A stretch of 39,310 nucleotides of DNA from an uncultured Opitutaceae bacterium (GTDB lineage Bacteria; Verrucomicrobiota; Verrucomicrobiia; Opitutales; Opitutaceae). The first letter of the stretch is position 1; each line of letters opens with the position of its first letter. Of the stretch, positions 1-39,310 are shown in pieces. The stretch is from NCBI GenBank assembly GCA_903952145.1, contig CAJBES010000004.1, positions 1 through 39,310 on the forward strand. The letters are read 5' to 3'. The position numbers were made by a program, and so were the translations under genes. Below the pieces are notes generated by a model. The model worked only from the letters and a program-made list of their open reading frames with translations. It was not told the DNA's origin and made no database searches.

Positions 1-1639
1 AAAAACACGCGATGCCCTCAAGCCGGCGGCGGTAGCGCGCCCCGATGACCTCGGGCGAGAAACGGGCGATGATGGTGGCGTGGGCCGACGCTCCGAGCTG
101 CGCACAAAGTCCGGCGTCGGCGACAAGACGGCGCATCCAATCGGCGGCATGATCGTAATCGGCCTCGGCCCAGATCTGGCCCTTGCCGTAAGGTCCATGG
201 TTTTCTGTCAGCGGCACGAGGCGGTAGCGCACCGGGCAGCCGTTGGTGGCATTGACAAACTCGGCCGTGGCCGACCAGTCCGTGGTGATGACGGGTTTGC
301 CGAGCAGCATGCACTCGGCGACGGCCAAGCCGAAGCCTTCGGCACGATGCAGCGAGACGTAGCAGTCACAGGCGGACTCGAGCTGGTAAACGGCCTCGCG
401 GCTGAGGGTCTCGGTGATGAGCACGGTGCCGGGCAGGTCGGCGACCGCGGCCTGAAGCTGGGCGAGGTCGGCCTCGTTGCCGCGCACATTGTGCACCTTG
501 ATGACCACGACGGCCCCGCGCCCGGCGAGACCCGACCGGCGGAAGGCCTCGAGCGCGGCACGGGGGTTCTTGCGCGCGGTGTAAGAGTTGAGGTCGTAGA
601 GGACGAGGAAAAGAAACTTGTCCGCGGGCAGGCCGAAGCGCGGGCGGGCGTCGCCGAGCGGCGGCGTCAGGCTGATGGCGTGCGGCATGGTGATGACCGG
701 CAGCGGCGCCTTCATGGAGATGGCTTCCCGCGCGAAGTCGCTCGGGCACCAGATCTCGTCGAAGTAGGCGCAGGCCGGCACCCAGGCGTCGGGGAACTCC
801 GGGAGTTCCCACGCCCAGTAAGCGATGTTGTATTTGCCGGCGCGAAACCCCGGGCCGTGGAGGTGGTCGAGGTCGCGGGAGGCGGGCGGGTCGAGATGGA
901 CGATGTTGACCGCGTGGGGATTGGTGTCCTGCAGGCGGGCGGCGAAAGTCTGGTCGCCGGTGGGGTTTTTGCAGTGGAGCCTGAGCGGGACGAGTGCGGC
1001 GGGGAGGCGGGTGGCATCGGCGGCCCGCACCATGCACCGGGCAGATTCACCGACACCGAGTTCGGCGGTCAGGAAGCCCGTGATGTTGAGGCCGAGGTGC
1101 GTGTGGCGGCGGGCGAAGTCGGCGGAATAGGGCGCCTGGCGGTTGGAAAAATCGAACAGCACTTCGCCTTCGACCGTGACGATGGAATTGACGCGGAGCT
1201 GGCGGTTGCGATTTTGCGCCCGGAAACGCTGCCAGGCGGGAAGGCCGGTGAGACGGCCGCACCATGCGAGCAGGTTGGTGAAGCCGACGCCTTCGAGCTG
1301 CAGGCTCAGACCGGCGCCCCTTGTGCCGGACTCGGAGGGCAGGGTGAAATTCAACGCGAAGGCACCCGGGGTGGGGTGGCGCAGGCGGCCGACGATGCGG
1401 CCGTCCAGCCGGCACGTCAGGCCGGGCGAGCCCACTTCGACCCCATGAACGCCGGGGTGCGGACGATATTCGCCGCGGAGGACGAGGGCAAGGGAGGCGC
1501 CGAGCGGGGGCAGGCGGATGGTGGCGGTCTCACGGAGCCACACCGAATCGGGCGCAAACTCATCGAAGAACAGGCCCTCATAGTGCGTGAAGCGCCGCCG
1601 GAGGGCGCCGCCTTGGGAAAACTGGTCAACGGAGGGCAT
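1..1639 (-). CDS. Glycosyltransferase with N-terminal beta domain (partial, runs off left edge)
   Basis: About 546 codons are visible from an ATG at 1639; the 3' end lies outside the window. Residues 1 to about 150 look like an all-beta region, with alternating hydrophobic residues and a CRLDGRIVGRL segment. From about residue 185 comes a GT-B glycosyltransferase of the GT4/group 1 type, opening with NITGFLTAELGVGESAR. The C-terminal half carries HRAEGFGLAVAECMLLGKPV, the usual donor-binding E-x7-E region. The family transfers sugars from nucleotide-sugar donors during polysaccharide assembly in the cytoplasm. It is divergent from the methyltransferase starting at 1718, with 78 nt between the start codons, and probably belongs to the same polysaccharide locus. 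No clear ribosome site precedes the ATG. Donor and acceptor cannot be told from sequence. Confidence 0.85.
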   Translation of the reverse strand, partial: MPSVDQFSQGGALRRRFTHYEGLFFDEFAPDSVWLRETATIRLPPLGASLALVLRGEYRPHPGVHGVEVGSPGLTCRLDGRIVGRLRHPTPGAFALNFTLPSESGTRGAGLSLQLEGVGFTNLLAWCGRLTGLPAWQRFRAQNRNRQLRVNSIVTVEGEVLFDFSNRQAPYSADFARRHTHLGLNITGFLTAELGVGESARCMVRAADATRLPAALVPLRLHCKNPTGDQTFAARLQDTNPHAVNIVHLDPPASRDLDHLHGPGFRAGKYNIAYWAWELPEFPDAWVPACAYFDEIWCPSDFAREAISMKAPLPVITMPHAISLTPPLGDARPRFGLPADKFLFLVLYDLNSYTARKNPRAALEAFRRSGLAGRGAVVVIKVHNVRGNEADLAQLQAAVADLPGTVLITETLSREAVYQLESACDCYVSLHRAEGFGLAVAECMLLGKPVITTDWSATAEFVNATNGCPVRYRLVPLTENHGPYGKGQIWAEADYDHAADWMRRLVADAGLCAQLGASAHATIIARFSPEVIGARYRRRLEGIACF

Positions 1640-1717
1640 GCGAGTGGGAGCGGCAAGCGTTAGTCGCCGGGATAGTCTTGGCAAAGCATTATCCGGCGGC
1701 TTCGCTGAGCCCGTTCC

Positions 1718-2446
1718 ATGGAGTCTGTCGAATACCACAAGATGGCCGCGGTTGAGGATGACATGTGGTATTACCGCGCCTTGCACGGCCACATCGGGCG
1801 CGAGCTGGCGGCACGCCTCGGGCCGGGACCGGCGCGGCTGCTTGACGCCGGTTGCGGCACCGGCGGACTCATCCGGCGGCTGGGTCCGCGCCAGCCTGCC
1901 TGGAAATGGACCGGCGTGGATGTCTCATCTCTGGCGTGCGCCCTGGCCGGGGACCGCGGGGTGGCGGACGTGCGGGAGGCTTCGGTCACGGCGCTGCCGT
2001 TCGGGGACGGGGAATTTGCCGCGGTGGTGTCCGCGGATGTGCTGTATCATCTGGATGACGATGAGGCGGCGCTGTGGGAGATGACGCGCGTGCTGCAACC
2101 CGGCGGCCTCATGGTCGTCAACGTGCCGGCGCACCGCTGGCTGTGGTCCTATCATGATGAGGCGGTGCATGGCCGCCGCCGCTACGGGCGGAGCGAACTC
2201 GCGGTGAAGTTGGCGCGGGCGGGGTTGACGACGCTCCGGCTCACGCACTGGAACACGCTGTTGCTCCCGCTCATCGCGGCCCGCCGGAAGCTGCTGCCGG
2301 CACCCGCGGGCGGCAGCGACGTGCAGCGAATGCCGCGGGTGGCGGAGGCGGCGCTCTCAGGCGTGATGGCGGTCGAGCGCGCATGGTTGCGCGGCGTCGG
2401 CAACCTGCCGGCCGGCAGCTCAATCCTGGCGGTTGCGCGCAAATGA
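1718..2446 (+). CDS. Class I SAM-dependent methyltransferase
   Basis: A protein of 242 aa with the SAM-binding motif I LLDAGCGTGG at residues 41-50, an acidic residue ending strand 2 (WTGVDVS) and a motif near 105 (AVVSADVLYHLDDDEAAL) followed by LQPGGLMVVNVPAH. This is the Methyltransf_11 pattern; the conserved WYYRALH near residue 18 is common in enzymes encoded in polysaccharide loci. It is the first gene of a tightly spaced plus-strand set running to 7771, so it may methylate a sugar, a lipid-linked glycan or an aminosugar precursor. The substrate is unknown. Length fits the family. Confidence 0.85.
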   Translation: MESVEYHKMAAVEDDMWYYRALHGHIGRELAARLGPGPARLLDAGCGTGGLIRRLGPRQPAWKWTGVDVSSLACALAGDRGVADVREASVTALPFGDGEFAAVVSADVLYHLDDDEAALWEMTRVLQPGGLMVVNVPAHRWLWSYHDEAVHGRRRYGRSELAVKLARAGLTTLRLTHWNTLLLPLIAARRKLLPAPAGGSDVQRMPRVAEAALSGVMAVERAWLRGVGNLPAGSSILAVARK

Positions 2447-2507
2447 GTCCGGCCACTTACGGCTTGCCGGCAGGCGCGACCGGCTGGTGGAGTGCTCTGC
2501 CCCGTCC

Positions 2508-4721
2508 ATGAATTACCTCCTGGTCTCGTCCGGCCTGCTGCTGCACATCCTCCTGTGGGGTGCGGGGCTCGCACTGCTCGTGACCCCGCGGCGCTGGCGG
2601 CGGCTCTGGCCGCTGTGGATCGCACCCTGCGGAGTGGCGTTGCAATCCGCGGTGGTTTGGCTGGGCGCGCACACGACGCTGCCGGGGACCGATGCGTATG
2701 CACGCTGGACGCTGTGGCTGCCGCTGCTTCTGCTGGCCCTGGGCCTGCGCCGCCACGGCGTGCGGACCGCGGGACGTGACGGTGCGCGGTTCACGGGGCT
2801 GGCCGTGATCATGGCGGGATGCCTTGTGCTGCTGACGCTCCCACTGGCGCGCACCTCGAAGATGCTGACCACACTTTCTCTCGGCAGTTGCGACGCGGCG
2901 GATTATGCGGCGGGTGCGCGCGTGCTACAGGAATTTGCCAGCGACGATCGCAGCGGTTTCATCGGCCTGACCGAGGTGGTGCGCGTGGCGTCGGCCGACA
3001 ATTTTTTCGATTTCTGGCTGCGGCTGAACCATTTCACACCGTCGGCGCTGATGGCCTTCAACGGCTCGGTTTTTGGTCTGGTGCCGCACCAGGTCACCGG
3101 ACTGCTGACCGCGGTGTTCCTGGTGCTGACGCTGCCCCTGGTCTGGTTGCTGGCGCGGTCCACGGCGGGCTTCAGTCCGGTCGCCAGCGGCTGGCTCACG
3201 CTGCTCTACGGCATCAGCCCCATCAGCTGGTATGCGGTGTATCAGGTGGCGCCGGGGCAGATCCTCGCGGCGCAGGCGATCGCGCTGGTGACGTGGGCCG
3301 CAATCACCTGCTGGCGGGAGCCCGCCACCTGGCGGCGCGGGCTGGCGTATGCCGGTCTGCTGACGGTGGGCTTCGGCATCATCTGGGGGGCGTATAACTT
3401 CATCGTGATCGGGTGCCTGGTGCCGGCCGCAACCTGCGTCGGGGGCTGGGCGTTGCACGCAGGAAAGTTCGCCAGGCTGGTGCGCTGGATGCTCTGGCTG
3501 CTGGGGCCGCTGCTGGCCAGCGGGCTGTTCTTTGCCGGGCGCGTGGCGGGGCTCGTGGAGCGCTTCATGCTTTTCCAGCAGTATGATTTCGGCTGGAAGA
3601 TTCCGCCGCTCATGCCCGAGGGATGGCTTGGCATCGTCAACGGCGCCGACCTGCGCGCACTGGCGGGACCCGGGGCGTGGGCGCTGTCGGCCCTCGTGCT
3701 GCTGCTGCTGGCCGGGGCCTGGTTTCTGTCCATGCGGCACCGCGGTCGGTCAGCATGGCAGGTGATCGCGCTGCTCCTGCCCGTGATGGCAGGCTACGCC
3801 TACCTGCAGTGGCGCGGGCTGCGGTATGGCAGCAACGCGAGCTACGATGCCTACAAGCTCTTCTCGGTGTTTCATCCTGTGCTGCTGGTGGCGCTTTGCC
3901 ACTGGCTGGGCTGGTTGCGGAAGCGCAGCCTGCTGCTGCGCGGGCTGGCGGTGGCGATGATGGTAATTGTAACGGGACTGAACCTGCGCGGGGCTTACCG
4001 GATTGCGCAAAAAGTGGAGGCGGCCGAACTCATCGTGGACCGGCAGCTGCTGGCGGTACAGGCGGTCGAAACCCGCGATGAGGTTCATGCGGTGAACATC
4101 CACGTGGACGAATTCTGGGCGCGGCTCTGGGCCAATGCCCTGATGCTGCGCAAGCCCCAGTATTTTCCCACGCACAGCTACGAGGGCCGGCTGAACACAC
4201 CGTTGCGCGGCGAGTGGGATCTCAACGGTGACCTGCTGCAGGTGAAACTGCCGGGCACCGACACCCTGGCACTCAACCCGCGCTTCTGGCTGGTGCGGCT
4301 GGGCAGCCCGTATTTTCTGCGCGCGCGGCTGGGCGAAGGCTGGTATGCACGCGAACGCCTGCGCGGTCCGAACCCACGGCAGTGGAACTGGAGCCGGGGT
4401 GAGGCGACGATCGAACTGGAGAACCCGCACGCCCGGCCGCTGCGGGCCAAACTGCATTTCACCGCCCGCAGCCTGACCAGGCAAGAGGTGCAGATCTGGG
4501 TCGGCGACCGCCAGCAGGGTTCCATCCGCGTGGGCCCCGATTTGCGGACGGTCGCTTCGCGGGGTTTCATGGTTCCGCCGGGCCGGACCGTGGTGCGGTT
4601 GCGCCCGAGTCTGCCGCCAATGCGCGCGAGCGCCCGTGACCCGCGCTTGCTAGGCTTCGCCGCCTACGCCATCGTGGTGAACGTGCAGCCCGACGCCGGG
4701 TTGCCGGAATCCGCCCGCTGA
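2508..4721 (+). CDS. Large polytopic membrane protein with C-terminal beta-sandwich; candidate GT-C type transferase
   Basis: A protein of 737 aa. The frame is open from 2433, but MNYLLVSSG at 2508 begins the first membrane segment and is the better start. About eleven to thirteen hydrophobic segments fill residues 1-500. The first large loop is acidic (CDAADYAAGARVLQEF), as in GT-C glycosyltransferases, which use such a loop for metal or polyprenyl-phosphate sugar donors. Residues from about 630 form a soluble beta-rich domain with LENPHARPLRAKLHF and a closing DPRLLGFAAYAI, a pattern seen at the ends of several membrane sugar-transfer proteins. It lies between the methyltransferase and the epimerase. 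GT-C activity is inference: no family name can be assigned, and a flippase or polymerase role is possible. Confidence 0.7.
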   Translation: MNYLLVSSGLLLHILLWGAGLALLVTPRRWRRLWPLWIAPCGVALQSAVVWLGAHTTLPGTDAYARWTLWLPLLLLALGLRRHGVRTAGRDGARFTGLAVIMAGCLVLLTLPLARTSKMLTTLSLGSCDAADYAAGARVLQEFASDDRSGFIGLTEVVRVASADNFFDFWLRLNHFTPSALMAFNGSVFGLVPHQVTGLLTAVFLVLTLPLVWLLARSTAGFSPVASGWLTLLYGISPISWYAVYQVAPGQILAAQAIALVTWAAITCWREPATWRRGLAYAGLLTVGFGIIWGAYNFIVIGCLVPAATCVGGWALHAGKFARLVRWMLWLLGPLLASGLFFAGRVAGLVERFMLFQQYDFGWKIPPLMPEGWLGIVNGADLRALAGPGAWALSALVLLLLAGAWFLSMRHRGRSAWQVIALLLPVMAGYAYLQWRGLRYGSNASYDAYKLFSVFHPVLLVALCHWLGWLRKRSLLLRGLAVAMMVIVTGLNLRGAYRIAQKVEAAELIVDRQLLAVQAVETRDEVHAVNIHVDEFWARLWANALMLRKPQYFPTHSYEGRLNTPLRGEWDLNGDLLQVKLPGTDTLALNPRFWLVRLGSPYFLRARLGEGWYARERLRGPNPRQWNWSRGEATIELENPHARPLRAKLHFTARSLTRQEVQIWVGDRQQGSIRVGPDLRTVASRGFMVPPGRTVVRLRPSLPPMRASARDPRLLGFAAYAIVVNVQPDAGLPESAR

Positions 4722-4729
4722 AGCCACCC

Positions 4730-5731
4730 ATGCCGAAACCCGCCTCCCTCCGCCCCGCCTACGCCGGCAAGCGCGTGCTCATCACCGGCGGCCTGGGCTT
4801 TATCGGATCGAACCTCGCCCGTGCGCTGGTGAAGCTTGGCGCGCAGGTGACGGTGGTGGACTGCCTCATCCCCGAATATGGCGGCAATCCGCGCAATCTC
4901 GCCGGGGTCAGCCGCCGGCTCCACGTCAACATTTCCGACGTGCGCGACCGGCACAGCCTGCCCCAATACGTGCGCGGCCAGCACTACCTCTTCAACCTCG
5001 CCGGGCAGACGAGCCACATGGACTCGATGACCGACCCGGAGACCGACCTCGAGATCAACGGCCGGGCGCAGCTCTCCATCCTCGAGGCCTGCCGCCTGCA
5101 CAATCCCGGCATCCGCATCGTCTTCGCCAGCACGCGGCAGATCTATGGCAAACCGGACGCGCTGCCGGTAAATGAGCAGCATCCGTTGCGCCCGGTGGAT
5201 GTGAACGGCATCAACAAGATCGCCGGCGAATCCTTTCATCTGCTCTACAACCGCGTGCATGGCATCCGCAGCACCGCCCTGCGGCTGACGAACACCATCG
5301 GGCCGCGCATGCGCATCAGGGACGCACGGCAGACCTTTGTCGGCGTGTGGGTCCGCCGCCTGCTGGAGGGCAGGCCGTTCGAGGTGTGGGGCGGGGAACA
5401 GTTGCGTGATTTCACCTACGTGGACGACGCGGTGGAGGCGTTCCTCCTCGCGGCGGCGCGGTCGGAGGCGGAGGGCGAGGCGTTCAACCTCGGCGGGCCG
5501 CCGCCGGTGACCCTGCACGCCCTGGCCGAACTGCTCGTGCGCGTGAACGGCGGGGGGAGATTCACCGTCAAAATTTTTCCCGGCGACCGGAAGAAAATCG
5601 ACATCGGTGACTACTACGCCGACTACGGGCTCATCACCCAAAAGTTGGGCTGGCGGCCGAAGGTGGACTTGCGCACCGCGCTGGCGCGCACGCTGGCGTT
5701 TTTTCGGAAGGAACTGGCCCATTATGTCTGA
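4730..5731 (+). CDS. NAD-dependent epimerase/dehydratase-family protein (extended SDR) lacking the catalytic Tyr
   Basis: A protein of 333 aa with the Rossmann motif GGLGFIGSN at residues 20-28 and the extended-SDR layout of nucleotide-sugar epimerases and dehydratases (LAGQTSHMDSM near 90-100, FASTRQIYG near 132-140, DFTYVDDAVEAF near 225). The YxxxK signature reads N159-G-I-N-K163, so the general-base tyrosine is an asparagine while the lysine is kept. I recall a DVNGINK version in other bacterial epimerase-like proteins, so this may be a subfamily trait rather than a mutation. It starts 8 nt after the membrane-protein gene and its stop overlaps the aminotransferase start. It probably acts on a nucleotide sugar feeding that aminotransferase; the reaction is uncertain. 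Confidence 0.85.
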   Translation: MPKPASLRPAYAGKRVLITGGLGFIGSNLARALVKLGAQVTVVDCLIPEYGGNPRNLAGVSRRLHVNISDVRDRHSLPQYVRGQHYLFNLAGQTSHMDSMTDPETDLEINGRAQLSILEACRLHNPGIRIVFASTRQIYGKPDALPVNEQHPLRPVDVNGINKIAGESFHLLYNRVHGIRSTALRLTNTIGPRMRIRDARQTFVGVWVRRLLEGRPFEVWGGEQLRDFTYVDDAVEAFLLAAARSEAEGEAFNLGGPPPVTLHALAELLVRVNGGGRFTVKIFPGDRKKIDIGDYYADYGLITQKLGWRPKVDLRTALARTLAFFRKELAHYV

Positions 5732-6836
5732 AAAAATCCTGCTCACCGCGGATCCAAAGGCCGGCTACGAGGCCCACGCCGCGGAGATCAAGGCGGCCAT
5801 CGACCGGGTGCTGGCCGGCGGCCACTACATCCTCGGCCCGGAGGTCGAGGGGTTCGAGCGGGAGTTTGCGCAGTATCACGGCACGGGTGCCGTCGTGACC
5901 GTGGCCAATGGCACCGATGCCATCGAGCTAGGGCTCGGCGCCCTCGGGGTGCGGCCGGGTGATCTGGTCGCGACGGTGGCCAATACCGTATCGGCGACCC
6001 TGGCGGGGATCCAGCAACTGGGCGCGAAGCCGGTCTTCGTGGAGATTGACGCGGCGACAATGGTGATGTCGGCCGTGGCGCTCGAGGAAACCCTGGCACG
6101 CCACCGCGGCGTGGTGAAGGCGGTGGTGCCCGTGCACCTCTACGGGCACCCGGCGGACATGCCGGCCATGGTTGCATCTGCCCGGCGGCACGGCGCGAAA
6201 GTGCTGGAGGATTGTGCGCAATCGCACGGTGCGGTGGTGGCCGGCCGGAAGGCGGGCACGTGGGGCGACGCGGCGGCCTACAGTTTTTACCCGACGAAAA
6301 ACCTCGGCGCGCTCGGCGACGGCGGGGCGGTCTATACGGGTGATGCAGCCGTGGCGGACCGCGTGCGCCTCCTGCGACAATACGGCTGGCGGACCCGCTA
6401 CGTGAGCGAGATCCCCGGGCGCAACAGCCGGCTCGACGAACTGCAGGCGGCGGTGCTGCGCGTGAACCTGCGGCACCTTGAGGCCGGCAACGCCAAGCGC
6501 CGGGCGCTCGCCGCCCGTTATCTGGCACAACTAGCCACCAGCGGACTCGTGCTGCCCACCGTGGCCGCGGGGGTGACGCCGGTGTGGCACCAATTCACGG
6601 TGCGGACCCCGCGGCGCGACGGGCTGCAGTCCCAGCTCGCGGCGCGTGGCATCCGTTGCGGAGTGCTTTACCCGGTGCCATTGCACCGGCAACCGGCCTA
6701 TGCGGACGCGGCGACGAATCTGCCGCTGACGGAACGGGCCTGCGCGGAGGTGCTTTGCCTGCCGGTGCACCCGGGACTGGAACTCGCCGACGTTGACAGG
6801 GTGGCCGGGGAAATCATTCGCTGGGCCTCTGCATGA
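5724..6836 (+). CDS. DegT/DnrJ/EryC1/StrS-family sugar aminotransferase
   Basis: A protein of 370 aa, the usual family length. The ATG at 5724 overlaps the preceding stop; an in-frame upstream extension to 5607 is only a shadow of the SDR gene. Features are GHYILGPEVEGFEREFA near 32-48, VANGTDAIELGL near 60, LEDCAQSHGA at 161-170 (the Asp that contacts the PLP ring) and FYPTKNLGALGDGG at 188-201, in which K192 is the Schiff-base lysine. The family makes amino sugars by PLP-dependent transamination of a 3- or 4-keto nucleotide sugar. The neighbouring SDR would supply the keto substrate. Position of amination and sugar identity cannot be read from the sequence. Confidence 0.93.
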   Translation: MSEKILLTADPKAGYEAHAAEIKAAIDRVLAGGHYILGPEVEGFEREFAQYHGTGAVVTVANGTDAIELGLGALGVRPGDLVATVANTVSATLAGIQQLGAKPVFVEIDAATMVMSAVALEETLARHRGVVKAVVPVHLYGHPADMPAMVASARRHGAKVLEDCAQSHGAVVAGRKAGTWGDAAAYSFYPTKNLGALGDGGAVYTGDAAVADRVRLLRQYGWRTRYVSEIPGRNSRLDELQAAVLRVNLRHLEAGNAKRRALAARYLAQLATSGLVLPTVAAGVTPVWHQFTVRTPRRDGLQSQLAARGIRCGVLYPVPLHRQPAYADAATNLPLTERACAEVLCLPVHPGLELADVDRVAGEIIRWASA

Positions 6837-7771
6837 CCCCCGCCGGCCCCGCGCTCAGCTTCGTGATCCCGCTCTACAACAGCGCGGCGACCATCGGTCC
6901 GCTGGTGAAGGAAATCGAGACGCTCGCCATCGAGGGCGGGCACGAGATCATCCTGGTGAATGACGGCAGCCGCGACGCGACGGCGGACGTCTGCCGCGAA
7001 TTGCTGCGCACCGCCCGCATCCCGATCACCTTCGTCAACCACGCGCGCAATTTCGGCGAGCACAACGCCGTGCTCACCGGCTACCGGCACGCGCGGGGCG
7101 CCCACGTAGTGAACCTCGATGACGACGGCCAGAATCCGCCCGCAGAGGCCGGACGGCTCTGGCAGCACGCCAAAGGCGGTGGGCTCGATGCGGTTTACGG
7201 CCACTATTCCCGGAAGGAGCACGCCGCGTGGCGCAACCTGGGCAGCTGGCTCACCAACCGGATGACCGACTGGGTGCTGGACAAGCCGAAGGGTTTTTAC
7301 CTGTCGAGTTTCCGCTGCGTGAGCGCGTTCGTGGCCGGGGAGGTCGCGCGGCACGAGGGGCCGTATCCGTATATCGACGGGCTCATCCTGCAGGTGACGC
7401 AGAACATCGGCGCGCTGGAAGTGCAGCATGCCGGGCGCACGGCGGGGGAGAGCGGCTATACCCTGCGCCGCTTGCTACGGCTCTGGGCCAGCACGTTCGT
7501 GAATTTCTCCGTGATGCCGCTCCGGCTGGCGACCCTGCTCGGGCTGCTGATGGCGGCGGGCGGGCTGGTGGGGCTGGCCCTGGTGTTCTACTGGTGGCGG
7601 ACCGGACAGGGCCCGGATTACGGCTGGGGCTCGCTGATGGGGGCCCTGCTGGTTTTCTCCGGCACCCAGCTCGTCATGCTCGGACTGATCGGCGAATACT
7701 TGGGGCGGATGTTCCTCACCGTGAACCGCCGGCCGCAATCGGTGGTGCGTTCCGTCGAGCGTGTGGGGTGA
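6833..7771 (+). CDS. Family 2 glycosyltransferase, polyprenyl-phosphate type with two C-terminal membrane helices
   Basis: A protein of 312 aa whose ATG overlaps the previous stop as ATGA, showing translational coupling. The GT2 GT-A fold shows FVIPLYNSAATI near 10-21, LVNDGSRDAT at 41-50 and the metal-binding NLDDDGQNPP at 94-103. Two hydrophobic helices (about residues 230-255 and 268-290) and a basic tail match the GtrB/ArnC/DPM-like subfamily, which moves a sugar from a nucleotide donor to undecaprenyl phosphate at the inner face of the membrane. Its product could be the lipid-linked donor for the GT-C-like protein upstream in the same gene set. That link is inference. Confidence 0.9.
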   Translation: MTPAGPALSFVIPLYNSAATIGPLVKEIETLAIEGGHEIILVNDGSRDATADVCRELLRTARIPITFVNHARNFGEHNAVLTGYRHARGAHVVNLDDDGQNPPAEAGRLWQHAKGGGLDAVYGHYSRKEHAAWRNLGSWLTNRMTDWVLDKPKGFYLSSFRCVSAFVAGEVARHEGPYPYIDGLILQVTQNIGALEVQHAGRTAGESGYTLRRLLRLWASTFVNFSVMPLRLATLLGLLMAAGGLVGLALVFYWWRTGQGPDYGWGSLMGALLVFSGTQLVMLGLIGEYLGRMFLTVNRRPQSVVRSVERVG

Positions 7772-7774
7772 AAT

Positions 7775-8740
7775 TCAGATCGGCCCGGCTGGGAATTGCG
7801 GACGGTGGGGCGGTGCGCCCTCGAGCAATTCATGCCAACGGCGGCGCTCCAGCTGCATGGCCGCGGCGACGCCCTCTCGCACCCGGCGCGGCGGGCTCTG
7901 TCGCAGGAGGAGGTGGGCAAGCGCCGCCCATATCCTGGGATAATCGAAGTCCTCGGACGGTTGTGAAAGTGTGCTGATCTGCTCCCGGCTCCAAGCGGGG
8001 GCGGCCAGCAGAACGATCTCGCCCGACCAGCGTTCGACCAGGCGGAAGGTGTTCTGTTCGTCGTGCAGCTTGCGGCCGGCCGACTGGCTGATGTGGTGCC
8101 GCACCACGCTCTGCAGTGCGATGCATTGGTGCAGACCGGCCGCGCGGGCCCGCAGGCAGAGGTCGATGTCCTCGCCGCCGTTGACAAAGCCCTCGTCGAA
8201 GCCGCCGAGTTTTTCCCAGGTGGCGCGGCGGAGGGCGAAGCAGGCCCCCGTCAGCGCGTCGACCGTGCGATAGGCGGGGAAGCCCAGCAGGGCGGTGGTC
8301 GGGGGCAGCTCGGTGGCATGCTCCGGCTTGCACTTGTGGTTGAAGAAAATGCCTGCGTGGTCCACTGCGCCGGTCGCGGCATTGAGCTGCACATTGCCCA
8401 CCAGCCCGGTGGCCGGGAAATGGGCAAAGGCTTCAAGCATCGGCTCGAGCCAGTGCGGCAGAAGCACGAGGTCGTTGTTGAGAAAAAACAGAAAGTCTCC
8501 GGTCGCGGCCGCCGCGCCGCGATTGCAGGCCCGGGCGAAACCGAGGTTGGCCTCGTTCAGGATCGTGCGGCAGGGCGAAGGCAGGTTTTGCAGCCAGGCC
8601 CGGGTGCCGTCGGTGCTGCCGTCGTCCACGAGGATGATCTCACCGGCGAGGTCCGGCGGCAGTGTCTGCCGCAGGCTGGCCAGCATGGCCTGCGTGAACG
8701 GCAGGCAGTTGTAGAGCGGGATGATGAACGAGACCTGCAT
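7775..8740 (-). CDS. Family 2 glycosyltransferase, rhamnosyltransferase-like
   Basis: A protein of 321 aa with VSFIIPLYNC at 3-12, ILVDDGSTDGT near 36-46, the NNDLVLLPHW metal/donor region near 90 and GGEDIDLCLRARAAG near 190, the ED acid/base region typical of WbbL/RfbF-like GT2 enzymes (COG1216). These often transfer L-rhamnose from dTDP-rhamnose, which fits its place as the last gene of the rml operon, 24 nt after rmlA. No membrane segment is seen. It ends 3 nt from the stop of the convergent GT2 gene. Rhamnose specificity is inferred from context. Confidence 0.9.
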   Translation of the reverse strand: MQVSFIIPLYNCLPFTQAMLASLRQTLPPDLAGEIILVDDGSTDGTRAWLQNLPSPCRTILNEANLGFARACNRGAAAATGDFLFFLNNDLVLLPHWLEPMLEAFAHFPATGLVGNVQLNAATGAVDHAGIFFNHKCKPEHATELPPTTALLGFPAYRTVDALTGACFALRRATWEKLGGFDEGFVNGGEDIDLCLRARAAGLHQCIALQSVVRHHISQSAGRKLHDEQNTFRLVERWSGEIVLLAAPAWSREQISTLSQPSEDFDYPRIWAALAHLLLRQSPPRRVREGVAAAMQLERRRWHELLEGAPPHRPQFPAGPI

Positions 8741-8764
8741 CGAGGTCGCAGTGCGCAGCGGCCG

Positions 8765-9688
8765 TTACAGGAGCCGGCGCAGATATGCGCCGTAGGAGGA
8801 CTTGCCGAGTTTCCTGATATTGGCCTCAAGGCCGGTGCGGTCGATCCAGCCCTGCTTGAAGGCGATTTCCTCGAGGCAGGCGATCTTGAGGCCGGTGCGT
8901 TTTTCAAGCACGTGCACAAACTGGGCGGCCTCGATGAGGGAGTCGTGGGTGCCGGTGTCGAGCCAGGCGGTGCCGCGGCCGAACACCTCGACGTGGAGCC
9001 TGCCGGCGTCGAGGTAGAGCCGGTTGAGGTCGGTGATTTCCAGTTCGCCGCGGGCGGAGGGCCGGAGGCGGCGGGCCAGGGCGACGACGTCCTGATCGTA
9101 GAAATAGAGGCCGGGAACGGCGTAGTTGGACTTGGGCTGTCTGGGCTTCTCCTCGAGGGAAAGCACGCGGCCGTCGGGCGCAAACTCGACCACGCCATAG
9201 GCGGCGGGGTTGGCCACGTGGTAACCGAAGATGGTGGCGCCGGTGCTGCGGGCGCCGGCCTCGGCGAGGGAATGCACAAATTCGGCGCCATAGAAAAGAT
9301 TGTCACCGAGCACGAGGGCGGAGGGTTCCTGCCCGGTCAGGAAACCGGTGTCCCCGGCGATGTGAAAGGCCTGCGCGAGGCCGTCGGGGCTGGGCTGAGC
9401 CGCGTAGCGGAGGGCAAGGCCGAGGTTGGCGCCGTCGCCGAGCAGCTTTTGGAACAGCGGCAGGTCGGTGGGCGTGGAGATGACGAGGATCTCGCGGATG
9501 CCGGCGAGCATGAGCACCGACAGCGGGTAATAGATCATCGGCTTGTCATAGACCGGCATGAGCTGCTTCGAGACCGCGATGGTGAGCGGGTAGAGCCGCG
9601 TTCCCGAGCCACCGGCGAGAATGATGCCCCGCCGCGAAACGGCGGGTGAGGCTGTAGGCTTGGGGCGAGAGGCTAGAGGATCAGGCAT
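8765..9688 (-). CDS. rmlA: Glucose-1-phosphate thymidylyltransferase RmlA
   Basis: A protein of 307 aa that makes dTDP-glucose from glucose 1-phosphate and dTTP, the first step to dTDP-L-rhamnose. The signature [16 protein letters not shown] and then [18 protein letters not shown] are intact, followed by [11 protein letters not shown] and [11 protein letters not shown]. RmlA normally starts within a few residues of this motif; here about 20 residues ([11 protein letters not shown] and on) come first. Those codons lie in a 7-bp tandem repeat and in the inverted repeat at 9656-9680, so the extension seems to come from the cassette insertion upstream. The start overlaps the four-helix-bundle gene by 8 nt. 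No later ATG or GTG is suitable. Confidence 0.96.
9646..9680 (-). repeat. Left inverted repeat of cassette 1 (25 nt at 9656-9680) within heptamer repeats
   Basis: Read on the minus strand, this is about five tandem 7-mers of the type GCCTCTM, beginning TCCTCTA GCCTCTC. The 25-nt part 9656-9680 pairs with 10054-10078 at 22 of 25 positions in inverted orientation. It directly abuts the stop codon of the four-helix-bundle gene (9681-9683) and at the same time encodes part of the N-terminal extension of RmlA. Confidence 0.8.
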
Positions 9689-10046
9689 GGGGAGAGCGGG
9701 CTTTGATCAGCCCGCGCAACATCCGGGCAATTTCTTCGGCTTGCTGGTCAAAAGTGGTGAAGCTGGCATCGGAGAGAAGGCCCACCTTATTGGCAAGGTC
9801 TAGCTGGGTGCGTAATTCTGCAACGGAACCCTTGGCGATATACAGGAAGCGCACGGCGTCCTTGTCTGTATCCCGTTCGTCTCCCTCTGCGATATTGCTG
9901 GGGATGCTGACGGCAGCCCGGCGCATCTGATCGGCCAGGGCAAATTCGCGGGCAAAATTTGCGCTCTTTGACAGCTGGTAAATGTCAACAGCCAAGGTCT
10001 GGCCTTTTTGCCAAACCAACAAGCTCTTGAAGCCACCACTGCTCAT
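9681..10046 (-). CDS. Four-helix-bundle protein, S23/Avd-like (copy 1)
   Basis: A protein of 121 aa. The family core is visible: [18 protein letters not shown] (helix 1), [20 protein letters not shown] (helix 2, the family's most conserved stretch), a helix with [16 protein letters not shown], and a C-terminal helix ending RMLRGLIKA. The family is named for proteins encoded in intervening sequences of 23S rRNA genes and shares its fold with Avd of diversity-generating retroelements; the molecular role of free-standing copies is poorly known. ATG at 10046 was chosen because the conserved core begins just after it; the frame is open to 10139 only as a shadow of rmlB. It sits between rmlB and rmlA, 11 nt after the first, overlapping the second, bracketed by inverted repeats. 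It has no evident role in rhamnose synthesis. Confidence 0.9.
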
Positions 10047-10053
10047 GGGCTCT

Positions 10054-10081
10054 TCCTCTAGCCTTTGGCCCCGAGCCTCTC
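10054..10081 (+). repeat. Right inverted repeat of cassette 1 (25 nt at 10054-10078), four heptamers
   Basis: On the plus strand four tandem 7-mers start TCCTCTA GCCTTTG. Positions 10054-10078 match the reverse complement of 9656-9680 at 22 of 25 bases. The copy begins 7 nt upstream of the four-helix-bundle start codon and contains the rmlB stop codon (10058-10060), so the final RmlB residues (LGAKG) are read from repeat DNA. Confidence 0.8.
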
Positions 10082-11125
10082 CCGCGCATAGCGCGTGGCC
10101 GTGATATCCGCCGCCCACGCACGGTTCCGCAGATACCAATCCACGGTCTTGGCGATGCCAGTGTCGAAGTTCTCCCTGGGCTGCCAGCCGAGCTCGCGGC
10201 GAATCTTCGCACTGTCGATGGCGTAGCGGCGGTCATGGCCGGGGCGGTCGGCGACGAAGGCGATCTGCCCGGCGTAACTCCTGCCATCGGCGCGTGGGGA
10301 TTGGCGGTCGAGCAGTGCACAAATGATGTTCACCAGATCGAGGTTCCGGCGCTCGTTGAGCCCGCCGATGTTGTAGGTCTCGCCGATGCGGCCCTGGGTG
10401 AGAACCAGCCAGATGGCGGCGGTGTGGTCCTCGACGTAGAGCCAGTCGCGGATCTGCTGGCCGTCGCCATAGACGGGCAGCGGTTTGCCCTCCAGGGCGT
10501 TGAGGATCATCAACGGGATGACTTTTTCTGGGAAAAGGTAGGGGCCGTAGTTGTTCGAGCAGTTGGTGGTGAGCGTCGGTAGATGATAGGTGTGCTGGAA
10601 GGAACGGACGAGGTGGTCGCTGGCGGCCTTGGAGGCGGCATAGGGCGAGTTGGGCGCGTAGGGGCAATCCTCGTTCCAGGGTGCGTCGCCGGGCTGGAGC
10701 GTGCCGTAGACCTCGTCGGTGGAGACGTGGAGAAAGCGAAAGGCGCTTTGCTTCGCTGCGGGCAGCCCGGCCCAGTAAAGCCGGGCGGCATTGAGCAACC
10801 GGAGCGTGCCGACCACGTTGGTCTGGATGAACGGCTCGGGCGAATCGATCGAACGATCCACATGCGTCTCGGCGGCGAAATTGACGATGGCGTCGATGGC
10901 ATGGGCGGCCAGCAGCCGGGAAACGAGGGCGGTGTCGCCAATGTCACCCCGGGCGAAGACATAGCGCGGGTCGCCGGCAAGATCGGCGAGATTGGCCGGA
11001 TTGCCGGCATAGGTCAGCGCATCGAGGTTGACGAGTTGGCCGATGGGGGAACCGGCCTCGGTGAGGCGTTGGCGGATGAAATTGCTGCCGATGAAGCCGC
11101 AGCCGCCGGTGACCAATATGTTCAT
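10058..11125 (-). CDS. rmlB: dTDP-glucose 4,6-dehydratase RmlB
   Basis: A protein of 355 aa that converts dTDP-glucose to dTDP-4-keto-6-deoxyglucose with tightly bound NAD. The Rossmann motif [12 protein letters not shown] is at residues 6-17; the catalytic STDEVYG and YAASKAASD (YxxxK) follow, then the RmlB pattern [18 protein letters not shown]. Length and order match the family. It lies between two four-helix-bundle genes. The upstream junction holds 22-bp tandem repeats that run up to the start codon, and the last codons fall in an inverted repeat. No Shine-Dalgarno site is visible because the repeat fills the space. Confidence 0.97.
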
Positions 11126-11191
11126 GTTACAGGTGCCAGGTTGGAAAGTTACAGGTGGTAAGGTCGAAAGCTACAGGTTGGAGGCAGACTT
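11126..11191 (+). repeat. Three 22-bp tandem repeats between rmlB and four-helix-bundle gene 2
   Basis: The core G[T/C]TACAGGT occurs at 11126, 11148 and 11170, exactly 22 nt apart. Units 1 and 2 both end GAAA; unit 3 diverges in its second half. Each unit is roughly three 7-mers plus one base. The array starts at the base next to the rmlB start codon. A part of unit 1 (11131-11147) resembles the reverse complement of 11581-11597 at 13 of 17 bases. Confidence 0.8.
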
Positions 11192-11202
11192 TGGGCCGGC
11201 GG

Positions 11203-11574
11203 TTATTTGTCCAGTCCCGTCAGGTAGTCGATCAGGCGTCGGATCTTTCCGCTGCACGCTTCTGGGGCGGAGCGTAGCCGGGCAAAGTCCGTCTCCGAGA
11301 TGTGGCCGGCGTCGAGTGCGACGTAGAGTTGGCTGCGAACCTCGCCGCACGAGCCTTTGGCGCGACCGAGCAGATCGATGAAGAGGCTTCGCGTGCGCGA
11401 CTCATAACCCTCGGCGATGTTGGACATGATGGAGTTCGCCGCGCGTCTGATCTGGTCGCGCAACGCGAAGTCCTTCGCGAAACCTCCGGTGCGCGTCTGA
11501 GCGTAGACATCGCCGGTGAGCTGACGCGCGATCTGCCAGGCCTCGATGTCTTCGAATCTCTTGAAACTGGCCAT
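11203..11574 (-). CDS. Four-helix-bundle protein, S23/Avd-like (copy 2)
   Basis: A protein of 123 aa, homologous to the copy at 9681-10046 but clearly diverged. The core is FEDIEAWQIARQLTGDVY, FALRDQIRRAANSIMSNIAE, FIDLLGRAKGSCGEVRSQLY and a C-terminal helix ending RRLIDYLTGLDK. ATG at 11574 places the start just before the conserved helix 1; an in-frame ATG at 11616 would add residues encoded by repeats. It lies between rmlD (48 nt) and rmlB (77 nt) in the same direction, so it is likely co-transcribed. Divergence between the two copies argues for separate insertions rather than a recent local duplication. Function in the operon is unknown. Confidence 0.9.
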   Translation of the reverse strand: MASFKRFEDIEAWQIARQLTGDVYAQTRTGGFAKDFALRDQIRRAANSIMSNIAEGYESRTRSLFIDLLGRAKGSCGEVRSQLYVALDAGHISETDFARLRSAPEACSGKIRRLIDYLTGLDK

Positions 11575-11581
11575 AGGCAAT

Positions 11582-11609
11582 TTTGAACCTGGAACTTGAA
11601 ACTTGAAAA
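11582..11609 (+). repeat. Four 7-bp tandem repeats upstream of four-helix-bundle gene 2
   Basis: Four heptamers in perfect register, the last two being TTGAAAC TTGAAAA on the plus strand (consensus TTGRAAC). The array starts 7 nt upstream of the start codon at 11574, the same distance as in cassette 1. It fills most of the space to the rmlD stop. Confidence 0.75.
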
Positions 11610-11622
11610 CTCGCAACTGGCC

Positions 11623-12501
11623 TTACTTCTCCAGAACTTGCCGGAGGCTGTCGTGCCAGTCGGGGAGACGGAGGCCGCAGGCGCGTTCAAGCTTGGCGCA
11701 GGACATCACCGAGTAGGCGGGGCGCCTGGTCGGCGTCGGAAACTCGGCGGAGGTGATGGCCTCGACCGTGTGGCACTTTTTCTCCGCGGGCGGCATCAGG
11801 TTGACGATGGCCGAGGCGAAGCCGTGCCAACTCGTCGAGCCCGAGGCGCAGAGATGGTAGATGCCGGAGAGCGCACGGGCGTCGGCCGGCGAGCAGACCT
11901 GACGGAGGGCGTGGGCGGTGGTCTCGGCGATCATGCGCGACCATGTCGGGCTGCCGACCTGGTCGGCCACGACGCGGAGCTGCTCGCGTTCGCGGGCCAG
12001 CCGCATCATCGTGAGCATGAAGTTGGAGCCGCGCGCGCCGTAGACCCAGCAGAGACGGAAGATGAGGTGCGCGCCGCCGGCCGCCTGGATGGCGCGGTCG
12101 CCGGCGAGCTTGGTGCGGGCGTAGGCGCCCTGCGGATTGGGCGGGTCGTCCTCGACGTAGGGTGTGGCCTTGGTGCCCTCGTAGACGTAGTCGGTCGAGT
12201 AATGGACGAGCAGCGCGCCGCGCCTGGCCGTCTCCTCGGCCATGATGCCGGGGGCTTCGGCGTTGATTTTTGTGGCCAGGGCGGTCTCGGTCTCGGCCTT
12301 GTCGACCGCAGTGTAGGCGGCGGCGTTGATGACGATGTCGGGTGCGGTGTCGGCGATCCAACGACGGATCGAGTCGGGGGCGGTGAAGTCGACCTCCGGA
12401 TAGTCCACGCAGACGAGGCGGCTCATCGGCGCGAGGGTGCGGCGGAGTTCCCAGCCGACCTGGCCGACCTTGCCAAAGAGGAGGATTTTCGGAGGAGTCA
12501 T
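11623..12501 (-). CDS. rmlD: dTDP-4-dehydrorhamnose reductase RmlD
   Basis: A protein of 292 aa that catalyses the final NAD(P)H-dependent reduction giving dTDP-L-rhamnose. It shows the nucleotide motif GKVGQVGWEL at residues 10-19, NAAAYTAVDKAE at 59-70 (an RmlD hallmark), STDYVYEG at 102-109 and Y127-ART-K131 as the catalytic YxxxK pair. ATG at 12501 was chosen over an upstream in-frame start at 12621 because the Rossmann strand begins at once and the extension overlaps rmlC. It is 32 nt from rmlC. Confidence 0.96.
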   Translation of the reverse strand: MTPPKILLFGKVGQVGWELRRTLAPMSRLVCVDYPEVDFTAPDSIRRWIADTAPDIVINAAAYTAVDKAETETALATKINAEAPGIMAEETARRGALLVHYSTDYVYEGTKATPYVEDDPPNPQGAYARTKLAGDRAIQAAGGAHLIFRLCWVYGARGSNFMLTMMRLAREREQLRVVADQVGSPTWSRMIAETTAHALRQVCSPADARALSGIYHLCASGSTSWHGFASAIVNLMPPAEKKCHTVEAITSAEFPTPTRRPAYSVMSCAKLERACGLRLPDWHDSLRQVLEK

Positions 12502-12533
12502 GAGACGAAGAGCGCGGAGCGGGCCCAGGTTCC

Positions 12534-13082
12534 CTAGCACAGCTTCCCGGCGGGGATATCGCGGAGGAACGGGCTGGCGGCGTCGCGTTGGGAGAGAATC
12601 GGCGCGACCGCCGCCGGCCACCGAATGCCGACGGCAGGATCATCCCAACGGAAGCCGACCTCGTCCGGTGGTGAGTAGAGGTCGGTGCATTTGTAATGGA
12701 AGAGCGCGCTCTCGCTCACGACGGCGAAGCCGTGCGCGAAGCCCGGCGGCACCCAGAACTGGCGTTTGTTGTCCGCCGAGAGAGTGACGCCGACCCAGCG
12801 GCCGAAGGTCGGCGAGGCGCGCCGGATGTCGACCACGACGTCCCAGACCTCGCCCTGCCAGACGGAGACGAGTTTGCCCTGCGGCCGCGGATTCTGCCAG
12901 TGCAGGCCGCGCAGCGTGCCGCGACAGGACAGGGAGAAGTTGTCCTGCACGAAGTCGGCGGCGAGGCCGGCGTCGCGGTAGCGCTGCCGGTTCCAGGATT
13001 CCAGAAAGAAGCCGCGGTTGTCGCCGAAAACCTTCGGCTCAAGAATCAGCGGGCCGTCCAATTCGCACTTGATGACATTCAT
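12534..13082 (-). CDS. rmlC: dTDP-4-dehydrorhamnose 3,5-epimerase RmlC
   Basis: A protein of 182 aa, the normal size for this cupin enzyme, which epimerises C3 and C5 of dTDP-4-keto-6-deoxyglucose. Visible landmarks are DNRGFFLESW at 21-30, DNFSLSCRGTLRGLHWQ at 47-63 with the catalytic base H61, the substrate-contacting QGKLVSV near 68, PPGFAHGFAV at 112-121, and FHYKCTDLYSP at 128-138 with the catalytic Tyr. It is 32 nt from rmlD. Confidence 0.97.
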   Translation of the reverse strand: MNVIKCELDGPLILEPKVFGDNRGFFLESWNRQRYRDAGLAADFVQDNFSLSCRGTLRGLHWQNPRPQGKLVSVWQGEVWDVVVDIRRASPTFGRWVGVTLSADNKRQFWVPPGFAHGFAVVSESALFHYKCTDLYSPPDEVGFRWDDPAVGIRWPAAVAPILSQRDAASPFLRDIPAGKLC

Positions 13083-13121
13083 CCGGCTAAATCCTGCAAA
13101 GGAGCGGGGCGGGGACTCCAG

Positions 13122-13871
13122 CTATTTCGCGCGGTAGTCGCCGCGGCTGAAGTATTTCTCCAGCCAGACGTAGGCGCAGATGAAGAAGTAGCGGCTGCCC
13201 ATCTCCTTGATCTTGAGCTTGGCCACGCCGAGTTTTCGGTTTTGCCACGAAATGGGGATCACCGTCCAGGTGTAGCCGCGGACGATGGCCTTGAGCGGGA
13301 GCTCGACCGTCAGGTTGAAGTGCGGGGCGAGATAGGGCCGGCCGCCCTCGATCGCGGCGCGCGTGTAGGCCTTGAAGGCGTTGGTCGTGTCGTTCAGGGC
13401 GATGTGGAAGCCAAGCCGCACGAGGAGATTGGCCAGCCGGTTCACCAGCAGTTTCACCCGCGGGTAATCGATGACCTTGCCGCCCTTGATGAAACGGCTG
13501 CCAAAGACGCAGTCCCAGCCCTCGTTCAGCAGCCGCCAGTATTGCACCGCGTGCGCCGGCGAGTCGGAGGCGTCGGCCATCATGATGACGCACGCGTCGC
13601 CCTTCATGGAGTGGAAGCCGCAGAGGACGGCGCGGCCGAAGCCATGCGGACCGGGATTTTGCACCGGCACCAGCGTGGGCACGGACTGCCTGAGCTCCGT
13701 CAGCACCGCCCAGGTGCGGTCGCGGCTGCCGTCGTCGACGACCACGATCTCGTGCGGCACGCCCTCGCGCCGGAGGGTCTGGTAAATGGCCGTGACCGTG
13801 CCCGGCAATGAATCCTGCTCGTCCCGGGCGGGGATGACGACGGAGTAAAGGGAAAGCGGTGCGTGGGACAT
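13122..13871 (-). CDS. Family 2 glycosyltransferase, dolichyl/polyprenyl-phosphate mannosyltransferase-like
   Basis: A protein of 249 aa from an ATG at 13871; a longer frame to 14090 is a shadow of the epimerase. It has YSVVIPARDEQDSL near 10-23, IVVVDDGSRDRT near 43-54 and an MMADASDSP motif in the DxD position. Basic and aromatic residues fill the C-terminus (FFICAYVWLEKYFSRGDYRAK region), with no clear membrane helix. The DPM1-like layout suggests transfer to a polyprenyl phosphate. It lies 11 nt after the epimerase stop and 39 nt before rmlC. Confidence 0.9.
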   Translation of the reverse strand: MSHAPLSLYSVVIPARDEQDSLPGTVTAIYQTLRREGVPHEIVVVDDGSRDRTWAVLTELRQSVPTLVPVQNPGPHGFGRAVLCGFHSMKGDACVIMMADASDSPAHAVQYWRLLNEGWDCVFGSRFIKGGKVIDYPRVKLLVNRLANLLVRLGFHIALNDTTNAFKAYTRAAIEGGRPYLAPHFNLTVELPLKAIVRGYTWTVIPISWQNRKLGVAKLKIKEMGSRYFFICAYVWLEKYFSRGDYRAK

Positions 13872-13882
13872 GCAGGGAAAAA

Positions 13883-14950
13883 TCAGTGCGGGGCGGAGAG
13901 ATCGAGCCAGTCCGGATTCTGCTCCGCGTGCACGGCGATTTCTTCGAGGATGGCGGCGACGGGAGTCTGCGGGCGCCAGCCCCAGACGCGGTCGGCCTTG
14001 GCGGCGTCGAGCACCAGCCAGGGAATGTCGAAGGGCCGGGGCCGGGGGTCGCTCGCAACGGCCAGCGGGCCGAAGCGCTGCGCGCACCACGCGCTGAGCT
14101 GGCGGAGCGACATCGCGGAGTGGGCACCGCCGGCGCAGTTCACGATCCGGTCTCCGACGGGCAGCGGCGGGGCGGAGAACTGTGTTTCCAGGAGCGTGAC
14201 GAGGTCGCGGGGGTGGAGGCAGTCGCGCACCTGGTGACCCTGGCCGTCAAAACCGAGGTATTTGAGCGGACGCCGCCGCCGCCACGAGTTGATCCAATAG
14301 GCAAAGATGCCCTGATCGGCGCGGCCGAACTGGCCGGCACCGGCCAGCACGCCGCAGCGGTTGAGGAAGACGGGGAAGCCGAAGGTCTCGCCGTATTCGA
14401 GGGCGAGGGTCTCGGAGGCGAGCTTGGTCGCGCCATAGAGCGAGACGGGCGCGGCGGTGGAGAAGGTCTCGCGCACTCCGGCGGGGCCGAGGCCCGGCGG
14501 AAAGTCATCGCTGTCGGCGGGGCGGAAGGCGTCATCCTTAATCTCCACCTTGAGAGCGGCGAGTGGCGGGATGGAATAGGTGCGGCTGGTGGAGAGGAGA
14601 ATGAAACCGGCCCGGTGGGTCTTGCAGTATTCGAGGATGTTGATCGTGCCGACCAGGTTGTGATCCACGAGCTCGCGGCTGCTGGTCCGGCCATCGACGC
14701 CGGCGAGCACGCTCGCGTTGGCGGCGGCGTCGATGACAAAGTCGGCGGGGGGCAGCGCTGCCATTTCGGTCGGATGGCGCAGGTCGGCGGTGAGGATCTT
14801 GGCGCCGCGCTTTTCCAGCGGGGCGCGGTTGGTCTCGCTGCCGGGGCGGATGAAACTGTCAAAACCGGTGACCTGGTGGCCGGCGCCGAGCAAGTCCCGG
14901 GCGAGGGTGCTGCCGGCAAAGCCGCAGATGCCGGTGATGAGGATGCGCAT
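13883..14950 (-). CDS. Extended SDR, CDP-paratose 2-epimerase (RfbE)-like
   Basis: A protein of 355 aa with TGICGFAGSTLARDL at residues 6-20, LLSTSRTYS near 118-126 and Y172-GAT-K176 as the intact catalytic pair. The later part has DQGIFAYWINSW and GQGHQVRDCLHPRDL, which match my memory of the CDP-paratose/tyvelose 2-epimerase family (DQGW...W and GxGxQVRDxLHxxDL). It is the first gene of the minus-strand operon. The genes that make CDP-paratose are not in the window, so the substrate may be another nucleotide sugar. Confidence 0.85.
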   Translation of the reverse strand: MRILITGICGFAGSTLARDLLGAGHQVTGFDSFIRPGSETNRAPLEKRGAKILTADLRHPTEMAALPPADFVIDAAANASVLAGVDGRTSSRELVDHNLVGTINILEYCKTHRAGFILLSTSRTYSIPPLAALKVEIKDDAFRPADSDDFPPGLGPAGVRETFSTAAPVSLYGATKLASETLALEYGETFGFPVFLNRCGVLAGAGQFGRADQGIFAYWINSWRRRRPLKYLGFDGQGHQVRDCLHPRDLVTLLETQFSAPPLPVGDRIVNCAGGAHSAMSLRQLSAWCAQRFGPLAVASDPRPRPFDIPWLVLDAAKADRVWGWRPQTPVAAILEEIAVHAEQNPDWLDLSAPH

Positions 14951-14971
14951 GACACCCGAGCTAAGCAGCGG

Positions 14972-14998
14972 CGATTTCCGAGGGAAAGAGGGAAATCG
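14972..14998. promoter_or_regulatory. Inverted repeat 22 nt upstream of the epimerase operon, possible operator
   Basis: The arms CGATTTCC and GGAAATCG pair perfectly over 8 bp around an 11-nt purine spacer. It lies in the leader of the first gene of the nine-gene minus-strand operon. It could be an operator or a leader hairpin; no regulator gene is nearby. Confidence 0.3.
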
Positions 14999-15164
14999 TG
15001 CGGTGGCCGGGGTTAATGCCGCGGTTTGGAGAAAGGCGCGGCCACTGGATCAGCCAGACGTCGGGACGATCCGGTCCGGCTATCGGCGGCACAATGGCTG
15101 CGGCATCCAGCCATCACTTGTTGCAGTTGCGGTGTTTTTGGGGCCGTGCTTTTGGACAAATCCG

Positions 15165-15188
15165 CCTGACTGACCATCGCCGCCTGCC
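15165..15188. repeat. 24-nt direct repeat, copy 1 (downstream of ald)
   Basis: Matches 16542-16565 at 23 of 24 positions, the difference being at the fifth base. The shared core includes CTGACCATCGCCGCCTGCC. The two copies flank alanine dehydrogenase, 1377 nt apart. Confidence 0.75.
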
Positions 15189-15311
15189 TACCGCTATTCA
15201 GGTGCGGGCGATTTGCCACCGGTGGGCACGGCCTCAGTGCCGGCTGGGACCGCTGCCGGTGCAATGAGGATGGGAAAATCACCCCCACGCGTGGATTGCC
15301 CCCCCCAGGGA

Positions 15312-16430
15312 TCAGACCTGGCCCTTGCCCCCGCTTTTGCCGCCCCCATAGCCGAGCGCCTTCGCGACGGCGGCATTGGCGATCTTGCCATCCTCGGTGT
15401 TCACCCCGCAGGCGAGCCATTGGTTTTCCGCCAGGGCCCGGTCCACGCCTTTCTGCACGAGCGTCGCGACGTAGGGCTCCGTGGCCTGCGTCAGGCCGAG
15501 CGTCGAGGTGCGGCCCACGAGCGCGGGCATGTTCGGCACCGCGTAGTGGATGACACCGTGCTGCTCGTAGACGGGGTGCTGGTGCGAGGTCGGCCTGATG
15601 GTCTCGATGCAGCCACCCTGGTCGATGGCGATGTCGACGATCACACTGCCGGGACGCATTTTGGCCACGGTCTTGGCGCCCACGACAATCGGGGCCTTCG
15701 CCGCGGGGATCAGCACCGCCCCGATCAGCAAATCGGCGTCGGCGACCTCCGCGGCAATGTTGGCGGGGTTCGACATAAGCGTGACGATGCGCCCGCGATA
15801 CTCCGCGTCGAGCGCCTCCAGCTTGCGCATGTCGAGGTCGAGCACGGTGACCCGTGCACCCATGCCGGCGGCCATCTGCACGGCGTGGGCCCCGGAGTTG
15901 CCGGCGCCGACGACTACCACATGACCGGGCATCGTGCCGGGAATGCCACCGAGCAGCACGCCCGAACCGCCATGCTGCGACTGGAGAAAATACGCGCCGA
16001 TCTGGATCGCGAGCCGTCCGGCGATTTGGGACATCGGCTTCAACAGCGGGTAGCTCCCGTCGACGCCCTCGACCGTTTCGTAGGCGATGCCCAGGATGCG
16101 CTTTTTCAGGAGCACCTTTGTGAGTTCCGGTCCGGCGGCCAGGTGCAGGTAGGTGAAGAGCGTCTGGCCGGTCCGCAGGAAATCGTATTCGGCGGGCAGC
16201 GGTTCCTTGACCTTCAGGATGAGGTCGGCGGAGCGCCAGACCTTGGCCGCGTCGGTGACGAGTGTGGCTCCGGCGGCGCGATATTCCGCATCCGCGAAAC
16301 CGGCGGTGATACCGGCGGATTTTTCCACGAGCACCTTGCCGCCGAGCGCGACACAGCGGCGGCAGAGGCTGGGGGTCATCGAGACGCGCGTCTCGCCGAT
16401 TTTTATTTCTTTGGGGACTCCAATGATCAT
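15312..16430 (-). CDS. ald: Alanine dehydrogenase
   Basis: A protein of 372 aa, almost exactly the usual 371, that interconverts L-alanine and pyruvate plus ammonia with NAD. The start MIIGVPKEIKIGETRVSMTP is diagnostic, with substrate-binding R15, K75 (LKVKEPLP) and the catalytic H96 (TYLHLAAG). The NAD fold shows VVVVGAGNSGAHAV. VPNMPALVGRTST and the C-terminal ACGVNTEDGKIAN region are also typical. The gene stands alone on the minus strand with long flanks on both sides and is bracketed by a 24-nt direct repeat. Confidence 0.97.
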   Translation of the reverse strand: MIIGVPKEIKIGETRVSMTPSLCRRCVALGGKVLVEKSAGITAGFADAEYRAAGATLVTDAAKVWRSADLILKVKEPLPAEYDFLRTGQTLFTYLHLAAGPELTKVLLKKRILGIAYETVEGVDGSYPLLKPMSQIAGRLAIQIGAYFLQSQHGGSGVLLGGIPGTMPGHVVVVGAGNSGAHAVQMAAGMGARVTVLDLDMRKLEALDAEYRGRIVTLMSNPANIAAEVADADLLIGAVLIPAAKAPIVVGAKTVAKMRPGSVIVDIAIDQGGCIETIRPTSHQHPVYEQHGVIHYAVPNMPALVGRTSTLGLTQATEPYVATLVQKGVDRALAENQWLACGVNTEDGKIANAAVAKALGYGGGKSGGKGQV

Positions 16431-16901
16431 GGCCCGGGAGCATGGCGGCGCGCCGCGGTGTGACAAGCGCATCCGGGACTGGTCCCGGCACCCGTCCCGC
16501 GCGGAGCCGCGCAGCGGTCATGGCCGGGAGTTGGATGCACTCCTGCCTGACCATCGCCGCCTGCCAAGCCGTGATGCAGGGGGGAGTGGATCGGCTTGGG
16601 GGCTTGCCAACGAATTAAGAAATAGGGGCCTGACTCCGTGGATTGACCGCAAGGCGCGCTGAGAAAGATAACGAGCATGATTCGACCGGCCCGGCCGCGC
16701 TGTCGCTGCGCTCCCGCGCAGTTACGGGATGAGGGTGGACGCGCAGGTTCCGTTGCGCGGCATCGTCTTGGCGAGCACCGGGATGTGTCCGCGCGGCGAC
16801 GGGGGATCATCGTCTATCCGCGCAATCAGCGGGAGGGATCGATGGTTCCAGGAAGGCAAAACACGGATTGCCCTGCAAGGCGGGGGCGGCAGGCTGGCGG
16901 G
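16431..16901. other. Intergenic region between divergent ald and the small hypothetical gene
   Basis: 471 nt. The plus-strand frame is open from 16677, but the translation there is Arg/Pro-rich and unlike the conserved protein that follows, so I do not call it coding. The region holds the second 24-nt repeat copy (16542-16565). No tRNA-like fold or clear promoter was found; both flanking genes must be transcribed from here. Confidence 0.5.
16542..16565. repeat. 24-nt direct repeat, copy 2 (upstream of ald)
   Basis: Matches 15165-15188 at 23 of 24 bases in the same orientation. It lies 112 nt upstream of the ald start codon, so it could sit in the ald promoter or leader. Confidence 0.75.
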
Positions 16902-17267
16902 GTGCTGAAGGAATTCCAAAAGGTCAGGCAGGAGCCGGGCGCGGGGCATCGGCGCTGGTTTGAAGACCAGGGACTGGAACTCATCGTCTGGTATGGAGAC
17001 GACGAAAAGCCCGAGGGGTTTCAGCTTTGCTACCCGGGCGACGACCGCCGCGAACGTGCGCTGACTTGGCGACCGGGCGCCGGTTTCAGTCACGCCAAGG
17101 TGGATGCCGGCGACACCCGCCCCGACAAAAACCTTACGCCCGTCCTCGAGTCCGACGGCGCCGTGCCCTGGGCGCAGGTGCAGGAACTGTTCGCTGCGCG
17201 CAGCACGGATCTGGAGCCGGCGGTGCGCGCACTCGTGCTCGGTGCTTTGGCCGGGAGGGATGCCTGA
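16902..17267 (+). CDS. Conserved hypothetical protein
   Basis: A protein of 121 aa if GTG at 16902 is the start (VLKEFQKVRQEPG). The body shows RRWFEDQGLELIVWYGDDE, GFQLCYPGDDRRERALTW and SHAKVDAG, a pattern I recognise from small uncharacterised proteins of many bacteria that begin close to this point, which is why the longer frames (ATG 16842 or 16677) were not chosen. No membrane segment, signal peptide or catalytic motif is visible. The stop overlaps the start of the DUF2238 gene, so the two are probably co-translated. Function unknown. Confidence 0.8.
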   Translation: MLKEFQKVRQEPGAGHRRWFEDQGLELIVWYGDDEKPEGFQLCYPGDDRRERALTWRPGAGFSHAKVDAGDTRPDKNLTPVLESDGAVPWAQVQELFAARSTDLEPAVRALVLGALAGRDA

Positions 17268-17896
17268 TGGATCGACGGCTCGTTTGGTTCATCGCCCTGC
17301 TGACCCCGGTGCTGGCATGGTCATGGGTGAACCCGCACGACCGTCTGACGTGGTGGCTGGAGGTGGCGCCCGTGCTGGTCGGCGTTCCTCTGATATTCGT
17401 GGTGCGGAAGCGGTTCCCGCTGTCGTCGCTGCTGCTCGTGCTGGTATGGTTGCACTGCGTCATTCTCATCGTCGGCGGGCACTACACCTATGCCGAGGTG
17501 CCGCTGGGCGAATGGGCGCGGGAGTGGTTCGGGTGGACGCGCAACAACTACGACAAGCTGGGGCACTTCGCGCAGGGCTTGGTGCCGGCGATCCTGACGC
17601 GCGAGATTCTGTTGCGCACTTCGCCGCTGCGCGACCGCGGCGACGGCCGGCCGAGCCGGTGGGCAGGGTTTCTGGTCGTGAGCGTGTGCCTGGCGTTCTC
17701 GGCGCTTTACGAGGTGATCGAGTGGTGGACGGCGGTGCTGTCGGGCGAGGCGGCGGAGGCGTTTTTGGGCACGCAGGGTTACGTGTGGGACACGCAGAGC
17801 GATATGGCCTGGGCGCTGGGCGGGGCGATTGTCGCGCTCGTGACCTTGGGACGGGTGCACGACCGGGCGATGGCGAGGGAGAGTAGGAAGGGATAA
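17267..17896 (+). CDS. DUF2238 (YjdF-like) inner-membrane protein
   Basis: A protein of 209 aa with about six membrane helices. The family motifs are NNYDKLGHFAQGLVPA near residues 95-110, ALYEVIEWW near 147-155 and the C-terminal GTQGYVWDTQSDMAWALGGA. The conserved D, H and E residues within membrane segments suggest a catalytic or transport role, but none is established. Its start shares one base with the stop of the upstream gene. The last residues (RESRKG) are read from the beginning of a 7-bp repeat array. Confidence 0.9.
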   Translation: MDRRLVWFIALLTPVLAWSWVNPHDRLTWWLEVAPVLVGVPLIFVVRKRFPLSSLLLVLVWLHCVILIVGGHYTYAEVPLGEWAREWFGWTRNNYDKLGHFAQGLVPAILTREILLRTSPLRDRGDGRPSRWAGFLVVSVCLAFSALYEVIEWWTAVLSGEAAEAFLGTQGYVWDTQSDMAWALGGAIVALVTLGRVHDRAMARESRKG

Positions 17897-17933
17897 GGGA
17901 GTAGGGATGGGCGAGTGTGGGGGTTTGAGAGGG
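17877..17933 (+). repeat. Degenerate 7-bp tandem repeats after the DUF2238 gene
   Basis: GGGA or close variants recur every 7 nt at 17890, 17897, 17904 and 17911, with looser copies on either side. The array overlaps the DUF2238 stop codon and ends about 70 nt before the exosortase start. Confidence 0.6.
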
Positions 17934-18003
17934 TCCGGCTTCCGGAGTTCCTGAGTTCCACATTCATGCCTCCCCGGTTTTTTCGGTTCACTTCCGGGGC
18001 GGG

Positions 18004-19023
18004 GTGCGCTCGTGTGCTGGCGTGCTGAAAGCCTTCTGGTCAAGACTCACGCAAACCGTGCCGCCGGCCTTTCTCGCGGCCCTGCTGCTGGGCGGGGCTT
18101 TTTTGCTGTTCGTGGCGTGGGACCAGTCGCACTGGTGGCAGGCGAAGGAGGACTACAGCTTCGGCTGGCTCGTGCCCATTTTCACGGCCTACGTGGTCTA
18201 CGACCGTTGGGCGGCGATCAAGGCGGGGCTGGCGGCGTGTGCCGCACCGGAGAGTGCACGCGCCGGGGGCTGGCGACGGTGGGTGCTCGGGCTGACGGCG
18301 GGCGGAGCGCTGCTGGGCGGGGCGCTGATGTTTTTGCTGGGCGCGTTCTACCGGGCGGGTGCGGGGGCATCGCAGCCCGGCACGCTGGCGATCACGTTGG
18401 GCACGGCGGGCATCCTGTTTGCGCTGCTGTTCCTGAACATGCCGGAGAGCCCGAGTCCGGTGCCGGCGGGTTTGCCGGACGATGCGCGGGTGCGGCTGAC
18501 TGGCTTGTTCCTTTTCCCCGTGCTGATCTGGTTTGTATCGGCACCGATGGTATCGGTGGTCGAGAACCAGCTGAGCCTTTTTCTGCTGCGCAAGGTGGTG
18601 ACGGTGGTGTCGTTCGTCTTCGATGTGCTGGGCATGCCGGTGGAGCAGGAAGGCAACGTGCTGCTGCTGCCCACGGGGCGGGTGGGTGTGGCCGAGGCAT
18701 GTTCGGGCATCCGTTCGCTGACGGGGTGCCTGTTTGCAGGATCATTCCTCGCGGCGATGTTCCTTGACCGGCTGTGGAAGAAAATCGCGCTGGTGGTGGC
18801 GTCGCTCGTGCTGGCGTTCGTCACGAATCTCATCCGCAGCCTGTTCCTGACGGCCTGGGCCTACAATTACGGCCCGGCCGCCATCGAGGGCACGGTGCAC
18901 GATGCGGCGGGCTACTCGGTGCTGGGGCTGACGCTCGTCGGTCTGCTCTGCCTGCTGCCGCTCTTCAATCTGAAGCTGGCGCCACCGGCGGAGACGGCAC
19001 CGGAGCCGGCGCCGCCGGCCTGA
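18004..19023 (+). CDS. Exosortase/archaeosortase family membrane peptidase
   Basis: A protein of 339 aa from GTG 18004 (GTG 18022 is equally possible). About eight membrane helices. The exosortase triad is intact: C233 in AEACSGIRSL, R278 in TNLIRSLFL and H299 in GTVHDAAGY. Exosortases recognise C-terminal sorting tags such as PEP-CTERM on exported proteins, usually in bacteria that make exopolysaccharide. No PEP-CTERM protein and no EpsI-type C-terminal domain are in the window, so targets must be encoded elsewhere. The nearby sugar genes fit the usual link to EPS. The gene follows DUF2238 by 107 nt of repeat-rich DNA. Confidence 0.92.
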   Translation: MRSCAGVLKAFWSRLTQTVPPAFLAALLLGGAFLLFVAWDQSHWWQAKEDYSFGWLVPIFTAYVVYDRWAAIKAGLAACAAPESARAGGWRRWVLGLTAGGALLGGALMFLLGAFYRAGAGASQPGTLAITLGTAGILFALLFLNMPESPSPVPAGLPDDARVRLTGLFLFPVLIWFVSAPMVSVVENQLSLFLLRKVVTVVSFVFDVLGMPVEQEGNVLLLPTGRVGVAEACSGIRSLTGCLFAGSFLAAMFLDRLWKKIALVVASLVLAFVTNLIRSLFLTAWAYNYGPAAIEGTVHDAAGYSVLGLTLVGLLCLLPLFNLKLAPPAETAPEPAPPA

Positions 19024-19024
19024 G

Positions 19025-19046
19025 CGGGCCGGATGAAAGCGGCCCG
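19025..19046. terminator. Hairpin between convergent exosortase and M16 genes
   Basis: A 7-bp GC stem (CGGGCCG/CGGCCCG) with an 8-nt loop, placed between two converging stop codons. There is no T-run, so intrinsic termination is uncertain. Confidence 0.4.
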
Positions 19047-19065
19047 GCAAGGAAGGTCTGCACGG

Positions 19066-21885
19066 CTACTTTTGCGCGGGGAGCACCGTCACGCGGAAAA
19101 CACGGTCGGCGCCGAGGTAGGATTGCGCGAGGGTGTCGAGGTCGGCCTTGGTGATGGACTCGACGTCGGCGAGGCGGGTGCGGGCCCAATCGAGGACCTC
19201 GGGCTTCTCCTGCGCGCGGGACAGGAGGTTGAGCCAGTAGCCGTTGTTGCGGAGTGATTCGCGGATGCCGGTCAGCAGCGGCAGGCGCGCCCGGTTGAGT
19301 TCGTCTTCACTGACGCCGTGCCGGCAGAGGTCGTCCGCGAGCGCCACGGTGACGGCGGTCAGTTCCTGCGCCTTGGCGGGGTCCACAGTGAGGTTGGCCG
19401 TGATCCAGCCGAGGTTGCGGTAGACCTCGCTGGTGTTGCTGCCGGCGCCGGGACTGTAGGCGCCGCCGATCTCCTCGCGCACCTTTACGCGGAGACGGTC
19501 CGCGAGCACATCGGCGAGCACCGTGAGGCGGCGGGTGCGCTGCACATCGCGGCCGTCGGTGGTCGGCCAGTAGAGGACGATGACCCCTTTGGGAATCTCC
19601 GTCGGAATCCGATAGAGCTTTTCGAAAGGCGCGTCGGGGGTCGTGAGCTGGCGGAGTTCCTCGAGGGCCGGTTTGGGTTCGCGGGTGGGCAGCGCGCCGA
19701 AGGTGGCGGCGACGGCGGCGATGGCCGCATCGGGATCAAAGTCGCCGACGAGGGTGAGTTCGATGGCGCCGCGGGCGAATTGCGGCGCGAGCCAGGCCTG
19801 CACTTCATCGAGATTGCGCAGGAGCATGGCGGCCTTTTCCGGCAGGCCAAAGCGGGGGTCGCCGCCGGCGAGGAGACAGGGTACCTCGGTGCTGAGCGGG
19901 CCGTTGGGCGTGTGGGCGAAGCTGTTGTAAAGCTGCTCGATACCCTTGCGCGCCTGTCGCTGCGCCTCGGGCCGGTAACCGGGGTCAATGAGGTGGGCGG
20001 CGGCGAGCTGCAGTTGGAGGAGAAGGTCGGCGCGGTTGGTGGCACCGCCGAGGACGAAGGCGTCGCCGGTGACACTGAAGCTTACGCCGACGGTTTTCCC
20101 GGCCAGGATGCGCCGGAGTTCGTCAGCGCTGTGGCGGCCGAGGCCGCCGGCGGTGAAAGTGTTGCCCGCGAAGAACGACAGTCCGCGCTGGTCGCGGGGT
20201 TCGGTGAGCTGGCCGGTGCCGAGGCGCAACGTCAGGCGGATGCGGTTGGCCTCAAAGTCGGTGGGCTTGAGGTTGAGGCGCACGCCGTTGGCGAAGGTGA
20301 CGAGGGTGATGCCGAGGTCCGTCACTTCCTTGCGGCTGGCGATCTGGCCGGCGGAGCCGAAATCCGTGTAGGCAAAGGCGGTATTGGCCACGGTCGCGGG
20401 TGGAGCGACGGCGACAGCGCGCGAGGCTTCGTAGGCGGCGACGATGGCCTTTTCGGCGTCGCCTGTGATGGCGGCGTTGCCACTCACGAGCACGTAGCGG
20501 GACGGCGTGCCCCAGGTGATGCGCAGGGCGGCGAGGCAATCCTCCGGGGTAATTGTGGCGAGGGCGGGCGCGTAGAGGGCGTGCTCGGCGGCGGGGGTGG
20601 TGAAAACCTCGGCGTCCGCCAGGCATTTGACGAGTTCGTGGGCGAGCGCGTCCGAGCGGCGGGTGGCGGCGGATTTCTTGGCCTGCTCAAGTCCGTTCAG
20701 AAAGCTGGCGGTGATTTCCCTCAACTCTGCCGGCTGGAAGCCGTGCTGGAGGGCGCGGCGCAGTTCCTGGTCGGCGACGGCAAGGGCGGCCGGCCACTGG
20801 TCGGGCTTGCACGTGAAGTCGAGGGCGGCTTCACGAAAGAGATTGTAGTTCTCGCCCACCTGCGTGCGGGCGCGGGTGAACGGGGCATTTTCCTGTTTTG
20901 CCAGCACGTCGAGGCGGCGGTTCAGCATCGCGGCGGCGATTTGGCGCGGGAGGTCCTTGCGGCGGGTGGCGGCGGTGTCGGGCTCACGGTGCCAGGGGAC
21001 CACCGTGGAAATCGAGACGGACGTGGCCGCCGCCTCGGGTTCGGGGTGATATTTGGCACGCACGCCGGTGAACTCGGCGACGCGGCCGAGGTCAGGTCCG
21101 GGTGCGGCCGGGGCGCGGGCTTTGACCGGACCAAGGGCGGTTTTGATTTTCGCCTCCACCGTCGCGACGTCCACGTCGCCCACCACCACGACCGCCATCA
21201 GGTCGGGACGATACCAGGTGTCGTAGAACTCCACTAAGCGTGCGCGCGGTGCCTGCTTGATGACGTCGATGAGGCCGATGGGGATGCGCTCCGGCAGACG
21301 CGTGCCGGCGAGGATGAAGTTCATCTCCGCAATCATGGTGCGGAAGTTCACGTTGTCGCGCTGGCGCTCCTCGCTGAGGATGATGCCGCGCTCCTTGTCG
21401 ATCTCGTCGGCGCCGAGGAGCAATCCGCCGGCGTAGTCGGCGAAGACCTGCAGGCCCTCGTCGAGGGTGGCGGCCTTGGCGTCGGGCAGTTCGAGCATGT
21501 AGACGGTCTGGTCGAAGCCGGTGGAAGCGTTGGTGTCGCCGCCGAAGCTCATGCCCAGGCGCTGGAAGAACTCCACCAGCGTGCCGGGAGCATAGTGCGC
21601 GCTGCCATTGAACGACATGTGCTCGAGGAAGTGCGCGAGACCGCGCTGGTCCTCATTTTCCATAAACGAGCCGGCGGTCAGCAGCAGGCGCAGGGAGACG
21701 CGGCCCTTCGGTTCGGCGTTGGGCAGGACAACGTACGCGAGACCGTTGGGCAGCGTGCCGAAGCGGGCGGCCGGGTCGGCGGGCAGGTCGCTTGTTGCCT
21801 GGGCGAAGACGGGAGCGGCGCGGAGGAGGGGCGCGGCGAAGAGCAACGCGGCGCAGACGAGGAGGCGGAAGCGGCGGAGCGGCAT
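19066..21885 (-). CDS. Secreted M16 (pitrilysin-family) zinc peptidase, two-repeat form
   Basis: A protein of 939 aa. ATG at 21885 gives a signal peptide, MPLRRFRLLVCAALLFAAPL, ending near AQA; earlier in-frame starts would bury it. The inverted zinc motif HxxEH is H85-F-L-E88-H89 (GLAHFLEHMSFNG), with the downstream glutamate in the DEIDKERGIILSEE helix. Four M16 half-domains fit the length, as in periplasmic PqqL-like enzymes; the second half lacks an HxxEH, which is normal. It is probably a periplasmic peptidase degrading oligopeptides or small proteins. It is divergent from waaA, with 92 nt between start codons. Confidence 0.93.
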   Translation of the reverse strand: MPLRRFRLLVCAALLFAAPLLRAAPVFAQATSDLPADPAARFGTLPNGLAYVVLPNAEPKGRVSLRLLLTAGSFMENEDQRGLAHFLEHMSFNGSAHYAPGTLVEFFQRLGMSFGGDTNASTGFDQTVYMLELPDAKAATLDEGLQVFADYAGGLLLGADEIDKERGIILSEERQRDNVNFRTMIAEMNFILAGTRLPERIPIGLIDVIKQAPRARLVEFYDTWYRPDLMAVVVVGDVDVATVEAKIKTALGPVKARAPAAPGPDLGRVAEFTGVRAKYHPEPEAAATSVSISTVVPWHREPDTAATRRKDLPRQIAAAMLNRRLDVLAKQENAPFTRARTQVGENYNLFREAALDFTCKPDQWPAALAVADQELRRALQHGFQPAELREITASFLNGLEQAKKSAATRRSDALAHELVKCLADAEVFTTPAAEHALYAPALATITPEDCLAALRITWGTPSRYVLVSGNAAITGDAEKAIVAAYEASRAVAVAPPATVANTAFAYTDFGSAGQIASRKEVTDLGITLVTFANGVRLNLKPTDFEANRIRLTLRLGTGQLTEPRDQRGLSFFAGNTFTAGGLGRHSADELRRILAGKTVGVSFSVTGDAFVLGGATNRADLLLQLQLAAAHLIDPGYRPEAQRQARKGIEQLYNSFAHTPNGPLSTEVPCLLAGGDPRFGLPEKAAMLLRNLDEVQAWLAPQFARGAIELTLVGDFDPDAAIAAVAATFGALPTREPKPALEELRQLTTPDAPFEKLYRIPTEIPKGVIVLYWPTTDGRDVQRTRRLTVLADVLADRLRVKVREEIGGAYSPGAGSNTSEVYRNLGWITANLTVDPAKAQELTAVTVALADDLCRHGVSEDELNRARLPLLTGIRESLRNNGYWLNLLSRAQEKPEVLDWARTRLADVESITKADLDTLAQSYLGADRVFRVTVLPAQK

Positions 21886-21977
21886 GGAGGTGAAAAAGAG
21901 GGCGCGGTTGGAAACGGGCAAAGTAAAAAGGCTCGGCATTGTCCGTTTTGGGTATTTTGGACTAGGGGCTAATTCGC

Positions 21978-23264
21978 ATGCTCTGGCTCTACCGACTGCT
22001 TTTCCTGCCCGCACTGGTGTTGGGCGCGCCCTACTACCTCTGGCGCATGCGGCGGCGCGGCGGCTACCGGAAAAGTTTTGCCCAGCGCCTGGGGTGGGTG
22101 CCCGGCCTGCCGCCCAAGGTTCCCGGTCGGCGCCGCATCTGGCTGCAGGCGGTGAGCGTGGGCGAGATCCTCGCCATCGGGCCGATGCTCGAGGCCTGGC
22201 GGCGCCAGGGTGGGGTGGAGGTTTACCTGACCAGCACCACGAGCACCGGTTACCGGCTCGCGCACGACCGCTACGGCCCGTTGGTCGCGGGCATCGGCTA
22301 CTTTCCGCTAGACTGGTGGCCCATCAGCCGGCGTGCATGGCGGCGCGTGCAGCCCGACCTCGTGATTTTGACCGAGGGTGAACGCTGGCCGGAGCACATC
22401 CACCAGGCACGGTTACGCCGGGTGCCGGTGCTGTGCGTCAACGCCCGGCTCTCCGACCGCACTTACCGCCGGATGCGCCGCGTGCGCTGGGTGGTCCCGC
22501 CGTTGCTGGCGGGCGTGACGCGCCTGCTGGCGTGCTCGGCGCACGATGCGGAGTGGTTTCGTGCACTGGGTTTCCCGGCGGAGCGCATCCAGACGACGGG
22601 CAACATCAAACTCGACGTGGCCATCCCGCGGTTGGGCGCGGACGAACGCGCGCAATTGCGGCGTGAACTCGGGCTGCCGGACGCCGGGCTTGTGCTGATG
22701 GGCTCCTCCACATGGCCGGGCGAGGAGGAGGCACTGATCGGGGCATTGCGGCTGACCCGCAGCCGGGGCCTGGCCTGTGCATTGATCATTGTCCCGCGTC
22801 ACGCCGAGCGGCGCGGGCAGATCGAGGCGTTGTTGCGCGCAGGGGAGTTCACCTATCATCTCCGTTCCCGCGGCGTCGCCACCGGGACGGTGGACATCGC
22901 GGTGGGTGATACGACCGGCGAAATGCGGCACTTCCTGCAACTGGCCGACGTGGTCTTCGTGGGGAAGAGCCTCCCGCCGCACACCGAAGGCCAGACCCCG
23001 GTGGAGTCGGCGGTGCTGGGCCGGCCGCTGCTGTTCGGACCGGGCATGGCAAATTTCCGGGTGATTGCAAAAGAGCTGCTGGCCCAGGGTGCGGCGGTGC
23101 GGGTCGCGGATGCGGAGGCGCTGGCGACAACAGCGGCGGACCTGTTGGGCGACGGGTCCCGGCGCGAGACACTGGCAGCCGCGGCGCAGGCCTGGCACCG
23201 GGCCAATGCGGGCGCCGTTGAGCGCACGCTAGCAGTGGTGCGCGAAGTGCTCGGTGAGGGATGA
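21978..23264 (+). CDS. waaA: 3-deoxy-D-manno-octulosonic acid (Kdo) transferase
   Basis: A protein of 428 aa that adds Kdo from CMP-Kdo to lipid IVA at the inner membrane, showing that the organism makes lipopolysaccharide. An N-terminal membrane anchor (LLFLPALVLGAPYYLW) precedes the GT-B fold. WLQAVSVGEILA contains the catalytic base, E63 here. Later motifs are TSTTSTGY, GNIKLD, GSSTWPGEEEAL, IVPRHAERR and the C-terminal VGKSLPPHTEGQTPVE, all of the GT30 family. How many Kdo units it adds cannot be told. The end of the gene runs into a purine-rich repeat. Confidence 0.95.
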   Translation: MLWLYRLLFLPALVLGAPYYLWRMRRRGGYRKSFAQRLGWVPGLPPKVPGRRRIWLQAVSVGEILAIGPMLEAWRRQGGVEVYLTSTTSTGYRLAHDRYGPLVAGIGYFPLDWWPISRRAWRRVQPDLVILTEGERWPEHIHQARLRRVPVLCVNARLSDRTYRRMRRVRWVVPPLLAGVTRLLACSAHDAEWFRALGFPAERIQTTGNIKLDVAIPRLGADERAQLRRELGLPDAGLVLMGSSTWPGEEEALIGALRLTRSRGLACALIIVPRHAERRGQIEALLRAGEFTYHLRSRGVATGTVDIAVGDTTGEMRHFLQLADVVFVGKSLPPHTEGQTPVESAVLGRPLLFGPGMANFRVIAKELLAQGAAVRVADAEALATTAADLLGDGSRRETLAAAAQAWHRANAGAVERTLAVVREVLGEG

Positions 23265-23300
23265 GGGAGTCGGGGAGTGAGGGAGGGAATAAGGGGGAGG
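23255..23300 (+). repeat. Purine-rich 7- to 8-bp tandem repeats at the waaA 3' end
   Basis: GGGA recurs at 23258, 23265, 23273 and 23281 with spacing 7, 8 and 8, then degenerates. The array overlaps the waaA stop codon. Confidence 0.5.
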
Positions 23301-23361
23301 AAGAGTTGCGGCAGTTGCTGTGGGCATGCCCCGAGGGAGTTTATTCCCTTTGGATCTAATG

Positions 23362-23381
23362 CCCCGGAGCTTGCTCCGGGG
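23362..23381. terminator. Perfect 9-bp hairpin between convergent waaA and mnmA
   Basis: The arms CCCCGGAGC and GCTCCGGGG surround a TT loop. It lies between two converging genes and could end transcription from both sides. It shares the core GAGCTTGCTC with the hairpin at 35559-35579, suggesting a dispersed REP-like element. Confidence 0.5.
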
Positions 23382-23439
23382 ATCTTTACTACCCTGGTTC
23401 CAAATTAATTTCGGCTTATGCGAGCGACGACATCGCTGG

Positions 23440-24603
23440 TTACGCGAAGAAGCCGCCACCGAGGAGACGGGGTCCGTCGTAGAGCGCGAGGATCTGGCCG
23501 GGGGCGAGAGCGCGCTGGGGTTTCGCAAAGGTCACCAGCGCCGTGCCGCCTGATTCGGGCGCGAACCCCATGCAGACGCGCGGGTCGCGGTAGCGGACAC
23601 GGCCCTCGATGCGGCAGAAGGTGGTGAGGGGCTCACCGATGAAGCTGAGGCTGTGCACGCGGCAGGTGTCGGTCCACAAACCGGGCGCGGCGAGGCGGTC
23701 GAAGGCCACGAGCAGGGCATGGTCGGCCGCGCGCTTGCCCACGACGACATAGGCCTCGTGGTCGGTGTTGGAGGGAATACCGATGCCCTTGCGCTGGCCG
23801 ATGGTGAAATAGTGCAGGCCGCGGTGCGCCCCGAGCACCTTGCCGTCGGTGGCGCGGATGATGGGGCCGGGATGCTCGGGCACATAGGCCTTGAGAAAGT
23901 CAGCCATTTTCACCGCACCGATGAAGCAGATGCCCTGGCTGTCCTTTTTGTCGGCGGTGGGCAGGCCGGCTTCGCGGGCGCGGCGGCGGAGTTCGGGCTT
24001 GAGCAGGTGGCCCACAGGGAAGCGCGCCGAGCGGAGTTGCTCCTGCGAGAGCAGGGCGAGGAAGTAGGACTGGTCCTTGTTCGGGTCGGCGCCTTCGCGC
24101 AGGGCGAATTGGGGTAAGGCGCGGCCGTTGGGCGCGCCGCCGACAGTTTGCGGCGGGCCCAGCGGTCCCGCTTGACCAAGCGCGTTGGGGACAACGCGGT
24201 CCACCTCCACCCGTTGCGCATAGTGGCCGGTGGCGACGGCGGTGAAGCCCCCGGCCTGGGCGTAGCGCCGGAACACGCCGAATTTCATTTCGCGATTGCA
24301 CATCACGTCGGGGTTGGGCGTGAGGCCGTGCTGGTAGCCGTCGAGCAGGTAATCCACGACCAGCCGGCGATAGTCGGCCATGAGATTCACGACACGGAAC
24401 TCGATGCCGAGTGTGTCGGCCACGGCGCGGGCATCCGCAATGTCCTGCTGCCACGGGCAGTGGCCGATGACCTGATCCTCGTTGATCCAGTTCTTCATGT
24501 AGGCGCCGACGATGTCGTGCCCCTGCTGCTTGAGCAGGAGGGCGGCGACGGAGCTGTCCACTCCGCCGGACAGGGCGACGAGGATTTTTTCGCGGGCGGG
24601 CAC
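23440..24603 (-). CDS. mnmA: tRNA-specific 2-thiouridylase MnmA
   Basis: A protein of 387 aa from GTG 24603, which puts the start seven residues before the P-loop [18 protein letters not shown] as in orthologues; the frame is open to a TTG at 24675. It thiolates U34 of tRNA Lys, Glu and Gln. Key parts are the catalytic [13 protein letters not shown] cysteine, the second cysteine in [28 protein letters not shown] and the C-terminal barrel. Between [10 protein letters not shown] and DPNKDQSYF there are about 25-30 extra residues compared with E. coli MnmA, rich in Pro, Gly and Ala and encoded by hairpin-forming DNA. It is divergent from the GH13 gene. Confidence 0.95.
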
Positions 24604-24753
24604 GCCGCCAACGACGCGGGTGGGCGGAAGTTTGTCAAACTGGGAGCGCGGCCGGCCCTGTCCGTCCGGTGGCAAAGGCGGTCCCTGCCTGCGCCCGCCG
24701 TTGGCGCGCTGCGCACTTGCGATGCCGGGCCACGTGGCTCATTGCTCCGTGCC

Positions 24754-27180
24754 ATGAAGCAAAACCAGCCCGTCCGTGCCTGGCTCGAATCACCGGTCTC
24801 CGGGTGCATCGAGTATCCGTGTGACTGGCGCGACACCGAGGTGCCGGCGGTGCGGCTGACCGGTGGCGGCCGGGTCCGATTTTTTTCCAGCTTCGAGCGG
24901 GCACCGCGCCACGCGGCGGCACGGCGCTACGGGTATTTCGTGAATGAGCGGGGCGAGATGGTCTTCGCCCGGCCGCCGCTGGTGCAGTCCGGAGAAAAGG
25001 CCTACCTCGCCGGGGATTTCAACGGCTGGCAGGAGGCGGTGGGCCGGGAGGAGTGGCGTTTGCAGCCGGGGGAACTCGATGGCGTGCCGATGCTGTTGTG
25101 GACCGGCCCGGCGGAGCGGTTTCTCACCAATCCGCCGCCCCGCTTCAAATTCGTGACCGGAGGGTATTATTGGCTGAAACTGCCCGACCACGCCCCCAAC
25201 GCCGTGGGCGACACCGCCGGGCACATGAACCTGGTGGTTGTGCCGGAGATCACCGGCCGGCAGCTGTTCCGTTTCACGGTGGACACCCCCCTGGACCTGG
25301 CGGTGGCCTGGACGGTGACCCCCGTGGGGACGGATGCCACCGCAGTCCCGTTGGAGCCGGGGGAGTATTTTTTTACCGTGAGGACCGACCTGCCGCTGGG
25401 TGCGCTCGTGCGCAGCGGCCAGACGGTCTTCCGCCTCTTTGCCCCGCGGGCGCGGAGTGTGCGGCTGCATCTGACGCGGTCACCGATCCCGGACACCAAG
25501 ATCGAGACGCTGGCCCTGGAGAAGCGTAACGACGAGCCGGCGGTATGGGAACTGGCGGTGGCGGGCAACCTGCACGGCTGGTATTATTGGTATACGCTTG
25601 ACGGGCCGCGCGACAGCACGACGCAGTTTGACCCCGCGCAGCGTGTGCTCGATCCCTATGCCCTGGCGGCGGTGAGCCACATGGGACCGGGGATTGTGCT
25701 GGACCGGACTTGGGTGGGGAAGGGCGACCGGAGTTTCAAGACCCCGGCCTGGCAGGACCTTGTCATCGCCGAGGGCCATGTGCGTGACCTTGCGGCCCGG
25801 GCACCGGTGGCGGTGACGGACGAGGAACGCCTGGGGTTCACCGGTCTGCGCAAATGGGTGGAGAGCCCCGAGTTTCACCTCGCCGGGTTGGGGGTGAACT
25901 GCGTGGAGCTGCAGCCGGTACAGGAATTCGACAACCGCACGCGGGCGGAATATCACTGGGGTTACATGCCGGTAAACTGGTTTGCGCCGGCGAGTGCCTA
26001 CGCGCTGGCGCCGGAACAGGCTTCGGGGGTGCACGAATTGCAGGCACTGGTGGCGGCGTTCCACCGGCGCGGCATCGCGGTGGTGCTAGACGTCGTGTTC
26101 AACCACGTGGGCGTGCCCGCCCATCTGCTCTTCATCGACAAGCTTTACTATTTTGAGCAGGACGCCACGGAACGCCTCGCCAACTGGAGCGGTTGCGGCA
26201 ACGACGTGCGCCCGGCCGCGGCCATGGCCCGTCGGCTCATCATCGACAGCTGCCTGCACCTCATGGCGGCCTACGGCGTGGACGGCTTCCGTTTCGACCT
26301 GGCCGAGCTCGTCGGGGTGCAAGCCCTGCGGGAAATCGAAACGGCCATCAAACGAGCCAAGCCCGATGTCATCCTTATTGCCGAGCCGTGGAGTTTCCGC
26401 GGCCACATCGCCGGGGCGCTGCGTGACACCGGCTGGACCTCGTGGAATGACGGTTACCGCGACTTCCTGCGGAATTTCGTGCGCGGAGGCGGGAGCGCCG
26501 AGCGGTTCGAGTATTACCTGAAGGGTTCGCCGTGGCTCTGGGCGAAGTGGCCGGCGCAGACCGTGAACTACACTGAGTCGCATGACGACCGCACCTGGAT
26601 CGACGTCATCACAGAAAACGCCGACGGCAACGGTCACGCGCCTACGCTCAACGACCGCCGCCGCACGCACCTCATGGCGGCCATGCTCTTTTCCTCCATC
26701 GGCATACCGATGCTTGCGGCCGGCCAGGATTTTCTGCGTTCGAAACAGGGCGTCAACAACACCTATCTGCGCGGCGACCTCAACGCGCTTGATTACCGAC
26801 GGCTCGATTGCTTCCCCGGCACCCATGCGTATTTCGCGGATTGGATCGCGTTCCGACTGGGCGAGGCCGGCCGGCTGCTCCGCCTGTGGGCGCGGCCGAG
26901 TGAGGGTTATTTCCAGTTTTTTACCACCCACGGATCAACCGCAACCGCCGTGCTTTACAATGCTGACTGCTCACTCGGAGCGACGCAGTTGCTGTTCGCC
27001 GTCAACCCGACTTTCGGCGACACGGTCATTCCGCTAGGGGAAACCGTGCCGGGATCGGCGCACTGGCGACAACTGGCTGACCATGAACGGTTTTTCCCCG
27101 GCCGCGGGCCGCGCCAGTTGGTGGCGGCGGAGCTGTTTGTGCCTGCGCTGGACTGCAGTTTGTGGCTGGGGACGCCCTAA
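24754..27180 (+). CDS. GH13 alpha-glucan hydrolase, pullulanase/isoamylase type
   Basis: A protein of 808 aa from ATG 24754; the frame is open much further upstream only as a shadow of mnmA. No signal peptide is seen, so it is likely cytoplasmic. A carbohydrate-binding E-set domain near 80-170 (YLAGDFNGWQ) is followed by a second beta domain near 215-310 (QTVFRLFAPRARSVRLHL), then the catalytic barrel. The four GH13 regions are D446VVFNHV, GFRFDLAEL with nucleophile D515, LIAEPW with acid/base E544, and TESHDD with H610-D611. The layout fits debranching of glycogen or maltodextrins; exact specificity is open. A terminator-like hairpin follows and then gap. Confidence 0.9.
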   Translation: MKQNQPVRAWLESPVSGCIEYPCDWRDTEVPAVRLTGGGRVRFFSSFERAPRHAAARRYGYFVNERGEMVFARPPLVQSGEKAYLAGDFNGWQEAVGREEWRLQPGELDGVPMLLWTGPAERFLTNPPPRFKFVTGGYYWLKLPDHAPNAVGDTAGHMNLVVVPEITGRQLFRFTVDTPLDLAVAWTVTPVGTDATAVPLEPGEYFFTVRTDLPLGALVRSGQTVFRLFAPRARSVRLHLTRSPIPDTKIETLALEKRNDEPAVWELAVAGNLHGWYYWYTLDGPRDSTTQFDPAQRVLDPYALAAVSHMGPGIVLDRTWVGKGDRSFKTPAWQDLVIAEGHVRDLAARAPVAVTDEERLGFTGLRKWVESPEFHLAGLGVNCVELQPVQEFDNRTRAEYHWGYMPVNWFAPASAYALAPEQASGVHELQALVAAFHRRGIAVVLDVVFNHVGVPAHLLFIDKLYYFEQDATERLANWSGCGNDVRPAAAMARRLIIDSCLHLMAAYGVDGFRFDLAELVGVQALREIETAIKRAKPDVILIAEPWSFRGHIAGALRDTGWTSWNDGYRDFLRNFVRGGGSAERFEYYLKGSPWLWAKWPAQTVNYTESHDDRTWIDVITENADGNGHAPTLNDRRRTHLMAAMLFSSIGIPMLAAGQDFLRSKQGVNNTYLRGDLNALDYRRLDCFPGTHAYFADWIAFRLGEAGRLLRLWARPSEGYFQFFTTHGSTATAVLYNADCSLGATQLLFAVNPTFGDTVIPLGETVPGSAHWRQLADHERFFPGRGPRQLVAAELFVPALDCSLWLGTP

Positions 27181-27197
27181 AGCGACCCGTGAGGAGG

Positions 27198-27219
27198 TGC
27201 GCAGTGGTGTGCATTTTTT
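27198..27219 (+). terminator. Putative intrinsic terminator after the GH13 gene
   Basis: TGCGCA and TGTGCA form a 6-bp stem with one G-U pair and a GTGG loop, followed by TTTTTT at 27214-27219. The stem is short, but the T-run is the best in the window. Confidence 0.45.
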
Positions 27220-27344
27220 GGCAAAACTTACGCATTTCGCACCATCCGCCGAGCATGACACAGCTTTGACGGAAAAGCCCCTTGCATCCGGGTCCGGCAG
27301 ACTTTTCATTCATAACGCCTGCGCGCCCGCGCGGAGGCATCTAA

Positions 27345-28445
<1,101 letters not shown>

Positions 28446-28464
28446 GCCAAGCCAGCCAACCTGA

Positions 28465-28541
28465 CCGCGGATGACGCGGATGATCGCGGAGAAACCAACC
28501 CTCATCCGCGCCCGTCCATGTCATCCGCGGTTGTTTTTTAT
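28465..28541 (+). terminator. Long two-part hairpin with T-run in the gap-pgk spacer
   Basis: CCGCGGATGAC (28465-28475) pairs with GTCATCCGCGG (28520-28530), and inside it GCGGATGA (28476-28483) pairs with TCATCCGC (28502-28509); one side has a 10-nt bulge. TTGTTTTTTATA follows at once. The pgk ATG is only 12 nt further, so the hairpin may partly terminate transcription or stabilise the gap mRNA end. Confidence 0.6.
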
Positions 28542-28553
28542 ACCCTACCGACC

Positions 28554-29816
28554 ATGCCAAAATTCAAATCCATCCGTGACCTGAAACTTACCGGGAAACG
28601 CGTCCTCATGCGTGTGGACTTCAACGTCCCGCAGGACAAGGCCACCGGCGCCATCACCAACAACCAGCGCATTGTTGCCGCGCTCCCGACGATCAACTAC
28701 GCCCTCGAACAGGGCGCCTCCGTGGTGCTCATGTCGCACCTCGGCCGGCCCGACGGCCAAAAGATCGCCAAGTTTTCGCTCCAGCCCGTCGCGACGGAAC
28801 TCGGAAAACTGCTGGGCAAGCCGGTCACGTTCCTCGCCGACTGCGTCGGCCCGGCGGTCGAGGCCGCCTGTGCGCCCGGCACCCTCAAGGCGGGTGAAGT
28901 CGTGCTGCTGGAAAATCTCCGTTTTCACATCGAGGAAGAGGGCAAGGTGAAGCTCAAGCAGGCCGACGGCACCGAGACGAAGCTCAAGGCCGATCCGGTG
29001 AAGGAAGCCGCTTTCCGGGCCAGCCTCAGCAAGCTTGGCGATATTTTCGTCAACGATGCCTTTGGCACCGCGCACCGGGCGCACTCATCGATGGTCGGTG
29101 TTGCTCTTCCGCAGAAGGCCGCCGGTCTCCTGATGGAGGCCGAGCTCAAGGCTTTCGCCGCCGTGCTCGATCACCCGCAGCGTCCGCTGCTCGCCATCCT
29201 TGGCGGCGCGAAGATCGCCGACAAAATTCCCCTCATCAACAACCTCCTGGAGAAGGCCAATGAGATCATCATCGGCGGCGGCATGGCGTTCACCTTCAAG
29301 AAGGTGACGCAAGGCATGGAGATCGGCAGCAGCCTGTTCGACGCCGAGGGGGCCAAGCTGGTGCCGGAACTTGTGGCCAAGGCGAAGGCCAAGGGCGTGA
29401 AACTCGTCCTGCCGGTCGACTACCTCTGCGCGGACAAGTTCGACGCCAACGCGGCGACCCGGACGACCACGGATGCCACCGGCATCCCCGCCGGATGGAT
29501 GGGACTCGACGCCGGCCCGCAATCCATCGCGCTCTACCGCGCCTCCATTCGCGAGGCCCGGACCATCATCTGGAACGGTCCGTCCGGCGTGTTCGAATTC
29601 GAGAAGTTTGCCGGCTCGACCAAGGCCATGGCTGCGGACGTCGCCGAGGCGACCGCCAAGGGCGCCATCACGGTGGTCGGGGGCGGCGACACCGCCACGG
29701 CTGCGAAGAAATTCAAGGTGGCCGACAAGGTCACGCACTGCTCCACCGGCGGCGGCGCCAGCCTCGAGTTCCTCGAGGGCAAGGCCCTGCCCGGAGTGGT
29801 ATTCCTGGAGTCCTGA
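28554..29816 (+). CDS. pgk: Phosphoglycerate kinase
   Basis: A protein of 420 aa that transfers phosphate from 1,3-bisphosphoglycerate to [13 protein letters not shown] at 28554 is the start; the frame is open to 28518 within the hairpin. Signatures are [77 protein letters not shown] and [14 protein letters not shown], all in the normal order. It is the second gene of the glycolytic cluster. Confidence 0.98.
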
Positions 29817-29848
29817 CGGCCTCCGGGCATGGGTCGGATTAAATGTTG

Positions 29849-29897
29849 CCTGTGACCCATTACCCATAACCTATCACCCTTCACCCTTAACCTACTT
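29849..29897 (+). repeat. Seven 7-bp tandem repeats directly upstream of tpiA
   Basis: Seven heptamers in perfect register without a slipped base, consensus CCYWTHA (for example CCCATTA CCCATAA); six of the seven end in A. They fill the space from 33 nt after the pgk stop to 4 nt before the tpiA start, so the ribosome site lies within or next to the array. Confidence 0.85.
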
Positions 29898-29901
29898 TCC
29901 C

Positions 29902-30672
29902 ATGATCCTCCGCAAAAAACTCATCGCCGGTAACTGGAAAATGAACAAGACGCCCACTGACGGTGTGGCGCTGGTTGCCGAACTCGTCACCGCCATTGGC
30001 AAACAGACCGACGTCGACGTCCTGGTCTGCCCGCCGTTTACGGGACTCGAATCCGCCGGCAAGGCGCTGGAGGGATCCACGCTCAAACTCGGCGCCCAGA
30101 ACATGCACTTCGAGGCCAACGGAGCCTTCACCGGCGAGGTTTCCGCGCCCATGTTGCGGGCGCTGTTCGCCACGCATGTCATCCTCGGCCACAGTGAGCG
30201 CCGCGCGCTCTTCGGCGAGCAGGATGCCTTCATCAACAAAAAGGTGCTCGCGGCGCTGAAGAACCAGCTGCGCCCGATCCTGTGCGTGGGCGAGACCCTG
30301 GCCGAACGCGAGGGCGGCATCGCGCTCAAGGTCGTGCAGACCCAGCTGGAGGCCGGGCTGGAAGGCGTGGGCAAGGATCAGGCATCGACCGTCATCGTCG
30401 CCTACGAACCAGTCTGGGCCATTGGCACCGGCAAGGTCGCGACCACCGACCAGGCCCAGGAGGTGCACGCCTTCATCCGCGGCCTGCTGGTCAAACTCTA
30501 CGGTGACTCCATCGCACAGAAGGTCCGCATCCTCTACGGCGGCTCGATGAAGCCGGCCAACGCCCCCGAACTGCTCAGCCAGAAGGACATTGACGGCGGC
30601 CTCATCGGTGGTGCCGCCCTCGAGGCGCGCAGCTTTGTCGACCTCGTCAAAGCGGCGGCGGCGGTGAAGTAA
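29902..30672 (+). CDS. tpiA: Triosephosphate isomerase
   Basis: A protein of 256 aa interconverting dihydroxyacetone phosphate and glyceraldehyde 3-phosphate. MILRKKLIAGNWKMNK holds catalytic N11 and K13; H97 is in ILGHSERR and the general base E169 in VAYEPVWAIGTGK. YGGSMKPANA and GGLIGGAALEA complete the phosphate-binding loops. A much longer open frame upstream overlaps pgk and is not real. The start codon immediately follows a heptamer repeat rather than a purine-rich ribosome site. Confidence 0.98.
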   Translation: MILRKKLIAGNWKMNKTPTDGVALVAELVTAIGKQTDVDVLVCPPFTGLESAGKALEGSTLKLGAQNMHFEANGAFTGEVSAPMLRALFATHVILGHSERRALFGEQDAFINKKVLAALKNQLRPILCVGETLAEREGGIALKVVQTQLEAGLEGVGKDQASTVIVAYEPVWAIGTGKVATTDQAQEVHAFIRGLLVKLYGDSIAQKVRILYGGSMKPANAPELLSQKDIDGGLIGGAALEARSFVDLVKAAAAVK

Positions 30673-30680
30673 AGGGGGAC

Positions 30681-30715
30681 GCAGGCTGCCGGCCCATTCT
30701 TTGCGGGCGGCCTGC
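30681..30715. terminator. Hairpin between convergent tpiA and the prenyl synthase gene
   Basis: GCAGGCTGCC pairs with GGCGGCCTGC over 10 bp with one T-G mismatch that can form a wobble in RNA; the loop is 15 nt. It is placed between two converging stops. No T-run follows. Confidence 0.45.
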
Positions 30716-30731
30716 TCGTGCTCCTGGGCAA

Positions 30732-31610
30732 TCAGCTGACGCGACGCGACATTGATTCGACCAATGCTTTGAGGAAACCCGCGTCGCCAGGCAAGGAGGC
30801 CAGTGCGGTCAGGGCGGCCGTGCTGTGCTCCTCTGCGAGTTGCCGGGATTTTTCCAGTCCATGGAGTCTGACAAACGTGGCCTTGCCGGCTTTGGCGTCC
30901 TTGCCGGCGGTCTTGCCGAGGGTGGCGGTGTCGGCCGTGGCGTCGAGGATGTCGTCGATGATCTGGAACGCCAGGCCCAGATGCCGGCCGGCGCGGCGCA
31001 GCGCGGCGATGCTGCCCTCATTCGCGCCTCCGATGAGGCCGCCCATCACGAGCGCGGCCTCGATCATCGCGGCGGTCTTGTTCAGGTGGATGAATTCGAG
31101 CTCCTCGGTGGTGGTGTCGGTTTTCTTTTCGGCCAGCAGATCCTCCATCTGGCCACCGATGAGCCGGCGGCTGCCGGCGGCGTCGGCGAGTTCGCGGACG
31201 AGCGCAGCGGCGAGTTTGTCGGGATAATTTTCGGCGAGCAGCGCGAAGGCGTGGGTGAGCAGGGCGTCACCGGCGAGCAGGGCGGTGGCTTCGTCGAACT
31301 GCCGGTGGACGGTGGGCCGGCCGCGGCGGAGGTCGTCGTTGTCCATGCACGGCAGGTCGTCGTGGATGAGCGAGTAGGTGTGCAGGCACTCGATGGCCAT
31401 GGCGGCGGGGAGGGCGGCGTCAGCCATCCCGCCGCACACTTCGGCCGTGGCCAGCACGAGGACGGGACGCAGGCGCTTGCCGCCGGCCTGCAGGCTGTAG
31501 CGCATGGCCGCATGCAGACGGGCGGGCCGGGTGCCGGCCGCGGGTAGGTGCCGGTCGAGTCCGGTCTCGACGCGGGCCACATGGTGTTTGAGGGTGACGG
31601 TGAAATCCAT
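30732..31610 (-). CDS. ispA: Short-chain trans-polyprenyl diphosphate synthase (farnesyl diphosphate synthase type)
   Basis: A protein of 292 aa that condenses isopentenyl diphosphate with allylic diphosphates. The first aspartate-rich motif is D84-D-L-P-C-M-D90, the bacterial DDxxxxD form, after YSLQAGGKRLRPVL and HTYSLIH; GQMEDLLAE and the second motif FQIIDDILD follow. Size and motif spacing match IspA; geranylgeranyl product cannot be excluded. ATG at 31610 was chosen over 31736, whose extra residues do not resemble the family. It is divergent from the zinc-ribbon gene. Confidence 0.93.
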   Translation of the reverse strand: MDFTVTLKHHVARVETGLDRHLPAAGTRPARLHAAMRYSLQAGGKRLRPVLVLATAEVCGGMADAALPAAMAIECLHTYSLIHDDLPCMDNDDLRRGRPTVHRQFDEATALLAGDALLTHAFALLAENYPDKLAAALVRELADAAGSRRLIGGQMEDLLAEKKTDTTTEELEFIHLNKTAAMIEAALVMGGLIGGANEGSIAALRRAGRHLGLAFQIIDDILDATADTATLGKTAGKDAKAGKATFVRLHGLEKSRQLAEEHSTAALTALASLPGDAGFLKALVESMSRRVS

Positions 31611-31734
31611 CGCCCTTTGCGTGGGCGAAAACCGGGCGGGGTGCAACGATGGAGCGTGAACGCCCGCCACAGGCGCTTGCATAACAAACTCGCCTTTGTC
31701 AGAGGCGCGCTCCAGAGTCCGCCGACGATTCACC

Positions 31735-32037
31735 ATGCCTACCTACGAGTATTTCTGCACCAAGTGCGGCCACGAGATGGAAGCTTTCCACCCCATGAAG
31801 GATGCGCCGCACACCAAGTGCCCGGCCTGCAAGAAAACCGGCCTCAAGCGCAAGGTCGGCGGCGGTGCGGGGCTGATTTTCAAGGGCAGCGGTTTTTACA
31901 TCACCGACTACAAAAAAACCTCCGGCAAGCCCGAGGCTGGTGGGGAGAAAACTGTGTCCGCCAAGACCGAGTCCAAGACCGAATCCAAACCTGAGTCCAA
32001 ACCTGAAGCCAAACCCGCCGCCGCCGCGGCCAAATAA
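31735..32037 (+). CDS. FmdB-family zinc-ribbon protein
   Basis: A protein of 100 aa. MPTYEYFCTKCGHEMEAF starts the FmdB/CxxC_CxxC_SSSS domain, with zinc ligands C8, C11, C29 and C32; GSGFYITDYKK is the family's usual end of the conserved part. The tail is low-complexity Lys, Glu, Ser and Ala with KPESKPEAKP-type repeats. The family is thought to be regulatory but has no settled function. It lies 6 nt before the next gene, suggesting an operon. Confidence 0.92.
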   Translation: MPTYEYFCTKCGHEMEAFHPMKDAPHTKCPACKKTGLKRKVGGGAGLIFKGSGFYITDYKKTSGKPEAGGEKTVSAKTESKTESKPESKPEAKPAAAAAK

Positions 32038-32043
32038 ATCCCC

Positions 32044-32727
32044 ATGAGCAGCAAGATCGATCGCGCCCTCTACGGTCCCAGTTGGACGGAAGTCATTTTC
32101 GGAGCCCTGCTGAGCGTCGTGCTTGGCGTGGTGTTGGCTGCGGCCTGCCTGGTCATCAGGCCGGTGGCTGCGGTCAAGGAAATGCCGAAGGAGCCGGTGG
32201 CCGGGGCCGTTTACTACCTCGAGGGCTCGAAAGACTCGAACAAGGGGCGGAGTTGGACGGCCAAGCAGCAGCAACTGGTCTCCGGCCTGTCGGTGACGGT
32301 CACCGAGGAGGAACTCAACACGGCCGTTGCCGTCCTGAATGCACCCGCGTCCAGAAAGCCCGGCGTCAAGGAAGAGCCCGCGGCGGAGGCCAAGCCGTCG
32401 GTATTCGTTCCGGGTCCGCCGAACTTCCGCATCCGTGACGGGCAGATGCAGATCGGGGTGCCGGTGGCGGTGGCGGCGTTCGACCTCGGCCTGAACATCA
32501 TCGTGCAGGCGCGGGGTGGGTTTGAAAAAAAAGGGGATTGTTTCGTCTTCTCGCCGGACACGCTGCTGATCGGTTCTTGCGCAGTGGATAAGATTCCGGG
32601 TGTGACCGGTTTGGTGCTGCAAAAACTTGTCGGGGCGCAGGCGGTGCCGGAAGCCATCGCCACGGCGTGGGGGAAGCTGGCCAACGTCACCATCGACGGT
32701 GCCCAGCTCAAGCTGGACGCCCCGTAA
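32044..32727 (+). CDS. Hypothetical single-pass membrane protein
   Basis: A protein of 227 aa of unknown family. After a short N-terminus, one strong hydrophobic segment (EVIFGALLSVVLGVVLAAA, about residues 16-34) could be an anchor or signal. The remainder has VSGLSVTVTEEELNTAV, a Pro/Glu/Ala linker near 103-118, and a predicted beta-rich domain with FRIRDGQMQIGVPVAV. The order of a substrate- or lipid-facing beta domain after a linker is suggestive, but no function can be assigned. It is 6 nt downstream of the FmdB gene; a 236-nt gap without visible signals follows. Confidence 0.8.
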   Translation: MSSKIDRALYGPSWTEVIFGALLSVVLGVVLAAACLVIRPVAAVKEMPKEPVAGAVYYLEGSKDSNKGRSWTAKQQQLVSGLSVTVTEEELNTAVAVLNAPASRKPGVKEEPAAEAKPSVFVPGPPNFRIRDGQMQIGVPVAVAAFDLGLNIIVQARGGFEKKGDCFVFSPDTLLIGSCAVDKIPGVTGLVLQKLVGAQAVPEAIATAWGKLANVTIDGAQLKLDAP

Positions 32728-32963
32728 TCTAACGGCCCGATTGCTTCGGACCTCACGCGTCGGGCATGGGGTGTGAGCGAGCCGTGGTGGAACGTGTTGT
32801 CCGCTGCCTTCCCACTGGGCGTCTTGGGGGCCAGCCGCGCCAGGGTCTTTTTTTGATCAGGACTACTGGGGATGCGGCGCCCCGCCGCGTTCCGTCCCTT
32901 CCTCCGCGCCACCTCGCGTCCGCGTGCTTGCCAGCGGGCCGGCCAGCCGCGAATACTGCGCGG

Positions 32964-34553
32964 GTGTCGAAAAGCCTGAAAAACATCAGCATCGTGGCGA
33001 CGCTCACCGTGGTCTCGCGCGTGCTCGGGCTGGTGCGGGAGATTTTCACCGCGGCGATTTTCGGCACGAGCGCGCTGGCCTCGGCTTTTGTCTCCGGCTT
33101 CACGTTACCCAACCTTTTCCGCCGGCTGCTGGGCGAGGGGGCGCTGACAGCGGCGTTTGTGCCGACACTGACGGAGGAACTGGAGCACCGTCAGCGGGCC
33201 GGGGCGTTCGCCCTGGTGAGTCAGGTCGCCAGCTGGCTGCTAGTGGTGACCGGGGTGCTGGTGGGGATGGCCATGCTGGGGCTGGCCAATGCCGACGGGC
33301 TGCTGGTCAAGGTGAGCGGCTGGGGCATGGCGGAGGCGACACTGCGCCGGCTCCTGCTGGGCGCGGACCTCGCGGTGATCCTGTTTCCCTACATGGTATT
33401 CGTCTGCCTCGCGGCGGCCTTCAGTGCGGCTTGCCAGGTGCTGGGCCGGTTCACGGAGCCGGCGCTGTCACCGGTCTGGCTCAACCTCTGCATCATCGGC
33501 GCGCTCGGTGCGGGCGGCTGGTGGGCGTGGGGTCTGTCGGAGCGGATGCACCTGCTCTGCGCCGGGGTGCTCGTGGGGGGATTTCTGCAGATGGCGGTGC
33601 CGGCCAGGGTGCTGTGGCACGAGGGCTGGCGGCCAAAGTTTGACCTGCAGCTCAATGAGCGCGTGCGGGCCATCATGCGGCTGATGGGGCCGATGGTCAT
33701 CGGGTCGGCCATCTACCTCGTCAACATGGCGGTGTCGCGTTTTCTGGGCCTCTCGCTCAACGACAGTGCGGCCGCGATCATCAACCTCGCGACGCGGGTG
33801 ATGGAGCTCCCGATCGGCGTGTTCACCGCCGCGATCGCCACAGTGGTGTTCCCGCTGATCGCCCGGCATGCGGCGCGGGCCGAGTGGGAGCGCCTGGGCG
33901 AGGATTACCACAAGGGACTGCGGCTGGTGCTGGTGCTGAACGTGCCGGCGGCGGTCGGCCTGGCCCTGTTGAGCGAACCCATCGTGCGGCTGCTGTTCCA
34001 GCGCGGAGCCTTTCACGCCGCCGACACGCAGCTCATGACGCCGGTGCTGGCGGTCTATGCGCTGGGGCTGCCGTTTCTCTCCTTCGTGACGGTGGCGCTG
34101 CGGGGCTTCTACGCGGTGAAGGACACCGCGACGCCCGTGCGGGCGGCGGCTTGGAGCTTCGGGGTCAACCTCGGTCTGAGCCTGCTGCTCATGCGCTGGT
34201 TCTCCACGGTCGGTCTCGCCGTGGCGGGGACCGCCGCCGTGGTGGTGCAGGCGTGGTATCTGCAAACCCGGCTGACCCGGCAGCTGCCCGCGCTCGGGTT
34301 CGCGCCCTTGGTGCCCAATCTGGTGAAGATCGCGCTTGCGAGCGCCGCCATGGGCCTCGTCGTCTGGGGCGGCTGGCAGGCGGCCGCCTGGCTGCCACTG
34401 GCCGGCAAAGCGCATGATCTGGCGGTGGTGGCGGGGCTGATCCCCGCGGCCTGTGCTGTCTATGGTGCCATGCTGTGGATGCTGAAAATCGAGGGTCGCA
34501 CCGAATTGGAACTGATCCTGAACAAGGTCCGAGGCCGAAGCTCCGGTGCCTGA
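32964..34553 (+). CDS. murJ: Lipid II flippase MurJ
   Basis: A protein of 529 aa from GTG 32964 (VSKSLKNISIVATLTVVSR); the open frame back to 32766 is Arg/Pro-rich and not MurJ-like. MurJ moves lipid II across the inner membrane for peptidoglycan synthesis. About 14 membrane helices are visible, with the family stretches VSRVLGLVREIFTAAIFG, PNLFRRLLGEGALTAAFVP, ELPIGVFTAAIATVVFP, LLFQRGAF and the GFYAVKDTATP loop. It is followed 12 nt later by the transporter gene. Confidence 0.95.
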   Translation: MSKSLKNISIVATLTVVSRVLGLVREIFTAAIFGTSALASAFVSGFTLPNLFRRLLGEGALTAAFVPTLTEELEHRQRAGAFALVSQVASWLLVVTGVLVGMAMLGLANADGLLVKVSGWGMAEATLRRLLLGADLAVILFPYMVFVCLAAAFSAACQVLGRFTEPALSPVWLNLCIIGALGAGGWWAWGLSERMHLLCAGVLVGGFLQMAVPARVLWHEGWRPKFDLQLNERVRAIMRLMGPMVIGSAIYLVNMAVSRFLGLSLNDSAAAIINLATRVMELPIGVFTAAIATVVFPLIARHAARAEWERLGEDYHKGLRLVLVLNVPAAVGLALLSEPIVRLLFQRGAFHAADTQLMTPVLAVYALGLPFLSFVTVALRGFYAVKDTATPVRAAAWSFGVNLGLSLLLMRWFSTVGLAVAGTAAVVVQAWYLQTRLTRQLPALGFAPLVPNLVKIALASAAMGLVVWGGWQAAAWLPLAGKAHDLAVVAGLIPAACAVYGAMLWMLKIEGRTELELILNKVRGRSSGA

Positions 34554-34565
34554 AACTGCGCGACC

Positions 34566-35534
34566 ATGAAACGCAATCGGGATTGGTTCACACCGGCGAT
34601 GCTCCTGGCGGTGGCATTGGCCTGGCTGTGGCCCGCGGGCGGCGCCCGGGGCGGCGTGTTGCATGCGGAGATGCTCACGAAGGCCGGCGTGGCGCTCATC
34701 TTTTTTCTCTATGGCCTGACGCTGTCCTTTGCGGCACTGCGGGCGGGCGCGCTGCACTGGCGGCTGCACCTCGTGGTGCAGGGGATGACCTTCCTGATTT
34801 TTCCGCTGCTGGGCTTCGCCCTCGCTGCCGCGACCCGCGCCTGGCTGTCGCCGGAACTGCGGCTCGGTTTCGTGTTTCTCTGCGTGCTGCCGTCGACGAT
34901 TTCCTCCTCCGTGGCGCTGACCGCGGCCGCGGGCGGCAATGTGGCCGGAGCGGTGTTCAACGCGACGCTTTCGAGCCTGATCGGGGTGGTGCTCACCCCG
35001 CTCTGGATTGGGTTTTACCTGCGGAGCGGCGGGCAGGGCGGGTCGCTCGGGCCGGTGGTGCTGGACCTGGTGCGCTGGCTGCTGGTGCCGATGGCAGTGG
35101 GGCAGGCCTGCCGGCCGTTGCTGGTTGGGTGGGCGGAGCGGCAAAAGGCGCGCCTGCACGTGACGGACCGGCTGGTGATTCTGCTCATCATCTACACCTC
35201 GTTTTGTAATTCGGTGCAGAACGGGCTCTGGCAGGGCCGGGGCTGGACGATGGTGTTTATCACCTTGGCCGTGTGCGCATTCCTGTTCACGACGGCTATG
35301 CTGCTGACGGCGTGGGCGGGCCGGCTGTGGGGCTTTTCCTGGCCGGACCAGATCACGGCGATGTTCTGCGGATCGAAGAAGACCCTCGCCTCCGGTGTGC
35401 CCATGGCGAACCTGATCTTTGCCGGCCAGCCCGTGCTCGGCATCGTGCTGCTGCCCATCATGGTCTACCACTCGATGCAACTGCTCGTCAGCGGGGTGCT
35501 GGCCGCGCGGTGGCGCCGGGGAGCGGAGGGATAG
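34566..35534 (+). CDS. SLC10A7/YfeH-type bile acid:sodium symporter family protein
   Basis: A protein of 322 aa with about ten membrane helices. KAGVALIFFLYGLTLSF, FLCVLPSTISSSVALT, GNVAGAVFNATLSSLIGV and FCGSKKTLASGVPMANLIF are hallmarks of the SLC10A7 branch of the BASS superfamily. Bacterial substrates are not established; the animal homologue affects calcium handling and glycosylation. It lies 12 nt after murJ and may be co-transcribed with it. Confidence 0.92.
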   Translation: MKRNRDWFTPAMLLAVALAWLWPAGGARGGVLHAEMLTKAGVALIFFLYGLTLSFAALRAGALHWRLHLVVQGMTFLIFPLLGFALAAATRAWLSPELRLGFVFLCVLPSTISSSVALTAAAGGNVAGAVFNATLSSLIGVVLTPLWIGFYLRSGGQGGSLGPVVLDLVRWLLVPMAVGQACRPLLVGWAERQKARLHVTDRLVILLIIYTSFCNSVQNGLWQGRGWTMVFITLAVCAFLFTTAMLLTAWAGRLWGFSWPDQITAMFCGSKKTLASGVPMANLIFAGQPVLGIVLLPIMVYHSMQLLVSGVLAARWRRGAEG

Positions 35535-35558
35535 GGCATTTATAGATCAGATAGGGTA

Positions 35559-35579
35559 GGCAGCGAGCTTGCTCGCGCC
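35559..35579. repeat. REP-like hairpin with GAGCTTGCTC core
   Basis: GCGAGC and GCTCGC pair around a TT loop, extended by GGC/GCC across one bulged A. It shares its core and TT loop with 23362-23381. It follows the transporter gene and could act as a terminator or mRNA end stabiliser. Confidence 0.45.
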
Positions 35580-35667
35580 TCTTTGCCTGAAGCACCCGCG
35601 AGCTGGCGGCCTGCCGGATCCGTCAGCCTGAAGGGGAAGGCCCTGGATTTATGATGCCGCGAGGTGA

Positions 35668-36774
<1,107 letters not shown>

Positions 36775-36781
36775 AGCGCAG

Positions 36782-36813
36782 CCCACATGCAGAGTTTTGG
36801 CTCTGCACGTGGG
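36782..36813. terminator. Strong bidirectional hairpin between convergent OYE and M48 genes
   Basis: Arms of 13 nt at 36782-36794 and 36801-36813 (CCCACATGCAGAG and CTCTGCACGTGGG) pair at 12 of 13 positions around TTTTGG. It lies between two converging stops, as expected for a shared terminator. Confidence 0.65.
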
Positions 36814-36853
36814 TTCGTCCGATGACGCGGCAAACTCCGGCGCCGGTGGTCGC

Positions 36854-38155
36854 TCACTCCTTGGTCGGGCCCTTGACGCTGACGCCTTCGTCGAGGTGTT
36901 CGGCCTTCCAGCGCATGGCCGTCAGGATGCGGGTGTAGCCGCTCGGATGGGTGAAGAAAACAAGTTCCTCCCACGGGCCGGGCTTGAGCTTGCGGTATTC
37001 CGAGAGCTTGAGCGCCGTCGTGGCGAAGCCGTCGGGCTGGCGGGCGGCGTTGAGGCCGTAGTAATCTGCCTCCTGTTCGGCGGTGCGCGTGATCGAGTTG
37101 CTGATCGGAGTGGCGAGGAACATGAAGAGGCTGAAGCCCGCCATCAGCACGGGCAGGCCGGCGAAGTCGGTGATGCCGCGCAGGCCCCAGGCCGCGCCCC
37201 ATTGCCGCACCGCCCGGCCGTAGAACCAATGCGTGAACCAGAAGCCGGCGCAGATCAACAGGGAGAAATAGATCACGCGACGATAGACATGGTTCAACAC
37301 GTAGTGGCCGAGTTCGTGGGCCATGACGGCCTGAATCTCGGCGGGCGTGCAGCGGTTGAGCAAATTGTCGTTGAGGGAGATGCGAACCGTGTTGAGCGCC
37401 CCGCTGACATTGGCGCTGATGCGCTTGGTCTGCTTCGAGGCGTCAAACTGCCAGACGTTGTCCGCCGGCACGCCGTTGGCGCGGGCCATCGCGAGGATGG
37501 GGTCGCGCACCTTGGCGTCGGCGAGCGGAGTATATCGGTTGAAGAGCGGCAGGAAGTAGACCGGAGCGAGCACCATCAGAAACAACATGAGGAAAGGCGT
37601 GGCGAGCGAAGCATGCACCCACCAGCGGTCGGGCGAGCGCTTGATGGCCAGGTAGAGCAGTGAGCCGATCAGGCTGCCGATGATCACGCCGACCAGCAGG
37701 CCTTTCAGTTGTTCGCCGATCCAGCCGCCGGTCGAGAGGTTGGACAGCCCGAAGCGGTGTTCGCGGATGAAGCCCACATAGTAGTCGTTGGGCAGGTCGA
37801 TGATCGCCGACACGACGGTGAACATCGCCAGGAAGAGCACGCCCTGCAAAAAGCGGCCCTGGAACCGGCGCTCGGCGATATCGCGCAGCTTCTGCGGCAC
37901 CCCGAATCTCAGCAAGCCCCACGCGATGACCAGGCCGAGCACGAGATTCCAGACCTGGATAACATAGCCGCCCTCAAAGTAGGCGTCGGATTTGGCGCGC
38001 GCTTCCGCAGGCAGCGTGTTGAGGAGCTTTTCCGTCTCGGCGACAGGGTCGAAGTTAACCGGGGCAGGAGCGGCGTGCGCGATCAGCGCGAGGCCACCCG
38101 CGAGGCACAGGCAAAGCAGCAGCTTTGCAGTCACGGAGCGGAGTAGGCAGGGCAT
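36854..38155 (-). CDS. M48 family (Ste24-like) zinc metalloprotease
   Basis: A protein of 433 aa. A signal-like N-terminus (LLLCLCLAGGLALIAHA) is followed by several membrane helices. The zinc motif is H280-E-L-G-H284 and the third ligand lies in TAEQEADYYGLNAA near 358-371. FIREHRFGLSN and DASKQTKRISANVSG are strongly conserved in CAAX-protease/Ste24 homologues. In bacteria such enzymes probably act in membrane protein quality control. The gene stands alone on the minus strand; 211 nt without a visible gene separate it from ribE. Confidence 0.94.
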   Translation of the reverse strand: MPCLLRSVTAKLLLCLCLAGGLALIAHAAPAPVNFDPVAETEKLLNTLPAEARAKSDAYFEGGYVIQVWNLVLGLVIAWGLLRFGVPQKLRDIAERRFQGRFLQGVLFLAMFTVVSAIIDLPNDYYVGFIREHRFGLSNLSTGGWIGEQLKGLLVGVIIGSLIGSLLYLAIKRSPDRWWVHASLATPFLMLFLMVLAPVYFLPLFNRYTPLADAKVRDPILAMARANGVPADNVWQFDASKQTKRISANVSGALNTVRISLNDNLLNRCTPAEIQAVMAHELGHYVLNHVYRRVIYFSLLICAGFWFTHWFYGRAVRQWGAAWGLRGITDFAGLPVLMAGFSLFMFLATPISNSITRTAEQEADYYGLNAARQPDGFATTALKLSEYRKLKPGPWEELVFFTHPSGYTRILTAMRWKAEHLDEGVSVKGPTKE

Positions 38156-38366
38156 GGAACCTTAAGGCGCAATCCCTGGCGCGGCGCAAACCTGAAGCAG
38201 GACTACCGGCCCGCCCGCACGATGAGCGGCCGGGCACGCACGGCGGGATTCAGGATTGGCGGCTTCGCAGTGCCGCGTGGCGAGCCACGCCGTCGCGCCG
38301 GCGTGGATGTTGAACGGGCGTGGTCACTGACTGGCTGACGGAGCGGCCGGAGGGGATCGGCGGAGG

Positions 38367-39005
38367 TCAGCCGAGGCCGTGTTCCTTGCGGAAGGCCGGG
38401 TCTTTCAGCAGATCCGAAATGGTGTCCACGATCACCTGGGTCTGGCGTTCGACCTCGAGGTTGATCGCGTCGCCCACCTGTTTCTCGCCAAAGGTCGTGA
38501 GTTTCAGCGTTTCCGGGATCAGCCAGACTTCAAACTCCCCCTTGGCCTTGTCGGCCTTGACGACGGTGAGACTGCAGCCGTTGAGGGCGAGGAAACCCTT
38601 GGAGAAGATGTAGCGCATCCATTGGGGTTCGACCGCAAACCGCATCACAAAATTGTTCTCGGGGCGGACGATCGAGACCACTTTCGCCCTGGTGTCCACG
38701 TGGCCGGAAATCGGGTGGCCGCCGATTTCAGCGCCCGCCTTGGCGGAGCGTTCGATGTTGACCATGCACCCCGCCTCCAGGTTGCCCAAGGTGGTAAGGT
38801 TCAGGGTTTCCAGCATCACATCAAACTGCACCTGGTTCCCGGCGATGCCGGCCACGGTGAGACAAACCCCGTCAACCCCCACACTCGCGCCTTGTCCGAG
38901 TCCCGCCAACAGGGGATCCGGCAGGGACACAAACAGGGTGTGCAACCCGGGTTTCTTCACGACCTGGGTAACGGCAAATTTCCCCTGCACAATTCCGGTA
39001 TACAT
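38367..39005 (-). CDS. ribE: Riboflavin synthase, alpha subunit
   Basis: A protein of 212 aa that dismutates two 6,7-dimethyl-8-ribityllumazine molecules to riboflavin. Two lumazine-binding repeats are visible: MYTGIVQGKF, GASVGVDGVCLTV and GGHPISGHVD in the first; GFLALNGCSLTVV, LIPETLKLTTFG and VIVDTI in the second. Length and wording are close to the E. coli RibC-type enzyme. No other rib gene and no FMN riboswitch lie in the window; only 55 nt separate its start from the upstream permease stop. Confidence 0.95.
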   Translation of the reverse strand: MYTGIVQGKFAVTQVVKKPGLHTLFVSLPDPLLAGLGQGASVGVDGVCLTVAGIAGNQVQFDVMLETLNLTTLGNLEAGCMVNIERSAKAGAEIGGHPISGHVDTRAKVVSIVRPENNFVMRFAVEPQWMRYIFSKGFLALNGCSLTVVKADKAKGEFEVWLIPETLKLTTFGEKQVGDAINLEVERQTQVIVDTISDLLKDPAFRKEHGLG

Positions 39006-39060
39006 GGGGCCTGATTACCACCGGGAGGAAACGGGCACAAGCTTTGGGATGATGCCGCCT

Positions 39061-39310
39061 TCAGCCCTTGATGGCGCCGGCGGAGAGGCCGCGGACGAAG
39101 AGCCGCATCGTGAACAGGAAGATGATGATGAGGGGGATGGAGGCGAGGAAGTAGGAGGCCATGATCTGGCCCCACGGCTTCACGTATTCGCCATCGAGGT
39201 AGATGAGGCCGACGCCGAGGGTGAAAAGCTCCTTGTCCCGCAGGATGATGAGCGGGAGGAGGAAGTCGTTCCACTCCCTCAGGAACGTGAGGATGGCGAG
39301 TGTGCCGATG
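39061..39310 (-). CDS. Carbohydrate ABC transporter permease, MalG type (partial, runs off right edge)
   Basis: The last 82 codons of a MalG-like inner-membrane permease. FLREWNDFLLPLIIL is the EAA loop that contacts the ATPase, followed by ELFTLGVGLIYLDGE and the final helix SYFLASIPLIIIFLFTMRLF, ending VRGLSAGAIKG, the standard C-terminus of this family. The substrate cannot be told from this part. The remaining N-terminal part lies beyond 39310. Confidence 0.93.
   Translation of the reverse strand, partial: IGTLAILTFLREWNDFLLPLIILRDKELFTLGVGLIYLDGEYVKPWGQIMASYFLASIPLIIIFLFTMRLFVRGLSAGAIKG

What the first reader, a model, noticed from the sequence alone, without database searches (positions are those of the whole stretch)
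11126..11609. Second, diverged four-helix-bundle cassette in the same operon, also with repeat borders
Copy 2 (11203-11574) lies between rmlD and rmlB with 22-bp tandem repeats on one side (11126-11191) and 7-bp repeats on the other (11582-11609). The flanks again show an inverted match (11131-11147 against 11581-11597, 13 of 17), and the array again starts 7 nt from the start codon. The two proteins share the core but differ widely, so two separate insertions into one operon are more likely than a tandem copy.
Basis: partly seen in the sequence, partly recalled or inferred. Interest (0 to 1): 0.7.

Follow-up and report, generated by a model that had tools for sequence, protein, structure and literature searches.

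The report
Hairpin-armed gene cassette inside an operon
The stretch between two sugar-synthesis genes is a small parasite-like gene cassette whose two edges are matching arrays of seven-letter repeats that can fold into a hairpin; the same design turns up between genes in bacteria of many phyla, and it suggests where the puzzling "intervening sequences" of bacterial ribosomal RNA come from.

Summary
Copy 2 (11203-11574, minus) encodes a PF05635/TIGR02436 four-helix-bundle protein (S23p/IVP) lying exactly between rmlD and rmlB. Its flanks are two arms of about 7-nt units that are inverted-complementary (best 14 of 17, p about 0.004). Among 108 full-length relatives the arms repeat at lag 7 (0.60 identity against 0.25), own arms match better than other elements' arms, and they co-vary within single insertion sites (p = 5e-5). 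86 of 96 callable elements sit in sense between co-directional genes. The same holds for 76 elements from about 20 phyla. Coxiella's 23S rRNA IVS has the same parts according to the literature. At rmlD-rmlB, gyrB-gyrA and gatA-gatB, relatives carry an IVP cassette, an unrelated GxxExxY nuclease-like cassette with 9-nt arms, an ORF-less hairpin or array, or nothing. Copies 1 and 2 are not sisters, so separate insertions are supported. Most likely this is a mobile intercistronic stem-loop element, the general form of which rRNA IVSs are a special case. Mobility is inferred from site polymorphism and near-identical copies; RNase III processing and the insertion mechanism are untested.

The parts
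11203..11574 (-). copy 2 ORF, 123 aa, S23p/IVP four-helix-bundle protein
   Evidence: PF05635 97.2 bits, TIGR02436 91.1 bits; phmmer match to PDB 2gsc, E 2.3e-9
11575..11618 (-). 5' arm (in gene direction): 7-nt units TTTCAAG/TTTCAAG/TTCCAGG between rmlD stop and the ORF
   Evidence: lag-7 identity 0.68
11126..11191 (-). 3' arm: 22-bp tandem array (3 x 7 + 1), inverted-complementary to the 5' arm, ending at the rmlB start codon
11126..11622 (-). whole element (arm-ORF-arm) filling the rmlD-rmlB junction
   Evidence: related genomes show the same junction empty (L119), with a one-sided 7-nt array only (L118), or with a GxxExxY cassette (L117); RNA fold z = -2.75
9681..10046 (-). copy 1 ORF, 121 aa, same family, between rmlB and rmlA
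   Evidence: PF05635 127 bits; same site occupied in L009, L028, L033, L057, L064, L053
9649..9680 (-). copy 1 3' arm (CCTCTAGCCTCTCGCCCCAAGCC...)
   Evidence: arm score 35, rank 0 of 108, p 0.005
10047..10078 (-). copy 1 5' arm (CTCGGGGCCAAAGGCTAGAGG...), overlapping the last codons of rmlB
11623..12501 (-). rmlD, upstream host gene
   Evidence: PF04321 334 bits
10058..11125 (-). rmlB, downstream host gene
   Evidence: PF16363 304 bits

Best explanation
Copy 2 is an intercistronic IVS-like element: arm - S23p/IVP ORF - arm, inserted in sense between the stop codon of rmlD and the start codon of rmlB. In the operon transcript the purine-rich 5' arm can pair with the pyrimidine-rich 3' arm, so that the ORF sits in a loop, as in the 23S rRNA intervening sequences. 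Being between cistrons, the insertion, and any RNase III cut in the stem, costs the host little. The arm-ORF-arm unit spreads as a block to new gene junctions; the IVP (a pentamer in its solved relative) probably recognises its own arms and helps this spread. Shown here: the anatomy, arm pairing and co-variation, the sense intercistronic position, filled and empty states of the same site, and homology of copies at different sites that ends at the arms. Inferred: that the unit moves actively, that the pairing acts in RNA, RNase III processing, and arm recognition by the protein.
For: Family and ORF. Arms in 108 relatives: own-pair score 33.5 against 16.7 for mismatched pairs; 69 of 108 with p <= 0.005; lag-7/14/21 identity 0.60/0.58/0.53 against 0.25 to 0.32 outside. 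Co-variation: own arms beat the arms of same-site orthologues, p = 5e-5 over 17 sites; the livH-site stem of 25 pairs has 8 pairs with compensated double changes in 7 sequences. Position: 86 of 96 callable elements in sense between co-directional genes, 3 antisense to both; where a neighbouring ORF could be assigned, the arm starts a median 5 nt after the upstream stop and ends a median 8 nt before the next start. Polymorphism: rmlD-rmlB, gyrB-gyrA and gatA-gatB are empty, ORF-less, IVP-filled or GxxExxY-filled in different genera. Spread as a unit: L008 and L036, two loci of one genome, 93% protein identity, homology from arm to arm only; across sites, proteins over 55% identical share the arm word (0.49 against about 0.2; r = 0.34, p = 5e-4). 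Generality: 76 elements from about 20 phyla with lag 7 = 0.64 and own-pair score 36 against 16; cyanobacterial plasmids. Link to rRNA IVS: Coxiella's IVS has a 28-bp terminal stem, S23p in the loop, tandem heptamers before its start codon, and is cut by RNase III (PMC4990558).
Against: Copy 2's own stem is degraded: pairs are interrupted and the fold z-score is only -2.75. Many sites are shared across genera, so residence is long and movement must be rare. Genome G008 has no detectable IVP gene, yet carries 7-nt arrays at 3.1 per 100 kb, so arrays do not strictly need a resident IVP. About a third of elements lack significant arms at the cut-off used. No target-site duplication was established, no recombinase or reverse transcriptase was found in the element, and there are no RNA data. 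The arms could be kept matched by template switching rather than by selection on RNA.
Confidence: 0.62

Rival explanations
1. DNA-level element: the arms act as DNA hairpins (single-stranded or cruciform), as REP sequences do for RAYT; a host or trans-acting enzyme moves both ORF-bearing and ORF-less hairpins, and IVP is an accessory DNA-binding protein.
For: ORF-less hairpins with the same 7-nt layout are common at the same junctions, and 7-nt arrays occur elsewhere (1.2 to 8 per 100 kb in IVP-bearing genomes), as expected of non-autonomous copies. L234 carries the arm word of the gat-site IVP cassettes.
Against: Sense orientation in 86 of 96 cases and a purine-rich 5' arm across phyla point to RNA directionality; no HUH or other transposase is encoded; arm words differ from element to element within one genome.
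Confidence: 0.2
2. Host regulatory hairpins: the 7-nt arrays are ordinary intercistronic stabilisers or attenuators, and IVP ORFs are domesticated regulators that bind the hairpin and tune operon expression.
For: Long retention at the same junctions across genera (livH, thrC, gyrA, rmlA sites); the co-varying stem; the 5' arm is purine-rich, like a ribosome-binding site, and lies close to the IVP start.
Against: The same junctions are empty, even with overlapping genes (TGATGAAC), in close relatives; ORFs with stop codons or truncations occur (G031, G019, G032; L006:526-651); unrelated GxxExxY cassettes replace IVP at the same sites.
Confidence: 0.15
3. Chance: a stand-alone small gene next to unrelated slippage-prone repeats.
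For: The 13 of 17 match by itself is only marginally above chance.
Against: Family-wide statistics on independent loci and phyla.
Confidence: 0.03

Closest known systems
Intervening sequences (IVS) of bacterial 23S rRNA with S23p ORF (Coxiella burnetii, Leptospira)
   Same: Same protein family; terminal complementary arms; ORF in the loop; heptameric repeats next to the S23p start codon in Coxiella (PMC4990558)
   Different: Here the element is between protein-coding cistrons, not in rRNA; arms on both sides are 7-nt arrays with element-specific words; RNase III cleavage untested
REPIN/RAYT systems
   Same: A protein gene flanked by palindromic extragenic repeats, together with ORF-less hairpins (RAYT features from general knowledge)
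   Different: No Y1/HUH transposase; the repeat words differ between elements; strong sense-orientation bias
Heptanucleotide repeats of cyanobacteria (STRR; P6b stem of the Nostoc trnL intron, motifs TDNGATT and NNTGAGT, PMC4476775)
   Same: 7-nt units that pair across a stem and vary in copy number; IVP elements L113/L115 use TTTTCGATT, which fits TDNGATT
   Different: No S23p ORF in P6b; inside an intron
TAACTGA repeats of Beggiatoaceae (PMC4679880)
   Same: Intergenic heptamer arrays
   Different: One word genome-wide, direct repeats upstream of genes, S23 not mentioned in that paper
Avd of diversity-generating retroelements
   Same: Related four-helix-bundle family; copy 1 hits bAvd weakly (25.5 bits)
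   Different: Below the bAvd cut-off of 40 bits; copy 2 does not hit; no reverse transcriptase or variable/template repeat pair seen next to it

Membership tests
S23p/IVP four-helix-bundle proteins (PF05635, TIGR02436) | Profile score over the curated cut-off | tested here: met
   97.2 bits against 33.8; 91.1 against 24
S23p/IVP four-helix-bundle proteins (PF05635, TIGR02436) | Homopentameric four-helix-bundle fold | not tested
   Sequence match to PDB 2gsc (E 2.3e-9); a homopentamer of the Xanthomonas S23p is cited in PMC4990558; copy 2 itself was not modelled
23S rRNA intervening sequence (IVS) | Located within a 23S rRNA helix | tested here: not met
   Lies between rmlD and rmlB
23S rRNA intervening sequence (IVS) | Complementary termini forming a stem around the ORF | tested here: met
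   Copy 2: p about 0.004 to 0.005, stem imperfect; family:
23S rRNA intervening sequence (IVS) | Excision by RNase III | not testable with these tools
   Needs RNA work
REPIN/RAYT | Y1 (HUH) transposase encoded between the palindromes | tested here: not met
   Only PF05635 is hit in copy 2
REPIN/RAYT | More numerous ORF-less palindromes sharing the flanking sequence | tested here: inconclusive
   ORF-less 7-nt hairpins and arrays are frequent, but the words vary from element to element
Diversity-generating retroelement Avd | bAvd/DivGenRetAVD score over cut-off | tested here: not met
   Copy 1 25.5 of 40 and 28.4 of 80 bits; copy 2 no hit

The most novel reading that the evidence does not exclude
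A cross-phylum class of intercistronic selfish elements in which different cargo proteins (S23p/IVP with 7-nt arms, GxxExxY PDDEXK-like with 9-nt arms) are enclosed in self-complementary repeat arms, alternate at the same operon junctions, leave ORF-less hairpin derivatives, and gave rise to the rRNA IVSs and possibly to cyanobacterial heptamer repeats; they move by a new RNA- or hairpin-based mechanism in which arm repeats are generated by, or matched to, the protein.
Probability: 0.4. Interest if true: 0.92.

Novelty: new variant of a known kind. Interest (0 to 1): 0.78.

Why it matters
The origin and function of rRNA intervening sequences are described as unclear in the literature (PMC4990558). 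If S23p cassettes are a general intercistronic element with heptamer arms, rRNA IVSs are a special case of it. That would give a testable source for them, account for the many 'four helix bundle protein' and 'GxxExxY' genes of unknown role, and offer a cause for heptanucleotide repeats in many bacteria. The pairing of 7-nt arms with one protein family and 9-nt arms with another points to a specific, undescribed relation between protein and repeat.

Tried and rejected
Tandem duplication of copy 1 and copy 2: rejected on phylogeny. Chance repeats: rejected at family level. Location in rRNA of the fetched relatives: loose motif matching gave only scattered noise, no rRNA locus. DGR/Avd membership: rejected on score. 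Phage carriage: no match in phage records and none in IMG/VR. A strict need of 7-nt arrays for a resident IVP: not upheld (G008; arrays 6 per 373 kb in four genomes without IVP against 16 per 420 kb in three with it). Ten literature searches found no description of intergenic armed S23p or GxxExxY cassettes; subscription papers are not covered, so novelty is provisional.

Full report
WHAT IS THERE. Copy 2 is an intact 123-aa ORF on the minus strand (11203-11574), a clear member of PF05635/TIGR02436, the S23p or '23S rRNA intervening sequence protein' family, with a solved relative, PDB 2gsc. It fills the junction between rmlD and rmlB. In gene direction it is preceded by TTTTCAAGTTTCAAGTTCCAGGTTCAAAA and followed by a 22-bp tandem array that ends at the rmlB start codon. 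The 22-mer is CACCTGT/AACTTTC/CAACCTG plus one base, so both borders are built of the same roughly 7-nt units.

IS THE INVERTED MATCH REAL? The quoted 13 of 17 exists. Alone it is marginal: 25 of 1000 dinucleotide shuffles and 52 of 1043 same-geometry pairs in the window reach 13. The best register is 14 of 17 (4 of 1000; 7 of 1043). The decision comes from the family. Of 57 related genomes, 38 carry the gene, with up to 15 matches each. For 108 full-length copies the local inverted score of a copy's own two flanks averages 33.5, against 16.7 for flanks of different copies; the own partner is the best of 108 in 53 cases, and 69 of 108 have p <= 0.005. Inside the arms, identity at lag 7, 14 and 21 is 0.60, 0.58 and 0.53; outside it is 0.25, 0.26 and 0.32. 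The word differs from element to element (GTAGCGA, GAGTTGA, GAGTCAG, AGCCAGA, GGTTCAA), but the two sides of one element match.

THE ARMS CO-EVOLVE. Within 17 insertion sites shared by different genera, a copy's 5' arm pairs better with its own 3' arm than with the 3' arm of its orthologue (permutation p = 5e-5). The livH-site set has a 25-bp consensus stem in which 8 pairs show compensated double changes among only 7 sequences. The 7-nt units share a weak common form NNNNNAG (A 69%, G 85%; 2.13 bits against a null maximum of 1.95), and the 5' arm is purine-rich and C-poor. One divergent clade (L098, L107, L111) has pyrimidine-rich 5' arms, the reverse.

POSITION. 86 of 96 callable copies lie in sense between two co-directional genes; 3 are antisense to both. 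Where a neighbouring ORF could be assigned (63 and 57 of 76 armed elements), the arms begin a median 5 nt after the upstream stop codon and end a median 8 nt before the next start codon.

SITE STATES. At rmlD-rmlB, G020 is empty, G007 has only a one-sided 7-nt array, and G013 has a quite different gene, a GxxExxY protein (TIGR04256, PF13366 PDDEXK_3), between arms of CGCGAAGNN units. At gyrB-gyrA and gatA-gatB, across about 30 genomes each, I find IVP cassettes, GxxExxY cassettes, ORF-less hairpins with 7-nt arms, and truly empty junctions, for example TGATGAAC with overlapping gatA and gatB, including in the window's own genome. GxxExxY cassettes also have inverted arms, but with a 9-nt period (0.43 at lag 9).

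SPREAD AS A UNIT. L008 and L036, two loci of one genome, encode proteins 93% identical, and the homology runs from arm to arm and stops there. IVP copies at gyrB-gyrA, gatA-gatB and pheT share both the protein clade and the word GTAGCGA. Across different sites, proteins over 55% identical have similar arms (0.49 against about 0.2); overall r = 0.34, p = 5e-4.

COPIES 1 AND 2. Copy 1 is the sister of the copy at the same rmlB-rmlA site of genome G031 (79% identity, support 97). Copy 2 belongs to another supported clade (support 96) with L043, L072 and the hisF-site copies. The tree is built on 125 columns and many deeper forks are unresolved, so this is a statement about sisterhood only.

BEYOND THIS GROUP. 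Of 80 relatives fetched from named genomes, 76 elements could be tested. They come from Bacteroidota, Pseudomonadota, Clostridia, candidate phyla (CPR), Acidobacteriota, Spirochaetes, Omnitrophica, Cloacimonadota and an archaeal bin. The own-pair score is 36 against 16, the own partner is best in 47, and lag 7 is 0.64. Cyanobacterial plasmids show it too (GGGAACA arrays).

MECHANISM. The Coxiella 23S rRNA IVS has the same parts: a 28-bp terminal stem, S23p in the loop and tandem heptamers in front of it; it is cut by RNase III and its origin is described as unclear (PMC4990558). IVP ORFs also occur in rRNA insertions of CPR bacteria (PMC11270868). The simplest reading is one element type: a transcribed stem-loop with the ORF in the loop, tolerated between cistrons or in rRNA loops. 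Anatomy, pairing, co-variation, position and polymorphism are shown. Mobility is inferred from site states and near-identical copies. RNase III cleavage, arm recognition by IVP and the insertion chemistry are inferred or unknown.

DIFFICULTIES. Copy 2's stem is degraded. G008 has 7-nt arrays without a detectable IVP. Shared sites across genera mean slow turnover. No target-site duplication was established. Matching of arms could also arise by template switching. Novelty is judged only against an open-access library and the curated family databases.

Noticed in passing
window 28462-28530: ORF-less hairpin with 9-nt arms (CGCGGATGA units) at the gapA-pgk junction, of the kind that flanks GxxExxY genes
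   Followed up: partly
window 29826-29903: ORF-less 7-nt array (ACCCATN units) with a short upstream partner at the pgk-tpiA junction
   Followed up: partly
window 23254-23285: One-sided array of GAGGGAN units just past the end of a gene
   Followed up: no
L006 (G000:C132) 7975-8328, 9080-9466, 526-651: Three more IVP copies, one a fragment, among sensor-kinase and response-regulator-like genes; solo 7-nt arrays at 4618-4675 and 7140-7172
   Followed up: partly
window 9649-9688; L206 gatB start: The 3' arm can be read in frame as an N-terminal extension of the downstream gene (rmlA, gatB), and the rmlA start overlaps the IVP stop (ATGCCTGA)
   Followed up: no
L117 2409-2808; L146-L175: GxxExxY (PDDEXK_3) genes carry 9-nt inverted arms and share insertion sites with IVP cassettes; almost no literature on them
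   Followed up: partly
L098, L107, L111, L177, L191: A divergent IVP clade and ORF-less hairpins with reversed, pyrimidine-first arms (GTTCTCGTTCTC)
   Followed up: no
L113, L115: Arm word TTTTCGATT fits the Class I motif TDNGATT of the Nostoc trnL intron P6b stem, hinting at a common origin
   Followed up: no
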